Shown: positions 1 through 64,000 of the stretch, piece by piece
Numbering within the stretch: the stretch's first letter is position 1
How the letters are laid out: the number at the start of each line of letters is the position of its first letter
Origin: Chloroflexota bacterium
GTDB taxonomy: Bacteria > Chloroflexota > Anaerolineae > Anaerolineales > UBA4823
Assembly: GCA_029265355.1 (NCBI GenBank)
Contig: JAJUJL010000014.1
Span: forward strand, 1 to 64,000
Reading direction: 5' to 3'
DNA length: 64,000 nucleotides
Made by a program: the position numbers and the translations under genes
The notes under the pieces: generated by a model
What the model was told of the DNA's origin: nothing
Seen by the model: the letters and a program-made list of their open reading frames with translations, nothing else
Databases searched by the model: none

Positions 1-116
1 AAACTTACGCTATCTTTTTTTGGGTTGTTTGGGGTTGTTTGTTTGGGGGTTGTTTGGGGCGGCTTCGCCCCCCAATACAAGCCCCAATGAGTCACTTTCA
101 AGGTGAAGCGGGCATT
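1..116. other. intergenic, G/T-rich tract
   Basis: No gene is visible. Positions 22-59 hold four runs of three to five G separated by TTGTTT-type loops, followed by a short hairpin (GGGGCGG..CGCCCC) at about 56-72. A G-quadruplex or terminator-like role is possible but unproven. Confidence 0.4.
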
Positions 117-929
117 TCACCGTATCGAACTCATGAATTCCTTGAACAGGGCGTTGAATGCCGCCGGCTGCTCGAGATTGGGCAGGTGGCCGGCTCCAGC
201 TAGCACTTCCAGGCGCGCTCCGGGGATCAAGCGCTGCATCGCCTCCGCCTCCGAGAGGGGGATGATCTGGTCCTCAGCGCCGTGAAGGATCAGCACGGGG
301 CAGGCGACCTGGGGCAACAGCGGGGTGGAGTCAGGACGGTCGCGCATGCCCAGCAGCGCGCCGATTGCCCCTGGCACGGAAGCGCTGTGCATGATCTGCA
401 CGACATGCGCCGCCAGTTCCGGCATGCTTTCCAGATGAGCGGGCGCCAAGAGCTTGGGCAGCATGGCGCGAGCGATGGGCGTGATGCCCTGCTCCTTCGC
501 CAGGGCGGCTGCTTTTTCGCGCCCAGCTTTGCCTTCTGCACTGTCGGCGCCGGCGCGCGTGGCGGTGAGCACCAGCCCGGCGACCCGCTGCGGGTATTTT
601 CGGTAGAAGGCCAGTGCCACGTAACCGCCCATCGACAGCCCGCACACGACCACTTTCTGTTCGATGTTTAAGGCATCCAGCAAGGCAGCGCAATCATCCG
701 CAAACTGCTCCATGCTGAAGGGCTCTGGATTGTCGAGGTCGAACGGCCCGCTCGATGACTCGCCATAGCCGCGCAGGTCAGGGGCGATGAGGCGCGCTGA
801 TTGGGAAAGATTTTCGAGCTGCGGTTGCCACATTGCACGGCTGAGCGGGTAGCCATGGATGAGCAGCACCGGTTGCCCGCTGCCACGATCGTCGTAGGAT
901 ATTTCGCGATCACCGAGATTGATTTTCAT
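117..929 (-). CDS. alpha/beta hydrolase
   Basis: A 270-residue single-domain alpha/beta hydrolase. The oxyanion-loop segment HGYPLS lies near residue 25 and the nucleophile elbow GLSMGG has Ser99. A late acid (LHGAEDQIIP) and catalytic His (GAGHLPNLEQP) complete the triad. The family includes esterases, epoxide hydrolases and haloperoxidase-like enzymes; the substrate cannot be read from sequence. The ATG at 929 is chosen because AAGGAG lies about 8 nt upstream; an in-frame upstream start at 965 has no ribosome site. It lies downstream of valS on the same strand, 156 bp away, so it may be read through from it. Confidence 0.85.
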   Translation of the reverse strand: MKINLGDREISYDDRGSGQPVLLIHGYPLSRAMWQPQLENLSQSARLIAPDLRGYGESSSGPFDLDNPEPFSMEQFADDCAALLDALNIEQKVVVCGLSMGGYVALAFYRKYPQRVAGLVLTATRAGADSAEGKAGREKAAALAKEQGITPIARAMLPKLLAPAHLESMPELAAHVVQIMHSASVPGAIGALLGMRDRPDSTPLLPQVACPVLILHGAEDQIIPLSEAEAMQRLIPGARLEVLAGAGHLPNLEQPAAFNALFKEFMSSIR

Positions 930-1085
930 CGAAGCGCTCCTTGGAGAGAAACCGATTGCTAGCAAACCAGTTCTTGAAGATTTCCATCAAGTCAGAGGGG
1001 GTTGGTTGAGTCCCTCAGTCTCCAAGATCATACCATGCTCCGGGATGCTTAATATCCTCAATGTAGGATCATTTGTCCGGCTCGA

Positions 1086-3791
<2,706 letters not shown>

Positions 3792-3816
3792 AAGTGTGCT
3801 CCGTAATTAGAAAATA

Positions 3817-4007
3817 TTAACCGCAAAGGCGCGAAGATCGCGAAAGTATCCAGGTTGTTATAACGCGAATATCAATCATTAGTTGTCCTCTTAGCAATTT
3901 CAAAATTCGGGAGGTGTGGGGGTGTTGCAGCGCTATGCGCCGCAACACCCCCACACCTCAATAATTTTCGGATAGATTCTTAGCGTGCATTGCGCCTCTG
4001 CGGTTAA
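3817..4007. repeat. 191-bp element with terminal inverted repeats and inner palindrome
   Basis: The ends TTAACCGCAAAGGCGC (3817-3832) and the inverted copy (3992-4007) match at 15 of 16 positions. Inside lies a perfect 18-bp-arm palindrome, 3911-3928 with 3942-3959, around the sequence GAGGTGTGGGGGTG. A related palindrome with related flanks occurs at about 61488-61560. The arrangement is MITE-like. The right end supplies the stop codon of the PhzF gene (4004-4006). Confidence 0.6.
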
Positions 4008-4900
4008 AGGGTTATCTTACCGACCAGCACACCCACGGCGCTGCCGCCGACGCGCACCGCCTGGATATCGTCGGGCGCGCCAAGCACTTCAGCGAAGCCG
4101 GAGCCCGGTCGCTGCATCCAATGTCCCTGCTCAGCAGTGAAAGTCGGCTGCTGGATCAGCCGGTAGCGCCACAAGTAAGCTGCCATGCCGCCCGTGGCGG
4201 AACCCGTGAACGGATCTTCGGGAGTGTCTGGCGGGAGACCGAAGTGGCGAGCGAAGGTTTGCCCGGCGGGTGTGACGCCTTGCAGGCAGAACAGGTGCGG
4301 GCTGAAAAAGTCGCCGCGCTGGCGCAGTGCGGTGTAGGCAGGCGCATCGACTCGCGCCCGCCTGAGCGCATCCAGGCTGCGCAGCGGGATCATGAGCTGC
4401 GGTGTGCCGGTGGAGACGGTCTGCAGAGGGACCCCGGGTAGGGCATCCTCCGGAAGCAGGTTGAAGGCAGGCAGCACGTCGCTGGCGGTGTAGGAGCGCA
4501 GAAACTGCGGCTTTTGCTGCCTCATGACAATGTTGGTGATGCGCCCGGCGCTGGCGTAGATATCCACCGGCGTCAAGCCAGCCTTGAGCGCCAGCGCCAG
4601 TCGGCTGTGAGTTCCAGACAGGCGGAAGCGCCCGCTGGCGACCAGGGCGAAAGCCGTCGCCAACGTGGGATGACCAGCCACGGGGATCTCCTCTGCGGGG
4701 GTGAAATAGCGCGCTGCGAAGTCTGCGCCAGGCGGGGCGCTGTTCTGCACGAACGCGGTCTCCGACAGGTTCATTTCGCGGGCGATCGCCAGCATGGTGG
4801 CGTCGTCCATGCCGTCGGTGTCGAACAGCACCGCGCACGGGTTGCCGCCCAGCGGTTGGTCGGTGAAGGCGTCCACTTGCATCATGGGATAGGTTGGCAT
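4004..4900 (-). CDS. PhzF family isomerase/epimerase-like protein
   Basis: A 298-residue member of the PhzF (diaminopimelate-epimerase fold) family. The N-terminal signature QVDAFTDQPLGGNPCAVL and the catalytic-Glu segment LSETAFV (Glu47) are present, as is the second-half signature EDPFTGSATGGMAAYLW. PhzF itself isomerises trans-2,3-dihydro-3-hydroxyanthranilate, but no other phenazine genes are here, so only the family is assigned. AAGGAG precedes the ATG. The stop codon lies inside the terminal repeat of the element at 3817-4007. Confidence 0.9.
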   Translation of the reverse strand: MPTYPMMQVDAFTDQPLGGNPCAVLFDTDGMDDATMLAIAREMNLSETAFVQNSAPPGADFAARYFTPAEEIPVAGHPTLATAFALVASGRFRLSGTHSRLALALKAGLTPVDIYASAGRITNIVMRQQKPQFLRSYTASDVLPAFNLLPEDALPGVPLQTVSTGTPQLMIPLRSLDALRRARVDAPAYTALRQRGDFFSPHLFCLQGVTPAGQTFARHFGLPPDTPEDPFTGSATGGMAAYLWRYRLIQQPTFTAEQGHWMQRPGSGFAEVLGAPDDIQAVRVGGSAVGVLVGKITL

Positions 4901-4911
4901 AACGACTCCTT

Positions 4912-5036
4912 ACCCCCTCCGGCCTGCGGCCACCTCCCCCATTTTGCCGAGCAAAATAGGGGAGGAAAACGCCTCTTCCCTCCCCCAAAACCTGTTCTGT
5001 AGATTTTGGGGAAGGGCTGGGAGGGGGTGTATTGAT
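4912..5036. repeat. CCCCCTCC-type palindromic repeat block
   Basis: The block contains two hairpins, CTCCCCCATTTTGC../..GCAAAATAGGGGAG and CTCCCCCAAAA../..TTTTGGGGAAGGG, and ends GGGAGGGGGTGTATT. The block at 13724-13941 has the same hairpin types and the same end, so this is a dispersed intergenic repeat family. No coding potential is supported. Confidence 0.6.
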
Positions 5037-5077
5037 CTTGCGGGCACGGCTGGTTGGAAACGAGTGAATAGAGCATT

Positions 5078-7561
5078 CTAGACACCGCCATGCCCCTGCG
5101 ATCCGGCATTTTCATGTATCACCACACCCATTCCATCTGCCACCAGCGCCTCATCGGGCATCACCTCGCTCACACACACCTCGATCTCCTGGGCGCGGGT
5201 GATACTTTGCAGATCGGGAATGGCTTCCTGAAGGTATTGAGCATCCCCGGCGAGGGGCAGGCACAATTGTAACCGATCCAGCGCCCTTCCCAGCGGCAGG
5301 CTGCGCTCGCTCTTGTAGCGGCGCACCAGCGAGGCAATGGTTACCAGGCGCTCGCCGCTGCGTTCTGCTTGTGGGTCGTCCCACTGCGGTTGCACCGCGG
5401 GCCAGGCAGACCGGTGCAACGACAGCGCGCCCTCCTGGGCGGCAAACAACCCCAGGTAGATTTCTTCGGTGATGTGCGGCAGGAAGGGCGCCAGCAGTTT
5501 GAGCAGGGTCAGCAGCACGCTGCGCAGCGTAAAAGCTGCCGCCTGGTGGGCAGGTCCGCGGCTTTCATACAGGCGTTGCTTGGCCATTTCCAGGTAGTTA
5601 TCCGCCAGATCGCGCCAGAAGAAGGCTTCAATCTCTTTCAACGCAGCGGCGTAGTCGTAAGTCTCCAGGTTGGCAGTTGCCAGGCGGATGACCGATTGCA
5701 AGCGGGCCAGGATCCAACGATCGGCTGGTGTGATAGCGGCGGCGTCTGGTGGAAAAGCAGCCGCCGGGTGCTCGATGAAGCGGCTGGCAAAGCGCGCCAC
5801 GTTCCACAGCTTGGTCACCCAACGCTGCCCGGCCTGGATCTTCTCCTCGCTGATCACGGAATCCTTGCCGGGCGAGGTGGAGGCAGCCCAATAGCGCAGC
5901 GCATCAGCCGAGTAGCGCGTGATCATCTCCAATGGCGGCAGGGGTCCCCCGCCGCGACTTTTGGAGATCTTGCCCATGCCCTCGCCAGCGATGCCCCAGC
6001 CGGAGATGAGCACCTCGCGCCACGGGAAGGCGTCAAAATGGTACAAGCAGCGCACAATGGTGTAGAAGGCCCAGGTACGGATGATTTCGTGCGCCTGCGG
6101 TCGCAGGCTGAAGGGGAACACTCTGCCGTAGATGTGGCCTTCATCATCTTCCATCCACTGGCCAGCGATCTGCGGGCTGAGCGACGAGGTCGCCCAGGTG
6201 TCCAGCACGTCGGCGTCAGGTTCGAAATTTCGTCCTCCACAGCGGCAGGCCTGCCGGGGCTGCCGCGCCAGCGGGTCCACCGGCAGCTCATCCTCTTCGG
6301 CAAAGACCGTCTCCCCGCACTCCCGGCAGTACCAGGCGGGTATGGGCACGCCAAAAGTACGCTGGCGTGAGATACACCAATCCCAGCCCAGGTTCTCCAC
6401 CCAGGCGCGGTAGCGATTGTGCATGTACTCGGGATGCCAGCGGATGCGCTCACCTGCGGCGAGCAGCTCATCTTTGAAATCCAGCAGGCGCACGAACCAC
6501 TCCTGGGCCAGGATGTACTCCACTGGCGTGTCGCAGCGTTCGTGGACGCGGATGGATTGCTCGATCGTCTCACTGGACAGCGCCAATCCTTGTTCGAAGA
6601 GCGCTTCGCTGATCTCCCGCCGGGCATCGGGCGCGCTCAAGCCGGCGAACCGGCCAGCGGCGCTGGTCATGCGACCCTGGCGGTCGATGGCCTGGATCAG
6701 CTCCAGGTTATACGCGCGCTGCCAGGCGACGTCGGTGGCGTCTCCAAAGGTGCAGCACATCACCGCGCCGCTGCCCTTGGCGGGGTCCACCGCCGGATCG
6801 CTCAGAATGGGCACCAGCTTCTCGAACAGGGGAACCCGCGCCCTGGCGCCCACCAGACCGGTGAAACGCTGGTCGCCAGGGTGAACGAAGATCGCCACGC
6901 AAGCGGGGAGCAGCTCTGGGCGGGTGGTGGCGATGGGCAAAGGGCTGCCATCTTCGAGGCGAAAAGCCAGCGTGATGAAGCGCGTCTGCCGCGCCAGGTC
7001 ATTCAACTCGGCCTGGGCGATGGCGGTCTGGCACTCCGGGCACCAAATGGTGGGCGCTTCTTGGCGATAAGCCAGCCCGCGCCGCGCCAGGTCAATGAAC
7101 AGCTTCTGCGAGATGCGCCGCGAGCGCTCGTCGATGGTGCGGTAGCGCCAACGCCAGTCGATGGACAGTCCCAGCCGCATCCACAGCTCCTGGTAGCCGG
7201 CCTCGGCTTGCTCGCTGAGCTGCAAACAGCGCTCGATGAACGCCTGGCGCCCTAGCTGTTGGACGGTGAGCCCGGTGGTCTTCTCCACCAGCCGCTCGGT
7301 GGGCAACCCGTTGTCGTCGTAACCCATCGGATAGTAAACATTGTGACCGCGCATGCGCCAGAAGCGGGCGATCAAGTCCGGGTGGGTGTAGGAGAAGGTG
7401 TGCCCCAGGTGCAGACGCCCGGAGACTGTGGCTGGCGGCGTGTCGATCGAGTAGACCGGGCGGTTGGAGACCGGCTCGAATTCATAGACCCTATGCTGCA
7501 GCCAAAACTGCTGCAGGCGGGGTTCGGCTTCGGATGGGATGTATTTGTCTTTGAGCGCCAT
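5078..7561 (-). CDS. valS: valine--tRNA ligase, archaeal/rickettsial type 2
   Basis: An 827-residue class Ia synthetase. The HIGH region reads PPATVSGRLHLGHTFSYTHP (HLGH 51-54) followed by YYPMGYDDNGLPTER, the pattern of 'type 2' ValRS known from archaea and Rickettsiales. The KMSKS loop is KISKS at 531-535, then RYSADALRYWAAS. Zn-ribbon-like cysteines occur (WCPECQT, WYCRECGE). The bacterial C-terminal coiled coil is missing. It follows a strong promoter and a T-box leader, so it should be induced by uncharged tRNA-Val. It is a second ValRS beside the standard one at 1086-3791 and looks horizontally acquired; functional redundancy or a stress or drug-resistance role is inference. Confidence 0.92.
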   Translation of the reverse strand: MALKDKYIPSEAEPRLQQFWLQHRVYEFEPVSNRPVYSIDTPPATVSGRLHLGHTFSYTHPDLIARFWRMRGHNVYYPMGYDDNGLPTERLVEKTTGLTVQQLGRQAFIERCLQLSEQAEAGYQELWMRLGLSIDWRWRYRTIDERSRRISQKLFIDLARRGLAYRQEAPTIWCPECQTAIAQAELNDLARQTRFITLAFRLEDGSPLPIATTRPELLPACVAIFVHPGDQRFTGLVGARARVPLFEKLVPILSDPAVDPAKGSGAVMCCTFGDATDVAWQRAYNLELIQAIDRQGRMTSAAGRFAGLSAPDARREISEALFEQGLALSSETIEQSIRVHERCDTPVEYILAQEWFVRLLDFKDELLAAGERIRWHPEYMHNRYRAWVENLGWDWCISRQRTFGVPIPAWYCRECGETVFAEEDELPVDPLARQPRQACRCGGRNFEPDADVLDTWATSSLSPQIAGQWMEDDEGHIYGRVFPFSLRPQAHEIIRTWAFYTIVRCLYHFDAFPWREVLISGWGIAGEGMGKISKSRGGGPLPPLEMITRYSADALRYWAASTSPGKDSVISEEKIQAGQRWVTKLWNVARFASRFIEHPAAAFPPDAAAITPADRWILARLQSVIRLATANLETYDYAAALKEIEAFFWRDLADNYLEMAKQRLYESRGPAHQAAAFTLRSVLLTLLKLLAPFLPHITEEIYLGLFAAQEGALSLHRSAWPAVQPQWDDPQAERSGERLVTIASLVRRYKSERSLPLGRALDRLQLCLPLAGDAQYLQEAIPDLQSITRAQEIEVCVSEVMPDEALVADGMGVVIHENAGSQGHGGV

Positions 7562-7563
7562 AC

Positions 7564-7612
7564 CAATCTCCTGTCAGATCATTTTGCATGGCCCACATCG
7601 TGCGAGCAGCTT
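7564..7612 (-). repeat. 49-bp dispersed repeat, copy A
   Basis: Read on the minus strand it begins AAGCTGCTCGCACGATGTG and ends GGAGATTG. It matches 46448-46496 (plus strand) at 44 of 49 positions. This copy lies between the T-box terminator and valS type 2 and supplies that gene's GGAG ribosome site. Confidence 0.7.
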
Positions 7613-7622
7613 AAAACAAAAC

Positions 7623-7911
7623 GCCCTTCCGTCCATACGAGGACGAAAGGGAACCTTCCGCGGTACCACCTCGCTTCGCCGGCAGATTGTTTTAACTGCG
7701 GCGCACTCTATCCCCGGCGGGCTTTGCAAGCCGATCGGGGAGGCGCAGTAACGGGCGCACCCGTGCCGCTCTACTCCCGGCGGGCAGCCGGTTTCTTCGG
7801 CAGGTATCCCTGGGCGACGTTCAGCGCTTGCCGTGAGGGGCGGCTTTCAGCCGCAGGCCGGCCCTTCTCTGATCACCGCAACGGGCGCTTACTCCTCCCG
7901 GGGGATTGATG
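7623..7911 (-). promoter_or_regulatory. T-box riboswitch (valine type) upstream of valS type 2
   Basis: On the minus strand the antiterminator box GAGGTGGTACCGCGG lies at 7658-7672. It is followed by a terminator hairpin CCCTTTCGTCC../..GGACGGAAGGG (7623-7651) and a T-rich run. Stem I features are visible upstream (AGAGAAGGG, then GGCTGAAAGCC). A GUC triplet in TGAACGUCGCCC (7816-7818) is the likely specifier, fitting valine. By established mechanism, uncharged tRNA-Val would bind and stop termination. The specifier placement is read by eye. Confidence 0.9.
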
Positions 7912-7917
7912 AATAAG

Positions 7918-7946
7918 ATTATATCCAAATCGGGCGTGACAGTCAA
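7918..7946 (-). promoter_or_regulatory. sigma70-type promoter of the valS T-box operon
   Basis: TTGACT (7941-7946) and a perfect TATAAT (7918-7923) are separated by 17 bp on the minus strand. The predicted start is near 7911, at the 5' end of the T-box leader. Confidence 0.85.
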
Positions 7947-7982
7947 CAACTTTTGCTGATCATCGGACAACAACCATTGCTC

Positions 7983-8060
7983 GGGTCATGATGAGCTCCG
8001 CAGGGGCGTGGCAATCCCCAAAATGATCACGGAGATCGCTTCGCTGTCGCTCGCATTGTT
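7983..8060 (-). repeat. 78-bp dispersed repeat, copy A
   Basis: The reverse complement contains GCGAGCGACAGCGAAGCGAT and GGGGATTGCCACGCCCCTGC. It closely matches 27844-27921 on the plus strand along the full length. It belongs to the type of interspersed repeats with CTCGCNATGAC-like ends and lies between two divergent promoters. Confidence 0.7.
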
Positions 8061-8068
8061 AACAATTC

Positions 8069-8098
8069 TTGACTTCTCACCCCACTTTGTGCTATGCT
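8069..8098 (+). promoter_or_regulatory. promoter of the MBL-fold hydrolase
   Basis: TTGACT (8069-8074) and TATGCT (8093-8098) are separated by 18 bp, about 32 bp upstream of the ATG at 8131. Confidence 0.6.
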
Positions 8099-8130
8099 TC
8101 CCGAACCTTTGGCCTGACGGGTTAGGGAAC

Positions 8131-9027
8131 ATGATCCAACGAGAGCGCGTTGCGGATAACGTATATTCTTTCCAATCCGATGTCTATGCCCAGGTGACTG
8201 CTGGGGCGGTAATCGGTCCCAACTGGGCGGTGGTGATCGATACGCTGGCGCTGCCGGAAGAGACGCTGGCGATCCGTGATTTTATCGAGCAAGAACTGTC
8301 GGTACCGGTGCGCTACGTGGTGGATACCCACTACCACGCCGACCATGCCTGGGGCAATTATTTCTTCCCAGGGGCGATCGTGATCGGGCACGATCTGTGC
8401 CGCCAGTGGCTGGAGACGAAAGGCATGCCATCCCTGGAAGGGGCGCGCCGCCAGAATCCTGCCCTGCGCAATGTGAAGATCGTCCTGCCCCAGATCACTT
8501 TTTCCGAGGGGCAACTCAGCTTGCGCGTGGGCAAGAAGACGCTCACCCTGATGCCGCTGCCCGGGCACAGCGCCGACAATGTGGCGGTATTGGTCGAGGA
8601 AGACCGCGTCATGTTCACCGGCGACGCCTGTATGCCGTTGCCTTACATCGTGGACGGCAACATCGACGAACTGACCGCCTCCTTGAAGAAGGTCGCCCGC
8701 TTGGGGCTAGAAAACATCATCCAGGGACATGGCGACATCGTGCTGCGCGGCGAGATCGACAGCTACGTGCGTGACAACTTGAGCTATTTATCCGCCATTC
8801 GCAAGGCGGTGCGCAAGGCTGCCCGCCGCAAGTACCCGCTCGACCTGCTCAACCAGGTGACGGTCGACTCGTGCGGCAAGAGCCGGGTATTGATTGGTGG
8901 TTTGGCGGAGGAGCTGCATCGCCGTAACCTGGTGGCGCTATACCGCCAGCTCTTCGGCGAAGCGCCGCAGGCCTCGGATGGCGAAGACGAAGATTACGAA
9001 GAAGAAGAATTCGAGGACGAGGAGTAG
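8131..9027 (+). CDS. MBL-fold metallo-hydrolase
   Basis: A 298-residue metallo-beta-lactamase-fold protein. The metal motif is THYHADH with His67, His69, Asp71 and His72; later ligands are in PLPGHSADN and MFTGDACMP. The region after residue 200 is a helical C-terminal part, and the protein ends in a strongly acidic tail (DGEDEDYEEEEFEDEE). The substrate is unknown; the fold covers glyoxalase II, lactamase-like and nuclease activities. The ATG at 8131 is preferred because a longer frame from 8008 would translate the dispersed repeat and the promoter. Its 3' end overlaps the convergent plsY by 34 bp. Confidence 0.85.
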   Translation: MIQRERVADNVYSFQSDVYAQVTAGAVIGPNWAVVIDTLALPEETLAIRDFIEQELSVPVRYVVDTHYHADHAWGNYFFPGAIVIGHDLCRQWLETKGMPSLEGARRQNPALRNVKIVLPQITFSEGQLSLRVGKKTLTLMPLPGHSADNVAVLVEEDRVMFTGDACMPLPYIVDGNIDELTASLKKVARLGLENIIQGHGDIVLRGEIDSYVRDNLSYLSAIRKAVRKAARRKYPLDLLNQVTVDSCGKSRVLIGGLAEELHRRNLVALYRQLFGEAPQASDGEDEDYEEEEFEDEE

Positions 9028-9698
9028 CCCTGGCTTTGCTCGCGAGCACGCTTGCGCCGGGCGCGCAGTCCAACCATGCGCTCAGTGCCGTTGAGCAGGC
9101 GGCGGATGTTGGGGCGCAGCGCCCACAGCAGCAGCAGCTCGCTGATCAGACCAAACGCCACCCATTCCCAGGGGGCGGCTCCGATAGCTGCGCGATAAAT
9201 CAGGACCAGCGTGGCAACCAGGCCGATGCTCATCGTCGCCACTGAGGCGTAGCCGATGAAATAGAGCACCGCTGCGCCGATGGGTATCACAAACAGTATC
9301 GAAGGCAACCAGAACCCGGCGACCCCGCCGGCAACCGGAGCGCCGCCGGCTCCGCCGCGCATGCGAATGCGCCCCTGCTCGTCGCGTTCAATCAGGTAAA
9401 GCGAATAATTGTGCCCCAAAACCGCCGCGACGGGCGCCAACACCTCGACCCACACCTGCCCAGGCGCCAGCCAGCGCGCTGCCAAAATAGAGACGGCGGA
9501 TTTCGCCATGTCCAGGATGGCGGTGCCAAACCCGGCCCAAAAACCGGCGGCGCGCATCGCATTCGTTCCGCCGGTGCGGCCGCTCTCGATCTTGCGCACA
9601 TCTTTTCCGGTGAATAGCTTGACGATCAGCAAACCGAAGGGGATTGAACCGAGCAGATACCCCAGGATGATGGCTGCAATAGCCTTCAAAACGAGCAT
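8994..9698 (-). CDS. plsY: glycerol-3-phosphate acyltransferase PlsY
   Basis: An integral membrane enzyme of 234 residues that moves acyl groups from acyl-phosphate to glycerol-3-phosphate, the first step of phospholipid synthesis. It shows LGYLLGSIPFGLLI near the N-terminus and the loop SGRTGGTNAMRAAG, which is the PlsY signature. It is longer than many PlsY proteins (about 200) because of a basic/serine-rich tail ending SSSSNSSSS, encoded opposite the acidic tail of the convergent hydrolase gene. An alternative start lies 6 codons upstream at 9716. Confidence 0.92.
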   Translation of the reverse strand: MLVLKAIAAIILGYLLGSIPFGLLIVKLFTGKDVRKIESGRTGGTNAMRAAGFWAGFGTAILDMAKSAVSILAARWLAPGQVWVEVLAPVAAVLGHNYSLYLIERDEQGRIRMRGGAGGAPVAGGVAGFWLPSILFVIPIGAAVLYFIGYASVATMSIGLVATLVLIYRAAIGAAPWEWVAFGLISELLLLWALRPNIRRLLNGTERMVGLRARRKRAREQSQGYSSSSNSSSS

Positions 9699-9790
9699 GT
9701 GACTGGTTTCCTCCACATAGGTTGTTTAACCTGTCAGCTTACCTGCCCAGCGAACTCCCTCACCAGCGGGTATGCTTCTCAGGCAATCAG

Positions 9791-9823
9791 GCTGTTTGGG
9801 TTGGATCAATTGTCCCAAACAGC
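9791..9823. terminator. hairpin between plsY and the JAMM gene
   Basis: GCTGTTTGGG (9791-9800) pairs with CCCAAACAGC (9814-9823). No clear T-run follows on either strand, so it may be a terminator or only an intergenic palindrome. Confidence 0.35.
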
Positions 9824-9852
9824 TCTGCATTGCATATAACACATTTTCGTGC

Positions 9853-10278
9853 TCAGAGTTGCTCATCTGAGGTCAAATGATATTGTACCTCTTGGTAGTT
9901 GCCTGCTGAAATCCTGTAGGCGCGGCATTTCCAGCGCCCATCCTCCGGATACCAGATCAGGTAGGCAACTTCCGGATAAAAGGCTTCCGCCAGGTCAGTG
10001 GCTGAGGGATGGGGCGGGCCGCCGGGGTGAGAATGAAAGATGCCTGCCAGTGTGTAACCGCGTTCATCGATCCAATTCAGAGCTGCCAGTTGGGCGTACG
10101 GCTCCATCCGGAAGCGCACCGGGCTGTGCAGCATATTTTCCACCGGCAGCACAGCTTCGACCAGGATTTCGTTTCCGGTCGGCGTGCCGGCGAGCAAGCC
10201 GCAGGCTTCCTCGGGAGCGCACTGCTGCACCTGCGCCTGCATCTCGCCAAACAGGGTCGTGGGAATAGTGAGGCGCAT
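9853..10278 (-). CDS. JAMM/MPN-domain metallopeptidase (Mov34 family)
   Basis: A 141-residue MPN+ domain protein with the full JAMM motif: Glu24 in EEACGLL and HSHPGGPPHPSATD with His82, His84, Ser92 and Asp95. Prokaryotic relatives are Zn peptidases that process ubiquitin-like sulfur-carrier proteins or act in cysteine synthesis (CysM-associated Mec+). No ThiS/MoaD-like gene is adjacent, so the partner is unknown. It is followed on the same strand by plsY after about 150 bp. Confidence 0.87.
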   Translation of the reverse strand: MRLTIPTTLFGEMQAQVQQCAPEEACGLLAGTPTGNEILVEAVLPVENMLHSPVRFRMEPYAQLAALNWIDERGYTLAGIFHSHPGGPPHPSATDLAEAFYPEVAYLIWYPEDGRWKCRAYRISAGNYQEVQYHLTSDEQL

Positions 10279-10292
10279 CTGGGAAAGTTAGT

Positions 10293-11105
10293 CTAGCCTA
10301 TCCACAGGCTGATGCCAATCACGATGACGAGCACCAGTAGCGGCTCGATGATTGCCTGCTGCCAGGGTTCGCCTTCCGCCAGGTTGGCGAGCAGAGTGGT
10401 CAAACCATACGCTGGGCCGAGCAGGAGCAGCCCGTAGCTGACTGGCGAGAGGGGAAGATAATACAGCCCGGCAGCGAACTGGGTTGCAAGCAGCGCCACC
10501 AGCCCGGATTCGAGCAGCGCCCAGCTCCGGTGCAGGCGCAACCTGAGCGTGCGCAGGCTGGTCAGGAAAGCCGCCAGAGTGAGCGCGGGTACGGTGAAGA
10601 TCAGGCGCGCTCCCGCTGCGCTCAGGCTGGTCGCCAGGATCAGGAACAGAGCGTAAGCCAGGGCGGTCAGCCCGGCAGCAGCGGCTGGCTGACGCACGTC
10701 GTCCGGGTCGATGGCGATGTATTCAGCGACCAGCACCAGCATCAGCAAGCCGCCGCCCAGGGCGAAACCGGCCCACCAGGTGAGGCCAAGAGGCAGTTGG
10801 AAGAGCGGCGCGCCGATCACCCAGGCGGTCAGCGCTGGCAGCAACCAATGCCCTATGATACCGTGCCTGGCTGCTGCAGGATGCTGGCGCAGCAACCACT
10901 CCACGCCAGCGGCGGTCATCGCCGCCACCAACAGCCCGGCCGCGGTGCGCACATTCAAATCCCAGGCCAGGTACAGCCCGGGGAGCTGCACCTCGATAGT
11001 GCGCGAGGGCAGCTTCAGAAAACGCGCCAGGGCGTAAGCCAGCAGTATCAGCGCCGAGAGAATGCTCAGGCGGTCGAGATCGGGCAAATGGCGGCTGCGG
11101 TCCAT
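10293..11105 (-). CDS. polytopic membrane protein of unknown function
   Basis: A 270-residue protein with about 8 hydrophobic segments, for example LSILSALILLAYALARFL, LAWDLNVRTAAGLLVAAM and PLLVLVIVIGISLWIG at the C-terminus. I do not recognise a catalytic motif. It resembles small hypothetical membrane proteins common in Chloroflexota (possibly DUF5656, uncertain). The start at 11105 avoids overlap with the divergent glycosyltransferase promoter. It ends 15 bp before the JAMM gene start, so the two probably form an operon. Confidence 0.6.
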   Translation of the reverse strand: MDRSRHLPDLDRLSILSALILLAYALARFLKLPSRTIEVQLPGLYLAWDLNVRTAAGLLVAAMTAAGVEWLLRQHPAAARHGIIGHWLLPALTAWVIGAPLFQLPLGLTWWAGFALGGGLLMLVLVAEYIAIDPDDVRQPAAAAGLTALAYALFLILATSLSAAGARLIFTVPALTLAAFLTSLRTLRLRLHRSWALLESGLVALLATQFAAGLYYLPLSPVSYGLLLLGPAYGLTTLLANLAEGEPWQQAIIEPLLVLVIVIGISLWIG

Positions 11106-11169
11106 GAGGAAATGATAACATTCCAGCCATGGGTCAGGTAGGGTAAAATTAAATTCTGAGGTGACAACC

Positions 11170-12372
11170 ATGCGTATCGGAATGATGGTGGATGTCTACA
11201 AACCGCACGTCAGCGGCATCACCAATTACATTTCCCTGAACAAGAAATTTCTCGAGCAGCTTGGCCATGAGGTATTCGTCTTCACCTTCGGCAACGAGGA
11301 TTATGCCGACGATGAAACCCATATCATTCGCTCGCCGGGCATGCCGCTGCTCAACACCGGTTACTATGTCAGCCTGAATTACTCCCGCCAGGCGCGCTCG
11401 CTGATTCGCACCATGGATGTGGTGCACGTGCACCATCCTTTTCTGAGCGGCTCGCTGGCGCTGCGCTATTGCCGCCCGCGTGGCATACCGGTGATTTTCA
11501 CCAACCATACCCGTTACGATCTCTACACCCGCGCTTACCTGCCCGTGCTGCCGGATGTGATTGGCGAGACAGCCATAGAAGCTTACCTGCCGGCATTTTG
11601 CCGCGCTTGCGACCTGGTCATTTCACCATCGCCAGGCATGCGCGATGTGCTGCGCCGCTATGGTGTGGATGTGCACATCGAAGTGGTGCCCAATGGAGTC
11701 GATTTGAAGCCTTTCCGCCAGGCTGAGGCTGGCAATTTGCGCGCCGATCTCGGCTTTTCTCCCGACACGGTTTTGTTGATCTACGTTGGACGCTTGGGTC
11801 CTGAGAAGAATTTGCCTTTCCTGTTGCGTTCATTTGCCGGCGCAGCCCTGGCTTACGAAAATATCGGCTTGTTGTTGGTGGGGGATGGTCCAGAGCGCGA
11901 TAACCTCGAGGATCGCGTCCAGTACATGAAATTGACCGATCGAGTTAAGTTCACCGGCATGATTCCCTACCACACGTTGCCCAACTACATGAGGATTGCA
12001 GACGCCTTTGTCACTGCCTCGGTGACCGAAGTGCACCCGTTAACGGTAATCGAAGCGATGGCAGCCGGGTTACCGGTGCTGGGCATTGATTCGCCGGGGG
12101 TGGGTGATACGATCGAAGACGGCGTCACGGGTTACCTGGCGCCAGAGGAAGACCTGGCAGCGTTCACCGCCAAGATGGTGCGCTTGATCACCGACCACGA
12201 AAACCGCAAACGCATGGCGCAGCAAGCCTGGCAGCAGGTGGAGCGTTATGCCATCGAGAACACGGTGCAGAAGATGTTGGACTTGTACCAGGGGGTGGTG
12301 TACACGACGATCCCCGACCGGCGCACCTGGCGCAGCCGTTTGATGCGTGCGTGGGATAGGTGGGTCAACTGA
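11170..12372 (+). CDS. GT4-family glycosyltransferase
   Basis: A 400-residue GT-B enzyme. It opens MRIGMMVDVYKPHVSG, has HVHHPFLSG in the acceptor domain, PNGVD at the domain junction, the nucleotide-binding VGRLGPEKNL, and the EX7E-type EVHPLTVIEAMAAG. This fits GT4 retaining transferases, especially diacylglycerol glucosyltransferases and phosphatidylinositol mannosyltransferase-like enzymes. The nearby plsY makes a glycolipid role plausible, but that is inference. The start is ATG 11170 with AGGTG upstream; a GTG at 11161 is the alternative. It is followed directly by yraN (stop 12372, start 12373). Confidence 0.88.
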   Translation: MRIGMMVDVYKPHVSGITNYISLNKKFLEQLGHEVFVFTFGNEDYADDETHIIRSPGMPLLNTGYYVSLNYSRQARSLIRTMDVVHVHHPFLSGSLALRYCRPRGIPVIFTNHTRYDLYTRAYLPVLPDVIGETAIEAYLPAFCRACDLVISPSPGMRDVLRRYGVDVHIEVVPNGVDLKPFRQAEAGNLRADLGFSPDTVLLIYVGRLGPEKNLPFLLRSFAGAALAYENIGLLLVGDGPERDNLEDRVQYMKLTDRVKFTGMIPYHTLPNYMRIADAFVTASVTEVHPLTVIEAMAAGLPVLGIDSPGVGDTIEDGVTGYLAPEEDLAAFTAKMVRLITDHENRKRMAQQAWQQVERYAIENTVQKMLDLYQGVVYTTIPDRRTWRSRLMRAWDRWVN

Positions 12373-12741
12373 ATGGATCGCCAATCCTTGGGACGCTGGG
12401 GTGAACAGCAAGCCGCCGAGCACCTGCGGCGATTGGGCTACGAAATCCTGGCGCACAATGTGCGCACACCCTATGGTGAGATCGACCTGTTGGCAAGGCA
12501 GGGGGAGCAGTATATCTTCGTCGAGGTGCGCACCCGCGCCTCCAACAGCCTGGGGCCGCCCGAGCTGAGCATCTCGCCGCGCAAGCTGGCGCACATGCGC
12601 TCCGCCGCTGAGGCCTACATGCTGGAGCAGCCCGAGGCGCAGTCTGCCTGGCGCATGGATATGATCGCGGTGCGCCGTTATCCTGACGGGCGCCCGCCCG
12701 AGATCCTGCACTTCGAAGATGTCGCAGCTGCCGAAGATTGA
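12373..12741 (+). CDS. yraN: YraN family endonuclease-like protein (UPF0102)
   Basis: A 122-residue protein of the YraN/UPF0102 family. It begins LGRWGEQQAAEHLRRLGYEI and carries the PD-(D/E)XK-like core GEIDLLARQ and FVEVRTR. Related archaeal proteins are Holliday-junction resolvase-like; the biochemical role in bacteria is not settled. The length (about 120) is normal. It abuts the glycosyltransferase and overlaps miaA by 23 bp, indicating a co-transcribed unit. Confidence 0.92.
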   Translation: MDRQSLGRWGEQQAAEHLRRLGYEILAHNVRTPYGEIDLLARQGEQYIFVEVRTRASNSLGPPELSISPRKLAHMRSAAEAYMLEQPEAQSAWRMDMIAVRRYPDGRPPEILHFEDVAAAED

Positions 12742-13702
12742 CTTGCTCAAACAGCAACCGCTGGTGGCGCTGGTGGGTCCGACGGCGGTGGGCAAGACCG
12801 AGGCCGCGGTCGCCCTGGCGCAGCGCTTGGACATGGAAATCGTCTCTGCCGATTCGCGCTTGTTCTACCGGGGGATGGATATCGGCACCGCCAAGCCCAC
12901 CAGCGAAGAGCGGCGCGGCGTGCCTCATCATTTGATCGACGTGGCTAACCCAGGCCAGACCTGGAGCCTGGCAGATTTTCAGCGAGCGGCAGCGGAGGCA
13001 ATCGCAGGTATTCACCTGCGCGGCCGCCTGCCGCTGCTGGTGGGGGGCACTGGTCAATACGTGCGGGCTGTCCTGGAAGGCTGGCAGGCGCCTCGCGCTG
13101 CACCAGACCCGCGCCTGCGCGCCGCGTTGGAGTCGCTGGCTGCGCGCATCACGCCGCATGGTTTGCACGCCCGCCTGGCGCTGCTCGATCCCCAGGCGGC
13201 CGAAGCCATTGACCCGCGCAACCTGCGCCGCACGGTGCGCGCCCTGGAGGTGATCCTGACCACCGGCAGGCGCTTTTCCGAGCAACGCAAGCGAGGCGAG
13301 TCGCCTTACCAGGTATTGATGCTGGGGTTGTTTCGTGAGCGCCAGGAGTTGTACGCCCGCATCGACGCCCGCCTCCAGGCGATGTTGGAAGCCGGGTTTC
13401 TGGAGGAGGTTGCTGGGCTGCTGCGAGCTGGCTATTCTCTCGATTCTCCAGCCCTGTCTGCGATAGGCTATCGTGAGCTGGCGGCGCACTTGCGCGGCGA
13501 GCTCACCCTGGAGCAGGCAGTGACCCTGATCAAGCGCCAGACGCGCGTCTTTGTGCGCCGCCAGGCGAACTGGTTCAAGCGTGATGACCCTCGCATCCAA
13601 TGGGTGCAAGCCGGCCCCGGCTCTGTGGATGCGAAGGTCATCGATAAGCTGGAGAACGCTGTGCAGCGATGGGTCGAGGGGCTCTGTTCGTCGCTGCATT
13701 AA
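12719..13702 (+). CDS. miaA: tRNA dimethylallyltransferase MiaA
   Basis: A 327-residue enzyme that adds the dimethylallyl group to A37 of tRNAs reading UNN codons. The P-loop GPTAVGKT is at 20-27, followed by SADSRLFYRGMDIGTAKP, HHLIDVANPG and LLVGGTGQYVRAVLEG. The C-terminal IKRQTRVFVRRQANWFKRD segment is also typical. Its length matches the family (300-330). It overlaps yraN by 23 bp. Confidence 0.96.
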   Translation: MSQLPKIDLLKQQPLVALVGPTAVGKTEAAVALAQRLDMEIVSADSRLFYRGMDIGTAKPTSEERRGVPHHLIDVANPGQTWSLADFQRAAAEAIAGIHLRGRLPLLVGGTGQYVRAVLEGWQAPRAAPDPRLRAALESLAARITPHGLHARLALLDPQAAEAIDPRNLRRTVRALEVILTTGRRFSEQRKRGESPYQVLMLGLFRERQELYARIDARLQAMLEAGFLEEVAGLLRAGYSLDSPALSAIGYRELAAHLRGELTLEQAVTLIKRQTRVFVRRQANWFKRDDPRIQWVQAGPGSVDAKVIDKLENAVQRWVEGLCSSLH

Positions 13703-13723
13703 GCGTTCTGTAGCGGGAACACG

Positions 13724-13941
13724 TTCAACCCCCTCCCCTGACCCTCCCCCAAAATCCACCATGCGGATTTTGGGGAGAGGGAATTTTTCTCCACCGCAGA
13801 GTGCGGATTTTGGGGGGAGGCAGGGAATCTTTCCTCAGCCTGAATCATCCACCCCCCCCCGTTTTTTGGAGAGAAGCCTTTATTTTTCCTCCCCCATTTC
13901 CGTTCTGTGGAAATGGGGGAGGGCAGGGAGGGGGTGTATTC
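13724..13941. repeat. CCCCCTCC-type palindromic repeat block
   Basis: Three hairpin units are visible: CTCCCCCAAAATCC../..GGATTTTGGGG, a further GGATTTTGGGGGGAGG, and CTCCCCCATTTCC../..GGAAATGGGGGAGG. It ends GGGAGGGGGTGTATT like the block at 4912-5036. It lies between convergent miaA and the delta-60 gene and may act as a bidirectional terminator. Confidence 0.6.
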
Positions 13942-16900
13942 TCAATACCGCAACATCACCACCGGCAGGTACACCGCGCCGGGCGGCGAACCAACGGTGA
14001 TCAGCGCCTGGGCGTCCAAGACGGCGTAATCCTGCCCATCGGAGGCATTCCAGGTGAAGCTGGTGGCGCCAAACCAACCGTTCTGCTGGGTGAACAGTAA
14101 CCCACCCAGCTCGGCTGCCGGGACGACCTGATTCACAACCACCGGAACCGCATTCAAGGTGAGCACGCCGTAAGCCGGCAAACTGGTGATCTTGACCTCC
14201 ACCAGGCTGTTACCTTCAGCATCGCTGAAGGCGGCGACGAAGTCCGCTGCAGAAAAAGCCACCGTTTCAGTGAAGGCTACCGTCTTGTTTATGTCAGCCA
14301 GGGTGGGGGCTTTGTTCACCTCGTTGACCGTGATGGTGAGCGTCTCGGCGTCCTCCAGGACCGGTGTGCCGTTATCGGCGACGCGCACCGTCAAGGTGTA
14401 CACACCCGGGCCCTGGTCTTCAGTCGGCGTCCAGGTAAATTCGCCGCTGGCGGCGTTGATGCTGGCGCCCAGCGGCGCGCCCGGGTCGAGCGAGTAGCTC
14501 AGGCTGTTTGCCGGCAGGTCCGCGTCGCTGGCGCTGGCAGTGAAGGTGAGCAGGCTTTCCTCGCCAATGGTTTTATTGCCAATGGTGCTCAAGACAGGCG
14601 CCTGGTTCACCTCGCTGACGGTGACGGTGATCGTTTCGCTGTCACTCAGCGCTGGCGATCCGCTGTCGGTGACGCGCACGGTGATGGGATAATTGCCGGG
14701 TCCTTGCGCTTCCCCGGGCGTCCAGGTGAAGACGCCGCTGGAGGCGTTGATGGCGGCTCCCGTGGGTGCGCCAGCATCCAAAGAGTAGGTCAATGTATTG
14801 GCAGGCAAGTCGCTGTCGCTGGCGGAGGCGGTGAAGGTTAGCTCAACGCCTTCGCTCACCGATTGATCCCCGATCGCATTCAGCACCGGCGCGACGTTTA
14901 CCTCGCTGACCGTTATGCGCACAGCCTCGGAGTCGCTCAGGACAGGGTTGCCGTTATCGGAGACCTGCACGGTGACGGTGTAGACACCGGGGCCTTCAGC
15001 TTCGCCCGGCGTCCAGGTAAACTCTCCGCTGGCGGCGTTGATGCTGGCGCCGGCTGGCGCGCCGCTTCCCAGGGAATAGCTCAGGGTATTGGCGGGCACG
15101 TCGCTGTCCGTGGCTGAGGCGGTGAAGGTGAGCTGGCTGCCTTCGGCGATCGATTTGCTGCCGATCGCGTTCAGCACCGGCGCGGTATTGACCTCGTTGA
15201 CGGTGATCTGGATGGTTTCGAAGTCGCTCAAGCCAGGCACACCATTGTCGGTCACCCGCACGGTGACGTTGTACACTCCCGGTCCCTGAAGCTCGGTGGG
15301 CGTCCAGGTGAAGACCCCGCTGGTTGAGTTGATACTGGCGCCGCTGGGTGCGCCAGCGTCGATTGTGTAGCTCAGGGTGTCGCCGTCGACATCGGTGGCG
15401 CTGGCGGTGAAAGTGATCAGGCTGAGCTCATTGCCGCTTTGATTGCCAATCGCATTCAGCACCGGGGCATCGTTGACCCCGCTGAACGTCAGGTTGGCAG
15501 AAGCAGCAGACGCGGCGTAGTCCAGCCCATCTGAGCCATTCCAGGAGAAGCTGGTGGAGCCGAAGAAATTGCTGTTGGGGACAAAGTCCAGGTTATCCAG
15601 CTCTCCAACCATGATTTCCTGGTTGAGGGTGACATTGACGCCGTTGAGCTTGAGCGTGCCATTCGCCGACAGGGACGTCACCTGGATTTTTTGCAACGTG
15701 TCGCCGTCCGCATCGCTGAACGCGGCGGTGAAATCGGCGGCGCTCAAGTTGAGGGTGGTATCTTCTGTTCCGCTCTTGCTAAAGTTAGCGACCGTCGGAG
15801 CCGTGTTGGGCGACTCGTAGCGGGCGATCGCCAGGTTATCGTCGCCGCTGGCAACCGGATAGTCGGTCAGTCCGGCGATGACGATTTTGTTATCCGGTTG
15901 AATGGCGGCAGCATAGGCATAATCTTGCGTGTTGCTATTTTCGGGAAGCTGGGTGCCCAGGTTGGTGGCGACCAGCCCGCTGGCGCCGAAGGAGGTGTCC
16001 AGCGCGCCGTTGGACAGGTAGCGCGCCAGGGCGAAATCTTGCACGGTGGCGCCGCTGCTGAAGGTGAAGCCAACTGCCACAATGCGCCCGGTGGGCTGAA
16101 CATGCACGTCGTACGCTTCTTCATCGAGTCCAGCGAAGTCGGTGACCACGCGGCCATCGCTGTCGAAGGTCAGGTCCAGCGAACCGTCCGCGGTGTAGCG
16201 CGCCAGGGCAAAATCGGTCGAAGCCCCCCCGCCAGCCGGTGTGCGCAGTCCGGCGAGAACAATCTTCCCGTCCGGTTGTAAATCCATACCCAGAGCCTGG
16301 TCATTGGATTGGCCGCCGAAATCGGTGTTAACGATGCCATCGCCGCCTCCGAAGGTGGTATCCAGGTTACCGGAGGGGGTGAAGCGAACGACCCCAAAAT
16401 CATCCGATGAACCGGTGTCGGCAAAACCTGCCACCAGGATCTTGTTGTCGCTGGTGGTTTCTAGATCCCACCCCTCATCGTTGGAGCCGATGAAATCAGC
16501 CGTTGCAAGTCCACCGCTGCCGAAGCTGGTGTCCAGCGCGCCGGTGCTGGTATAGCGCACCACGGCGAAATCTCGGTCCACGCTGCCGGCCACCAGGAGT
16601 TTGTTGTTTGTGTCGATGACAATGGCATGGGCTGCGTCGTTGACGCCCGTGCCAAGCGTTGAGGTAACAATACCGGTGCTGTTGAACGTGGTGTCCAGTT
16701 GCCCATTGGTCTGATATCGCGCTACCGCAAAGTAAGTGCTGGGGCCGGTTGCGGCAGTGCCAGCGACAACGATCTTTCCATCGCTCTGGATGGCGACATC
16801 GAATGCCGTGGCTGCATCGCCGATGGCGGTGGTGACATAGCCCAGCCCGCTGCCGAAGCTGGCGGTATCCAGCAGCCCGGCGCTGGTGTAGCGCGCCACG

Positions 16901-17154
16901 ACGAAATGGGTGTTGTCGGTGCCGACAACGACGATTTTATTGTCATTTTGCAGGGCAATGCCGAAAGCCTTTTCACCTCCGCCCAGGTTGGTGAAATTTA
17001 CACCGCTGCTGCTCAATCCGAACGTGGTATCCAGATCCCCGCTGGCAGCGCGCACGCCTGAGCTGCGCAGCGCCAACGCCAGGATGAGCAGAGAAAGGAT
17101 GATTGGTTGGATGAATTGCGCGAGGCGATAGATTGGATTGAAAATTCTACTCAT
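13942..17154 (-). CDS. secreted delta-60 / Ig-repeat protein
   Basis: A 1070-residue exported protein. A basic N-terminus and hydrophobic stretch (FIQPIILSLLILALALRSSG) form a signal peptide ending near VRAAS. Residues about 35-440 hold seven or so delta-60 repeats with GALDTSFG-type units. A cadherin/Ig-like domain follows (SGTEDTTLNLSAADF), then five 97-98-residue He_PIG-like repeats (APVLNAIG..FTWTPGEA..GVYTVTVQVSDNG). A second copy of the first Ig-like type ends the array. The C-terminus is VYLPVVMLRY. AAGGAG precedes the ATG at 17154; an earlier in-frame start at 17193 is unlikely. It is likely a surface or adhesion protein. Confidence 0.85.
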   Translation of the reverse strand: MSRIFNPIYRLAQFIQPIILSLLILALALRSSGVRAASGDLDTTFGLSSSGVNFTNLGGGEKAFGIALQNDNKIVVVGTDNTHFVVARYTSAGLLDTASFGSGLGYVTTAIGDAATAFDVAIQSDGKIVVAGTAATGPSTYFAVARYQTNGQLDTTFNSTGIVTSTLGTGVNDAAHAIVIDTNNKLLVAGSVDRDFAVVRYTSTGALDTSFGSGGLATADFIGSNDEGWDLETTSDNKILVAGFADTGSSDDFGVVRFTPSGNLDTTFGGGDGIVNTDFGGQSNDQALGMDLQPDGKIVLAGLRTPAGGGASTDFALARYTADGSLDLTFDSDGRVVTDFAGLDEEAYDVHVQPTGRIVAVGFTFSSGATVQDFALARYLSNGALDTSFGASGLVATNLGTQLPENSNTQDYAYAAAIQPDNKIVIAGLTDYPVASGDDNLAIARYESPNTAPTVANFSKSGTEDTTLNLSAADFTAAFSDADGDTLQKIQVTSLSANGTLKLNGVNVTLNQEIMVGELDNLDFVPNSNFFGSTSFSWNGSDGLDYAASAASANLTFSGVNDAPVLNAIGNQSGNELSLITFTASATDVDGDTLSYTIDAGAPSGASINSTSGVFTWTPTELQGPGVYNVTVRVTDNGVPGLSDFETIQITVNEVNTAPVLNAIGSKSIAEGSQLTFTASATDSDVPANTLSYSLGSGAPAGASINAASGEFTWTPGEAEGPGVYTVTVQVSDNGNPVLSDSEAVRITVSEVNVAPVLNAIGDQSVSEGVELTFTASASDSDLPANTLTYSLDAGAPTGAAINASSGVFTWTPGEAQGPGNYPITVRVTDSGSPALSDSETITVTVSEVNQAPVLSTIGNKTIGEESLLTFTASASDADLPANSLSYSLDPGAPLGASINAASGEFTWTPTEDQGPGVYTLTVRVADNGTPVLEDAETLTITVNEVNKAPTLADINKTVAFTETVAFSAADFVAAFSDAEGNSLVEVKITSLPAYGVLTLNAVPVVVNQVVPAAELGGLLFTQQNGWFGATSFTWNASDGQDYAVLDAQALITVGSPPGAVYLPVVMLRY
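14325..15480 (-). repeat. tandem He_PIG-like coding repeats, about 291-294 bp period
   Basis: Five near-identical units within the secreted repeat gene. Recurring landmarks such as the codons for APVLNAIG fall near 15460, 15175, 14880 and 14590. The high nucleotide similarity suggests recent duplication or recombination-driven copy-number change. Confidence 0.7.
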
Positions 17155-17371
17155 CGGTTTCTCCTTGCTGATGTGATTAGATCGTATATCCACCTGACAA
17201 CCAGCGCCTCTGATCCGCAGAGTCCGGTGCGTTCATGCTATATTGTTAAGTCGCAGCCTGGGCAAAAAAGATACGATTGAGGGGCGGAAATTTCACCAAA
17301 GACTGCGCAGATAGCAGGTTCACACTTGCGAACCCCGTCCTCCAGGTAAGTATAGCTGCTTTTCCTCTTAA

Positions 17372-17483
17372 GTGTTTCGCCGGAAGTGTTTTTATAAACC
17401 GTGAACGAGCACCGGCGAAACCCTGGAGTAAACCGCCGTCGCGATGGCGGATTCACTCTAAACACTTTCGGCGGTTTACTTAG
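17372..17483 (+). repeat. 112-bp two-hairpin dispersed repeat, copy A
   Basis: Hairpin 1 is GTGTTTCGCCGG../..CCGGCGAAACCC and hairpin 2 is AGTAAACCGCC../..GGCGGTTTACT. The reverse complement of 40856-40967 is the same length and nearly the same sequence. The rest of the 17155-17628 interval shows no gene, only the promoter at 17615. Confidence 0.75.
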
Positions 17484-17614
17484 TCACGCAAAGGGCGGTC
17501 ATCCCTGGATCGTCATTTCAAAAAGGAAGGGGCGAAGCTGGGGAGGATGGCCTCTGCCGCAAACCGATAAAACAAAAGCCTGGCGAGAGAACCATCAAAC
17601 CATTGCACGCGAGT

Positions 17615-17620
17615 TATAAT
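17615..17620 (+). promoter_or_regulatory. -10 element, probable leaderless start
   Basis: A perfect TATAAT ends 8 nt before the ATG at 17629. Transcription would then begin at or next to the start codon, and no ribosome site is visible. The -35 region is weak. Confidence 0.5.
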
Positions 17621-17628
17621 GAACCCAA

Positions 17629-20418
17629 ATGGCCGAATCGAATGGCGTCTCACTGCTAGAATCAGGCCTATGGATCATTCCATTGGCAATACTGATTGTG
17701 TTGGTGGGATTGGCGCTCCGCCTGCGGGGGATCGAGCGTGAGGTATTTCTGCGCCTGAAGCCGTTGTTGGCCCGCATTCATGCCGCCAGCGGAACGCTGC
17801 GGGAAATCAGCGCATTGTCAGCTCAATATTTCACTTTGGAGCGCGAACCTTTTCGCACGCGCCAGCTTGAGCTGGCCGCGCTGCTGGAAAAAGCAGGAAA
17901 CTTTGCTGCTCAGCTCAAGCAGGCCTATGTCCAGCAGCAGGAGCGGCTGCGAACTCACCGCTATGGTTGGGGGAAGCTACTGCTGGGTGCGGTGTTCTTT
18001 TGGGGGGAGTGGCAGCGCATGGCAGGTGATTCCAGGCGTTTAGAGGCTTCGGTTGCTGAACTGGAATCTATGACAGATGCCGCCAGGCAATACTTTAGCT
18101 CCATGCAGAACGCCGGGCAAGACCTGGCGCAGCGCGTGCAGGAGGTGGAGGCCGCTGCCGCCGAAATTGGCAAGCTGCTGGATGAATTGATCGACAATCG
18201 CCTGGCAGGTGCACAATTCGAAGAGGTGGTGGCGCGCGAAGAAGCGCTGGCAGAGCGCCTGGCAGAGATACCCGATGTGTTCATGCGCCGCGATGAAGAT
18301 GCGCTTTTGCGCCAGGCAGACACGGCTTTGATCGCCGACGCCTACGCGATAATCGCCGAAGTGCAGCCTGAAGTCGAGGCGCTGGGTGGGCGGTTATCTG
18401 CCTGGGTAGAGGAGCACCAATCCGCCCGCCGGGCTGCGGCGAGCGCCCAGGCTCGTCTGGATGCCTGCCAGCAACAGCTCGCGGCGTTGCCGCCAGCTTT
18501 GGCTGCCCCGCGACAGGCCGCCCGGCTGAAAGAACTTGAAAGCCAATCGGCAGGGCTTTTGCGCGAGCTGAGCGCGCCAGATGTGGCTCGCCTAAAACCA
18601 TTGGCGCAGGAAGCTGCCAGCTTATCGAAACAAGTGGAACAGGTGTCGATCGAGTTGCGCCAGGGCCGCCGGCAGTTTCTCAGCCTGGCCGCGCTGCTGG
18701 AAGAGGCGGCTTCCTTGCAGCAGCAGCTCATCGATGTGTTCACCAAAGCAGCCAAACATTCTCGCCTGCCGCTGCAATGGGAAAGTGGGCGCGAGCGCCT
18801 GGTGGCGCTCAACCGCCAGATGAGCAGCCTTGGCGCGCCAGACCAGGCGCGCGGCCTCGACCAGGTGGCTGAGCAACTTGAGACGATTCACCAATTGCGC
18901 CAAGAGCAGAACGAGCTGTATGAATATTGCCGCTCGATCCTGGCCCAACAAGAGCGGCTGGCTGGTTTGCTGGAAGGCTTACCGGTAGACCAGGCGTTGA
19001 AAGCCATGCAGGCTGGTCAAACCATCGCCAGCCAGGCCGACAGCTACGCCCCGGTGAACTGGCCGCGCAAGGAACAGGTGGAAACCCTGCAGGCTGATTT
19101 GCTCGCCCACGAGTCCCGACTGCGCAGCCTGCTTCCCCCCGATGAGCTGCATCCCATCCTGGAGAGCGACCTGCAGGACTATTTGCTCAGCGTCGAAGAC
19201 CTGGTGGAGGCTCAGCAGCGGCTCGCAGAGCGCCTGGTTTCCGTCGAACAGCGCCTGGCAGAATTGCGCCAGGGTGAGCAACTTGCTCGCGATCGATTGC
19301 ATGCGCTGCGCACGGTGCTTAGCCAGGTATTGGGGCTGTGCTCTGGCAATGAGCTGCTGGGGGAGATCAGCCGATCAAAGGTTGAGGCTATGCGCCGGGA
19401 AGCGGAACAGAACGGGCATGCGCTGGAGCAGCGCCGCCAGGGTAGCCTGGAGAAGAAGGTCGGCGCGGTGGAACAGTTGGTGCAGGAACTGGAACGCCAG
19501 GCTGCCGGATGGCTGAATTCGATCAACCAGGATATCGAGCGCATGAAAACCGAGCTGGCTGGAAAGCTGCAACGTTTAGAGGAAATTGCTCACCTGGAGG
19601 ATGTGGAAATCGAGCGCTCCCGAAATATTCTGCGCCAGGACATCCAGGCCAGCGTCGCTGCAAAAGGGCGCCAGGATGTGCGCCTCAGCCTGGAGGAGAT
19701 TGTGCCGCAATTGAAGCCACGCAATGACTTGTGGCAGGATTGTCGCATTGCCCTGGCAAAATTGAGCGAGCGCGTGGAGAAGCCGTTGGTGGAGGCGTAT
19801 CAGCATGCCGAAGAGCAGCGACGCCAGGCACGCGATCGGCTGGTAAACTTGCGTCCACGCGCCTCAGGACGCAGGAGCTGGCCCCCGGATGGCGTCTCGC
19901 TCGAAGGGCTGCTGCCCGAAATGGAGCGCCTGGAGGCGCGCTGGCTTGAAATTCGCTCACAGCCAGCCCAGGCTATCTGGGTTGTGCGCCGCTATGGTGA
20001 ACTGGCTGTGGCTTACCGCTCGCTGGCGGAACGCCTGGGACAGATCGAGCGCCAGGCCGAGCTGGAGCAGACCCGTATCCAGGCGCTCGAGGCAGAGCTC
20101 TCTGCCCTGCTGCGCAAATGGGAGCTTCAGGAACAGACGCTTTACCGCGATACGGCAGCAGTTGGCCGTTTGCGCCAACTGAGATCCTCGGTGGAGAGAA
20201 GGGCTCAGGAGGTGAAGAGGCGTTGGGAGCGAGAAAGCCCAACCTCGCCTGGTGGGATCACTTACCCGCAGATTCAGAAATTCTTCGAAGATTTGATCAA
20301 TGAAATCAAAAGAGCACGCTTGCTGGTTGGCGATGAGCAAACCGGCTGGCGCGAGGTCGATATCGATGGTGTTGCGCATCACCTGGCTGCACCTGAGCGT
20401 GACAGCCGTACATCTTGA
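17629..20418 (+). CDS. membrane-anchored coiled-coil protein
   Basis: A 929-residue protein with one N-terminal membrane helix (about residues 12-29, WIIPLAILIVLVGLALRL) and then almost continuous Glu/Gln/Arg/Leu-rich helix. Ala-, Leu- and Gln-rich heptads indicate long coiled coils. I do not recognise a catalytic domain. The layout (short extracytoplasmic end, one helix, long cytoplasmic spectrin-like coils) resembles the division regulator EzrA, but no homology is claimed. It is followed 22 bp later by an ATP-grasp ligase. The start lies directly after a TATAAT, suggesting a leaderless mRNA. Confidence 0.75.
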   Translation: MAESNGVSLLESGLWIIPLAILIVLVGLALRLRGIEREVFLRLKPLLARIHAASGTLREISALSAQYFTLEREPFRTRQLELAALLEKAGNFAAQLKQAYVQQQERLRTHRYGWGKLLLGAVFFWGEWQRMAGDSRRLEASVAELESMTDAARQYFSSMQNAGQDLAQRVQEVEAAAAEIGKLLDELIDNRLAGAQFEEVVAREEALAERLAEIPDVFMRRDEDALLRQADTALIADAYAIIAEVQPEVEALGGRLSAWVEEHQSARRAAASAQARLDACQQQLAALPPALAAPRQAARLKELESQSAGLLRELSAPDVARLKPLAQEAASLSKQVEQVSIELRQGRRQFLSLAALLEEAASLQQQLIDVFTKAAKHSRLPLQWESGRERLVALNRQMSSLGAPDQARGLDQVAEQLETIHQLRQEQNELYEYCRSILAQQERLAGLLEGLPVDQALKAMQAGQTIASQADSYAPVNWPRKEQVETLQADLLAHESRLRSLLPPDELHPILESDLQDYLLSVEDLVEAQQRLAERLVSVEQRLAELRQGEQLARDRLHALRTVLSQVLGLCSGNELLGEISRSKVEAMRREAEQNGHALEQRRQGSLEKKVGAVEQLVQELERQAAGWLNSINQDIERMKTELAGKLQRLEEIAHLEDVEIERSRNILRQDIQASVAAKGRQDVRLSLEEIVPQLKPRNDLWQDCRIALAKLSERVEKPLVEAYQHAEEQRRQARDRLVNLRPRASGRRSWPPDGVSLEGLLPEMERLEARWLEIRSQPAQAIWVVRRYGELAVAYRSLAERLGQIERQAELEQTRIQALEAELSALLRKWELQEQTLYRDTAAVGRLRQLRSSVERRAQEVKRRWERESPTSPGGITYPQIQKFFEDLINEIKRARLLVGDEQTGWREVDIDGVAHHLAAPERDSRTS

Positions 20419-20440
20419 TCGAAGAAAGGCGTCTTTTGAC

Positions 20441-21502
20441 ATGAAGAAATTTCGGGTTGCTTTGCTCGCCAACCTCAAGTCCAATGCTCCTAAGTTCGAG
20501 GGCATGCCAGAGGACCAATGGGATGACCTGGACTCAGAAAAGACTATCCAGGCGTTAGTGAATGCGATCCGCGCGGGTGGAAATCACTGCGAGTTCCTGG
20601 AAGGGGATATCACCCTGTTCGATACGATCCGGCGTTATCGACCGGACATCTGCTTCAACATTTGCGAGGGACATTTTGGCGACTCACGCGAGGCGCAAGT
20701 GCCAGCCATACTGGAGATGCTGCGGATTCCATACACGGGTTCGAAAGTGCTGACCCTGGCGTTGGCGCTGGACAAGCCCATGACCAAGCGCGTGCTTGCT
20801 TACCACGATTTGCCCACGCCCACCTTTCAGAGCTTTGAACGCGTCGATGAGCCGGTCAACGACGATATGGTTTACCCATTGTTTGTAAAACCCAGCCGGG
20901 AGGGAACCGGCATGGGTGTATCGGCGAAGTCAATCGTGCACAACGAGGCCGAGCTTCGCGAGCAGGTGGGTCATATCCTGGAGCGCTACAAACAATCTGC
21001 TTTGGTGGAACGCTTTATCGAGGGGCGTGAAGTCACCGTGGGGGTGGTGGGCAACTTGATCGGCCCGGTCGCCCGGCGGCTTCCGGAAGACGAAGACGCG
21101 CCGCGCATCCAGGCCGGCTTGCGCTTCTTCCCGCCAATGGAAGTTAATCTGAAACCGTTTGAGTCCACGGATGTGGTCTACAGCAACCGCCTGAAAGTTG
21201 CCCTGGCAGACCAGCTCGACTACTTGTGCCCCGCCCCATTGGATGCTGAGATGGTGGATGAACTGAACTGGCTGACGGCAGCGGTCTTCCGCGTCTTGGG
21301 CGCTCATGATGTCTCTCGTGTGGATTTCCGCCTGGATGCCCACGATAACTGGAAACCCTACATCCTGGAGATCAACCCGCTGCCGGGCCTCTCGCCGGGG
21401 GTCTCCGACCTGGTGATCGAGGCGGCAGCCGAAGGCGTTGACCACACCTACCTGGTGAACATGATCCTGGACACGGCGCTGAAGCGCTACGGCATGCTGT
21501 AA
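20441..21502 (+). CDS. D-Ala-D-Ala ligase-like ATP-grasp protein
   Basis: A 353-residue ATP-grasp enzyme. An N-terminal preATP-grasp domain (VALLANLKSN, DICFNICEGHFGDSREAQ) is followed by the ATP-binding domain with MVYPLFVKPSREGTGMGVS, VERFIEGREVTVGVVGN and the metal-binding DFRLDAHDNW..LEINPLPGLSPG. It resembles D-alanine--D-alanine ligases but lacks enough Ddl-specific sequence to assign that reaction; other dipeptide ligases are possible. The ATG at 20441 has GAAAGG upstream and starts 22 bp after the coiled-coil gene. Confidence 0.85.
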   Translation: MKKFRVALLANLKSNAPKFEGMPEDQWDDLDSEKTIQALVNAIRAGGNHCEFLEGDITLFDTIRRYRPDICFNICEGHFGDSREAQVPAILEMLRIPYTGSKVLTLALALDKPMTKRVLAYHDLPTPTFQSFERVDEPVNDDMVYPLFVKPSREGTGMGVSAKSIVHNEAELREQVGHILERYKQSALVERFIEGREVTVGVVGNLIGPVARRLPEDEDAPRIQAGLRFFPPMEVNLKPFESTDVVYSNRLKVALADQLDYLCPAPLDAEMVDELNWLTAAVFRVLGAHDVSRVDFRLDAHDNWKPYILEINPLPGLSPGVSDLVIEAAAEGVDHTYLVNMILDTALKRYGML

Positions 21503-21547
21503 TATTGCGTGGGGTTGGCTGGCGATGATCTCCAACCCCACGATCGA

Positions 21548-22306
21548 TTAATCCTGGTAGGGCGGCACCCGTCCCTGGTGCTTTTCCCAATCTTCATCGC
21601 TGACCAGGGTGATCACCTTGAAGCTCTCGGCGTAGGGCATCTCCAGGCCCCTGGCGCGCTCTTGCGCCCACTCCCGGATGCGCGGCTCGGGATCCCAATC
21701 TTTCATCTGCGAGGCGTGAGCGCGCAGAGCGGCAATTTTGATGTCGATGGTTTCTCCGATATTGACGAATAACTCCCCCTGGTGCCGCCCGGTGATGTAA
21801 ACTTTGCGCACTTTGTGCGCCTGTAATCCTTCTGCTGCCAGCTCCTCGAACAGGTTGGGTTGACCGGCTGCCGGGAAGACCGCATCCAGGGCAGCGGTGG
21901 CAGCCGCGCGGTGGTCGGGATGGTTGATGTAACTGTCGCCAACCCACAAGACCGTCGGGTCGCCGGTGATCACGACTTCTGGTCGGAAACGGCGGATTTC
22001 ACGCACCAGTTTCTTGCGCAGCTCTAACGTGGCTTGCAGCAGGCCATCCGGCTCGCGCAAGAAGGTGACTTCCTGCGCGCCGGTGATCGCAGCGGCAGCC
22101 CGCTGTTCGGCTTCTCGAATTTCTGCCGCCCGGGCTTTGGTCATGCCGGCTTCGGCGATGCCCACATCGCCGCTGGTGCACACCACGTAAGCAATGCGCG
22201 TCCCGGCTCGCGCCCAGCGCGCCAGCGTGCCCGCGCAAGAAAACTCGATATCGTCCGGATGAGCAAAGATCGCCATGGCGCTTTCGGGGATGAAGAATGA
22301 ATTCAT
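21548..22306 (-). CDS. PIG-L family deacetylase
   Basis: A 252-residue Zn-dependent N-acetylglucosamine-type deacetylase (LmbE/PIG-L family). The metal and base motif AHPDD lies at 15-19 and the later HPDH motif in [10 protein letters not shown]. Family members include MshB/Mca (mycothiol) and BshB (bacillithiol); which substrate applies here cannot be decided, as no bshA/bshC is adjacent. The gene is convergent with the ATP-grasp gene, with 45 bp between stops. Confidence 0.9.
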
Positions 22307-22605
22307 TCGTAGTTCTCCTGATGTACTGTTTTTGATTTTCGGGAGATTTCAGCGAACTTCACCTGCCAAAACACCCCAAAAACCTTCATCACAATGCAGG
22401 CGATTTTACCTCGATTTTTTGAGCGTGGTCGAGCGGCGCCCCGTTGCGGTGGACCTGCCCAGAACGAGATATTTATTGCGATATTCGTAAATTTAACCGG
22501 CTTTGTTTAAGCATTTGACAATCATTGAAGAAAAACTTATACTATTGTTACCGTGTGACTCTCTATTCAATCAGTTTGATCATATAACTTCACCTGGAGG
22601 CGAAG
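22307..22605. promoter_or_regulatory. intergenic region with strong promoter for the acyl-CoA ligase
   Basis: TTGACA (22515-22520) and TATACT (22538-22543) with 17-bp spacing form a near-consensus plus-strand promoter. The transcript would start near 22550, about 55 nt before the ATG at 22606. The rest of the interval shows no gene. Confidence 0.8.
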
Positions 22606-24291
22606 ATGGAAGACAGGCCCTGGCTCAAGCGGTATGACAAAGGCGTACCGCATACCATTCAATATCCCGATATCCCAGTCTATCAGTACCTGGAAGATAA
22701 TGCCAGAAAGATGCCCCAGGCTACCTGCACGATCTTCAAGGGCGCAAAAATCAGTTACCAGGAGATGAATGAGATCACCGACCGTCTAGCGGCTGGCCTG
22801 GCGTCTCTGGGAGTCAAAAAAGGGGACAGGGTGGGTATCTTCATGCCCAATACCCCTCAGTTTGTGATGGCCTACTTCGCCATCCTCAAGCTGGGCGGCG
22901 TGGTGGTGGCTACCAACCCGCTCTACAGCCCGCGCGAGATCGAACACCAGCTCAACGATGCGGGCATCGAAGTCATGTTGGTGATGAGCAATTTCTACAA
23001 CCTCATCAAACAGGTGCAGCCCAAGACCAAACTGCGCAAGCTGGTGGTCACCAACATCAAAGAGGCGCTGCCCCCGGTGCTGTCTTTCTTGTTCACACTC
23101 ACCAAGGAAAAGAAAGGTGGATTTCGGGTGACGCTTGCAGAGGGCGATGTCTGGCTGCAAGAGCTGATCGCACGCTTCAAGCCTGAAGATCGCCCCAAGG
23201 TGCCGGTCACTGCCGATGATATCGCCTTGTTCCAATACAGCGGCGGCACCACGGGCATCTCCAAGGGCGCCATTGCACTGCACCGTAACCTGGTGGCCAA
23301 TGCATTGCAGATCCACGATTGGATGGTCAACGTCGAGGATGGCAAAGAAATCCTGTTGATGGCGATCCCGCTGTTCCACGTTTATGGTATGGTGGCTGGC
23401 ATGCTGTTTGCCATGCGTACCGGCGCAGCAATGGTGATGGTGCCCAACCCGCGCGATCTCAAGGATGTGCTGGAGAACATCCAAAAATACAAAGCCACCA
23501 TCTTTCCCGGCGTGCCAACGCTGTACAACGCCATCAACAACCACCCGGATGTGCTGGCGGGGAAGTACAACCTGAGCACAATCAAGGCGTGCATCTCTGG
23601 ATCGGCTCCTCTGATGCGCGAAACCAAGGAGAAGTTCGAGGCGTTGACCGGTGGAAGCGTTTTCGAGGGCTATGGCCTTTCCGAAGCGCCCACGGCCACC
23701 CACTGCAACCCGCTCTTGGGGGAGAACCGCACCGGCTCGATCGGCCTGCCATTGCCAGATGTGGAGGCGCGCATCATCAGCCTGGAGGATGAAGTGACCG
23801 TGCTGCCGCCGGGCGAAGTGGGTGAGCTGGTGATTCGCGGCCCGCAGGTGTTCAAGGGCTATCACAATATGCCCACGGAGACGGCCAACACGCTGCGCGA
23901 TGGCTGGTTGTACACCGGTGATATTGCGCGTATGGATGAAGATGGTTACTTTTACATCGTCGATCGCAAGAAAGAGCTGATCAAACCAGGCGGCTACCAG
24001 GTCTGGCCGCGCGAGGTGGAAGAGGTGATCATGGATCACCCCAAGGTGCTGGAAGTCGGCGTCGCCGGCATCCCCGATCCGTACCGCGGCGAAACGGTCA
24101 AGGCCTGGGTGGTGGTCAAACCCGGCGAGACGCTGACCGAGGAGGAGATCAAGGATTGGTGCAAGGAGCGGCTGGCGAAGTTCAAAGTGCCCACCCATGT
24201 GGAGTTCCGCTCTGAGCTGCCCAAGACCACCGTGGGTAAGATCTTGCGGCGCGAGCTGGTGCGCGAGCATAAAGAGGCTGCCGGGGTCTGA
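22606..24291 (+). CDS. long-chain fatty acid--CoA ligase
   Basis: A 561-residue ANL-superfamily adenylating enzyme that activates fatty acids to acyl-CoA. The AMP-binding signature YSGGTTGISKGA lies at 211-222. Later motifs are GYGLSEAPTATHCNP, GWLYTGDIARMDEDGYFYIVDRKKELIKPGG and the C-terminal lysine in TTVGKILRREL. The FadD-like length and the IPLFHVYGM motif support a medium/long-chain acyl substrate. GGAGG lies 8 nt before the ATG, and a near-consensus promoter lies upstream. Confidence 0.93.
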   Translation: MEDRPWLKRYDKGVPHTIQYPDIPVYQYLEDNARKMPQATCTIFKGAKISYQEMNEITDRLAAGLASLGVKKGDRVGIFMPNTPQFVMAYFAILKLGGVVVATNPLYSPREIEHQLNDAGIEVMLVMSNFYNLIKQVQPKTKLRKLVVTNIKEALPPVLSFLFTLTKEKKGGFRVTLAEGDVWLQELIARFKPEDRPKVPVTADDIALFQYSGGTTGISKGAIALHRNLVANALQIHDWMVNVEDGKEILLMAIPLFHVYGMVAGMLFAMRTGAAMVMVPNPRDLKDVLENIQKYKATIFPGVPTLYNAINNHPDVLAGKYNLSTIKACISGSAPLMRETKEKFEALTGGSVFEGYGLSEAPTATHCNPLLGENRTGSIGLPLPDVEARIISLEDEVTVLPPGEVGELVIRGPQVFKGYHNMPTETANTLRDGWLYTGDIARMDEDGYFYIVDRKKELIKPGGYQVWPREVEEVIMDHPKVLEVGVAGIPDPYRGETVKAWVVVKPGETLTEEEIKDWCKERLAKFKVPTHVEFRSELPKTTVGKILRRELVREHKEAAGV

Positions 24292-24313
24292 CGCATCGGC
24301 CTTGAATTGAGAC

Positions 24314-24345
24314 GAACAGGAGCTGCCTCTGCGCAGCTCCTGTTC
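24314..24345. terminator. bidirectional hairpin between fadD-like and degV-like genes
   Basis: GAACAGGAGCTG pairs with CAGCTCCTGTTC across a short loop, between convergent genes. T-runs are weak, so the terminator call rests on stem and position. Confidence 0.6.
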
Positions 24346-24374
24346 TGATTCTTCCGAAGCGGGTGTGGAACTTT

Positions 24375-25244
24375 TCAGGCCTCGACCGGGTAATAGCACA
24401 GCCCAGCGGTGCCAGGCCCGGTGTGCACGCCCAGGGCGGGCGAAAGCTCGCTGATGATCGTTTCCACGGCATTCAGACGGCTCTCCAGCATCTGGCGCAG
24501 CTTATCGATCTCGCCCAGCGCGGCGGCGTGCACGTAAGCGACCTTGATCTTGCCCATGAAGCCAACCGCCGCCTCGACTTTTTCGACGATCATTTCATAG
24601 GCGCGCTTGCGGCTGCGGGCTGTGCCCAGCGGCACAATCACCCCATTGTCCATGCTGATAATAGGTTTGATGTTCAGCAAGGTGCCCACCAGGTGCTTGG
24701 CTCGCCCGATGCGACCGCCCATGTACAGATACTTCAGCGTATCGGCGGTTTGCAACATGTGGGTGATGGGAATCATGCGCTTGACCAGGGCGAGGATATC
24801 TTCCATGGATTTGTTTGCCAGGGCAGCCCGGGCGGCTTCGATCACCATCCAGCCGTGACACATGGAGACATTGAGCGTGTCGATCACCTCCACGCGCAGC
24901 TTCGGCAGCAACTCAGCGATCATCGACTGGGCGGCTTTGGCAGCCTGGTAAGCGCCGCTGCCTTTGGAGGTCATGTGGATGCTGACGATTTGCTCGTAGC
25001 CTTCTTCCTCAGCCAGGCGCTGGTACAGCTCCAGGTAATCGCCGGGGCCGGGGCTGGCGGTGGTGGGCAGCGCGCTGGCGGTTGGCAGCCAGCGGTAAAA
25101 CTCGTCCCGCTGGATGGTCACCAGGTCGCGCAGCACTTCCTGCCCGCGGTGGATGTAGTAGGCGACCCAGTGAATGTTCAGGCTGTTCAAGATTGGCTCA
25201 GGGATGCTGGCGCAGCTATCGGTGACAATCGCAATTTTTGGCAC
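24375..25244 (-). CDS. DegV family fatty-acid-binding protein
   Basis: A 289-residue DegV protein. It starts PKIAIVTDSCASIPE, has TASPGPGDYLELYQ and the conserved IHMTSKGSGAYQAAKAA region that holds the fatty acid head group. It ends HTGPGTAGLCYYPVEA. Characterised homologues (FakB) deliver fatty acids to the kinase FakA; no FakA is in the window. It lies convergent with the acyl-CoA ligase, and the 80-bp gap to the upstream transporter allows co-transcription. Confidence 0.92.
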   Translation of the reverse strand: MPKIAIVTDSCASIPEPILNSLNIHWVAYYIHRGQEVLRDLVTIQRDEFYRWLPTASALPTTASPGPGDYLELYQRLAEEEGYEQIVSIHMTSKGSGAYQAAKAAQSMIAELLPKLRVEVIDTLNVSMCHGWMVIEAARAALANKSMEDILALVKRMIPITHMLQTADTLKYLYMGGRIGRAKHLVGTLLNIKPIISMDNGVIVPLGTARSRKRAYEMIVEKVEAAVGFMGKIKVAYVHAAALGEIDKLRQMLESRLNAVETIISELSPALGVHTGPGTAGLCYYPVEA

Positions 25245-25324
25245 GTGTTTCTTCTCTCCTGAATTAATTATATATCAATGAGGGAAAAAATTCACCTGGC
25301 GCGTGGTACTTTCCAGGGTCGTTT

Positions 25325-26170
25325 TCAGATGGTGATCAGCACAATTGCCAAAATGGCTGCGCCAACTCCGACGACCTGTGGACGGGCCAGGCTTTCGCGG
25401 ACCACCAACCAGGCGAGCAGGGCGGTCACTGCCGGGTATAGCGACCCCAAGACTGCCGCCACATCCAGCCGCCCGTATTGCGTCGCCAGCAGGAAAAACA
25501 GGTTGCCGCCCACATCCAATACACCAGCCATGGCAATCTGCGCAAACAATGAGCGCTGGATGCTCAATGGGCGCCGTGTGAGCAGCGCAAATAACAGCAT
25601 CGCTCCGCAGGAAGCAGCGCGGCCAGCTATCAGAGGCCAGAAAACCGCCCTGTCGCTCACCTGATCGGTGGCGATGAAGAACCCGGCAAAACCCAGGCCA
25701 GCTAACACTGCCATGCCCAACCCCTGCGGGCGGCCTCGCAGCTTCTCCGGGCGGGAAAGCAGCCAGACGCTCGCCATCCCCAAGCCGAAACCGGCAAGCT
25801 GCAGGTTGCCAGGCAACCCTTCAGCGAAGGCGTCGAAGACCACCGGAATGACGGTCGCCAGCAGCGCTGAGACCGGCGCCACGATTCCCATCCGACCACT
25901 TGAGAATCCCCGCAGCAGAAAGCCCAGGCCTGCCATACCGGCCAGGCCACCCAGGGCGCCCCACCCCAGGTCGGAGGGATGGGGGAGCTTTTCACCGCCC
26001 GCCAGGGCAACGATCGCCAGCGCGGCTAACCCAACGCTGTAGGAGAGCAAAACAGCGCGCAAAATGCCGGCGCGCCGGGCGGCGATCCCGCTGGTGAAGT
26101 CACCGGCCCCCCACAGGGCAGCGGCTGCCAGCGCAGAGAGCGAAGTGAGCAAGGCGGTATCCAGCTTCAC
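25325..26170 (-). CDS. EamA/DMT-family transporter
   Basis: A 281-residue membrane protein with about ten transmembrane segments in two halves, the EamA (drug/metabolite transporter) architecture. Each half carries the typical Gly-rich helix ending (VALLWG-like AAAALWGAGDFTSG; VLGSLYPAVTALLAWLVVRE). The substrate is unknown. It lies in a minus-strand gene series with the phosphatase-fold enzyme and methyltransferase upstream and degV downstream. Confidence 0.87.
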   Translation of the reverse strand: MKLDTALLTSLSALAAAALWGAGDFTSGIAARRAGILRAVLLSYSVGLAALAIVALAGGEKLPHPSDLGWGALGGLAGMAGLGFLLRGFSSGRMGIVAPVSALLATVIPVVFDAFAEGLPGNLQLAGFGLGMASVWLLSRPEKLRGRPQGLGMAVLAGLGFAGFFIATDQVSDRAVFWPLIAGRAASCGAMLLFALLTRRPLSIQRSLFAQIAMAGVLDVGGNLFFLLATQYGRLDVAAVLGSLYPAVTALLAWLVVRESLARPQVVGVGAAILAIVLITI

Positions 26171-26229
26171 TCTGCCGAACCTTTTCTAGAGCGGGGGTTC
26201 ATCGTTTGTGACGGGCTCTGTTCATTGGT

Positions 26230-27174
26230 TTATGGGTTCGGAGCATTTCCGGGCAAGCTGCGCATGATGGCAGGGTAGACGTGGGTCAGGTCGTGTAAAT
26301 GCTGTGCAAACCGTTGGCGGTGCTCTGCGCTGCCAATTAACAGCGCTGGCACCGGATTGGTCGTGTGGCGGCGGGTGGAGAGATCTTCCATGTTGCCGTG
26401 GTCGGAGGTGATCAGCACCAGCCCGGATTGGTCATCCCAGGCTTCCAGCAGACCCGCCAGCACCTGGTCGAAATCCTGCATCAAGCGGCAGGCGCCGTCC
26501 ATATCCTGGTGGTGACCGGCGTAATCGCTCAACCAGTATTCGAAAAACGCCAGATCGTTTTGCGCCGCCAGCTCAGCCAGGCGCAGCCCGGCCTGCCGTG
26601 CGGTGAGCAGAGGGGTTTGCGGCAGCCCAAGGTGCGTGTGCCAGGCCTGGGCGGTGAAATCGGCTGCCAACGCTCGCCCTGAAACCAGGTCATCCAGGGT
26701 CATCAAGTTCACCCCGGCGCTGGTGGCAGCCAGAGGGATGGCGGAGTACAAGCGCCGCCCCGAGCGGATGGCTTCGAAGTAGCGCGGCGGGTAGGCGCTC
26801 AACAAGGAGACGCGTTTGCCGCCCTGGCGAAGCTGGCTGAAGAGGTTGCCGTTGCGCAGGTAACCGGCGACTTCCGGGTTGGGCTTGGGTCCATAGTGGT
26901 AACCCATTGCCGCCGGCACGTTGATGCCGGTCAGCAACACCGCCTGCCCGGTGGCGGATTGGGGCACGCCTGGTACGCCCAGGTTGGCGTCCAAGGACAG
27001 CAGGCTGGCGCGCGCGCCGTGCCAGGGCGCTGAGGCAGCCACCAACGCACCGCCGCCCAACAGGCCGCGCAGCACCGGCATCTCAGCCTTTGCCAGGGGA
27101 TTGATTGCCGGGTCGTTTTCGCCCAGGCCAACGCCATCCAGGAATAAAAACAGAATCTTCATTCCGATGCTCAT
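26230..27174 (-). CDS. alkaline-phosphatase-fold metalloenzyme
   Basis: A 314-residue member of the alkaline phosphatase/phosphoglycerate mutase (iPGM-like) superfamily. The first metal ligand is in FLFLDGVGLGENDPAINP; later ligands are in YWLSDYAGHHQDM and LITSDHGNMEDLSTRRH. The conserved SATGQAVLLTG provides the nucleophile region. It is shorter than true iPGM (about 510) and lacks the inserted transferase domain, so the substrate is unknown. The ATG at 27174 overlaps the methyltransferase stop (ATGA), suggesting translational coupling; ATG 27162 is the alternative start. Confidence 0.83.
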   Translation of the reverse strand: MSIGMKILFLFLDGVGLGENDPAINPLAKAEMPVLRGLLGGGALVAASAPWHGARASLLSLDANLGVPGVPQSATGQAVLLTGINVPAAMGYHYGPKPNPEVAGYLRNGNLFSQLRQGGKRVSLLSAYPPRYFEAIRSGRRLYSAIPLAATSAGVNLMTLDDLVSGRALAADFTAQAWHTHLGLPQTPLLTARQAGLRLAELAAQNDLAFFEYWLSDYAGHHQDMDGACRLMQDFDQVLAGLLEAWDDQSGLVLITSDHGNMEDLSTRRHTTNPVPALLIGSAEHRQRFAQHLHDLTHVYPAIMRSLPGNAPNP

Positions 27175-27731
27175 AAACGATAAGTGAACCAACTGGAGGC
27201 GCGCAGCCCGCGCTCGGTGCCGTCCACACGCTGCTCGAGCTGCAAGGCGTCGTCCAGCAGGTCGAGGTCTGCCGGGGTTAATCCACTGCCTTCCGCTCCA
27301 GGTTCTTTGAAAAAAGCATACAGCAGGAATACCCCGCCTGGCGCCAGGTGTCGCTTCAGATTCGTCACGTAGCGCTGTTTGCCAGCCTGGTCCAGGGTGT
27401 GAAAGCAGCCGATATCCAGCACCAGATCGAAGGGTCCGTGCACGTCTTCCAGGCGGGTGACGTCTGCGGCGCGGAAGTCCACTTGCACGCCGGCGCGGCG
27501 AGCCTTGGCGCGCGCCGATTGGATTGCTGGCAGGGCGAAATCCACCGCGGTCACCTGCCAGCCGTGCTTTGCCAGGGTGATGGCATTGGTGCCGGTGCCG
27601 CAGCCCAGGTCGAGCGCTTTACCGGGTGGGTGGTTGGCGATGTGCGCCAGCAGCTCTGGCGGCGAGACGCCGGTATCCCAGGGCGGCTTGCGAAGCAGAT
27701 ACCAGAGTGAGAAGAAGATACTGCGCAGCAT
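27171..27731 (-). CDS. class I SAM-dependent methyltransferase
   Basis: A 186-residue Rossmann-fold methyltransferase. Motif I is ALDLGCGTGTNAI, the acidic residue after strand 2 is in VTAVDFA, and the motif II/III region is DFRAADVTRLEDV..FDLVLDIGCFHTL. The substrate is unknown; it resembles TehB/thiopurine-type small-molecule methyltransferases. The ATG at 27731 is chosen because it starts the conserved region; a longer frame to 27830 is possible. It is first in an apparent minus-strand operon with the phosphatase-fold enzyme. Confidence 0.83.
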   Translation of the reverse strand: MLRSIFFSLWYLLRKPPWDTGVSPPELLAHIANHPPGKALDLGCGTGTNAITLAKHGWQVTAVDFALPAIQSARAKARRAGVQVDFRAADVTRLEDVHGPFDLVLDIGCFHTLDQAGKQRYVTNLKRHLAPGGVFLLYAFFKEPGAEGSGLTPADLDLLDDALQLEQRVDGTERGLRASSWFTYRL

Positions 27732-27843
27732 CACGATCAATCTTGGGGCTATTTTACTTGACCTGAGCGATTGTTCGCGAACGAGATTTCCAGGCTTAAT
27801 CACCTGAGGTTCAGACCATAGTTCGGACAATTAGAATAGGGCT

Positions 27844-27921
27844 GTCATCGCGAGCGACAGCGAAGCGATCTCCACGATCCTTCAGGGGATTGCCACGCCC
27901 CTGCGGGGCTCGCTATGACCC
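27844..27921 (+). repeat. 78-bp dispersed repeat, copy B
   Basis: It begins GTCATCGCGAGCGACAGCG and ends CTCGCTATGACCC, matching the reverse complement of 7983-8060. It lies in the 357-bp gap between divergent genes; the only other element there is the promoter at 27960. Confidence 0.7.
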
Positions 27922-27959
27922 GTGAAATGGATGTTGTCCGAAGGTCAGTTAATCACACT

Positions 27960-27988
27960 TTGACAAGTTCGCCAAGATACCTTAAAAT
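27960..27988 (+). promoter_or_regulatory. promoter of the EF-G-like gene
   Basis: TTGACA (27960-27965) and TAAAAT (27983-27988) are separated by 17 bp. A roughly 95-nt leader runs to the ATG at 28089, with AAGGAAGGG near the start. Confidence 0.8.
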
Positions 27989-28088
27989 CGATACTCGGCT
28001 TAATATTCATCTGGCTTACACAGTTGGTGGGAAGCCCACATCCCTCGAACTATGTAACGACGATTTCATCAAGGAAGGGTCCCTGTAA

Positions 28089-30161
28089 ATGAAAGAATAT
28101 ACCACCGAGAACATTCGCAATATCGCGATGGCTTCTCACAGCAGTTCGGGCAAAACCATGCTGGCCGAAGCCTTCTTGCACTTCACCGGCGCCACCACGC
28201 GCCTGGGCAGGGTGGAAGATGGCACAACGGTGTCCGATTTCGAAGAGGAAGAAATCCGCCGCAAAATTTCGCTCTCAACCTCGGTCATTCCAGTCGAGTA
28301 CAAAGACGTCAAAATAAATTTCCTGGATACGCCCGGCTACACCGACTTTGTGGGCGAGATGATTTCCGCCCTGCGTGTGGCAGACGGGGCGCTTATCCTG
28401 ATCGACTCGGTGGCGGGCGCCGAAGTGGGCACCGAGATCGCCATGAATTACTGCGACCAGTTTCACCTGCCGCGCTTCGTCATCATCAACAAGATGAACC
28501 GTGAAAACGCCAACTTCCGCAAAGCGCTCGAGTCGGTGCAGGAGGTATCTGAGGTGCGCCTGATCCCTGTGCAGCTTCCCCTGGGCGAGAAGCTGGACTT
28601 CAAGGGCGTCATCGACCTGTTGACCCTGAAGGCTTACCCCGGCGACGGCAGCACTGCCAAAGACATCCCCGCGGAATACATGGATGAGGTCGAGTCCGCC
28701 CGCATGGAGTTGATCGAAGCTGCCGCCGAAGGCGAAGATACCCTGCTGGAGAAATACCTGGAGGGCGAGGAGCTGACCGCCGAGGAGATCATGCGCGGTT
28801 TGAAGGCGGCCGTGTTAGCGCGCGCATTCGCCCCCGTCTTTGTGGCAGCCGGCTCGGCTGAGATTGGGCTGGCGTCCCTGCTGGACGCGATCATCAACCT
28901 GATGCCCTCGCCGGCTGAAGCCGCTCCCGCGCAGGCGCAGGGCAAAGATGGCATCGAAGAGCTCAGCCCGCGTGATAACGGTCCTCTGGCAGCCTATGTC
29001 TGGAAAACCACCGCCGATCCCTTCGTGGGCAAGATCACCTATTTCCGCGTCTATTCCGGTATGATCACATCCGACTCGCGTGTCTGGAACCAGACCAAAG
29101 GCGCCGAAGAGCGCCTGGGCACTGTCCACCTGCTGCGCGGCAAGGAGCAGATCAGCATCAAGACCGTGCACGCCGGCGATATTGCCTCCGTTCCCAAGCT
29201 CAGCCTGACCAGCACCGGCGACACCCTGTGCGATCGCGCCCACCCTCTGACCCTTCCTGTTCCGACGTACCCGCACGCCCTGTACCAGGTGGCTGTGTCG
29301 CCCAAGACCCAGGCCGACTCGGCAAAAATTTCTCCCACGCTGACTCGCCTGGCCGAGGAAGATATGACCCTCACCTGGCACCAGGAACCATCCACCAACC
29401 AGACTATCCTGCAAGGCATGGGCGACCAGCACATCGATGTCGCTATCCGCAAAGCGGAAGCCAAGTTCCAGACCTCCCTGGTTGCCGAGCTGCCGCGCGT
29501 GCCCTATCTGGAGACGATCACCAAACCAGGCCAGGCGATGTACCGTCACAAGAAGCAGACCGGCGGCGCAGGGCAGTTTGGCGAAGTGCACATGCGCATC
29601 GAGCCGTATAAAGAAGACGATTACGCCTTCTCGAACGACGTCTTCGGCGGCGCCATTTCCAGCAGCTATATGCCCGCCATCGAAAAGGGCATCAAATCGG
29701 TGATGAAGGAAGGCGCTGTGGCGGGTTTCCCGATCAAGAACGTCAAGGTCTCGGTCTATGACGGCAAGGAACACCCGGTCGACTCAAAGCCAGTCGCTTT
29801 CGAAATCGCCGGGCGAGAAGCCTTCAAGCTGGCGGTCAAAGACGCTGGACCGGTGCTGCTCGAGCCGATCATGTCGGTGCGCATCGTGGTGCCAGAAGCC
29901 AACATGGGCGACGTGCTGGGCGACCTGAACACTCGCCGGGCGCGCGTGCAGGGTATGGATACCGAAAAAGGACGCTCGATCATCACCGCCACCGTGCCGC
30001 TGGCTGAAATGCAGCGCTACACCACCGACCTGCGCTCGATTACGGGCGGTCGCGGTGTGTTCACCATGGAGTTCTCGAGCTACGAGGTGGTTCCGGCGCA
30101 CCTGGCGCAGGAGATCATTGCTGCCCGCCAGAAAGAGCTGGCAGCCGCCAAGGAAGAATAA
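28089..30161 (+). CDS. elongation factor G-like GTPase (FusA2 type)
   Basis: A 690-residue protein with the five-domain length of EF-G, but its G motifs depart from canonical EF-G. The P-loop is SHSSSGKT (16-23), not HIDAGKT. The switch I RGITIT region reads RKISLS with Ser61. The G3 motif is DTPGY (Tyr84 where EF-G has the catalytic His). The G4 motif is NKMN (134-137) instead of NKxD. DTPGY occurs in FusA2/EF-G2 proteins, some of which lack ribosome-stimulated GTPase activity. A translation-stress or ribosome-binding role is inferred. It has its own promoter and a strong downstream terminator. Confidence 0.88.
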   Translation: MKEYTTENIRNIAMASHSSSGKTMLAEAFLHFTGATTRLGRVEDGTTVSDFEEEEIRRKISLSTSVIPVEYKDVKINFLDTPGYTDFVGEMISALRVADGALILIDSVAGAEVGTEIAMNYCDQFHLPRFVIINKMNRENANFRKALESVQEVSEVRLIPVQLPLGEKLDFKGVIDLLTLKAYPGDGSTAKDIPAEYMDEVESARMELIEAAAEGEDTLLEKYLEGEELTAEEIMRGLKAAVLARAFAPVFVAAGSAEIGLASLLDAIINLMPSPAEAAPAQAQGKDGIEELSPRDNGPLAAYVWKTTADPFVGKITYFRVYSGMITSDSRVWNQTKGAEERLGTVHLLRGKEQISIKTVHAGDIASVPKLSLTSTGDTLCDRAHPLTLPVPTYPHALYQVAVSPKTQADSAKISPTLTRLAEEDMTLTWHQEPSTNQTILQGMGDQHIDVAIRKAEAKFQTSLVAELPRVPYLETITKPGQAMYRHKKQTGGAGQFGEVHMRIEPYKEDDYAFSNDVFGGAISSSYMPAIEKGIKSVMKEGAVAGFPIKNVKVSVYDGKEHPVDSKPVAFEIAGREAFKLAVKDAGPVLLEPIMSVRIVVPEANMGDVLGDLNTRRARVQGMDTEKGRSIITATVPLAEMQRYTTDLRSITGGRGVFTMEFSSYEVVPAHLAQEIIAARQKELAAAKEE

Positions 30162-30188
30162 TTCGCCGTCCCTGGCGCGAGCCAGGGC

Positions 30189-30231
30189 AGGCTGTTGCCT
30201 GGAATTTCCAGGCAACAGCCTGCTTTTTTTA
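30189..30231 (+). terminator. Rho-independent terminator of the EF-G-like gene
   Basis: A long stem, CAGGCTGTTGCCTGG../..CCAGGCAACAGCCTG, is followed by seven or eight T. Confidence 0.92.
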
Positions 30232-31230
30232 TGCCTCTGCGGCTTCTCCCGCGGATGCCAGGCCCAGGCGCACGAAGAGGGCGGGCGCCAGGCCGGTCAC
30301 CCAAAGGCCGACCAGCGCGTAGCGGATGTAGCGCAAACCATAGCTGAGCAGGTCGTCCTGGCGGGGAAAGATCTTTCCCAGGCCGTACCACAGCGCGAAC
30401 ACGCCAATCACGCCCACCAGGTAGCGCAAGGCGCGCTGCAGCAGCGGCCCGGAGGTGGAGAAACCGCGCCGGGACTGGATCCAGATGGCTCCGGCTGCCA
30501 GGCCGAAGAAGGCGCCGGCGTTGGCAATCAGCCCATCCAAAGCGTAAGGGTTGATCGCCTCACCAGGCGACGCCAGCGAGGCATTCTTCAGCCATTGAAG
30601 CGGCATCTCCCAGCCTGCCAGGCTGAGGCGCGCCAGCGAGCCCAGGATGATCATGACCATCGAAGCCACCAGGGCTGCCAGGGCGCGGTCGCCGGGGGTG
30701 CGCGCTGCCAGCCAGCGCGCCAGCGGCGCTTCCAGCCGCAGCAGGAGCAGCAAGAGAAGCAAGCCCACGCTCCAGCCGGTGATCACGTCTGCCGGGTAAT
30801 GCACCGCCAGGTACATGCGCGAGACGCCGATCAGCAAGATGATGAGCGCCGCGGCGATCCAGGCCCAAGAGCGTTTGACGCCCTGCGCCAGCACGCTCCA
30901 CACCACCACCGCGTTCTGGGAGTGCCCGGAGGGTACGCCAAAGGAGGTTTCGATCACCAACGCCTTCACTTCGCTGCTCACCCAGAAGGGGCGCGGCCCG
31001 TGCAGCAGCAGCTTGAAGGCGCTGTTCAAACCGGCGGAGACCATCAGGTACAATCCCATGCGCAGCCCAAGCGTGGCGCTGATGCACCAGTAGATCACCG
31101 GCGCGACCAGCAGGTAGAACTCTTCATTGCCCAGGAAGGTGATGGCGCGCATTGGCGCCGCCAACCAGTCCCCCAGGCTTTGCAAGGCGAGGATCCATTG
31201 AATACCGGGTTCAATCCAGTCGGATGGCAT
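30229..31230 (-). CDS. PAP2-family phosphatase
   Basis: A 333-residue integral membrane phosphatase. The three PAP2 motifs are KLLLHGPRPFW (KX6RP), PSGHSQ, and SRMYLAVHYPADV (SRX5HX3D). The active site would face outward between membrane helices. Relatives dephosphorylate lipid or undecaprenyl pyrophosphates; the exact substrate is unknown. The start overlaps the upstream MFS gene by 20 bp, placing it last in a four-gene minus-strand operon (M24 peptidase, esterase, MFS, PAP2). Confidence 0.9.
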   Translation of the reverse strand: MPSDWIEPGIQWILALQSLGDWLAAPMRAITFLGNEEFYLLVAPVIYWCISATLGLRMGLYLMVSAGLNSAFKLLLHGPRPFWVSSEVKALVIETSFGVPSGHSQNAVVVWSVLAQGVKRSWAWIAAALIILLIGVSRMYLAVHYPADVITGWSVGLLLLLLLLRLEAPLARWLAARTPGDRALAALVASMVMIILGSLARLSLAGWEMPLQWLKNASLASPGEAINPYALDGLIANAGAFFGLAAGAIWIQSRRGFSTSGPLLQRALRYLVGVIGVFALWYGLGKIFPRQDDLLSYGLRYIRYALVGLWVTGLAPALFVRLGLASAGEAAEA

Positions 31231-32383
31231 TGGAAACCTCCTCAGGGTGGGCGCTCGCCCGTGGCGAGCGGTTGGAAAGGTGGAAGAAGAGCGCGGAGAT
31301 AAAGACCGATGCGGCGATCAGGATGAGCGCGGTGCGGAAGATCGAGGCGGGTTGGATTGCGTATAGGTATCCGGCCAGCACCGGCGCAACCACTGTTGCC
31401 AGGCCGCTGGCTGTTTCGGAGAGGCCGAAAGAGAGCCCCATGCGCGCCGAGGGCACCAGCCGGCGGATTTGAGCGGCTGCCAGCACGCGCACCGAGCGGT
31501 AGCCGCCCAGCAGCAGCATGCCGGCGCCCAATCCGAGGAGGCCGCTGCTGCGCCACACCAGCAGGGCATACAGGCCCACGCAGACCTGCCCCAGCAGGTA
31601 GCCGAGCCGCCCGTCCAATTGTCCGAGTGTCAGGTTGAGCAGCACGACACCGATGCTGCTCAGCGCGTACAGGTTGCCGATTTGAGCGGCGCCGAGGCCA
31701 ATTTGATTTTGCAGGTAATTGGGCGTCAGCGGCTGCGGCAGGTACAAGGCGAGAACGACCAGCGTGTTGATGCCCAGGAATGCCAGGTAGGGCAGGTAGC
31801 GGCGCGAAGAACCGGTCGCGCTCACTGCGCTGGCTCGTTCCACCGGCTGCGGGCGGATAAACAGGATAAAGGCGGTGGAAAGCACGAAAATCGAGCCTGC
31901 CAGCATGAAGATGGATTTGAAGCCGGCGCTTTCACCGATCGCGCCGCCAATCACCGGGCCGATAACCATCCCCAGGCTGTAGGAAGCGGAGACGAAGGTC
32001 AGCGCCCGTTCGGGGCGTATGCCACGGCTGGCGGCTGCCACGTAGCTGTTCATCGGCGCAACCACGAACATGGTCAAGCCGTACAGCCACATACCTGCGA
32101 TGAAAGCGGGCAAGCTATTCGCCAGCGCCATGATCCAGGCTGCCAGCAACCCCAAAAGCCAGGCGGCCCACATCACCTGCCTTCGCCCGATGCGGTCTGC
32201 CAGGTAGCCAGCGGGGATATGCGCCAGCATGTTGGCAAAGCCGTATGCGCCCAGGATCATGCCGATGCGCACCGGGTCGGCGCCAAGCTGCTGCAGGTAA
32301 AGCGGCTGAAAGTAGAAAAATGTGCTCTCACCCAACCCCCAGGTGAACAGCGAAAGCCCAATGAAGATCAGGTCGCGATTCAT
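31211..32383 (-). CDS. MFS transporter
   Basis: A 390-residue major facilitator with about twelve helices. The loop 2-3 signature is GYLADRIGRRQVM, and the related region in the second half is LDGRLGYLLG. The start at 32383 overlaps the esterase stop by four bases (ATGA); a longer upstream frame to 32485 would run into the esterase gene. The substrate is unknown. It is third in the M24-esterase-MFS-PAP2 operon. Confidence 0.88.
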   Translation of the reverse strand: MNRDLIFIGLSLFTWGLGESTFFYFQPLYLQQLGADPVRIGMILGAYGFANMLAHIPAGYLADRIGRRQVMWAAWLLGLLAAWIMALANSLPAFIAGMWLYGLTMFVVAPMNSYVAAASRGIRPERALTFVSASYSLGMVIGPVIGGAIGESAGFKSIFMLAGSIFVLSTAFILFIRPQPVERASAVSATGSSRRYLPYLAFLGINTLVVLALYLPQPLTPNYLQNQIGLGAAQIGNLYALSSIGVVLLNLTLGQLDGRLGYLLGQVCVGLYALLVWRSSGLLGLGAGMLLLGGYRSVRVLAAAQIRRLVPSARMGLSFGLSETASGLATVVAPVLAGYLYAIQPASIFRTALILIAASVFISALFFHLSNRSPRASAHPEEVSNAIRLD

Positions 32384-33135
32384 GCGTGCGGCTCTGCCTT
32401 GCTGCGAATGAATTGGCTGATGGCGTCGAAGAGATATTCTCTCTCTGGTTCGCGGGTGACCACGTGCCCGGAATTTTCCAGCCAAAGCATGAATTTCTCG
32501 TGGCTTCCGAGGGCCTGGTACAGTCTTGGCATATTTTCCGGCTCAACCGAGCGATCCAGGCAGGAGTGCACCAACAGCGCTGGCGCCTGGATTTGTGGCA
32601 GCTCGGCGCGCATCACATCCAGTAAATCGCGCAACTGCAGGATGCCGGCGGTGGGGTAGGCCGGGTATTCGACGTGATCCAGCGCTGCCTGGGGATTGTG
32701 CCAATCCGGTGATCCTTTGGGCACGCTCGGCACGAACCAGCGCAACACTGGGAGAAAGCGCAGGCGCGGGTCAGGAGGCAGCGCGTAGGGTGTGGACATT
32801 GCCACCACACCGCTCACCGGAAATCGCGCCGCGAAGAGAAGGGCCAACGCCCCGCCCAGGGACAGCCCCAGCACGAAGACCCGGCTGCAGGTTCCCTTCA
32901 GCAGGTGCCAACCGTCTTCCAGGCTGGCGAGCCAGTCCTGCCAATGCGTGCGCTGCAGATCGCCGGGTTGGGTAGCATGCCCTGCCAGGCGTGGACCCAG
33001 CACGGTGAAGCCTTCACCCGCCAGGTATTCCCCCAGCCAACGCATCTCTTTGGGTGTGCCGGTGAAGCCGTGCACCAACAGGCAGCCCGTTTCACCGCCG
33101 GGAAAGAAAAACGGTTCGGCTGTTGGGATGATCAT
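32380..33135 (-). CDS. alpha/beta hydrolase (carboxylesterase/monoacylglycerol lipase-like)
   Basis: A 251-residue lipolytic-type hydrolase with GCLLVHGFTGTPKEM at the oxyanion site, the nucleophile elbow GLSLGG, and an acid/His pair in VHSCLDRSVEPENM and NSGHVVTREPER. The cap and length resemble Est30-like carboxylesterases and bacterial monoacylglycerol lipases. Its stop overlaps the MFS start, and it begins 4 bp after the M24 peptidase stop, so translation of the operon is tightly linked. Confidence 0.88.
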   Translation of the reverse strand: MIIPTAEPFFFPGGETGCLLVHGFTGTPKEMRWLGEYLAGEGFTVLGPRLAGHATQPGDLQRTHWQDWLASLEDGWHLLKGTCSRVFVLGLSLGGALALLFAARFPVSGVVAMSTPYALPPDPRLRFLPVLRWFVPSVPKGSPDWHNPQAALDHVEYPAYPTAGILQLRDLLDVMRAELPQIQAPALLVHSCLDRSVEPENMPRLYQALGSHEKFMLWLENSGHVVTREPEREYLFDAISQFIRSKAEPHA

Positions 33136-33139
33136 TCCG

Positions 33140-34261
33140 CTACCCGACCACGCGCAACTGGCGCGGCAGGTCGCTGAGCGACTCTGCGCCGCTATCGGTG
33201 ATCAGCACATTGTCTTCGATGCGCACCCCATTGCGGTCGGGCAGGTAAATGCCCGGCTCCACGGTGAAGGTCATGCCGGGCGCCAGCGGAAGCTGGTTAT
33301 CGGCGCGGATATAGGGCTCCTCATGGCTTTCCATGCCCAGCCCGTGACCGGTGCGGTGGGTGAAATACTTGCCGTAGCCGCTGTGCTCGATCACTTGGCG
33401 AGCAGCGTGATCGATGCTGCTGGCGAGCACCGCTGGCCCAGCAGCGCGCCTTCCGGCGGCGTTGGCTTCCAGGACGATGGCGGCGATGCGCTCCATTTCT
33501 GGGTCAACTTTGCCGACGGCGAAGGTGCGGGTGAGATCGGAGAAATAGCCGTTATAGGCCGCGCCCCAATCGATCACCAGCAGATCGCCCTCCTGCAGGC
33601 GGCGCTCGGTGGGCGTGGCGTGGGGGTTAGCGCTGTTGGGGCCGGCGGCGACGATGGGCGCGAAGGGCAAAGTGGGGTCGGAGCCGCGGCGCAGCACCTG
33701 CAAGGTCAGTTCAGAAGCGATCTCGCGCTCGCTGGCGCCGATCTTGATCGCCGGCAGCGTGGCTTCCAGGGCTTCCTGGGCGATCTGGACGGCTTTGCGC
33801 ATATATTCGATCTCGCTGGCGTCCTTGCGCACGCGCAGGTCGGCCACAACGCTGGCCGCCGCCTGGAAAGTGCAGCCCGGGGCAGCCGCAACCAGCAGCT
33901 CATACTCCAGCATGCGCATGGCGCGCGGTTCGTAGCCCACGCGGCGCCCGGAATGCAGGTCGGCTGCCAGGCAGGCTTGCTGGAAAACCGCCTGCCAGGT
34001 GGCTGGATCCTCGCCGTAAGTAAAAACCTGCGCTGCGAAGGGCAGGTGGCGGGCTTTGGCGGCTTCCAACTCAGGGACTACCAGCACCGGCGGCATGTGC
34101 GGCACGAACAGCGCCAGCACCGGACGCTCGCTGAGGTGGAATTGCAACCCGGTCAGGTAGGTCAGGCTTTGTCCCGGATTGAGCGCCAGGGCGTGCAAGC
34201 CCGAGGTTTGCATGCCAAGCGCCAGGCGTGACATGCGCAGCGAGAAATTTGTGTCGGACAT
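33140..34261 (-). CDS. M24-family Xaa-Pro aminopeptidase-like protein
   Basis: A 373-residue 'pita-bread' metallopeptidase. The N-terminal creatinase-like domain is followed by the catalytic domain, with metal ligands in VIDWGAAYNGYFSDLTRTF (two Asp), HRTGHGLGMESHEEP (His), FTVEPGIYLP (Glu) and GVRIEDNVLIT (Glu). The full ligand set suggests an active Xaa-Pro dipeptidase or aminopeptidase. It heads a four-gene operon whose 5' region adjoins the left end of the mobile island. Confidence 0.92.
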   Translation of the reverse strand: MSDTNFSLRMSRLALGMQTSGLHALALNPGQSLTYLTGLQFHLSERPVLALFVPHMPPVLVVPELEAAKARHLPFAAQVFTYGEDPATWQAVFQQACLAADLHSGRRVGYEPRAMRMLEYELLVAAAPGCTFQAAASVVADLRVRKDASEIEYMRKAVQIAQEALEATLPAIKIGASEREIASELTLQVLRRGSDPTLPFAPIVAAGPNSANPHATPTERRLQEGDLLVIDWGAAYNGYFSDLTRTFAVGKVDPEMERIAAIVLEANAAGRRAAGPAVLASSIDHAARQVIEHSGYGKYFTHRTGHGLGMESHEEPYIRADNQLPLAPGMTFTVEPGIYLPDRNGVRIEDNVLITDSGAESLSDLPRQLRVVG

Positions 34262-34378
34262 GATCTCGTTCTCCTATGAACTGGTTTGGCGAACCCCGCC
34301 GGTCTGCCTGATTATAGCGAAATATCCCGCTGCGCGCCAATTGAACCCTGCCGCGCGGACTGGAAGGGGTAAGGCTGT

Positions 34379-34399
34379 CTTCGGATCAGACGGTTGTGG
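34379..34399 (+). other. putative attL (21-bp direct repeat)
   Basis: The 21-bp sequence starting CTTCGGATCAGACGG is repeated exactly at 40778-40798 in the same orientation. It flanks the integrase-bearing segment, and the integrase gene ends 55 bp inside. Its sequence resembles the anticodon loop to T-arm part of a tRNA-Arg(TCG) gene, but no intact tRNA surrounds it. Confidence 0.75.
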
Positions 34400-34453
34400 G
34401 TGCGGCATTCATGCCGACGAATCTCGCCGGGGGCGCCATATCTGGCGGTGATC

Positions 34454-35719
34454 TCACCGCTTCACCCCCACATCTGGGGGCTTCGCCTGCTCTTCGAGCG
34501 GGCTTTCGTTTTTCGGGTGCAATTGGGTGCAAATCGCCCTCACCCCTACCCCCGGCCCCTTCCCCTCTCCCAACGCTGGGAGAGGGGAAGGGGTGAGGGC
34601 TATCGGTGTCACCAAATCATCCATCAACTGCGCCGCCTCGTCCTGCATCTCGTTGTACAGGTGACCGTAGATGTCCATGGTGATGCTGGGCTTGGAGTGC
34701 CCCAGAATCTTGGAGACAACGATCACCGGGATGCCGTGGTTGAGCATCAGCGATGCCGCCGTGTGGCGCAGATCGTGAAAGCGGATCTTCGGCAAACCAG
34801 CCTGCCCCAGCACACGGGAGAAGTCCAGTCGCAGATTGCTCGGGTCCAGCGGCGTGCCGCTCTTTGATGGAAAGATCAGGTCAAATTCCACCCAGCGCTC
34901 CCCGGCTGCTACCCGTTCTCCCTGTTGCCGCTCCAAATGCTCCCGCAAAGCCTGCAAAGCGCCCTCGCCCAGCTTGATCGTGCGCCGTCCGGAGCGCGTC
35001 TTCGGCTCCACGAAGCTCCAGCCGTGACCGGGCACATATTGCACCTGGCGGCGCACGGTTATCCTGCCACTCACCCAATGCAAGTCCGACCAGCGCAAGC
35101 CGAACAGCTCGTCCATGCGCATCCCGGTGGTGACTGCCAGGTGGTAGAGCGCCTCGTGGCGCGAGCCTTTGGCTGCCACCAGGAGCTGCGAGACCTGGGT
35201 CTCGTCCAGCACCATCATCTCAGCGTGCTTGTACTGGGGCAAAGCTGCCCCATCGGTCGGGTTGCGCAGGATCAAGCCATAGCGCACCGCTTTTTCCAGT
35301 GAGCGGTGCAGCACCGCGTGCACGATGCGCACCGTGCGCACACCGCTGCCGGACTTCAGCAGCGAGGCGTATAAGCGCTCGACGCGCTCCAGGCGCAGGT
35401 CTTTCAGGCGGGTATTTCCAATGTGGGGGAGGAGATGCTTCTCAACTGTCCGACGATATTGGTCATGGGTTTTCAAACGTAGTGAAGCCCGGTTATTTTC
35501 CAACCACACCTGGAGATACTCCCCCACCATCATCTTGCCGCCCGCATAGTTCAAGCCCTGCCCGGCCTGGTCGAGCATCTTGCGCAGCCAGGCCTGGCAC
35601 TCGGCTTTGCTGTCCGCCGTGAAACTGGCGCGGCTGCCCTCGATGCACACCTGGGCGCGCCGGCGCCCGTTGGGACGCTGGTACAGCGTGCCCTCGTTCT
35701 TACCTCGTCGTTTCGCCAT
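34454..35719 (-). CDS. site-specific tyrosine recombinase (phage-type integrase)
   Basis: A 421-residue integrase. An N-terminal arm-binding domain (GTLYQRPNGRRRAQV) and a SAM-like core-binding domain precede the catalytic domain. The active-site set is Arg201 (TTGMRMDELFGLRW), His315/Arg318 (FHDLRHTAAS), His341 (LGHSKPS) and Tyr351 (MDIYGH). The C-terminal 50 or so residues are encoded by a palindromic repeat (TPSPLPALGEGKGPGVGVR) and look like an added tail. The host boundary attL lies 55 bp past its stop. It should catalyse integration and excision of the island. Confidence 0.93.
   Translation of the reverse strand: MAKRRGKNEGTLYQRPNGRRRAQVCIEGSRASFTADSKAECQAWLRKMLDQAGQGLNYAGGKMMVGEYLQVWLENNRASLRLKTHDQYRRTVEKHLLPHIGNTRLKDLRLERVERLYASLLKSGSGVRTVRIVHAVLHRSLEKAVRYGLILRNPTDGAALPQYKHAEMMVLDETQVSQLLVAAKGSRHEALYHLAVTTGMRMDELFGLRWSDLHWVSGRITVRRQVQYVPGHGWSFVEPKTRSGRRTIKLGEGALQALREHLERQQGERVAAGERWVEFDLIFPSKSGTPLDPSNLRLDFSRVLGQAGLPKIRFHDLRHTAASLMLNHGIPVIVVSKILGHSKPSITMDIYGHLYNEMQDEAAQLMDDLVTPIALTPSPLPALGEGKGPGVGVRAICTQLHPKNESPLEEQAKPPDVGVKR
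34540..34602. repeat. CCCTCACCCC-type palindrome inside the integrase gene
   Basis: The segment CCCTCACCCC..CTCTCCCAACGCTGGGAGAG..GGGGTGAGGGC is a long inverted repeat of an intergenic type. It overlaps the integrase 3' end and encodes its unusual Pro/Gly-rich tail. Confidence 0.6.
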
Positions 35720-35882
35720 GTGATTTCCTTCCTTTCCAGGAAGCGGCGAACCGACGAGTCCAATCCAGATTTTCCTGTTCAGTTGTTAAGGTGCTCTGTC
35801 CTAGGCGCATTGTAACACCGAACCATTAAGATAGCAAATCTGTTCTAGTAAATAGCGTCCACCGGTTAGGTAATTTTGGCGA
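35720..35882. other. intergenic between integrase and excisionase
   Basis: No gene is visible. A GGAAGGAAATC ribosome site for the integrase lies next to its ATG at 35719. The interval turns AT-rich towards the excisionase. Confidence 0.5.
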
Positions 35883-36110
35883 TCATCGCTCAGGCCATGT
35901 TCGGTTTGAGTATCCGAAATCCCGACGGTTGTGGTCGATGTACGCCAGCAAGTCTTCCTTGCGCACGCGCACCGCATTGCCGATCCTCACAGTGGGGATC
36001 TCGCCCTGGCGCATCAATTGGTAGGCGAATGCCCGGCTGATATTGAGCAGGCGCGCCACGTCGTTGCCCTTCAGCAGGCAGATCTCGGTTGTGACATCCT
36101 GGTTTGGCAT
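35883..36110 (-). CDS. excisionase-like helix-turn-helix protein
   Basis: A 75-residue MerR/Xis-type winged HTH. The core reads LLKGNDVARLLNISRAFAYQLMRQGEIPTVRIGNAVRVRKEDLLAYID, the usual excisionase/helix_turn_helix_17 pattern. AAGGAG lies 6 nt before the ATG at 36110. It sits directly upstream of the integrase in the same direction. Its mRNA leader holds two tandem terminator-like hairpins, so its expression may be attenuated. Confidence 0.85.
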   Translation of the reverse strand: MPNQDVTTEICLLKGNDVARLLNISRAFAYQLMRQGEIPTVRIGNAVRVRKEDLLAYIDHNRRDFGYSNRTWPER

Positions 36111-36133
36111 AGCATCTCCTTCCTGGTCATTAA

Positions 36134-36187
36134 GCAAAACGGCCGGCGATCCCATTCCTGTGGGAAATCGCCGGCCGACGTATAAAG
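36134..36187 (-). terminator. leader hairpin 2 upstream of the excisionase
   Basis: On the minus strand GGCCGGCGAT pairs with ATCGCCGGCC around an inner CCCA/TGGG stem, followed by GTTTTGC. Together with its upstream flank CTTTATACGTC it is a near-copy of the element at 36257-36312. Confidence 0.65.
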
Positions 36188-36256
36188 ACAGATGCTGATT
36201 ATTCAGATGACGATAATACTCTATTCGGTTAGATGGGAATGGTCTTCACACCTCCT

Positions 36257-36312
36257 AAAAAAACAAACGCCGGAGAACTCACCCAGTGGGAGTATCCGGC
36301 CAACGTATAAGT
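36257..36312 (-). terminator. leader hairpin 1 upstream of the excisionase
   Basis: On the minus strand CTTATACGTTGGCCGG starts a stem that closes with CCGGCG and is followed by GTTTGTTTTTTT, a strong intrinsic terminator. It is duplicated at 36134-36187. Confidence 0.75.
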
Positions 36313-36334
36313 CACAGATTATTACCTTGGTGAC

Positions 36335-36362
36335 ATTATACCGAAACCATTATGAATATCAA
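36335..36362 (-). promoter_or_regulatory. promoter of the excisionase leader
   Basis: TTGATA (36357-36362) and TATAAT (36335-36340) on the minus strand are separated by 16 bp. The predicted start near 36328 gives a leader of about 220 nt containing both hairpins. Confidence 0.7.
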
Positions 36363-36391
36363 GCGCGAATATCCCGAAATATAGCCAAGTC

Positions 36392-36431
36392 GTACTGTGA
36401 GTCGGTGTTCAATTTGCCGTACTTTGAGTAC
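36392..36431 (+). promoter_or_regulatory. C-box-like operator of the XRE controller
   Basis: Two similar boxes, GTACTGTGAGTC (36392-36403) and GTACTTTGAGTAC (36419-36431), have centres 27 bp apart. The second is a palindrome with a 3-nt centre. They end 10 nt before the XRE start, as expected for an autoregulating restriction controller. Confidence 0.6.
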
Positions 36432-36441
36432 GATTCAACGG

Positions 36442-36684
36442 ATGAAATCACCGAAGGTTAACCTTGCGATTAATTTTGGTAAACGGCTTGTTGAACTGCG
36501 TATGCAGAAAGGTATGACGCAAGAGCGCCTAGCAGAAGCTGCAAATCTATCTGCGGATTTTATCAGCCTTATGGAGAGGGGTATTCGTGCTCCCTCTTTT
36601 GTTACCCTTGAACGCTTGTCTAAAGCATTGGGGGTACCTGTTAATGAATTCTTTGTTTTTAATTCAAAGCCAGATGTTGAATAA
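36442..36684 (+). CDS. XRE-family regulator, probable R-M controller protein
   Basis: An 80-residue single-domain HTH protein. The core is FGKRLVELRMQKGMTQERLAEAANLSADFISLMERGIRAPSFVTLERLSKALG, typical of C proteins that time restriction gene expression. It is 108 bp upstream of the candidate endonuclease in the same direction, and the paired boxes at 36392-36431 lie just before it. The base composition is AT-rich. Start ATG 36442; the ribosome site is weak, as is common for leader-poor C genes. Confidence 0.83.
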   Translation: MKSPKVNLAINFGKRLVELRMQKGMTQERLAEAANLSADFISLMERGIRAPSFVTLERLSKALGVPVNEFFVFNSKPDVE

Positions 36685-36792
36685 TTTGCCATAACAAGTA
36701 CACCTACACTTTCGGGGCCAAAATAGCCTAACATCAATAAGGGTTAACCTACAAAATAAAAAATCAGCATTTCTACATAAAGGGATTCGTTA

Positions 36793-37845
36793 ATGTACCA
36801 TAGCTACGATAATGAACAAAATTATGTTAAACGAATTGCAGATCGTGGTCTATCAATTTACGATCCAATAGATCCAGGTGATCCGGATTACTGGATCCCA
36901 ACACCAGAACTTGAAAGATTACTCAACGAGGGCTTGATTGGATTATCATTGAAGGACCTTCCACTTCGAACCCGATCGAAAGTGGTAAAGCAAGCTGTCT
37001 GCAGAGTACTTGGATATCCATTACCAACATCCTTCAGAAAAACTAAACCACGATTTCCGGGGCAATCATTCGATACATATGTCCAGAAATCTAATAACCT
37101 CCAAATATGGAATGAGGATATCGCACCATCAAGGAGATATGTGATCATCCGATTGAATGCATCTGATGTTATAGAGAAGGTCAAGATAGTCACTGGTGAG
37201 ATGCTCGCTCAATTAGACACTACGGGAACATTAACACAAAAATACCAAGCTCGAATAATTCCAGGGCTGGAGTCGCACGAATTGATAGCCCCATTAGATA
37301 CTGATAATTTATTGCCTATTATCAGTAGAGATTACAAAGTTATGCTTACTGGCATTGATCCGAGCTCACCACCGTCATCCAACGGATTATTACCAATACA
37401 GACGATTTTTGATCTATTAAAGCCATTGTTAGGGCAGACCTTAGTTGATATCGGGCGTGACCAGGATCGTAACAGGGGAGCAGAGCTCCATCGTCGTATT
37501 TGTGAAATTTTGGGATATGGAAATTATCACGATACGGGTCAATTTCCTGATATAAGAAACCAGTTATTAGAAGTTAAACTTCAAACTTCACCCACAATAG
37601 ACCTTGGTCTTGTACTACCAACCAGTATTGAACCCCTTGATTTACCAAGAATTTCTCATATCCAGATACGTCATTGTGACATTAGATATGTTATTTTTTA
37701 TGCTGAAACAGATGGCTCGATTGTAAAATTAACACATCTATACCTCACAACCGGTGAGGCATTTTTTACTAGGTTTTCACAATTCCAAGGTAAAGTTATT
37801 AATCGGAAATTGCAAATACCATTACCGCGAAATTTTTTCGATTGA
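36793..37845 (+). CDS. candidate type II restriction endonuclease
   Basis: A 350-residue protein that I cannot place in a named restriction family. The C-terminal half holds a plausible PD-(D/E)XK site: FPDIRNQLLEVKLQTS with Asp253, Glu260 and Lys262, preceded by the helix GAELHRRICEILGYG. It lies between an XRE controller and a convergent DNA methyltransferase, overlapping the latter by 24 bp, which is the main reason for the call. GC content is low. The recognition site is unknown. An alternative is a non-restriction nuclease acting with the methyltransferase. Confidence 0.7.
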   Translation: MYHSYDNEQNYVKRIADRGLSIYDPIDPGDPDYWIPTPELERLLNEGLIGLSLKDLPLRTRSKVVKQAVCRVLGYPLPTSFRKTKPRFPGQSFDTYVQKSNNLQIWNEDIAPSRRYVIIRLNASDVIEKVKIVTGEMLAQLDTTGTLTQKYQARIIPGLESHELIAPLDTDNLLPIISRDYKVMLTGIDPSSPPSSNGLLPIQTIFDLLKPLLGQTLVDIGRDQDRNRGAELHRRICEILGYGNYHDTGQFPDIRNQLLEVKLQTSPTIDLGLVLPTSIEPLDLPRISHIQIRHCDIRYVIFYAETDGSIVKLTHLYLTTGEAFFTRFSQFQGKVINRKLQIPLPRNFFD

Positions 37846-39549
37846 GAGGCCAAATGCATTCCAAATAAGGCGGTCTAATTCTATTTCCAATTCGTTTGCA
37901 ATTGGGTTTGGGATCAAATTATAAATTTGCTTGGTAACTTCGATAATTTTTTGAGAGCTGGATAGTTTTGGATCGGGAATCGGAAACTTTTCTACATATT
38001 GCGTCATGAAACGCCTTCTTCCAGAGTAAAGCTTATTGTTGAACCTAAAATCATAGAATGATTCAATAAAAGACGAATTTGCTACCGCTAATGCCAGCCA
38101 TAATGATTCATCATTCTCAGGTTTTTCTGAAATAAGCCAGTAACAATCCCCATTTACAATTGCACCACTTAAGTCCATCCAAAATGTAGGTGTACTAGAA
38201 ATGTCTCGAAAAACTATTTTGGGTTTTGCCCACAATGCAGGCTCTTGTGGAACCCATATTTCAAACCAATGTCGTCCAGAGGAAACAAGGTAATCCCGTT
38301 TCTCCAAAATAGACCGATACCGATTTAGATATTTTGCTGTTTTCGGATAGTCCTGCAAATTTATTACAACTCGACTTCCACCCTGATTGAGATGTGTATA
38401 TAGAATTTGATAGTTTCTGTCTACCTCTAAAGCCCTATATTTGCGCGCGATATGGTGAGTAATTAATGGTTTTAAAACCTCCGGCCTTTCATTTTCTGGG
38501 ATTTCTTCCCAGTCTGATCGAATAAATATCTTATCTGCTGTTGTTTTTACACCTACTCGTATCTTTCCAATATCACCGAACGTACAAAACGTAAATTTTT
38601 CAACTTTATCGAGCCATGCCTCGGAGGATTCGTTTGACAATCTCCATAAACCATCTGCTGTTTGATCTATTGCTAATTCCCCATGCTTTACCACAAAAAA
38701 ACTACCATCTGAGGTTTTTATTACTCCATCGAACTTAAGTGCATCAATACAATTCTGACTCTGAAAGGTGAATTTATCACTATCTGTTCTGTAAATTGAT
38801 GTAAACTTCGGAGAACCATTGTTATTATCTCCTTTTTTCCTCTCCAATAATAATACTGCTGGCAATACCGCAGCTTCGAACAATTGTGTATCACCGAAAT
38901 CCCAAACATGAATTACATTAAATTCTTTATTGATTCCATTTCTAACACTTTCTCCCCCTTTGGTTGTCATAAATCTATTTGACACAATAATACCGACAAT
39001 ACCCCCAGGGCACATTACTTTAGAAATTGCAATTATAAAAGCATGATATAAGTCAACCCTTCCAGAAAGATTGAATTGACGAGAAAGTATCTTGGACTCT
39101 TTTGCTCCCATTACTTGGGTTCTAACGTAAGGAGGGTTTGCAATAACTACATCATATTGATTTCCAGGATGGTTGAAAAGACCCAGATAGGTATAACTTA
39201 GAGCCACTTGTAAGAAATCTTCATTTTTCAATTGAACCTGAATACTTGGAAAATGCCCTTCTATTCGCTCCTTTGCATATTGAATGGCATGTGGATCAGT
39301 ATCATATCCAAATATTTGCAGATTTTTGAATCCATGATCGGTAAGCATTTTTACGATAGAAATTAATAATTCACCATCACCAACTGCTGGATCCAGCACT
39401 CGGATTACGTTACTCTTCGTTCGAGACGAAAGATAATTTACGATTTGAGCTGCAACAAAATCTGATAACAAAGTTGGAGTGTAATGGGCGCCAATATTTT
39501 TTCGCTCTTCTAATGCTGCATAACCTTTGGGTACATCATGAATTGCCAT
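37822..39549 (-). CDS. N6-adenine DNA methyltransferase (gamma class, type II)
   Basis: A 575-residue methyltransferase. It starts with GAHYTPTLLSDFVA, has SAM motif I in VLDPAVGDGELLISIV and the catalytic NPPY at 138-141, the order of gamma-class (M.TaqI/Eco57I-like) enzymes. The region after about residue 330 is a target-recognition domain of TaqI-C type. It should protect host DNA at the site cut by the convergent endonuclease. It begins 67 bp after the AbiEi-like gene in the same direction with no promoter seen between, so the two are probably co-transcribed. Confidence 0.9.
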   Translation of the reverse strand: MAIHDVPKGYAALEERKNIGAHYTPTLLSDFVAAQIVNYLSSRTKSNVIRVLDPAVGDGELLISIVKMLTDHGFKNLQIFGYDTDPHAIQYAKERIEGHFPSIQVQLKNEDFLQVALSYTYLGLFNHPGNQYDVVIANPPYVRTQVMGAKESKILSRQFNLSGRVDLYHAFIIAISKVMCPGGIVGIIVSNRFMTTKGGESVRNGINKEFNVIHVWDFGDTQLFEAAVLPAVLLLERKKGDNNNGSPKFTSIYRTDSDKFTFQSQNCIDALKFDGVIKTSDGSFFVVKHGELAIDQTADGLWRLSNESSEAWLDKVEKFTFCTFGDIGKIRVGVKTTADKIFIRSDWEEIPENERPEVLKPLITHHIARKYRALEVDRNYQILYTHLNQGGSRVVINLQDYPKTAKYLNRYRSILEKRDYLVSSGRHWFEIWVPQEPALWAKPKIVFRDISSTPTFWMDLSGAIVNGDCYWLISEKPENDESLWLALAVANSSFIESFYDFRFNNKLYSGRRRFMTQYVEKFPIPDPKLSSSQKIIEVTKQIYNLIPNPIANELEIELDRLIWNAFGLSIEKISR

Positions 39550-39616
39550 TGCGTTCCCTCATTGATCATCTGATTTATTTTCAAACAAGATGCATCTTTG
39601 TAAAGATGTACCTATC

Positions 39617-40225
39617 CTACGCGAGAAGCATCTCTAAATATGGACGTACAACATTCTCAACCCTATTAAGGTTAGCAAAAAATAACAAGGCATCAATATC
39701 GAGGTGTTTGTGCTCTACGTAATCTCGCAATGCCTCTAAGGCCACATCCAAACCAATTTTGTTTCGAAACTTGAAACAATCTGCGATAGTTTTCTCAATC
39801 CCATATATTCTTACTAATATTCCATCAAGCTCATGTTCCTCAATGCTAGCCGAATAGCTTTTCTGAGAAAGCCAGAATATTCTGATAGGTGGATATTCAA
39901 TCCTCGGTTTCTCTGAATTTATTGGAAGGGCGATATAAACATGTTGAGGAATCTGAGTGGTCAATCCATGAAAAGATAAAGCTGATATTAGGCAAATCAC
40001 TCCTTTGGGGATTCTCAAAGCAACTTGAACCAGGTCAAAATACGCACCGGGCTCGGTATCTGCAAGCCGGTATAGACCTCGGCTTTCACGCACGATTGCA
40101 CCCGTTTCACGCATCTGGTAGAGTGTGCGCGGTGCGATCCCCTCATCGATTGCCTGTTGCGTGCGAAGCAAGCCACTGTGGTTGCGGAATGTCTCGATGG
40201 CCTTAGTGTAGGCATTTTCGCTCAT
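39617..40225 (-). CDS. AbiEi-family antitoxin/transcriptional regulator
   Basis: A 202-residue protein with an N-terminal winged HTH (GLLRTQQAIDEGIAPRTLYQM, then ESRGLYRLAD) and a C-terminal AbiEi_4-type domain (EHELDGILVRIYGIEKTIADCFKFRNKIGLDVALEALRDYV). In AbiE type IV systems AbiEi binds inverted repeats before its own gene and antagonises the nucleotidyltransferase AbiEii. No AbiEii follows; the next gene is the methyltransferase. An inverted repeat overlaps its promoter, so autoregulation is plausible. Confidence 0.87.
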   Translation of the reverse strand: MSENAYTKAIETFRNHSGLLRTQQAIDEGIAPRTLYQMRETGAIVRESRGLYRLADTEPGAYFDLVQVALRIPKGVICLISALSFHGLTTQIPQHVYIALPINSEKPRIEYPPIRIFWLSQKSYSASIEEHELDGILVRIYGIEKTIADCFKFRNKIGLDVALEALRDYVEHKHLDIDALLFFANLNRVENVVRPYLEMLLA

Positions 40226-40243
40226 ATCAGCACCCGAATAAAA

Positions 40244-40302
40244 TTAACTGTAATTCCTAATATCTACAGTTAATATTATACATCACTATTCGCGTTTTTC
40301 AA
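40244..40302 (-). promoter_or_regulatory. promoter and inverted-repeat operator of the AbiEi gene
   Basis: On the minus strand TTGAAA (40297-40302) and TATAAT (40275-40280) are spaced by 16 bp. Directly downstream TTAACTGTA (40244-40252) and its inverted copy (40265-40273) form a 9-bp-arm repeat with a 12-bp spacer, the expected place for AbiEi binding. Confidence 0.7.
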
Positions 40303-40379
40303 CAAGCAATTTCCGCGACACTTGCCAGGATTATCGCAAGCTGTCGCCTGCTTCGCTAGGGCTATGATTACACCAATGG

Positions 40380-40660
40380 TGCATACCCCCCTTAAGCCGT
40401 TACCCCGGTTTGCACCAGGTGCAAACCCCTTCACACCAGGGGGTATGAACCAGGCAATCAGGGTTTGCACCAGGGGATCACACCAGCCACAAGGGGGGAA
40501 TACACCAGCATGGAGCGCCTTCTTTTGCTCGTTTCTGGATTGGACTCGCCGGTCACCGCATCCAAATTCATGTAGATTCAGATTCTTCACTCGCCCTGAG
40601 CCTAAGAAGGGCTCGTTCAGAATGACATCGTTTCGGGTGCAATTGGGGTGCAATTCGCAC
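40380..40660. promoter_or_regulatory. GGTGCAA-type repeats, possible integrase arm sites
   Basis: TTTGCACC/GGTGCAAA motifs occur near 40404, 40414 and 40459, and a pair GGGTGCAATTGGGGTGCAA near 40637-40655. The same pair, spaced by one base less, lies near 34519-34537 by the left end. Between them a GTCATTCTGAACGA-type dispersed repeat is visible in reverse at about 40575-40630. No gene is supported in 40226-41227. Confidence 0.45.
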
Positions 40661-40777
40661 AGACACATCATACAAAACACACAAAATGGACTCTCACCAC
40701 CCCCAGATATGCTCCCCAATGCACCTTGCCTCCCCCACCTGTACGGGATGGGCCGTCCAGACTCGCTCCCAGCACGC

Positions 40778-40798
40778 CTTCGGATCAGACGGTTGTGG
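40778..40798 (+). other. putative attR (21-bp direct repeat)
   Basis: An exact copy of 34379-34399 in direct orientation. The flanking bases differ on both sides, so the identity is limited to the 21-bp core. Confidence 0.75.
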
Positions 40799-40855
40799 AG
40801 CAGATTTCTAGCCTGTGAAGGTGGATTTACCTGTCCAGCGAAGCCGCCCGTAGTG

Positions 40856-40967
40856 CTAAGTAAACCGCCGAAAGTTTTTAGAGTAAATCGGCCATCACGT
40901 TGGCGGTTTACTCCAGGGTTTCGCCGGTGCTTGTCAGATTTTTGTAAAAACACTTCCGGCGAAACAC
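40856..40967 (-). repeat. 112-bp two-hairpin dispersed repeat, copy B
   Basis: The reverse complement matches 17372-17483 over its full length, with the same two hairpins. It lies 57 bp outside the island's right end. Confidence 0.75.
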
Positions 40968-41227
40968 CTGGTCTGAATGGCGGAGGGGGGCGGGTCAAGC
41001 ATTAGCCGGGGGCAGTTTGATCTTGTCTCGATGGGTTGTGGCTAATGCTTGACCCCTACAAAGCATGGCTCGATTGGCGAGGGTTTCCTGGGTGATGACT
41101 CTCAGTGACAACTTGCCTGCGCATAAATCGCTGCCCTCGGCGCGGAGAAATTTGCGTAAACCTGCCAGGAATATGTTAAAATAATGACAATTCTTATCAG
41201 GTATTGCGTTCCAGATGCGAGAACGAA

Positions 41228-41887
41228 ATGACCCCTTTTAATTTGGCTCTTTTTCCCCTCAATACGGTGCTCTTTCCAGGTATGCCGCTGCAATTGCACA
41301 TCTTCGAAGAGCGCTACAAGCAGATGATCAACCGCTGCATTCAGCAAGGGCAGCCTTTTGGCGTAGTGCTGATCCGCAAAGGGGTGGAAGCGCATGGCCC
41401 GCTGGCAGAGCCGTATGCCATCGGCACCATGGCGCGCATTTCGCAAGTGCAGAAGCTCTCCCAGGGGCGCATGAATATCCTGAGCGTGGGCGCCGAGCGC
41501 TTTCGGGTGGTGGAGTTCGATTACAACAGCCGGCCTTACCTGGTCGGCTCCGTTGAGCTGTTCCCTCTCCAGGATCAGGAGCGAGTGTTGCAGCCGGCCG
41601 GCGCGCAACTGCGCATGCTGCTCAAGGAATACCTGGAGAACCTGGCGCGGCTCAGCGACATCGTCTTCGACGCCGGCCAGATACCGTCGAGTCCGGTGGA
41701 GCTGAGCTACCTGGCAGCGATTGCGCTGCAAATCCCGGAGAGCAACAAACAGGAGATCCTGGAAGTAGCCAGCGCGCCCGAGTTGGTCGAATTTCTCCTG
41801 GCGAGGCTGCGCCGCGAGCTGGCGTTGCTGGCGGTTTTGGCGGAGAAGCGCAAGAAGAACGCCATCGGCAGCTTCAGCGCCAATTGA
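41228..41887 (+). CDS. LON substrate-binding domain protein
   Basis: A 219-residue stand-alone LON_substr_bdg domain (PUA-like): FNLALFPLNTVLFPGMPLQLHIFEERYKQMI at the N-terminus, then GTMARISQVQKLSQGRMNILSVGAERFRV. There is no ATPase or protease domain, so it is not Lon itself; such proteins are thought to bind substrates or partners, but their role is not established. Start ATG 41228 is chosen for homology; the ribosome site is weak. It is followed by the DUF427 gene after 10 bp. Confidence 0.9.
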   Translation: MTPFNLALFPLNTVLFPGMPLQLHIFEERYKQMINRCIQQGQPFGVVLIRKGVEAHGPLAEPYAIGTMARISQVQKLSQGRMNILSVGAERFRVVEFDYNSRPYLVGSVELFPLQDQERVLQPAGAQLRMLLKEYLENLARLSDIVFDAGQIPSSPVELSYLAAIALQIPESNKQEILEVASAPELVEFLLARLRRELALLAVLAEKRKKNAIGSFSAN

Positions 41888-41897
41888 GGTCAGAGAC

Positions 41898-42392
41898 ATG
41901 AAAGTCCAGCGCATCATCCCCGCGCCCGGTCAAGAATCGGTCTGGGATTACCCACGCCCGCCTCGCCTCGAAAGCACCGGGCGTGAAATCCAGGTGGTGT
42001 TCAACCAGGTGATCATTGCCCGGACCCGGCGCGCTTACCGGGTCTTGGAAACCAGCCACCCGCCGGTCTATTACCTGCCGCCGGCGGATATCCAGATGCA
42101 GTACCTGCGGCCATCGCCGCGCACCAGCTTCTGCGAGTGGAAGGGTCAGGCCTCGTATTACCATGTGGCAGTCGGCGAGCGGCGCGCCGAGAACGCCGCC
42201 TGGTGCTACCCCAGTCCGACGCCGGATTTCACCGCCATTGCCGGTTATGTTGCTTTCTACGCTTCCCTGATGGACGCCTGCACCGTGGACGGCGAGCGGG
42301 TCACGCCCCAGCCGGGCAGGTTCTACGGCGGCTGGATCACAAAAGATGTGGTCGGACCTTTCAAGGGCGAACCGGGGACGATGGGCTGGTAG
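41898..42392 (+). CDS. DUF427 domain protein
   Basis: A 164-residue DUF427 protein. Conserved features include VWDYPRPPRLE, VVFNQVIIARTRRAYRVLETSHPPVYYLPPADI, CEWKGQASYYHVAVG and the C-terminal GGWITKDVVGPFKGEPGTMGW. The function is unknown. It lies 10 bp after the LON-domain gene and upstream of the tRNA-Ala promoters, and probably shares a transcript with the LON gene. Confidence 0.9.
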   Translation: MKVQRIIPAPGQESVWDYPRPPRLESTGREIQVVFNQVIIARTRRAYRVLETSHPPVYYLPPADIQMQYLRPSPRTSFCEWKGQASYYHVAVGERRAENAAWCYPSPTPDFTAIAGYVAFYASLMDACTVDGERVTPQPGRFYGGWITKDVVGPFKGEPGTMGW

Positions 42393-42396
42393 AGGC

Positions 42397-42425
42397 TTGA
42401 CATCCACCCGCCTCGAGGATACAAT
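42397..42425 (+). promoter_or_regulatory. promoter of tRNA-Ala(CGC)
   Basis: TTGACA (42397-42402) and TACAAT (42420-42425) are separated by 17 bp, 11 bp before the tRNA. Confidence 0.8.
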
Positions 42426-42436
42426 TCCTTCGCTCT

Positions 42437-42509
42437 GGGCCTGTAGCGCAGTTGGGAGCGCGCTTCAATCGCACTGAAGAGGTCGAGGGTTCGAATCCCT
42501 CCAGGTCCA
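42437..42509 (+). tRNA. tRNA-Ala (anticodon CGC)
   Basis: A 73-nt cloverleaf with acceptor GGGCCTG/CAGGTCC, including the G3-U70 pair that marks tRNA-Ala. D-arm GCGC/GCGC; anticodon arm CTTCA-ATCGCAC-TGAAG with anticodon CGC; T-arm GAGGG-TTCGAAT-CCCTC; discriminator A. CCA is not encoded. Confidence 0.93.
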
Positions 42510-42513
42510 CTGG

Positions 42514-42542
42514 TTGACGGTTATCGTCAATTCGAGTACAAT
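42514..42542 (+). promoter_or_regulatory. promoter of tRNA-Ala(GGC)
   Basis: TTGACG (42514-42519) and TACAAT (42537-42542) with 17-bp spacing lie in the short gap between the two tRNA genes. Confidence 0.75.
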
Positions 42543-42555
42543 CCTGTACACTTGG

Positions 42556-42628
42556 GGGCCCATAGCGCAGTTGGGAGCGCGTCTCAATGGCATTGAGAAG
42601 GTCGTGGGTTCGAATCCCACTGGGTCCA
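42556..42628 (+). tRNA. tRNA-Ala (anticodon GGC)
   Basis: A 73-nt cloverleaf with acceptor GGGCCCA/TGGGTCC and the G3-U70 alanine determinant. Anticodon arm TCTCA-ATGGCAT-TGAGA with anticodon GGC; T-arm GTGGG-TTCGAAT-CCCAC; discriminator A. It is a close relative of the tRNA just upstream. Confidence 0.93.
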
Positions 42629-42649
42629 CTCCATACTTTATAAGGCGAT

Positions 42650-42912
42650 TGCAGGAGTAGTACGCCATCCTACAGCGAGCCGGGAGAGCGAGGTGTGAGC
42701 CCGGCAGTGTGCAAGTGGAGCACCGGAGAAACATTCCGAGGCCGAACTCGCCTGCAGCGAACAGCACGCCCCGGCGGTGAACGAAGCCAGCGCTTCCTGA
42801 GCTTCCGGCGGGTTTCGCCCGTTAGCGCGATCCGAGCGGCTCGCCTTCTGGCGAGCAAGCAGGGTGGTCCCGCGGATTTCCTCCGTCCCTGTCGGGCGGG
42901 GGATTTTTGTTT
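42650..42912 (+). promoter_or_regulatory. T-box riboswitch (leucine type) of the leuS operon
   Basis: The antiterminator box AGGGTGGTCCCGCGG lies at 42861-42875. The competing terminator is TTTCCTCCGTCC../..GGGCGGGGGA plus TTTTTGTTT (42876-42912). Stem I landmarks are AGCGAGCCGGG and GGTGTGAGCCC. A CUC triplet in CCGAACUCGCC (42747-42749) is the likely leucine specifier, in agreement with leuS downstream. No strong promoter is seen between the tRNA and the leader, so read-through from the tRNA promoters is possible. Confidence 0.88.
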
Positions 42913-42961
42913 ATGCCGGCAGCCCTGGGTGACTGCCGATCCGGTGCGAAGGAGGTGCGAG

Positions 42962-43069
42962 ATGTTTCCACAAGCGAAGACCATGCCTCGAAGCCGGAGC
43001 TGGCCCTGCCTTCTCGCGCCCCTCCTCCATCTCCAAGCGAAAAGCGCTTTCCTGAATGGAGCAGATTGA
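42962..43069 (+). CDS. possible Leu-rich leader peptide
   Basis: A 35-codon frame with a strong AAGGAGG site 6 nt before its ATG, between the T-box terminator and the methyltransferase. Residues 17-24 read LLAPLLHL, with four CTC and one CTT leucine codons clustered. CTC is also the presumed T-box specifier. A hairpin (CTCCAT../..ATGGAG) at 43025-43061 overlaps the 3' end. A second, translation-based leucine sensor is possible but unproven; the frame may also be chance. Confidence 0.35.
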   Translation: MFPQAKTMPRSRSWPCLLAPLLHLQAKSAFLNGAD

Positions 43070-43090
43070 AAAGCTTTCAGGAGGTTCGCA

Positions 43091-43843
43091 ATGATTGGCA
43101 AGGCGCTATTTGACCTGGAGAAGGTCTTCGATGTAGATGATTACCTGTACTTTTATAGCGAAAGCCTGACCGAGGCGCGCAGCGACGCTGAAGTTGATGC
43201 TTTGGTCGAGCTGCTGGCAATCCAACCCGGTATGCAGGTGTTGGACCTGGCGTGCGGCTTTGGGCGTCATGCCAACCGCCTGGCGCAGCGCGGTTGCCAG
43301 GTGACAGGGATTGATTTCAGCCCCGGTTTCCTGGAGTTCGCCCGGCAGGATGCACAGCAGCGCGGCGTGCAGGTGCAGTATCAGCAGGCGGATATGCGGG
43401 CGATAGCGTATGAGGCGATGTTCGACCGAGTATTGCTGCTCTTCACCGCCTTCGGTTATTTCGATGAGGCTGGCAACGCGGCTGTGTTGGCCAACGCGGC
43501 GCGCGCGCTGAAACCGGGTGGTCTGTTGTGCTTCGATACACCCAACCGTGATTCGATGGCGCGTGGCTTCCTGCCGTACATGGTCACCGAAAAGGAAGGC
43601 AACCTGATGATCGACCGCAGCAGTTTCGACTTTGTTCAAGGGCTGTGGATCAACCGCCGCATTATCCTGCGCAACGGCAAGCGAAGCGAGCGGCCTTTCG
43701 CTATCCGCCTCTACAACCTGACCGAAATGCTCGCCTTGTTGCAATCAGTTGGGCTGATGTTGGAGCGCGCTGCAGGCGGTTGGAAGGGCGAACCGGTATC
43801 TTTCGAATCGCCCAGACTGGTTATAATCGCACGGAAACCCTGA
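43091..43843 (+). CDS. class I SAM-dependent methyltransferase
   Basis: A 250-residue methyltransferase. Motif I is VLDLACGFGRHANRLA, the acidic loop is VTGIDFSPGFLEFA, then QADMRAIAYEAMFDRVLLLF and ALKPGGLLCFDTPN. The C-terminal part carries a strand-rich region typical of small-molecule methyltransferases of the Methyltransf_25 group. AGGAGG lies 6 nt before the ATG. It stands between the leucine T-box and leuS, so it should share leucine-dependent control. The substrate is unknown. Confidence 0.87.
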   Translation: MIGKALFDLEKVFDVDDYLYFYSESLTEARSDAEVDALVELLAIQPGMQVLDLACGFGRHANRLAQRGCQVTGIDFSPGFLEFARQDAQQRGVQVQYQQADMRAIAYEAMFDRVLLLFTAFGYFDEAGNAAVLANAARALKPGGLLCFDTPNRDSMARGFLPYMVTEKEGNLMIDRSSFDFVQGLWINRRIILRNGKRSERPFAIRLYNLTEMLALLQSVGLMLERAAGGWKGEPVSFESPRLVIIARKP

Positions 43844-43902
43844 CAGATACTCAGGCGGCCATCGCACAACAGAGGATGGATCGCTTTTCATGGAGATCAA
43901 CA

Positions 43903-46365
43903 ATGACTGACTTACCCACTTACAACCCCGCAGAGATCGAGCCGCGCTGGCAGAAGCGCTGGGAACAGGATGGGCTGTATCACGCCGATATAGACTATTC
44001 CAGGCCCAAGTTCTACGCTCTGACCATGTTGCCTTACCCATCTGGCGACCTGCACATCGGTCACTGGTATGCCATGACGCCTTCGGATGCCCGCGCTCGC
44101 TACAAGCGCATGCGCGGCTACAACGTCATGTTCCCGATGGGCTTCGACGCGTTTGGCCTGCCGGCGGAGAACGCCGCTATCAAGCGTGGTATCCATCCCA
44201 AGGAATGGACCTACGCCAACATCGCCCGCATGCGCGCCCAACTGCGCAGCATGGGCGCCATGTTCGACTGGCGCCGCGAGGCCGTTTCTTCCGATCCGAA
44301 ATACTACCGCTGGACGCAGTGGTTCTTCACCCAATTGCACCGGCACGACCTGGCTTATCGCAAGCGCGCTCCGGTGGACTGGTGCCCGAACTGCAACACC
44401 ACCCTGGCGCGCGAGCAGGTGTGGGGCGATGACCGCCACTGCGAGCGCTGCGGCACGCCCGTGATCCGCAAAGAGCTGGATCAATGGTTCTTCCGTACCA
44501 CGCGCTACGCCGAAGAGCTGTTGGATTTCTCGAGCATCGATTGGCCCGAGCGCGTGCGATTGCTGCAGACCAACTGGATCGGGCGCTCCGAGGGCGCTTT
44601 GGTCATCTTCCACACCGAGCAAGAAGACCCGCTGGAGATCTTCACCACCCGGCCGGATACGCTGTGGGGCGCCACCTTCATGGTGCTGGCGCCTGAGCAT
44701 CCCCTGGTGGCCAAGGTGACCACAGCCGATCGCCAGGCTGCTGTGCAGGCTTATGTGGAGGCTGCCGTGCGCCAGACCGATATCCAGCGTGAGTCGGTGG
44801 AGAAAGAAAAAACCGGCGTCTTCACCGGCGGCTATGCCATCAACCCGGTCAACGGCGAGCGCATCCCCATCTGGATCGCCGACTATGTTCTGATGACCTA
44901 CGGAACCGGCGCCATCATGGCGGTGCCAGCGCACGACCAGCGCGACTTCGAGTTTGCCCGCAAGTATGGTCTGGAAGTGCGCGTGGTCATCCAGCCGCAG
45001 GATATGCCGCCCCTGGACGGAGCGACCATGCCCGAAGCGGTGCCCGCTTACGGCACGATGGTCAATTCCGGCCCGCTGACTGGCACGCCTGGCGACCAGG
45101 CTTTCGACCGGGCGGTGAAATACCTGGAAGAGAGCGGCAGCGGCAAGCGGGCTATCAACTACAAGCTGCGCGATTGGCTGATTTCACGCCAGCGCTACTG
45201 GGGCGCGCCGATACCGATCATCTACTGCCCAGAGCACGGCGCGGTGGATGTGCCCGATGAGCAATTGCCCGTCTTGCTGCCCGACGATGTGGAGTGGCTG
45301 CCCACTGGCCAAAGCCCGCTGAAGTTGCACCCCACCTGGAAGCAGACCACCTGCCCAATCTGCGGCCAGCCAGCGGAGCGCGAGACCGATACCATGGACA
45401 CCTTCATGTGTTCCTCCTGGTATCACCTGCGCTACCTGAGCCCGGATTACGACCAGGGACCGTTCGATCCCCGGGAGTACGACTATTGGATGCCGGTGGA
45501 TACCTACACCGGCGGCATCGAACATGCCACCATGCACCTGATCTACACGCGCTTCTTCCACAAAGCGGGGCGGGATATGGGCATCATGAAGGGTTCCGAA
45601 CCCATGGTGCAGTTGCGCAACCAGGGCATTGTCCTGGGCGAGGACTCGGAGAAGATGTCCAAGAGCCGCGGCAACGTCGTCTCACCCGATGACCTGGTGG
45701 CGCGTTACGGCGCCGATACGGTGCGCGCTTACCTGATGTTCTTTGCCCGTTGGGATATGGGCGCTCCCTGGAACAGCAACGGCATCGAGGGCACAGTGCG
45801 TTGGATCCGCCGCACGTGGAACCTGGTGACCGAGACCGCTCACACGCCCGCTCCCGCCCAATCGCCGGATCCCCAGGTGTTGCGTGAACTGCGCCGCAAG
45901 GTGCACCAGACGCTGCGCAAAGTGACCCGCGACTTCGAGCAGTTCGAGTTCAATACCATCGTCTCGGCCTTGATGGAGCTGATGAACGAGCTGTACAGAG
46001 CACGCGAGCTGGGCGCAGCCGGCACACCGCAATGGGCTGAAGCCCTGGACTATTACCTGCGGATGATGGCGCCCATGACGCCGCACGTGGCGGAAGAGTT
46101 GTGGGCTTACTGGGGCAAGCCATATTCCATTCATCAGCAGCCGTGGCCTGAGCTGGATGAAGCTGCTGCTGCCGAAGATGAGATCACGCTGATCGTGCAG
46201 ATCAACGGCAAGCTGCGCGACCGCATCACCGTGCCGGCGGATATCAGCGAGGCGGATGCCCGCGCTGCGGCCCTGGCAAGCCCAACGATCCAGAAGCACC
46301 TGGAAGGCCGCCAGCCGCGCAAGGTGATCTATGTGCCGGGCCGGCTGATCAACCTGGTCGGCTGA
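43903..46365 (+). CDS. leuS: leucine--tRNA ligase
   Basis: An 820-residue class Ia synthetase charging tRNA-Leu. The HIGH motif is PYPSGDLHIGHW (HIGH 51-54), followed by NVMFPMGFDAFGLPAENAA, and the KMSKS motif is at 584-588 (EKMSKSRGNVVSPDD). A CP1 editing domain (TTRPDTLWGATFMVLAPEHP, MAVPAHDQRDFEFA) and a Zn-binding cysteine cluster (CPICGQPAERETDTMDTF) are present. It is a normal bacterial length. GGAG precedes the ATG at 43903; longer upstream frames would overlap the methyltransferase gene. It is the target gene of the T-box leader. Confidence 0.97.
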   Translation: MTDLPTYNPAEIEPRWQKRWEQDGLYHADIDYSRPKFYALTMLPYPSGDLHIGHWYAMTPSDARARYKRMRGYNVMFPMGFDAFGLPAENAAIKRGIHPKEWTYANIARMRAQLRSMGAMFDWRREAVSSDPKYYRWTQWFFTQLHRHDLAYRKRAPVDWCPNCNTTLAREQVWGDDRHCERCGTPVIRKELDQWFFRTTRYAEELLDFSSIDWPERVRLLQTNWIGRSEGALVIFHTEQEDPLEIFTTRPDTLWGATFMVLAPEHPLVAKVTTADRQAAVQAYVEAAVRQTDIQRESVEKEKTGVFTGGYAINPVNGERIPIWIADYVLMTYGTGAIMAVPAHDQRDFEFARKYGLEVRVVIQPQDMPPLDGATMPEAVPAYGTMVNSGPLTGTPGDQAFDRAVKYLEESGSGKRAINYKLRDWLISRQRYWGAPIPIIYCPEHGAVDVPDEQLPVLLPDDVEWLPTGQSPLKLHPTWKQTTCPICGQPAERETDTMDTFMCSSWYHLRYLSPDYDQGPFDPREYDYWMPVDTYTGGIEHATMHLIYTRFFHKAGRDMGIMKGSEPMVQLRNQGIVLGEDSEKMSKSRGNVVSPDDLVARYGADTVRAYLMFFARWDMGAPWNSNGIEGTVRWIRRTWNLVTETAHTPAPAQSPDPQVLRELRRKVHQTLRKVTRDFEQFEFNTIVSALMELMNELYRARELGAAGTPQWAEALDYYLRMMAPMTPHVAEELWAYWGKPYSIHQQPWPELDEAAAAEDEITLIVQINGKLRDRITVPADISEADARAAALASPTIQKHLEGRQPRKVIYVPGRLINLVG

Positions 46366-46665
46366 CCCGCTCGAAGGCGCATCGGCAGCCCTCAGTGATG
46401 CGCTGGCAGGCTTAAGGCGCGCTCGATATCCCTTGAGTTCTGCCGATAAGCTGCTCGCACGATGTGCGCCACGCAAAATGACCTGATCGGAGATTGCCAC
46501 GACCTGCACGGTGAGCTGGTCTACTACTCATGACATATCTGTCATTCCCAGACCGGATGACGCTTCCAGCGTCATGGAAACATCTCGCAATGACAGCTAA
46601 GATCAAAAAAGGTGTCTCGCAATCGATGGAGGCTGGACCTTTCTCAACTGGCCCAGCCTCCCTCG
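46366..46665. other. intergenic with several repeats
   Basis: The 49-bp dispersed repeat copy B is at 46448-46496. ATCGGCAG/CTGCCGAT arms near 46380 and 46440 form an inverted repeat. At about 46530-46600 a GTCATTCC../..GCAATGAC repeat-family segment is visible. GATGGAGGCTGG and CCAGCCTCCCTCGAT (46625-46663) form a hairpin before the next gene. No small gene is supported. Confidence 0.5.
46448..46496 (+). repeat. 49-bp dispersed repeat, copy B
   Basis: It starts AAGCTGCTCGCACGATGTG and ends GGAGATTG; 44 of 49 positions match the reverse complement of 7564-7612. It lies 82 bp downstream of leuS. Confidence 0.7.
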
Positions 46666-48495
46666 ATGGTTGCGGTTAACAGCGTAATGGCGAACACACA
46701 TTGGCTTAAAGCCAGGACACTGATCTCAGACCTGTGGGGGTCAGGGTGGTATTGGGTTTACCCGTTGATCTTTCTCCTCAGCCTGCTGCCCATCCTCGTC
46801 TATGGAGAGGATGCCCACATCGTCATTCACGATAATCTTGACTCGATGGTCGCCTTGCGCCTGGCGCTGGTGAATTCAGGGCAGCTTCTCAATTTTCGTG
46901 CAGATGCTCAGGTGGATCAATTGATCAATGGAATGCCGTTGGCCCACCTGTCATCTCGCTTCAGCTTTCTGACCCTCTGGTACGCGCTCCTGCCGAAATT
47001 CACCGCTTACACCATCAACTACATCATCATCCGCCTGGTTGCTTTCCTTGGGATGTTTTGGCTGCTGAGGCGTCACATCCTCAAAGATCTGCCGCATCCC
47101 GGCATTGCCCGTCACATCACCTGGGGTGTGGCGCTGAGTTTCTCCTTACTGCCATTCTATTTTATGTATGGATTGACCACCGCAGGCTTACCCTTGCTGT
47201 TATTTGCCTTCTTGAACCTGTTCTCTGAGCGGTCTTCGAACTTTAATTACCTGCCTTTCATCATCTTCCCGTTCTATTCGATGTTGTTTTTATCAATGCC
47301 GCACGCCATCGCAGTCTTTGCCGGGATGATCGTCTTTTATGGGTATAAGAGGTCGAAAGTTCCGTGGCGGGCTGTGAAGGCGCTCACGCTGATGGTCACA
47401 TTGAATATCGTCGCCGAATTCGATTTTTTTCGCGCTTTATTCTTTGATCCCACCTTCACCTCGCACCGCTTTGTCCGCGATTTGAATATTTACACAAAGT
47501 CTTCTCCGGAAGTGTTTTTGAACTTCATTGTGCTGTTATTTCAAGGGCATTATCATGCAGCGAGCAACCACCGGGTGATCCTGGCTTTGGTTTGGCCGGC
47601 GGCGTTCGCGGTGACGCTCTTCTCGAAAGACAGACGCTGGCGACGATCGCTGGTGGGGTGGCTATCGTTGGCGATCATCTTTGCCATCAGCAATGGTGTT
47701 TATTTTTGGAACGTCCTGACCCCTCTCAAACAAACCCTGGGCGCATTTTCAGCTTTTGATTTTGGTCGTTTTTATTGGTTGAACCAAACGGTCTGGTACA
47801 TCATCTTTGCAATCAGTTTATCCGTCATTTATTTGCGCTCCCAACAAAGTACCAGGCTGTGGTATTTTATCGCGCATGCTTTCCTGATCTTCCAGATATT
47901 GGCAAACCTGCTGAGCAATGAGGAGATCTCCCAACCGATGCTGAAGTTTCTCGATCAAATCCGGGAAGCCAGCAACCAGGCAATTTCCTATCGCCAGTTT
48001 TATTCAGAAGACTTATTTCAAGAAATCAGCGAGTACATTGGAAGGCCCAAGCCAGATTACCGGGTGGTGAGCCTGGGTATCCATCCAGGCATTGCTCAGT
48101 ACAATGGATTTTACACATTGGACGGCTATTTCTCCAGTTATCCACATGCGTATAAATCCCAATTTCGAGAGGTGATCGCACCTGAGCTCGAAAAAAGCCA
48201 GCGATGGAAAGACTATTACGATGGCTGGGGAAGCAGGGTTTACCTTTTTTCAAGTGAAATACCGGATTTCATCTCTACGAAACAACTTGACCGCCAGGTG
48301 AGCGATCTACAAATCAATACATGCGCCTTCAAAGCCCTGGGAGGAGAGTATATCTTCTCAGCGGTAAAGATTCTGAATGCCAGGCAGTTGGGGCTGGTTT
48401 GGCTGGCGACTTTTGAGGATCAAGATTCGCCCTGGCGAATCTATCTCTATGAATTAAGTGGATCAGCGGAGGTCGAATGCGCCTCGAAGATTTGA
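46666..48495 (+). CDS. polytopic membrane protein (DUF6044-like)
   Basis: About 609 residues with roughly ten hydrophobic helices in the first 430 residues (WYWVYPLIFLLSLLPILVYG; LPLLLFAFLNLF) and a soluble C-terminal part. An early motif VIHDNLDSMVALRLAL follows the first helix, as in DUF6044/YkoS-type proteins, whose layout recalls GT-C glycosyltransferases. No activity is claimed. The start is uncertain: ATG 46666 or 46687, neither with a good ribosome site. It overlaps the creatininase-like gene by 19 bp. It is more AT-rich than its neighbours. Confidence 0.65.
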   Translation: MVAVNSVMANTHWLKARTLISDLWGSGWYWVYPLIFLLSLLPILVYGEDAHIVIHDNLDSMVALRLALVNSGQLLNFRADAQVDQLINGMPLAHLSSRFSFLTLWYALLPKFTAYTINYIIIRLVAFLGMFWLLRRHILKDLPHPGIARHITWGVALSFSLLPFYFMYGLTTAGLPLLLFAFLNLFSERSSNFNYLPFIIFPFYSMLFLSMPHAIAVFAGMIVFYGYKRSKVPWRAVKALTLMVTLNIVAEFDFFRALFFDPTFTSHRFVRDLNIYTKSSPEVFLNFIVLLFQGHYHAASNHRVILALVWPAAFAVTLFSKDRRWRRSLVGWLSLAIIFAISNGVYFWNVLTPLKQTLGAFSAFDFGRFYWLNQTVWYIIFAISLSVIYLRSQQSTRLWYFIAHAFLIFQILANLLSNEEISQPMLKFLDQIREASNQAISYRQFYSEDLFQEISEYIGRPKPDYRVVSLGIHPGIAQYNGFYTLDGYFSSYPHAYKSQFREVIAPELEKSQRWKDYYDGWGSRVYLFSSEIPDFISTKQLDRQVSDLQINTCAFKALGGEYIFSAVKILNARQLGLVWLATFEDQDSPWRIYLYELSGSAEVECASKI

Positions 48496-49160
48496 ACTGG
48501 ATGGATGTCGAGCAGTATCTGGAGCAAGATGACCGCCTGATGCTGGTATTGGGCGCCTGCGAGCAGCACGGTTACCTGAGCCTGCTCAGCGATGTGCGCA
48601 TCCCGCTGGCTTTGGCCGACGCTGCCAGCCAGCAGACTGGGATATTGATAGCGCCGCCGCTCAATTTCGGCGCTTCGCCCTATTTTCTCAGTTATCCAGG
48701 CACGCTCAGCCTGCGCGCCTCGACCCTGCTGGATGTGGTCGAAGACCTGGTGCGCTCGGCCTATGGACAGGGTTTCCGGCGGATGCTGGTGCTCAACGGG
48801 CATGGCGGCAACGATGGCGCTCGCGCCCGCCTGTACGAGCTTGCCAACCAACTCGATGGCTTGCGCCTGGCCTGGTATGCCTGGTGGACGTCGCACAGCG
48901 TGGTCAGCGTTGCCCAACAGCATGGGCTCAAGCCCAGCCACGCCAACTGGTTGGAAGCCTTTGCCTTCACCCGCGTGGCAGATTTGCCAGATGGCGAGAA
49001 AGCGCCGCCGCGCATCCCTGGCTTGCTGAGCGCCCAGGAAGCCCGCCAGGCATACGGGGATGGCTCCTTTGGGGGTCCCTACCAGGCGCCTCAACCGGTG
49101 ATGGATGAGATCTTTCAGGCGGCATTACAGGATATACTTAAGCTGTTGACCTTCGAGTGA
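48477..49160 (+). CDS. creatininase family amidohydrolase
   Basis: A 227-residue member of the creatininase/FAPy-deformylase/MftE superfamily. Metal-binding residues lie in LGACEQHGYLSLLSDV (Glu, His, Asp) and in VLNGHGGNDGARARL (His). The fold acts on cyclic or terminal amides; the family also contains the mycofactocin peptidase MftE, but no mycofactocin genes are near. The start overlaps the membrane-protein gene, and the RidA gene follows after 28 bp. Confidence 0.88.
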   Translation: MRLEDLNWMDVEQYLEQDDRLMLVLGACEQHGYLSLLSDVRIPLALADAASQQTGILIAPPLNFGASPYFLSYPGTLSLRASTLLDVVEDLVRSAYGQGFRRMLVLNGHGGNDGARARLYELANQLDGLRLAWYAWWTSHSVVSVAQQHGLKPSHANWLEAFAFTRVADLPDGEKAPPRIPGLLSAQEARQAYGDGSFGGPYQAPQPVMDEIFQAALQDILKLLTFE

Positions 49161-49188
49161 TTCATTAGCCTGTTTGTGGAGGAATTCC

Positions 49189-49578
49189 ATGCCCATCAAA
49201 CACACCATTCACACCCCACATGCTCCCAAAGCGATCGGTCCCTACTCGGTCGCTAACCGGATTGGCGACCTGGTATTCACCGCCGGGCAGCTTGGGCTGG
49301 ACCCGCAGACGATGGAGCTTGTCCCCGGGGGGATCGAGGCTGAAACCCGCCAGGCGCTCACCAACCTGGCCGCGGTGCTCGAGGCGGCTGGCAGCTCAAT
49401 GGAACACGTGGTGAAAACCACCGTGTTCTTGCGGGATATGAACGATTTTGCGCGGATGAACGCCGTCTATGGAACCTTTTTCAGCCAGGATTTCCCGGCG
49501 CGCTCGGCAGTTCAGGTCGCCCGGCTCCCCAGGGACGCGGCGATAGAGATCGAGGCTGTGGCGGTGGTCGCAGGCTAG
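49189..49578 (+). CDS. ridA: RidA family enamine/imine deaminase
   Basis: A 129-residue RidA/YjgF protein. The signature IGPYSVANRIGDLVFTAGQ and the C-terminal RSAVQVARLPRDAAIEIEAVAV (with the substrate-binding Arg) are both present. RidA hydrolyses reactive 2-aminoacrylate and related enamines formed by PLP enzymes. GTGGAGG precedes the ATG at 49189. The length is standard. The PLP enzyme at 56220 is too far away to be called a partner. Confidence 0.94.
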   Translation: MPIKHTIHTPHAPKAIGPYSVANRIGDLVFTAGQLGLDPQTMELVPGGIEAETRQALTNLAAVLEAAGSSMEHVVKTTVFLRDMNDFARMNAVYGTFFSQDFPARSAVQVARLPRDAAIEIEAVAVVAG

Positions 49579-49610
49579 CAAGATGGGCGCACCCGCCGCC
49601 GGTTGAACGA

Positions 49611-50591
49611 ATGCCCACTGTTTCCATCATCGTCCCATGTTACAATGAGCAGGCCACCATTGGCACGCTGCTGGATGCGATTTTCCGGCAAACATTTCCA
49701 TGCCGCGACATGGAAGTGATCATCGCCGACGGCATGTCCAGGGATGGCACCCGGCAGGAGATCAGCAATTTTGCCCAAACCCACCCCGAGTTGCGTGTGA
49801 GCATTGTGGATAACCCTCGCAAGATTATTCCTGCGGCGCTGAACCTGGCGATTGCCGCGTCGAGCGGCGATGTGATTGTGCGCCTGGATGCCCACTCCGC
49901 TCCTGAGCCGGACTACATCGAACGCTGCGTGAGGGCTTTGAGCGCTGGCCTGGGTGATAACGTTGGCGGCGCCTGGCAGGTGAAGCCGGGCAGCTCGGGC
50001 TGGATCGCGCAGGCCATCGCCGCTGCTGGAGCTCATCCGCTGGGTGTGGGAGACGCCCGTTACCGTCTTGGCGGCGCGCCGCAAGCGGTGGACACCGTGC
50101 CATTTGGCGCATTCAAACGCAGCCTGATCGAGCGGGTTGGCAAATTCGATGAGAGCCTGCTGACCAATGAAGACTACGAATTCAATGTGCGTATCCGCCG
50201 AGCGGGCGGGGTAGTGTGGTTCGATCCGCAGATTCGATCGTCGTACTACGCCCGCTCGACGCTGGTAGAATTGCTACGCCAGTACTGGCGTTATGGTTAT
50301 TGGAAAGGACGTATGCTGCGTCGTTACCCGGAAACTATCCGCTGGCGACAATTTCTACCGCCGGCGTTCGTGTTCAGTTTGCTGGCCCTGGCGGTCGTTG
50401 CCCTATGGCTTCCAGCAGCCAGGTGGCTGTTGCTGATCGAGATGACGACTTACCTGTTCGTGCTGCTACTGGCTGGTCTGGTCGAGGCCTGGCGGCGGCG
50501 GAATCCTGCGCTGATCATTGGTTTACCCCTGGCGATTGCCAGCATGCACCTGGCCTGGGGCAGCGCATTGCTTTGGAGCCTGCTGCGATGA
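49611..50591 (+). CDS. GT2-family glycosyltransferase
   Basis: A 326-residue GT-A enzyme with C-terminal membrane helices. It starts VSIIVPCYNEQATIGTLLD, has IIADGMSRDGT, the DXD-like VIVRLDAHS, the acceptor-site TNEDYEFNVRIRRAGG and then two or three hydrophobic helices after residue 245. It resembles ExoA-type exopolysaccharide transferases. It overlaps the sugar-phosphate transferase by four bases (ATGA), starting a polysaccharide operon. Confidence 0.9.
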   Translation: MPTVSIIVPCYNEQATIGTLLDAIFRQTFPCRDMEVIIADGMSRDGTRQEISNFAQTHPELRVSIVDNPRKIIPAALNLAIAASSGDVIVRLDAHSAPEPDYIERCVRALSAGLGDNVGGAWQVKPGSSGWIAQAIAAAGAHPLGVGDARYRLGGAPQAVDTVPFGAFKRSLIERVGKFDESLLTNEDYEFNVRIRRAGGVVWFDPQIRSSYYARSTLVELLRQYWRYGYWKGRMLRRYPETIRWRQFLPPAFVFSLLALAVVALWLPAARWLLLIEMTTYLFVLLLAGLVEAWRRRNPALIIGLPLAIASMHLAWGSALLWSLLR

Positions 50592-52030
50592 GGGGAAATT
50601 TCCCATCAAAGGTGAGAAAGTCTAGACCCTGGATGCTGCGCCTGGGTGAGCGCCGGGGGTTGTTGGTGTTGGGCGATTTCGTAATGGCGCTGCTCTCCCT
50701 CGGTGTGTCGATCTATTATTGGGGCAGCTCAGTGCGTTTCATCGAGTTCAACCTTGAATTTCTGCAGCAGCGCGTTCCGGCCTGGTTCTATCTGTTGCCC
50801 TTCTTCTGGTTGCTTTTGCTGCTCGAGCTGTATGATCTTCACCGAGCAGGCGATTGGCGTCAGACGTTGCGCGGCGTCGCCATGGCAGCGCTGCTGGGTT
50901 TCGTTGCTTACCTGGTGCTGTATTTTTATTACGTTGACCCGCCGCGCTCCTTGCTGCCGCGCCGCGGGGTTGCCAGCTTCCTGGTGGCAGCTTCGGTGCT
51001 GACCCTGGCCTGGCGCTGGTTGTATATTCGCATCTTCACCGTCCCTCAATTGATGCGCCGGGTTCTAATGGTAGGGGCGGGCAAGTCCGGCCAGACCATG
51101 CTGCAGGTGATCAACGACCTGTGGCCGCCGCCGTTTTACATCGTGGGCATCGTGGACGATGATCCCGAGAAGCAGGGTGTGGAATTCTTGGGGCATCGCG
51201 TGATTGGCACCAGCGCCCAGCTCAAGGAGATCATCGCAGATCAAAATGTCTCCGACATCATTGTCGCGATCTCTGGAGAGATGAAGGGCAGTATGTTTCA
51301 AGCCTTGCTGGATGCCCAGGAGTCGGGAGTGGACATTCTGCGCATGGCGCGGTTATATGAGGATTTGATCGGCAGGGTTCCCATCCGTCACCTGGAGGCG
51401 GATTGGATTTTGCGCTCGTTCGTTGACGAAGCCCGGGTAAGCAGCATCTTCGAGCTTTTGAAACGCTTGCTCGATATTTTGGGGGCTTTGGTGGGATTGG
51501 TGCTGCTGTTGGTGTTGCTGCCTTTCTTGAGCCTGGCGATCCTGCTAGATGATGGCCGTCCAATATTTTACGTGCAGGAGCGGTCCGGCCGCGGCGGGCA
51601 GCCTTACAAGATCATCAAACTGCGCACCATGCGGCGCGATGCCGAGTCGGATGGTAAACCCAAATGGGCCAGCGAAGGGGATGCTCGCGCCACCCGGGTG
51701 GGGCGCTTCCTGCGCAAAACGCACCTGGACGAGTTGCCGCAATTCATTAACGTCCTGATGGGCGAGATGAGCCTGGTTGGGCCGCGCGCCGAGCGCCCGG
51801 AATTGGTAGAAATGTTCCAGCGCCACGTGCCCTTCTACCGCGCCAGGCTGCTGGTAAAACCGGGCATCACTGGCTGGGCGCAGATCAACATGGGGTACGC
51901 CTCCACGATCGAGGAAACCATGGATAAGCTGGAATACGACCTGTACTATATCAAGCACCGCAACCTGGCGATGGATTTTCTCATTTTGCTGCGAACGCCG
52001 CAGACCATGCTGGGTTTGCGAGGTCGATAA
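50588..52030 (+). CDS. polyprenyl glycosylphosphotransferase
   Basis: A 480-residue initiating sugar-phosphate transferase (WcaJ/EpsL type). N-terminal membrane helices (residues 20-140) precede a CoA-binding/Rossmann-like region (RRVLMVGAGKSGQTMLQVI), another helix, and the catalytic bacterial sugar transferase domain: FYVQERSGRGGQPYKIIKLRTM, RFLRKTHLDELPQFINVLMGEMSLVGPRAERPE and KPGITGWAQI. It should load a sugar phosphate onto undecaprenyl phosphate. It follows GT2 with a stop/start overlap, and the CapD-type gene follows 12 bp later. Confidence 0.94.
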   Translation: MRGNFPSKVRKSRPWMLRLGERRGLLVLGDFVMALLSLGVSIYYWGSSVRFIEFNLEFLQQRVPAWFYLLPFFWLLLLLELYDLHRAGDWRQTLRGVAMAALLGFVAYLVLYFYYVDPPRSLLPRRGVASFLVAASVLTLAWRWLYIRIFTVPQLMRRVLMVGAGKSGQTMLQVINDLWPPPFYIVGIVDDDPEKQGVEFLGHRVIGTSAQLKEIIADQNVSDIIVAISGEMKGSMFQALLDAQESGVDILRMARLYEDLIGRVPIRHLEADWILRSFVDEARVSSIFELLKRLLDILGALVGLVLLLVLLPFLSLAILLDDGRPIFYVQERSGRGGQPYKIIKLRTMRRDAESDGKPKWASEGDARATRVGRFLRKTHLDELPQFINVLMGEMSLVGPRAERPELVEMFQRHVPFYRARLLVKPGITGWAQINMGYASTIEETMDKLEYDLYYIKHRNLAMDFLILLRTPQTMLGLRGR

Positions 52031-52042
52031 CATGGTGCGTGC

Positions 52043-53980
52043 ATGAATATCAAACTTCCTATGGCGATGCGCCATTTCTTTGCCAGCCTTTTGGCAAAAC
52101 GTAAAACCTTTCCCCGCAACCGGTTGCTGCTTTTGGGCGACCTGTTCTTGATCGTGGTGGCCGCCCTGGGCAGTTTTGCGTTGCGCCTGGATTTGGGTCC
52201 TTTGTTTGTTTATTACCTGCCCCAGGCGTACTGGCTGATTGGGGTAGCGTTGATCGTCAAGCCGCTGGTGTATTTTGCTTTTGGTCTGTATCGCCGGTTG
52301 TGGGCGTACGCCAGCACCCAAGAATTGTGGCTGATTGTGTTGGCAGTCAGCGCCGCCTCCATGCTGGTCTCGGTGGTGGTGGTGATCCTGCGCGCCCTGG
52401 AGATCATGCCGAATTTCCCCCGTTCGACGCTGCCCATCGATTGGCTGCTCTCGTTGGTGCTGGCAGGCGGCCTGCGTTTCTCGGTGCGCCTGCTGGCAGA
52501 TACCCGGGGTGGATCGGGGGAGCGCATCGAGCGCAGCAAGCGTGTCCTGGTGGTGGGGGCGGGCGATGCTGGCGCGCTGGTGGTGCGCGAAATGCAGAAG
52601 AATCGCCAGCTGAACTTCACCCCAGTGTGCTTCCTGGATGATGATCCTGGCAAACAAAAGCAGCAAATTCACGGCGTACCGGTGGTGGGTAAACTGGATG
52701 ACCTGGCGCGCGAGGTGACCTCGCGCCAGATCGATGAAGTGGTGATCGCTATTCCCAGCGCGCCTGGCCGCGTGGTGCGCAAGGTGGCAGACCTGTGCCG
52801 AGCGCGGGGGGTCGCTTTCCGCACCATGCCGGGATTGTACGAGCTGATCGGCGGCAAAGTCAATGTCAGTCACCTGCGCGAGGTGGAAATCACCGACTTG
52901 CTGCGGCGGGAAACCACCCAAATCAACAACGCCGGCGTCGGCGCAAGCCTGACGGGAAAACGTGTCTTGATCACCGGTGCAGGGGGGTCGATCGGCAAGG
53001 AGTTGTGCCGCCAGGTTGCGCGCTGGGGTCCCGGCGAGCTGATCCTGCTGGGGCATGGGGAGAATAGCATCTTCGAGACGTTGCTGGAGATGGAGGCCAA
53101 TTTTCCCTCCATGCCGCTGCATGCTGTGATTGCCGATGTTCGCGATCTGGACCGCCTGAACGTGGTCTTCGAACGTCATTTACCGCAGGTGGTTTTCCAC
53201 ACCGCAGCCCACAAGCACGTGCCGCTCATGGAAGTCAACGTTGAAGAGGCGATATTGAACAACGTGTTGGGCACACGCAACCTGGTCGAAGTGGCGGTCA
53301 ATTTTGGCACGGAACGCCTCGTGATGATCTCTACCGACAAGGCCATTCGACCCACCAGCGTGTATGGCGCCACCAAACGCCTGGCTGAGTTGCAAGTGTT
53401 GGACGCTGCCAACCGCTCGGGGCGGGCCTTCTCGGTGGTGCGATTTGGCAACGTGCTGGGCAGCCGCGGCAGTGTGATCCCCATCTTCAAGCAGCAGATT
53501 GCCAGCGGCGGCCCGGTGACCATCACGCACCCGGATATGGAACGCTATTTCATGACCATTCCAGAAGCGGTGCACCTGGTGCTGCAAGCCTCGGCCATGG
53601 GACAGGGCGGCGAAGTTTTCGTCTTGAACATGGGTGAACAGGTGCGTATCCTGGACCTGGCAGAAGACCTGATCCGCCTTTCGGGCCTGGAGCCGGGCAG
53701 AGACATCGAGATCATCTTTACCGGTATCCGCCCAGGCGAGAAGATGCGCGAGGAGTTGTGGGATCAATGGGCCAGTTATCGTCCCACTGCCCATCCCGAC
53801 ATCGTGTTGCTGGATCAGGAAGACATCCTGGGCGGGCTGCCGCTGCGTCGCACGATCAATGATTTGATCCACCTGGCGCGCGAAGGCGACCAGGAAGCGA
53901 TCGTGCGCATCCTGGACGAGTTCATTCCGGGGGCTGCGGTGCGCTCGACGCCGCCTCCAGACCTGACCTCGATCGTTTAG
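52043..53980 (+). CDS. CapD-type nucleoside-diphosphate-sugar epimerase/dehydratase
   Basis: A 645-residue membrane-linked SDR of the WbpM/PglF/CapD group. Four N-terminal helices and a CoA-binding domain (RVLVVGAGDAGALVVREM) precede the SDR domain with the NAD motif ITGAGGSIGKELCRQ. The catalytic region is STDKAIRPTSVYGATKRLAE, followed by VRFGNVLGSRGSVIP. Such enzymes convert UDP-GlcNAc to 4-keto-6-deoxy sugars for surface glycans. It lies directly after the sugar-phosphate transferase and before two FemAB genes. Whether it retains the exact dehydratase residues would need alignment. Confidence 0.92.
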   Translation: MNIKLPMAMRHFFASLLAKRKTFPRNRLLLLGDLFLIVVAALGSFALRLDLGPLFVYYLPQAYWLIGVALIVKPLVYFAFGLYRRLWAYASTQELWLIVLAVSAASMLVSVVVVILRALEIMPNFPRSTLPIDWLLSLVLAGGLRFSVRLLADTRGGSGERIERSKRVLVVGAGDAGALVVREMQKNRQLNFTPVCFLDDDPGKQKQQIHGVPVVGKLDDLAREVTSRQIDEVVIAIPSAPGRVVRKVADLCRARGVAFRTMPGLYELIGGKVNVSHLREVEITDLLRRETTQINNAGVGASLTGKRVLITGAGGSIGKELCRQVARWGPGELILLGHGENSIFETLLEMEANFPSMPLHAVIADVRDLDRLNVVFERHLPQVVFHTAAHKHVPLMEVNVEEAILNNVLGTRNLVEVAVNFGTERLVMISTDKAIRPTSVYGATKRLAELQVLDAANRSGRAFSVVRFGNVLGSRGSVIPIFKQQIASGGPVTITHPDMERYFMTIPEAVHLVLQASAMGQGGEVFVLNMGEQVRILDLAEDLIRLSGLEPGRDIEIIFTGIRPGEKMREELWDQWASYRPTAHPDIVLLDQEDILGGLPLRRTINDLIHLAREGDQEAIVRILDEFIPGAAVRSTPPPDLTSIV

Positions 53981-53992
53981 TTCTAACCCCGC

Positions 53993-55000
53993 ATGAATGA
54001 TGGTGTGAGCATGCCTGTATCGCCCGAGGCCTGGGATGAGTTCCTGAGCGATTATCCCGATGCGCATCTGCTGCAGACACGCGCCTGGGGCGAATTGAAG
54101 AGCGCCTTTGGCTGGCGGGCGGTGTATCTTGCCCAGGAGAAAACCGGGGCTCTGGTGCTGTTTCGCCAGCTATTTTTCGGCAAGAGCCTGGCGTACATCC
54201 CACGCGGTCCGCTGGGAGAACACCAGCACTGGCCAGCGCTTTGGCCGGCGGTGGACGCCGTATGCCGGGGGCAAGGAGCGGTGTTCTTGAAGGTGGAGCC
54301 TGACCTGTGGGAGCCGGTTCTCGGTTCTGCGTTGGCGCCGCCAACCGGCTTCCTCCCCAGCGCGCATTCTATCCAGCCGCCGCGCACAATCGTGGTGGAT
54401 TTGAGCGGCGACGAGCAGGCCTGGTTGCAGCGCATGAAGCAGAAGACGCGCTACAATATCCGCCTGGCGCAGAAAAGAGGCCTCCAGGTTCATCCCAGCC
54501 AGGACCTCGAGACCTATGCACGCCTGGCGCAGGTCACTGCCCAGCGGGATGGCTTTGGTGTGCACTCGTTGGCCTATTACCAACGCGCTTACGACCTTTT
54601 TCACCCCCAGGGGCAATGCGAGCTATTGCAGGCAGAATACCAGGGCGAGCCGCTGGCGGCGCTGATGGTGTTTGCCCGCGGGCGGCGCGCCTGGTATCTC
54701 TACGGCGCTTCTTCTGACCAACAGCGTGAGAAAATGCCCACTTATCTGTTGCAATGGGAAGCTATGCGTTGGGCGCGCCAGCAAGGTTGCCTGGAATATG
54801 ACTTGTGGGGTGTACCGGATGAGGACGAGCCAACCCTGGAAGCTGCTTTCGATCAGCGCCGCGATGGCCTGTGGGGCGTGTATCGCTTCAAGCGCGGCTT
54901 TGGCGGCGAGCTGCGCCGTTCGGTCGGGCCGTGGGACCGTGTTTACCAGCCGTGGCTGTACCGCTTCTACCGCTGGTGGATACGGCGGCGCAGCGCCTGA
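53993..55000 (+). CDS. FemAB/FemX-like aminoacyltransferase, copy 1
   Basis: A 335-residue GNAT-fold protein of the FemAB (peptidoglycan bridge formation) family: ANAHLLQTRAWGELKSAFGWRAVYL-type start, MKQKTRYNIRLAQKRGLQVH in the middle, and YLLQWEAMRWARQQGCLEYDLWGVPDE near the end. Known members add amino acids to lipid II from aminoacyl-tRNA. It begins 13 bp after the CapD-type gene and is followed by a second FemAB gene, suggesting sequential bridge or glycan modification. The amino acid added is unknown. Confidence 0.9.
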   Translation: MNDGVSMPVSPEAWDEFLSDYPDAHLLQTRAWGELKSAFGWRAVYLAQEKTGALVLFRQLFFGKSLAYIPRGPLGEHQHWPALWPAVDAVCRGQGAVFLKVEPDLWEPVLGSALAPPTGFLPSAHSIQPPRTIVVDLSGDEQAWLQRMKQKTRYNIRLAQKRGLQVHPSQDLETYARLAQVTAQRDGFGVHSLAYYQRAYDLFHPQGQCELLQAEYQGEPLAALMVFARGRRAWYLYGASSDQQREKMPTYLLQWEAMRWARQQGCLEYDLWGVPDEDEPTLEAAFDQRRDGLWGVYRFKRGFGGELRRSVGPWDRVYQPWLYRFYRWWIRRRSA

Positions 55001-55017
55001 AGCGGCGTGCAAAGGCG

Positions 55018-56202
55018 ATGCCCATGCATGAGCGCGTTTTCTCATCGCTGCCCTTTGCCGCTGGCTGGAACCAGTTGGCGGCTTCTTTCCCCCAGGCGCA
55101 TGTGCTGCAGACCTGGGAATGGGCGCAGTTCAAGTCCGCCTATGGCTGGCAGCAGCATTTTCTCGTCTGGCAAGATCTTGCGGCAGGTTTGATCTTCAAA
55201 CAGCTCGACCTGCAAGAGCCATTTCCTGCGCTCGAGCGCTGCCGTGCGGCGGCCGTGGTGCTGCAACGCCGCTTACGCCTGGCTGGGCTGGCGTTGCCGG
55301 TGAGCGTGCTGTACGCCCCCAAGGGTCCGCTGCTGGATGAATGGGGAGATGCACGGCTGCGCGGCCAGGTATTGGCCGACCTGGCTAATTTTGCTCGCCG
55401 CCAGGGCGCCATCTTCCTGAAAATCGACCCTGATGTGTGCCTGGGAACGGGCGTTCCCGGCGAAGCAGATTCAACCGAAGACCCACTGGGACAGCTCGTG
55501 GCGCAGGCGTTGCAGTCGCTGGGCTGGCAGTTTTCCAGCGAGCAGGTGCAATTCAGGAATTCCATGCTGTTGGATTTGAGGCGCGATGAAGAAGCCTTGC
55601 TGGCGGGTATGAAACAAAAGACGCGCTACAACCTGCGCCTGGCTGAGCGCAAAGGGGTGACGGTGAGCCACGCTGTTGAAGCTGACCTGCCGCTGCTCTA
55701 CCGAATGTACGCCGAAACTTCCTTGAGAGATGGCTTCGCCATCCGCGAAGAGGGTTATTACTTGCAGTTGTGGCAATCGTTCATGCGGGCGGGCCTGGCT
55801 CAGGCCTTGATCGCGCGCCTTCAAGGCGAGGCAGTCGCCGGTGTGATTTTGTTCGCTTTTGCCGGTAGAGCCTGGTTTTTCTACGGCATGTCGCGCGATC
55901 TACATCGCGAGGCGATGCCGAACTATTTGTTGCAATGGGAAGCGATACGCTGGGCGCGAGCCCAGGGTTGCTCGGTGTACGATCTGTGGGGCGCGCCGGA
56001 TAATTTTAACTCGCAAGACCCCATGTATGGCGTGTACCGCTTCAAACAGGGCCTGGGCGCCAGCGTTGTGCGCCGCCTGGGCGCCTGGGATTTGCCCATC
56101 TCCCCGCTACTGTACCGCGTGTACCAGCAATGGCTGCCGCAGGTTCTCGAATGGATGCGGCGCCGCGGCGCCAGGCGCACCAAGATTTCAGCGGGAGTGT
56201 GA
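55018..56202 (+). CDS. FemAB/FemX-like aminoacyltransferase, copy 2
   Basis: A 394-residue paralogue of the upstream FemAB gene, with HVLQTWEWAQFKSAYGWQQHF, MKQKTRYNLRLAERKGVTV and NYLLQWEAIRWARAQGCSVYDLWGAPD. It is about 60 residues longer owing to an extra loop (about residues 70-90) and a tail rich in Arg. Start ATG 55018 has AAAGG upstream; ATG 55024 is possible. The start lies 17 bp after copy 1, and the gene ends 17 bp before the PLP enzyme. The pair has diverged clearly at the DNA level, so the duplication is old. Confidence 0.9.
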   Translation: MPMHERVFSSLPFAAGWNQLAASFPQAHVLQTWEWAQFKSAYGWQQHFLVWQDLAAGLIFKQLDLQEPFPALERCRAAAVVLQRRLRLAGLALPVSVLYAPKGPLLDEWGDARLRGQVLADLANFARRQGAIFLKIDPDVCLGTGVPGEADSTEDPLGQLVAQALQSLGWQFSSEQVQFRNSMLLDLRRDEEALLAGMKQKTRYNLRLAERKGVTVSHAVEADLPLLYRMYAETSLRDGFAIREEGYYLQLWQSFMRAGLAQALIARLQGEAVAGVILFAFAGRAWFFYGMSRDLHREAMPNYLLQWEAIRWARAQGCSVYDLWGAPDNFNSQDPMYGVYRFKQGLGASVVRRLGAWDLPISPLLYRVYQQWLPQVLEWMRRRGARRTKISAGV

Positions 56203-56219
56203 CTTCAAAGGAGGCGCTC

Positions 56220-57188
56220 ATGAAACAGTTACCCCGTTTGCGGATTGCCCACTTGCCGACTCCGGTCGAGACGCTGCCACGGCTGGCAGCGATTCTGAGA
56301 GGACCAAACCTGCTGGTCAAGCGGGACGACGCTACCGGCCTGGCTTTTGGCGGCAACAAGACGCGCAAGCTGGAGCTCTTGCTGGCCGAAGCTCAGGCCA
56401 ATGGCGCGCGCACGCTGGTGACCACCGGAGCCGTCCAGTCCAACCATTGCCGGCAAACCGCCGCTGCTGCCGCCCGCTTTGGCTTTGACTGCATCCTGGT
56501 GCTGGCAGGGCAGCCAGACCAGCCAGCGTCTGCCAACCTGTTGTTGGATCGGCTGTTGGGCGCAGAGCTGGTGTGGACGGAGCGTGCGCAGCGCGACCAG
56601 ACGCTGCGGCAGGTGTTCGAAAACGCCTGGGAAGTGGGTCGGCGCCCCTACCTGGTGCCCTACGGCGGTTCCAGCGCTACCGGCGCCGCGGCCTATGTGC
56701 TGGCCTTCCAGGAATTGCTCTCCCAGGGTGTGCAACCCGATTGGGTGGTATTTGCCTCATCCTCGGGCGGCACACAGGCGGGCCTGGCATTGGGCGCGAA
56801 ACTGGCTGGTTTCCGGGGCAAGATCTTGGGCATTAGCATCGATGAGCAAGCTGATGTTCTGCGCCATAGAGTGGCTGAGCTGGCAAACGCAACCGCCGAC
56901 TTGCTGGGTGAGCCCATCCGTTTGCTGGCTGATGAGGTGCTGGTCAATGACGAGTTTTTGGGACAGGGCTATGGCGTGGCTGGCGAGGCGGAGTTGGAAG
57001 CGATTCGCTTGTTCGCTAAGCATGAAGGGTTATTATTGGACCCGGTCTACACCGGGCGCGCCGCAGCAGGCCTGATTGCCCTGGCGCGTTCCGGCACATT
57101 TGCCCCTGGCGAGCAAGTGTTGTTCTGGCACACCGGCGGCGCGCCAGCTCTGTTCGCCGACGCCTATCGGTCGCTGTTGGCGGGTTGA
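56220..57188 (+). CDS. PLP-dependent D-cysteine desulfhydrase/ACC deaminase family enzyme
   Basis: A 322-residue fold type II PLP enzyme. The cofactor lysine is in KRDDATGLAFGGNKTRKLE, the substrate segment is TTGAVQSNHCRQTAAAAA, the phosphate-binding glycines are in FASSSGGTQAGLALG, and a late motif is WHTGGAPALF. The family includes D-cysteine desulfhydrase (DcyD) and 1-aminocyclopropane-1-carboxylate deaminase; the former is more usual for such sequences, but specificity is uncertain. AAAGGAGG precedes the ATG at 56220. It ends the polysaccharide/FemAB operon. Confidence 0.88.
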   Translation: MKQLPRLRIAHLPTPVETLPRLAAILRGPNLLVKRDDATGLAFGGNKTRKLELLLAEAQANGARTLVTTGAVQSNHCRQTAAAAARFGFDCILVLAGQPDQPASANLLLDRLLGAELVWTERAQRDQTLRQVFENAWEVGRRPYLVPYGGSSATGAAAYVLAFQELLSQGVQPDWVVFASSSGGTQAGLALGAKLAGFRGKILGISIDEQADVLRHRVAELANATADLLGEPIRLLADEVLVNDEFLGQGYGVAGEAELEAIRLFAKHEGLLLDPVYTGRAAAGLIALARSGTFAPGEQVLFWHTGGAPALFADAYRSLLAG

Positions 57189-57271
57189 GCTGCGCCGCTG
57201 ATGCGTTGCTGATGAGCCGCGCCCGGTCCAGGCGCGTGTGGCGCCGGCTGCCGCCTGGCCAGGTGCTCAAT

Positions 57272-58984
57272 TCAAGCCAGCCCCAGGACTTCGTAGACCT
57301 GCATGGGTTGGCTTTTGCCTTTTAATGGGATGGAAGCAACCGGGCGCACGCGCAGCCCTTCGCCAATCTGCTTGAGCACATCGGCGCTGATCAGGATTTG
57401 CCCTGGAGCGGCATTTTCCTGGATTCTCTTGGCGGTGTTGACGCTGTCGCCGATGGCGGTGTAATCCAGGCGTTCTTCAGTCCCCACCAGGCCCAGAACC
57501 GCGTCGCCATAATGGATGCCAACCGCCAGCGAGAGATGGTGCTCTTCTGGCAGTGCATCATGCAATCGCCTGACCGCTGCCTGCATCTCCAGGGCGGCCT
57601 TCACGGCGTGCAAGGCGTGATCGGGTTGGGGAATGGGCGCATTGAACCAGGCCATGACTGCGTCGCCCAGAAATTTGTCGATGGTGCCCTGGTGGGCGAG
57701 CACAGCCTGGGCGGCAGCCGCCAAGTAGCGATTGAGCACGGACACGAGCAGCTCTGGATCATGCGCCTCGCTGAAGTGGGTGAAATCGCGAATATCGGCG
57801 AACAGGGTAGTGATGTGAGCTCGTCGCCCGCCCACGCTGAGCTGCTCTGGGTCGATTTGCTCGATGACGGCTGGCGAAACCATGCGTTCGAACAGGCGTC
57901 TCTGCGACTGCAGGCGGCGCTTTTCCGTCAGGTCTTCCAGCACAATGGCGACTCCCGGCGCGCCCTGGATAGCGCGGTTGAGCGGGGAAAGATTCAGGCT
58001 CAGGTTGGCTGGAGGCCGGCCAGGCAGAGTAACCTCAACTTCAACGCCGATGATGTTGGCGTTTGTCTTGCACACCATGTGGATGTACTGCTTCAGGGAT
58101 TCTCCAAAGGATGGAAATACCTGTTCGATGGCGCGGCCTTTGAGCCAATCCGCTGGCTGTCCGATGATTTCTTGCGCCGCCCGATTCGACATTGTGATGC
58201 GGTTGTGCTCATCGGTGGTGATCACGCCGCTGGCAATGGATTCGAAGACATTGTCCATCAGAGCTTTCAACTCGGTGGTTTCGGCCAGCGCTGAGCGCAC
58301 CGACTCGAACAGGCGCGCATTTTCGATCGCCACGGCCGTCTGGTTGGCAAAAGCGGTCAGCAGTTCGCGGGCGTTTTCGGTGAAGATGCCGGTGTGCATG
58401 CGGTTATCGGCATAGATGACGCCGATGATCTGGTCTTTCAGTTTCAATGGCACGCACAGGATCGAGCGCAATTGGTAAGCCATCACGCTCTGCCGCCCGA
58501 GAAAACGGGGATCTTCCTGGGCGTCCGTGGTCAGTAGCGGCTGGCCGCGTTCCAGCACCCGGGCAATCACCGTGCGGCTGATAGCGAAGTCTTCAGGGGC
58601 GATGGATTCTTGCGACCAGTTGCGCGCCACGCGTGTGACCAGGTTGCCGTCTGCGCCGCGCAGCATGAGAAAGCCGCGTTCGGCGTTGGTCAGGCGTATG
58701 ATCATGTCCATGGCGATGCGCAGCACCTCATTGAGCTGCAAGGTGGAGTTGATGATCTGGCTGATGCCAGCCAGCGCCACCAGGTTCTCACTGGCATGGA
58801 AGGTTGGCGTGCGATTGACCTGTAGCTCTTTCAAGCCGCGGATGAGCTGGCTCAACTGCTCGAGCAGCAGCGTCGGCGCTGTGCGCTCCCGCTTGAGCAG
58901 ATGGCTGCGCACTTGTTCAGCGAGCTTTAGCAAATGGCTTAGGGTATCAGCAGAATCTTCGCTCTGGAGTTGCAGTTCTTCCAT
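57272..58984 (-). CDS. class III adenylate/guanylate cyclase with GAF and PAS domains
   Basis: A 570-residue soluble cyclase. An N-terminal helix leads to a GAF domain (about 70-230; LRSILCVPLKLKDQIIGVIYADN), a PAS-like domain (about 240-360) and a class III cyclase domain (about 390-570). Catalytic features are the metal Asp in TTLFADIRDFTHF, IDKFLGDAVMAWF, and DYTAIGDSVNTAKRI with the transition-state Asn/Arg pair. The Lys in IDKFLGD suits adenine recognition, while Thr replaces the usual Asp in the second site. It likely makes cAMP in response to a small ligand or redox cue. It is co-oriented with the transglutaminase gene upstream. Confidence 0.9.
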   Translation of the reverse strand: MEELQLQSEDSADTLSHLLKLAEQVRSHLLKRERTAPTLLLEQLSQLIRGLKELQVNRTPTFHASENLVALAGISQIINSTLQLNEVLRIAMDMIIRLTNAERGFLMLRGADGNLVTRVARNWSQESIAPEDFAISRTVIARVLERGQPLLTTDAQEDPRFLGRQSVMAYQLRSILCVPLKLKDQIIGVIYADNRMHTGIFTENARELLTAFANQTAVAIENARLFESVRSALAETTELKALMDNVFESIASGVITTDEHNRITMSNRAAQEIIGQPADWLKGRAIEQVFPSFGESLKQYIHMVCKTNANIIGVEVEVTLPGRPPANLSLNLSPLNRAIQGAPGVAIVLEDLTEKRRLQSQRRLFERMVSPAVIEQIDPEQLSVGGRRAHITTLFADIRDFTHFSEAHDPELLVSVLNRYLAAAAQAVLAHQGTIDKFLGDAVMAWFNAPIPQPDHALHAVKAALEMQAAVRRLHDALPEEHHLSLAVGIHYGDAVLGLVGTEERLDYTAIGDSVNTAKRIQENAAPGQILISADVLKQIGEGLRVRPVASIPLKGKSQPMQVYEVLGLA

Positions 58985-59098
58985 GCAGTCTCTCGGGCGC
59001 CCGGCGACATCAAATATCGCAAGATAGCATCTGCCAGCCTGGGTGCTGGCATCGATTGGGGTGCAGGTGTGGCGCTGATGTGGATTCTACCACCAGCC

Positions 59099-61465
59099 CT
59101 AGGATCGTGAGTCTGGCGTTCCGCCCACCACGGATAGCAGGTTTCGAAACCAGGCGCGCAGCGACCAGCGACGGATCTCCCGGCTGGCATGCGTGGCGAT
59201 TGCCAGGTCCACCTGCTGGGCATTGCCGTACATGGCTTTCTGGTATTCTTCCACCAGCACCCAGGCAGCTTGTTGGGTGGCAGGGAGCGCCCTGGTCAGC
59301 ACGGCCGCGCGCTCGGTTGGCGTAGCGCTGGGTTCGGGCTTGCGCCGGATGCGCCCCAGGGCCAGGTTAATTTCCTGGTAGGCGCGGGGAAGTGGACCCA
59401 GGCGCGCCAGCGTGGACCATTTGAGGATGGCTGCTGGCGGTTGCAGGCCAATGCGCCGGATGCTGCTCTCCAGGATGATGGGCAACGGCGGGAGGCGCTC
59501 GTGCAGCCGGCTCCTGCGCATGATGGGGATCAACAGGGCAACCAGCGCCGCGGAGAGCGTTAGCAAAAGGACCGCCACCAACAAATTGAGCGCAGGGTTG
59601 CCAGACGCCTGCTCGCCAGCGGCGTTATCCAGGTTATCTTGCGGCGGGAGCGGCAGTTCATCCTCCGGAAGCAGCTCGTCCCCAGGCAGCGCCTCACCTG
59701 GCGGCGGGGCAACAGTTTCACCGAGCGGGCGCACCAACACAGGTTGGGAAGATGTGGGTTCGAATTCCACCCAGCCGATGCCGGGAAAATAGACTTCCGG
59801 CCAGGCATGCGCATCTCGCTGGCGGACGAGGTAGCCTGCGTCATTGGGCAGGTCTTCCCCCTGGGCATAACCCGCAGCCATGCGCGCCGGTATACCCAGC
59901 GAGCGCAGCAAAACGACTTCTGCGGTGGCGTAATAGTTGCAGAAGCCTTGTTTTGTGTCGAAAAGGAACCAATCCACCAGGTCCTGGTCGATGGGCAAGG
60001 GCGGTACGCTCTCGGTATATTCGATGTTGGCTCTCAGGTAGCCGGTGACCGCCACAACGATATCATAGGGGGTTTCTTTGCCCGCTGCGAGCTGCTGCGC
60101 CAGGTCGCGCGTGCGTTGGGTGATGGAGTCTGGTAGCTGTAAGTAGCGCTCAGTGACCCACTGCGGATACTCGCGGCCTGCCTCGCGCAACTTCTTGACG
60201 GTGACGTCGTTGAACGAAATCCTGGCGCTGTAGACCTCGCCGGCGCGCAGCGAGGGCGAAGCGCTGATGGTGGATACATCGGCGAAACCGTTTGGATTGG
60301 CGTTCAATTCCAGCCTGACAGGCCGGCTGACCCAGATCGTCTGGTGTGGGGTCAACAAGGTGGAAATGGGCTTGCCGGTGGTGAAGACGAACAGGAAATC
60401 TCCTGCAGCGTTATCGCTCATGTCGGGGAAGTTCAGGCGCAGCGTGCCGGCGTCGAACAGGCGCGTCGAAAGATCGGTGCTGCTCCAGCCATTATCGAAA
60501 TGATCGTAGGTGCGCGCTCGCCAATAGAAGCGCAAATTGGCTGGCGCATCTTCGGGAATCTGCACCGTCAATACGACTTCATCGGTCAAGCGGTTGCCGC
60601 GACCCAGGGAAAGGTTGGGTCCATAATAGTCGTTGACCAGTCCGACCGAAGAGCGCAAAGAGGCAAACGCGTTATCGAAAATGCTGCGAAATTCGGTGAA
60701 AGGCCCGCGAATGGTGCGTTGCCACAGCTCGCGGGCTGCCGGCACACTGTCTGCCAGGGCGGGCGCTGCCCAAGAAAGCGCCAGAAGCAATGTGGTGACG
60801 ATCAGGGCGATGCGCACGAAGTCCACGCCCAGGTAAGGGGGCATATAGGTGTTGGACTGTTGCCAGCCTTCCTGGTATTTTAGAAACGCCAGGCGCGCCA
60901 CCAGGGTGATGGAGAAGAACAGATACAAAACCAGGTACCAGACACGGCCCGGCAAGAAGGCGTCGTAGTGATGGATGACCACCAAAGCCAGACCCATGGG
61001 CAGGGAGGTGCGCCAGGGGTTGCCATGTCTCGCCATCTGGTAGCCGGCGTAGGCGCTCAAAGACCAGAAAAGCAGCGCCATCAAGACCAGGAACAAGAAA
61101 TTGTCAGTGACGGCTTGCTGGCGGGAAAGCTGGGAGAAAATCGCCAACAGGCGGCTGCCCATGATCTGCAGGCGCTCGCTCCAGGTGATATCTTCACCCA
61201 CCAGCAGGCCAATGCGCCAGCTCACCAGGAAAGCGCCGTAGATGCTGGCCAACAGGATGGCGGTGCGCGGCTGAAATAGGCTGGCGCCCAGGGCGACGCC
61301 CGCCGCGGCGCCCAGGTAGCTGATCACGCCGGTGATGTTCAGGTTTTCGGTCCAGCCAGTTGCTACCAGGCGGGAATAAGCGGTGGTTAACAGCACCACC
61401 AGGAGTAACAGGCTGGGCAAATCCCACCACCGCCGGTAGGCTGCAGAAGAAAGTTTCGATCTCAT
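59099..61465 (-). CDS. membrane-bound transglutaminase-like protein
   Basis: A 788-residue membrane protein. About six helices fill the first 240 residues, followed by an extracytoplasmic part with a transglutaminase-like domain. The triad is Cys in TKQGFCNYYATAEVVLLRSLGIPARM, His in RQRDAHAWPEVYFPG and Asp or Glu in IGWVEFEPT. A further helix (ALNLLVAVLLLTLSAALVALL) and a DUF4129-like tail (YQEINLALGRIRRKPEP) end the protein. The layout is that of DUF3488/TgpA-type proteins. The substrate is unknown. ATG 61465 has AGGTGAG upstream; a DUF58/MoxR pair is not present here. Confidence 0.9.
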   Translation of the reverse strand: MRSKLSSAAYRRWWDLPSLLLLVVLLTTAYSRLVATGWTENLNITGVISYLGAAAGVALGASLFQPRTAILLASIYGAFLVSWRIGLLVGEDITWSERLQIMGSRLLAIFSQLSRQQAVTDNFLFLVLMALLFWSLSAYAGYQMARHGNPWRTSLPMGLALVVIHHYDAFLPGRVWYLVLYLFFSITLVARLAFLKYQEGWQQSNTYMPPYLGVDFVRIALIVTTLLLALSWAAPALADSVPAARELWQRTIRGPFTEFRSIFDNAFASLRSSVGLVNDYYGPNLSLGRGNRLTDEVVLTVQIPEDAPANLRFYWRARTYDHFDNGWSSTDLSTRLFDAGTLRLNFPDMSDNAAGDFLFVFTTGKPISTLLTPHQTIWVSRPVRLELNANPNGFADVSTISASPSLRAGEVYSARISFNDVTVKKLREAGREYPQWVTERYLQLPDSITQRTRDLAQQLAAGKETPYDIVVAVTGYLRANIEYTESVPPLPIDQDLVDWFLFDTKQGFCNYYATAEVVLLRSLGIPARMAAGYAQGEDLPNDAGYLVRQRDAHAWPEVYFPGIGWVEFEPTSSQPVLVRPLGETVAPPPGEALPGDELLPEDELPLPPQDNLDNAAGEQASGNPALNLLVAVLLLTLSAALVALLIPIMRRSRLHERLPPLPIILESSIRRIGLQPPAAILKWSTLARLGPLPRAYQEINLALGRIRRKPEPSATPTERAAVLTRALPATQQAAWVLVEEYQKAMYGNAQQVDLAIATHASREIRRWSLRAWFRNLLSVVGGTPDSRS

Positions 61466-61882
61466 CAACTCACCTGGTCCGTTTAGAACTCATCCGAATA
61501 TTCGAGAGAGGTGGGGGTATTGCGGTGCGGTGTGCCGCAACACCCCCACATCCCGGTCATTTGATATACGTCAATCCACCAACAATACGCTCGAAGCATG
61601 GCAAGAGGTTCACGAGCTGAGCAGGAAGGGCGATAGAGAGAGGGCATCGGGTTGGACGTAGCCTGCCCAGCGCCTGGAGCAGCCATCTATAGTATGACCG
61701 ATAAACCGCGGTGGGAAGGTTAATGGATGGTGAAAAAGTGCGCAGAGTATGGTAAAATGACGGGCGTTGACCGCGGGGCATGTGCAGGCGGCGACACCTG
61801 ATAAGGGCGCCGGTCTGTACATGTTGTGCGTATAGGCAGTTGTGGCTGCGCACTGCACCCAATCACTCTTTGAGGAGCCTTC
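61466..61882. promoter_or_regulatory. intergenic region before nuoA
   Basis: It holds a palindrome (about 61507-61551, GAGGTGGGGGTATTGCGG../..CCGCAACACCCCCAC) related to that at 3911-3959. A candidate promoter is GTGAAA (61730-61735), 17 bp, TAAAAT (61753-61758), giving a leader of about 120 nt to nuoA. No small gene is supported. Confidence 0.5.
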
Positions 61883-62239
61883 ATGCTAAACGATTGGTTG
61901 TTCATCGGCATTTTTCTTGTCTTAGCTCCTGTATTTCCGGCTCTTGCATTGGTCATCCCCAGAATCATTGCTCCACGGAAACCCAATCCACTCAAGTCTC
62001 AGACTTATGAATGCGGCATCGAAACGGTCGGCGATACCTCGGTGCAGTTCCGCGTCCAGTACTACCTGTTCACCCTGGTTTTCCTGATCTTCGATGTGGA
62101 AATCGTTTTCCTCTACCCGTGGGCTGTTGCCTACGAACAACTCGATTTATTTGCAGTTGTCGCAGGCATACTTTTCATCTTCCTGCTGGTTGACGGCTTA
62201 ATATTTGCCTGGCGCAAAGGCGCTTTGGAGTGGGAGTAA
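61883..62239 (+). CDS. nuoA: NADH-quinone oxidoreductase subunit A
   Basis: A 118-residue membrane subunit of complex I with three helices: N-terminal (LFIGIFLVLAPVFPALALVI), the central LFTLVFLIFDVEIVFLYPW, and the C-terminal LFAVVAGILFIFLLVDGLIFAW. The conserved loop YECGIETVGD..VQFRVQYYLF is intact. It helps form the quinone-proton junction. TGAGGAG precedes the ATG. The next gene is nuoH; nuoBCD, which usually follow, are absent here. Confidence 0.95.
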   Translation: MLNDWLFIGIFLVLAPVFPALALVIPRIIAPRKPNPLKSQTYECGIETVGDTSVQFRVQYYLFTLVFLIFDVEIVFLYPWAVAYEQLDLFAVVAGILFIFLLVDGLIFAWRKGALEWE

Positions 62240-62258
62240 ATTGACTTCACGAAAAGCG

Positions 62259-62304
62259 TAAAAGGCTGATGGCGACGGTGCAACCACCCCACCTTCAGCC
62301 TTTT
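62259..62304 (+). terminator. hairpin between nuoA and nuoH
   Basis: AAAAGGCTGA pairs with TCAGCCTTTT across a 26-nt loop, with a few T after it. It may terminate or process the nuoA message. Confidence 0.45.
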
Positions 62305-62329
62305 AGTTTGATTATTGAGGAGTTACTCT

Positions 62330-63538
62330 ATGGGTGATCCAATAACTGCGATTTCTCTCTGGTTGGATGGATTGCTGGCCGGCTGGGGGCTGGCGCCGGC
62401 CTTGATCATCGTCATAAAAGCGCTGCTGGGTGTGGGCGCTTTGGCGACTGCGGTGCTGCTGGTGGATATCTTCCTGGTTTGGGTTGAGCGCAAAGTGGTG
62501 GCGCGTTTCCAGGATCGCTTGGGTCCGAACCGCCTGGGACCGTTTGGTTTGATCCAGCCATTTGCCGACGTGATAAAGCTCTTGATCAAGGAGGATATCA
62601 CTCCAGTGGGGGCTGATCGCATCGTGTACAACCTGGCGCCGATCATGGCGCTGGCGACCGTGCTGCTGCTGTGGGCGGTCATCCCGCTTGCCCCAACGGT
62701 GGTGGGCACCGACGTGAACGTGGGCGTGCTGTACATCGTCGGCGTCGGCGCGCTGGGCACCCTGGGAATCATCATGGCCGGTTGGGCGTCCAACAACAAA
62801 TATGCGCTGATTGGCGCTTTCCGCACCGTGGCGCAGATGGTTTCCTATGAAGTACCGATGGTCATTGCTTTGCTCGTGCCGGTGCTGCTGGCGCGTTCGA
62901 TGGGCATCAACTCGATTGTCAACGCTCAAGACAGTTACTGGTTCATCCTGGTGGCGCCGATCGCCTTTTTGCTGACGCTGATCACTTCGATCGCTGAACT
63001 GGGACGCGCCCCTTTCGACCTGGTGGAAGCCGAGTCCGAGATCGTGGCAGGCTTTCACATCGAATACACCGGCATGAAGTTTGGCTTGTTTTACGCTGGC
63101 GAGCTGTTGCACGCGCTGACACTCTCGGGCATCGTGGCGTCGCTCTTCCTGGGCGGCTGGCGTGGCCCTGGCGCAGAGTCGTTCCCACTGCTTGGCATTG
63201 TGTACTTCTTCGCCAAAGCATTCTTCCTGTACTGGGTGATCATGTGGGTCAAATACTCCCTGCCGCGCATACGCATCGACCAGATGCTCAACCTCAACTG
63301 GAAATTCTTGACGCCTTTATCGCTGGTGGTGCTGGTGGTTACTGCACTGCTGGATAAGGCCTTGGTGGGTGTGCAACCCTGGGTGTATGTGCTGGTCTTG
63401 CTGGCGGCGAACCTGGTCATCGCCTGGGTCACCTTGCAAATCCTGCGCTCCCGGGCGCGCAAAGAGCGCCAACGGGTGGCGGAACCGAGACCGATTGCCC
63501 GCCCGCCCGCGGCGCCGGTATCTTCGCAGGGCGCCTGA
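62330..63538 (+). CDS. nuoH: NADH-quinone oxidoreductase subunit H
   Basis: A 402-residue membrane subunit that forms the quinone-binding cavity with NuoB/NuoD. Signatures are VVARFQDRLGPNRLGPFGLIQPFADVIKLL, the YALIGAFRTVAQMVSYEVPM loop, and LGRAPFDLVEAESEIVAGFHIEY. About eight helices are visible. The C-terminal tail (SRARKERQRVAEPRPIARPPAAPV) is a Pro/Arg-rich extension beyond the usual end. TTGAGGAG precedes the ATG at 62330. It sits 90 bp after nuoA. Confidence 0.95.
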   Translation: MGDPITAISLWLDGLLAGWGLAPALIIVIKALLGVGALATAVLLVDIFLVWVERKVVARFQDRLGPNRLGPFGLIQPFADVIKLLIKEDITPVGADRIVYNLAPIMALATVLLLWAVIPLAPTVVGTDVNVGVLYIVGVGALGTLGIIMAGWASNNKYALIGAFRTVAQMVSYEVPMVIALLVPVLLARSMGINSIVNAQDSYWFILVAPIAFLLTLITSIAELGRAPFDLVEAESEIVAGFHIEYTGMKFGLFYAGELLHALTLSGIVASLFLGGWRGPGAESFPLLGIVYFFAKAFFLYWVIMWVKYSLPRIRIDQMLNLNWKFLTPLSLVVLVVTALLDKALVGVQPWVYVLVLLAANLVIAWVTLQILRSRARKERQRVAEPRPIARPPAAPVSSQGA

Positions 63539-63585
63539 ACCAGGCTGTATTTTTTATTCATACGCCCTGATCCTGGAGGAGGCTT

Positions 63586-64000
63586 ATGACAGCTTTACAA
63601 ATCATTTTCTTGATTACGGCGGTGATCACCCTGGGGGCAGCGGCGATGGTGGTCATCACGCGCAACCTGGTGCACGCCGCCCTATGGTTGATCATGACCT
63701 TTTTTGGCATCTCTGTGCTGTACGTTTTGTTGAACGCCGGTTTCCTGGCGGTGGCGCAGGTGGTGATCTACATCGGCGCCATCTCGATCTTGATGATTTT
63801 TGCCATTATGCTCACCCGCCGCGTGCAGCAGGATTTTGGCCCACAAACCAATGCTGCCTGGCCCTGGGCTCTGGTGATCGCTGCGGCGCTCTTCGGCGGC
63901 TTGATCTGGATCTTCTCCGGTTGGGGCAACTTCTTCACCCAGGCGCCGGTGATGGGCGAGCGCGCCGACCCGCTGCGCCAGCTCGGCATGGCGCTGGTTT
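63586..64000 (+). CDS. nuoJ: NADH-quinone oxidoreductase subunit J (partial)
   Basis: The first 138 codons of NuoJ, cut by the window end. The N-terminus MTALQIIFLITAVITLGAA and the conserved ALWLIMTFFGISVLYVLLNAGFLAVAQVVIYIGAISILMIF with helices 1-3 are visible. GGAGGAGG precedes the ATG. It follows nuoH by 47 bp, and nuoI is not between them. Confidence 0.93.
   Translation, partial: MTALQIIFLITAVITLGAAAMVVITRNLVHAALWLIMTFFGISVLYVLLNAGFLAVAQVVIYIGAISILMIFAIMLTRRVQQDFGPQTNAAWPWALVIAAALFGGLIWIFSGWGNFFTQAPVMGERADPLRQLGMALV

Follow-up and report, generated by a model that had tools for sequence, protein, structure and literature searches.

A probable small integrative element with a tRNA-Arg-derived core, restriction–modification cargo and an orphan AbiEi in a Chloroflexota genome

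The island described here, which lies within the window (the whole stretch of Chloroflexota DNA analysed, 64,000 nucleotides long), is in all likelihood a small integrative element that lacks conjugation genes, has a tRNA-Arg-derived core and exchangeable cargo, and sits ectopically at this locus. An earlier sequence-only reading had proposed a small integrative element carrying a complete restriction–modification (R-M) system between 21-bp repeats, and this proposal is now supported both by a sister element with the same ends at a tRNA-Arg gene and by relatives in which the genes flanking the island, encoding an M24 peptidase and a LON substrate-binding-domain protein, are neighbours without it. 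The element is of a familiar kind with a few unusual features, the orphan antitoxin being one of them. The window copy, one complete sister and one relic make up a small family of islands that swap cargo and whose ends are exactly defined, and a widespread R-M cassette is now tied to a vehicle; furthermore, a natural orphan AbiEi offers a chance to separate the antitoxin role from that of a regulator, and the ectopic copy provides an example of such an element sitting outside its tRNA target.

Ends of the island and its site of insertion

The proposed 21-bp direct repeat was found as two exact copies on the forward strand: the attL core at 34379–34399, whose first bases are the anticodon loop CTTCGGA of tRNA-Arg(TCG), and the attR core at 40778–40798, directly after the conserved P-arm end CCCAGCACGC, which gives an island of 6,399 bp (34379–40777) plus the second core copy. 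In first-order Markov resamples of the 8.5 kb around the repeat, a repeated 21-mer was seen in 0/200, a repeated 17-mer also in 0/200 and a repeated 15-mer in 4/200. Allowing for up to three mismatches, the 21-mer is present at four places in the whole 5.05-Mb genome (the reversed control gave 0), i.e., the two exact copies, a copy with one mismatch that represents a solitary tRNA 3'-half-like fragment elsewhere in the host genome (C58), and a copy with two mismatches inside the host tRNA-Arg(TCG) gene (C63); with so few places, one of them being the tRNA-Arg gene, the 21-mer was rejected as a dispersed host repeat. The repeat corresponds to the core of a tRNA-Arg(TCG) gene formed by the anticodon loop and 3' half, and part of the target tDNA is borne by attP, the 21-mer and the bases that follow it matching the tRNA-Arg 3' half. 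Alignment with the sister places this element-borne 3' half (P' arm) at 34379–34440 on the forward strand, with an interruption of ~15 bp at ~34402–34417. No tRNA was predicted by ARAGORN at either island end in the window, and tRNA identity at attR is limited to 21 nt, while the far end of the sister has a longer 3' half.

The M24 peptidase gene (33140–34261, reverse strand) flanks the island on the left and the LON-domain gene (41204–41887, forward strand) on the right, and in all eight genomes of the same family that gave a strong match to the LON gene the two are divergent neighbours. In seven of these relatives, 139–216 nt separate the matches; in the eighth, the spacing is 1.3 kb and includes one other ORF, versus 6,942 nt in the window. 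The expectation that related genomes would show an empty site with one copy of the 21-mer was only partly borne out: M24 and LON do adjoin each other without the island, albeit in other genera only, but the 21-mer is found in none of the gaps of the eight relatives (6–11 mismatches at best). As the window copy lies in the M24/LON gap, outside any tRNA gene, and has its tRNA 3' half broken, its insertion would be ectopic. On the B' side of attR, however, identity to the tRNA-derived core continues for 14 nt past the 7-bp overlap, which makes random secondary-site insertion, in its simple form, an insufficient explanation. The interior had also been described as much more AT-rich than the host, and this holds for 36.2–40.2 kb (GC 0.39) but not for the int-xis part, which is host-like (GC 0.60; island flanks 0.62 and 0.58).

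The int-xis chassis and its cargo

The gene assignments of the sequence-only reading withstood profile searches. The 421-aa tyrosine recombinase Int (34454–35719, reverse strand; Phage_integrase 2e-32) has the full catalytic set that had been read from the translation (R201, H315, R318, H341, Y351), and the proposed excisionase (Xis; 35883–36155, reverse strand) is an HTH_17/excise match, with dN/dS amounting to 0.13 for Int and 0.15 for Xis. Named PHROG matches of the six island proteins comprise integrase, excisionase, regulators, DNA-binding proteins, methyltransferase and one restriction endonuclease family, with no phage-packaging or capsid-interference genes among them, and, in line with the absence of conjugation genes noted before, no relaxase or conjugation genes were found among these six proteins. 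The P arm (40368–40777) has clustered GGTGCA/TGCACC arm-type repeats that are kept in the sister and partly in the relic; GGTGCA, a motif picked post hoc after inspection, was counted 9 times in 719 subterminal nt, 4 times in 5,659 interior nt and 51 times in 57,580 nt outside the island. P-arm patterns gave 0 matches in viral contigs. A GC-rich hairpin in the 3' end of int (34541–34608) is present in the relic and missing from the sister. Among the 30 Int-relative loci fetched (drawn from 60 matches listed, window included), 22 had a tRNA gene no more than 200 nt from where the Int match ends, and it was tRNA-Arg(TCG) in 6 of these 22.

The sister, found in genome G587, has 6,932 bp between its cores and shares with the window copy Int (93% identical), Xis (~90%), AbiEi (68%) and the same subterminal DNA; at the DNA level, identity is 87.6% over the int-xis region and 73.7% over AbiEi and the P arm up to the core end. 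It resides at tRNA-Arg(TCG), the gene being intact at the int end, with a displaced 3'-half copy at the far end. The decayed third copy (the C32 relic) belongs to the host's own genome and retains sequence of both end regions, and the exact P-arm/core junction was encountered in three places only among 400 genomes of the order, namely the window, the sister and this relic. The cargo between xis and AbiEi of the sister differs from that of the window, and the relic carries a DUF433/DUF5615 pair, which argues for an int-xis chassis whose cargo can be exchanged. The search for the complete int-xis-C-R-M-AbiEi order, suggested in the sequence-only reading, turned it up in none of the sequences searched other than the window.

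Taken mechanistically, Int would recombine the tRNA-Arg(TCG) anticodon-loop core (7-bp overlap CTTCGGA) between GGTGCA-type arm sites, and Xis would direct excision. The normal home would be the tRNA-Arg(TCG) gene, restored upon integration by the 3' half carried beside int, whereas the window copy, with its own 3' half broken, would have entered the M24/LON intergenic region; the cargo slot would extend from xis to the P arm.

In the window, this slot holds what is, judging by sequence, a C-R-M type II system with an M.BseCI-family methylase, the previously proposed XRE controller, endonuclease and methyltransferase all having family matches. The controller (C) protein (80 aa; 36442–36684, forward strand) is preceded by two half-palindromes seen just upstream (36391–36433, forward strand; GTACTGTGAGTC and GTACTTTGAGTAC), whose motif type we take to be the C-box. 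Its start was placed at the ATG at 36442, not at 36397. The restriction endonuclease R (36793–37845, forward strand; PADLOC REase_II 2.4e-134) has a PD-(D/E)XK-type motif (P252 D253 ... E260 x K262) that is invariant among 63 homologues. The N6-adenine methyltransferase M (37822–39549, reverse strand; PADLOC MTase_II 2.7e-201) aligns nearly end to end (455 bits) with M.BseCI, its closest solved relative, the target of which is given as ATCGAT in PMC5502580. By this kinship, ATCGAT is probably also the recognition site here; its depletion is not clear (20 observed versus 30 expected in the window, 1 versus 2.1 in the island). The literature searched yielded no mention of BanIII. Such a C-controlled system would serve both host defence and stabilisation of the element.

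Of 71 homologous loci, 66 pair R with a convergent M, and relatives of the window Int, Xis or AbiEi were detected at none of the 71 (E ≤ 1e-3; many contigs are short); the C-R-M cassette is common elsewhere, apart from these partners, and a widespread linked unit of AbiEi and these R-M genes was rejected. Near the host, R homologues were found in 0/60 other relatives and 0/399 other genomes sampled from the phylum. The missing Int relatives at R loci, as well as the lone tRNA 3'-half-like fragment elsewhere in the host, are what one would also expect if the 21-bp repeats were tRNA-like scars of unrelated origin, the R-M genes having come otherwise (by homologous recombination or transposition). 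That reading is, however, very improbable: the sister, which shares this end structure and sits in a tRNA gene, largely refutes it, and the relic, which holds sequence from both end regions, speaks against it too.

The orphan AbiEi

The AbiEi-type protein recognised earlier (39617–40225, reverse strand) matches AbiEi_4 (5.4e-11) and PADLOC AbiEi (1.1e-74) and is encoded on the same strand as M, 67 nt ahead of it, with an inverted repeat upstream of AbiEi (TTAACTGTA-N12-TACAGTTAA; 40244–40273) that is kept in the sister and represents a candidate autoregulatory operator. No AbiEii toxin is found next to it in the window, nor in the sister, while AbiEii sequence adjoins the AbiEi homologue in 43 of 50 scorable cases (20/25 loci in related genomes and 23/25 in viral contigs, some of these near-duplicates). 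The window AbiEi is an orphan antitoxin and not half of an AbiE pair. Between window and sister, its synonymous sites are saturated (dN 0.23) and Int has a dS of 0.28, which implies that AbiEi has not been the companion of int throughout. A recombinant origin from two halves, suggested by a GC step, was rejected, as identity to the sister's AbiEi runs without a step.

Autoregulation of AbiEi via inverted repeats and, for the S. agalactiae protein, antitoxicity conferred by the C-terminal domain alone are described in PMC3985639. With its toxin lost or never present, the window AbiEi would most likely still repress its own promoter in a self-limiting way, in which case the AbiEi-M transcript would be repressed too. 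It is possible, if doubtful, that it instead acts, independently of R-M, as an anti-addiction antitoxin against AbiEii of rival elements or resident AbiE systems: such pairs are common in related genomes and viral contigs, and between window and sister the C-terminal domain, the counterpart of the antitoxic one in S. agalactiae, is conserved no less than the N-terminal domain (0.69 versus 0.64). Against this, the only AbiEii match in the host genome at the curated cut-off spans 49 positions (22.1 bits; 22.5 with in-frame neighbours), and the C-terminal domain is needed for repression as well, so its conservation cannot tell a regulator from an antitoxin. Somewhat unlikely, too, is a functionless leftover of an AbiE cargo whose toxin was overwritten by the R-M genes; different cargo does occupy the toxin's place in two chassis copies, and another AbiEi (G576) is followed by no more than a toxin-like remnant of 31 aa (E 0.002), but the window ORF is full-length, has changed little at non-synonymous sites despite synonymous saturation, and has its operator-like repeat conserved in both elements. 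A joint reading appears improbable: the chassis would have captured a toxin-free AbiEi as a dedicated switch, its own operator setting transcription of the adjoining modification gene and thereby tuning methylation while each new R-M or defence cargo establishes, the same AbiEi would disarm the AbiE of rivals, and ectopic copies would mark an exit from tRNA genes onto dispersed tRNA 3'-half scars.

Comparison with known systems

BseCI/ClaI-type R-M with a C protein shares with the cargo an M.BseCI-like M and an R convergent with it; the window system differs by sitting in an integrative element with AbiEi. The AbiE type IV toxin–antitoxin system, as outlined in PMC3985639 and PMC7319586, has the AbiEi family and a promoter inverted repeat in common with the island, in which, however, AbiEii is absent and R-M or methylase-containing cargo follows. 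Tycheposons, with a described size of 4–200 kb (PMC10872708), resemble the window element by virtue of the tRNA border, the tyrosine recombinase and the variable cargo. Secondary-site integration as reported for SGI1 (PMC2297512) likewise places an island in an intergenic secondary site and not in the target it normally uses, although that target is thdF for SGI1, which can be mobilised by conjugation, whereas the sister of the window copy targets a tRNA gene. With Islander-type tRNA-gene islands, as characterised in PMC4383910, the window copy shares a tyrosine integrase, an attP with a tDNA 3' fragment and an anticodon-loop crossover (site type A), and differs from them in being small (6.4 kb), outside a tRNA gene and with its tRNA fragment broken; restoration of an intact target tDNA at one of the ends, which the window lacks, is seen in the sister, where, as in Islander-type islands, a displaced fragment marks the far end.

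The 21-bp repeat, its tRNA origin and the insertion site

The exact 21-bp direct repeat reported by the sequence-only reading is real, with copies at 34379-34399 (attL core, at the int end) and 40778-40798 (attR core), and it is unlikely to have arisen by chance; among 200 resamples of 8.5 kb, none contained a repeated 17-mer or 21-mer, and a repeated 15-mer was seen in 4. Two more near-copies were found by a whole-genome search of the host: one, on contig 63 (2 mismatches), lies within the tRNA-Arg(TCG) gene, and the other, on contig 58 (locus L066, 9886-9906; 1 mismatch), lies in a solitary tRNA-Arg 3'-half-like fragment without an element, where ARAGORN called no tRNA gene. The contig 58 fragment is a possible scar, and its CCTGCCGCGCGG end recurs in the window at 34347-34358, just left of attL. 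Since the 21-mer begins right at the tRNA-Arg(TCG) anticodon loop, CTTCGGA, the integrase most likely recombines an anticodon-loop core, a crossover subsite already described for tRNA-targeted islands (PMC4383910).

The LON domain was matched strongly (E ≤ 1e-40) in 8 of the 22 other same-family genomes sampled, and in all eight the M24 peptidase gene (left flank of the island) and the LON-domain gene (right flank) are divergent neighbours. The tblastn matches are 139-216 nt apart in seven of them, and in the eighth are separated by 1.3 kb that includes a 425-aa ORF; the corresponding gap in the window is 6,942 nt. In seven other-family genomes with a strong LON match, M24 was on other contigs, among the matches listed. 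The 21-mer is absent from the gaps of the eight same-family relatives (best 6-11 mismatches). Removing the island in silico leaves 543 nt between M24 and LON, 117 nt of which (40855-40971) are a dispersed repeat. This MITE-like repeat of about 117 bp matches the host genome at no fewer than 40 other places (40 of 94 candidates scored), with 86-100% identity to the other copies, one of them partial; between it and the LON gene, at 40992-41055, the two perfect 16-bp arms of an inverted repeat, GGGTCAAGCATTAGCC, enclose a 32-nt loop.

Because the element-borne tRNA 3' half in the window is interrupted by about 15 bp, and the host tRNA-Arg(TCG) gene is intact at another place in the genome, the window copy is an ectopic insertion, secondary-site integration being known for islands (PMC2297512). 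The right-hand copy matches the tRNA core past the 7-bp overlap, and our best guess at the source of these extra matching bases is a pre-existing tRNA-3'-half scar, as on contig 58.

A shared chassis with different cargoes

Int, Xis, C, R, M and AbiEi all lie between the repeat copies, and the Int active-site residues (R201, H315, R318, H341, Y351) are as originally read; the AT-rich interior holds for the cargo at 36.2-40.2 kb (GC 0.39), but not for int-xis, which is flank-like (GC 0.60). For the C protein, the ATG at 36442 is the more probable start.

A search of 251 genomes of the order found an Int 93% identical to that of the window in genome G587, and a later 400-genome sample contained none closer (next best 61-63%); the best other AbiEi (68%) is on the same G587 contig, 4.5 kb from Int. 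DNA homology between the two elements covers 34418-34544, 34601-36341 and 39719-40798. In G587 the element lies within a tRNA-Arg(TCG) gene, intact and adjoining int, and carries at its far end, 6,932 bp from core to core, a second tRNA 3'-half copy beside the same P-arm end, CCCAGCACGC, as in the window (P arm 40368-40777). Its cargo from xis to AbiEi differs from that of the window: it encodes DUF5343 (PADLOC PDC-M34A), HEAT-repeat and N6_N4 methyltransferase proteins, as well as one that resembles DUF4145 only weakly (21.7 bits, under the Pfam cut-off of 23.1).

The exact P-arm/core junction, CAGCACGCCTTCGRATCAG, occurs at only three places in the 400 genomes (the window, G587 and host contig 32), and with up to 2 mismatches in 31 of 400 genomes vs 3 of 400 for the reversed control. 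The contig 32 copy is a decayed relic (locus L245, about 9947-11228) adjoining a large gene, which we take to be that of isoleucyl-tRNA synthetase. What remains of int there is its final 74 aa (62%), alongside arm-site sequence and the P arm. The left core is missing, AbiEi was searched for without a match, and the cargo is a DUF433/DUF5615 gene pair. The int-xis chassis thus comes with three different cargoes.

The motif GGTGCA/TGCACC occurs 9 times in 719 subterminal bases vs 4 times in 5,659 interior and 51 times in 57,580 outside bases (Poisson p about 3e-8 for the subterminal count, the motif having been picked after inspection); its blocks, kept in G587, are putative Int arm sites. The 20 bp at 35750-35769, immediately upstream of int, recur in inverted orientation in the P arm (40534-40553, 95%) and could be a shared Int/Xis binding site.

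The Int matches listed numbered 60, in 38 of the 251 genomes, and the loci of 30, the window among them, were examined: a tRNA gene lies within 200 nt of the Int-match end at 22 (9 Lys, 6 Arg(TCG), 2 Asn and 1 each of Ala, Val, Thr, Met and Leu), a tRNA-Arg(TCT) lies 491 nt away at one, a tRNA is about 1 kb off at two, only a tRNA-Arg 3' half is present at four (the window, G003, G551 and G041), and one has no tRNA. G003 and G551 may represent additional ectopic copies or junctions between tandem elements. Two extra Int loci from the later 400-genome sample adjoin a tRNA (G676, Arg(TCG); G719, Lys), and none was found at three viral-contig Int loci.

The restriction-modification cassette and an AbiEi without AbiEii

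Relatives of R came from the genome collection (65), plasmids (5) and viral contigs (1); M is convergent behind R in 66 of these 71 loci (counting L105 and L112, whose M match is weak at 25-27%, that of L112 belonging to a second R copy), upstream and divergent in 4, and the remaining locus is at a contig end. The R motif P252-D253...E260-x-K262 is kept in 63 of 63 aligned homologues. One R homologue (60%; L101) is from Aneurinibacillus aneurinilyticus, whose BanIII cuts ATCGAT; published support for this BanIII site was not found in the open-licence literature. M aligns over residues 14-569 (455 bits) with M.BseCI, the site of which is ATCGAT (PMC5502580).

Altogether, 59 AbiEi loci were examined, and with the window and G587 genes set aside and seven loci dropped (L192, L196, L260 and L278 for lack of room downstream, L198 for having no tblastn match, L279 and L280 for 24-aa matches), 25 genome and 25 viral-contig loci remained. 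AbiEii sequence follows AbiEi at 20/25 and 23/25 of these, respectively, with toxins partial or split at several (L177, L179, L181, L183, L190, L200, L255) and L261-L267 being near-duplicates; three AbiEii examples were confirmed as PF08843. AbiEii is absent behind both the window and the G587 AbiEi, and the host genome gave only a 49-position match at the cut-off.

An inverted repeat, TTAACTGTA...TACAGTTAA, upstream of AbiEi is kept in G587. The closest two AbiE pairs (L174, L175) have TTAAC...GTTAA arms as well, which most of the others lack; AbiEi proteins are described as repressing their own operon via promoter inverted repeats (PMC3985639, PMC7319586). As AbiEi lies 67 nt ahead of M on the same strand, we infer that it also affects M. 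Between the window and G587, AbiEi dS is saturated vs 0.28 for Int, so AbiEi may be part of the exchanged region rather than of the chassis.

Elsewhere, at L210 (G576:C181, 4590-6872), one AbiEi is followed by no more than a 31-aa AbiEii-like remnant and adjoins a second AbiEi, encoded together with its AbiEii on the other strand. At L199 (G534:C24), a distant AbiEi (27%) and an Int relative lie about 1 kb apart, possibly as a further Int-AbiEi element.

Among the matches listed from the open-licence literature, none contained an AbiEi phrase for an orphan, solitary or family AbiEi with restriction-modification or an integrative element. Restriction-modification genes on integrative elements are already known (PMC4176335); the orphan antitoxin and the ectopic site are the unusual features of an otherwise known kind of island.
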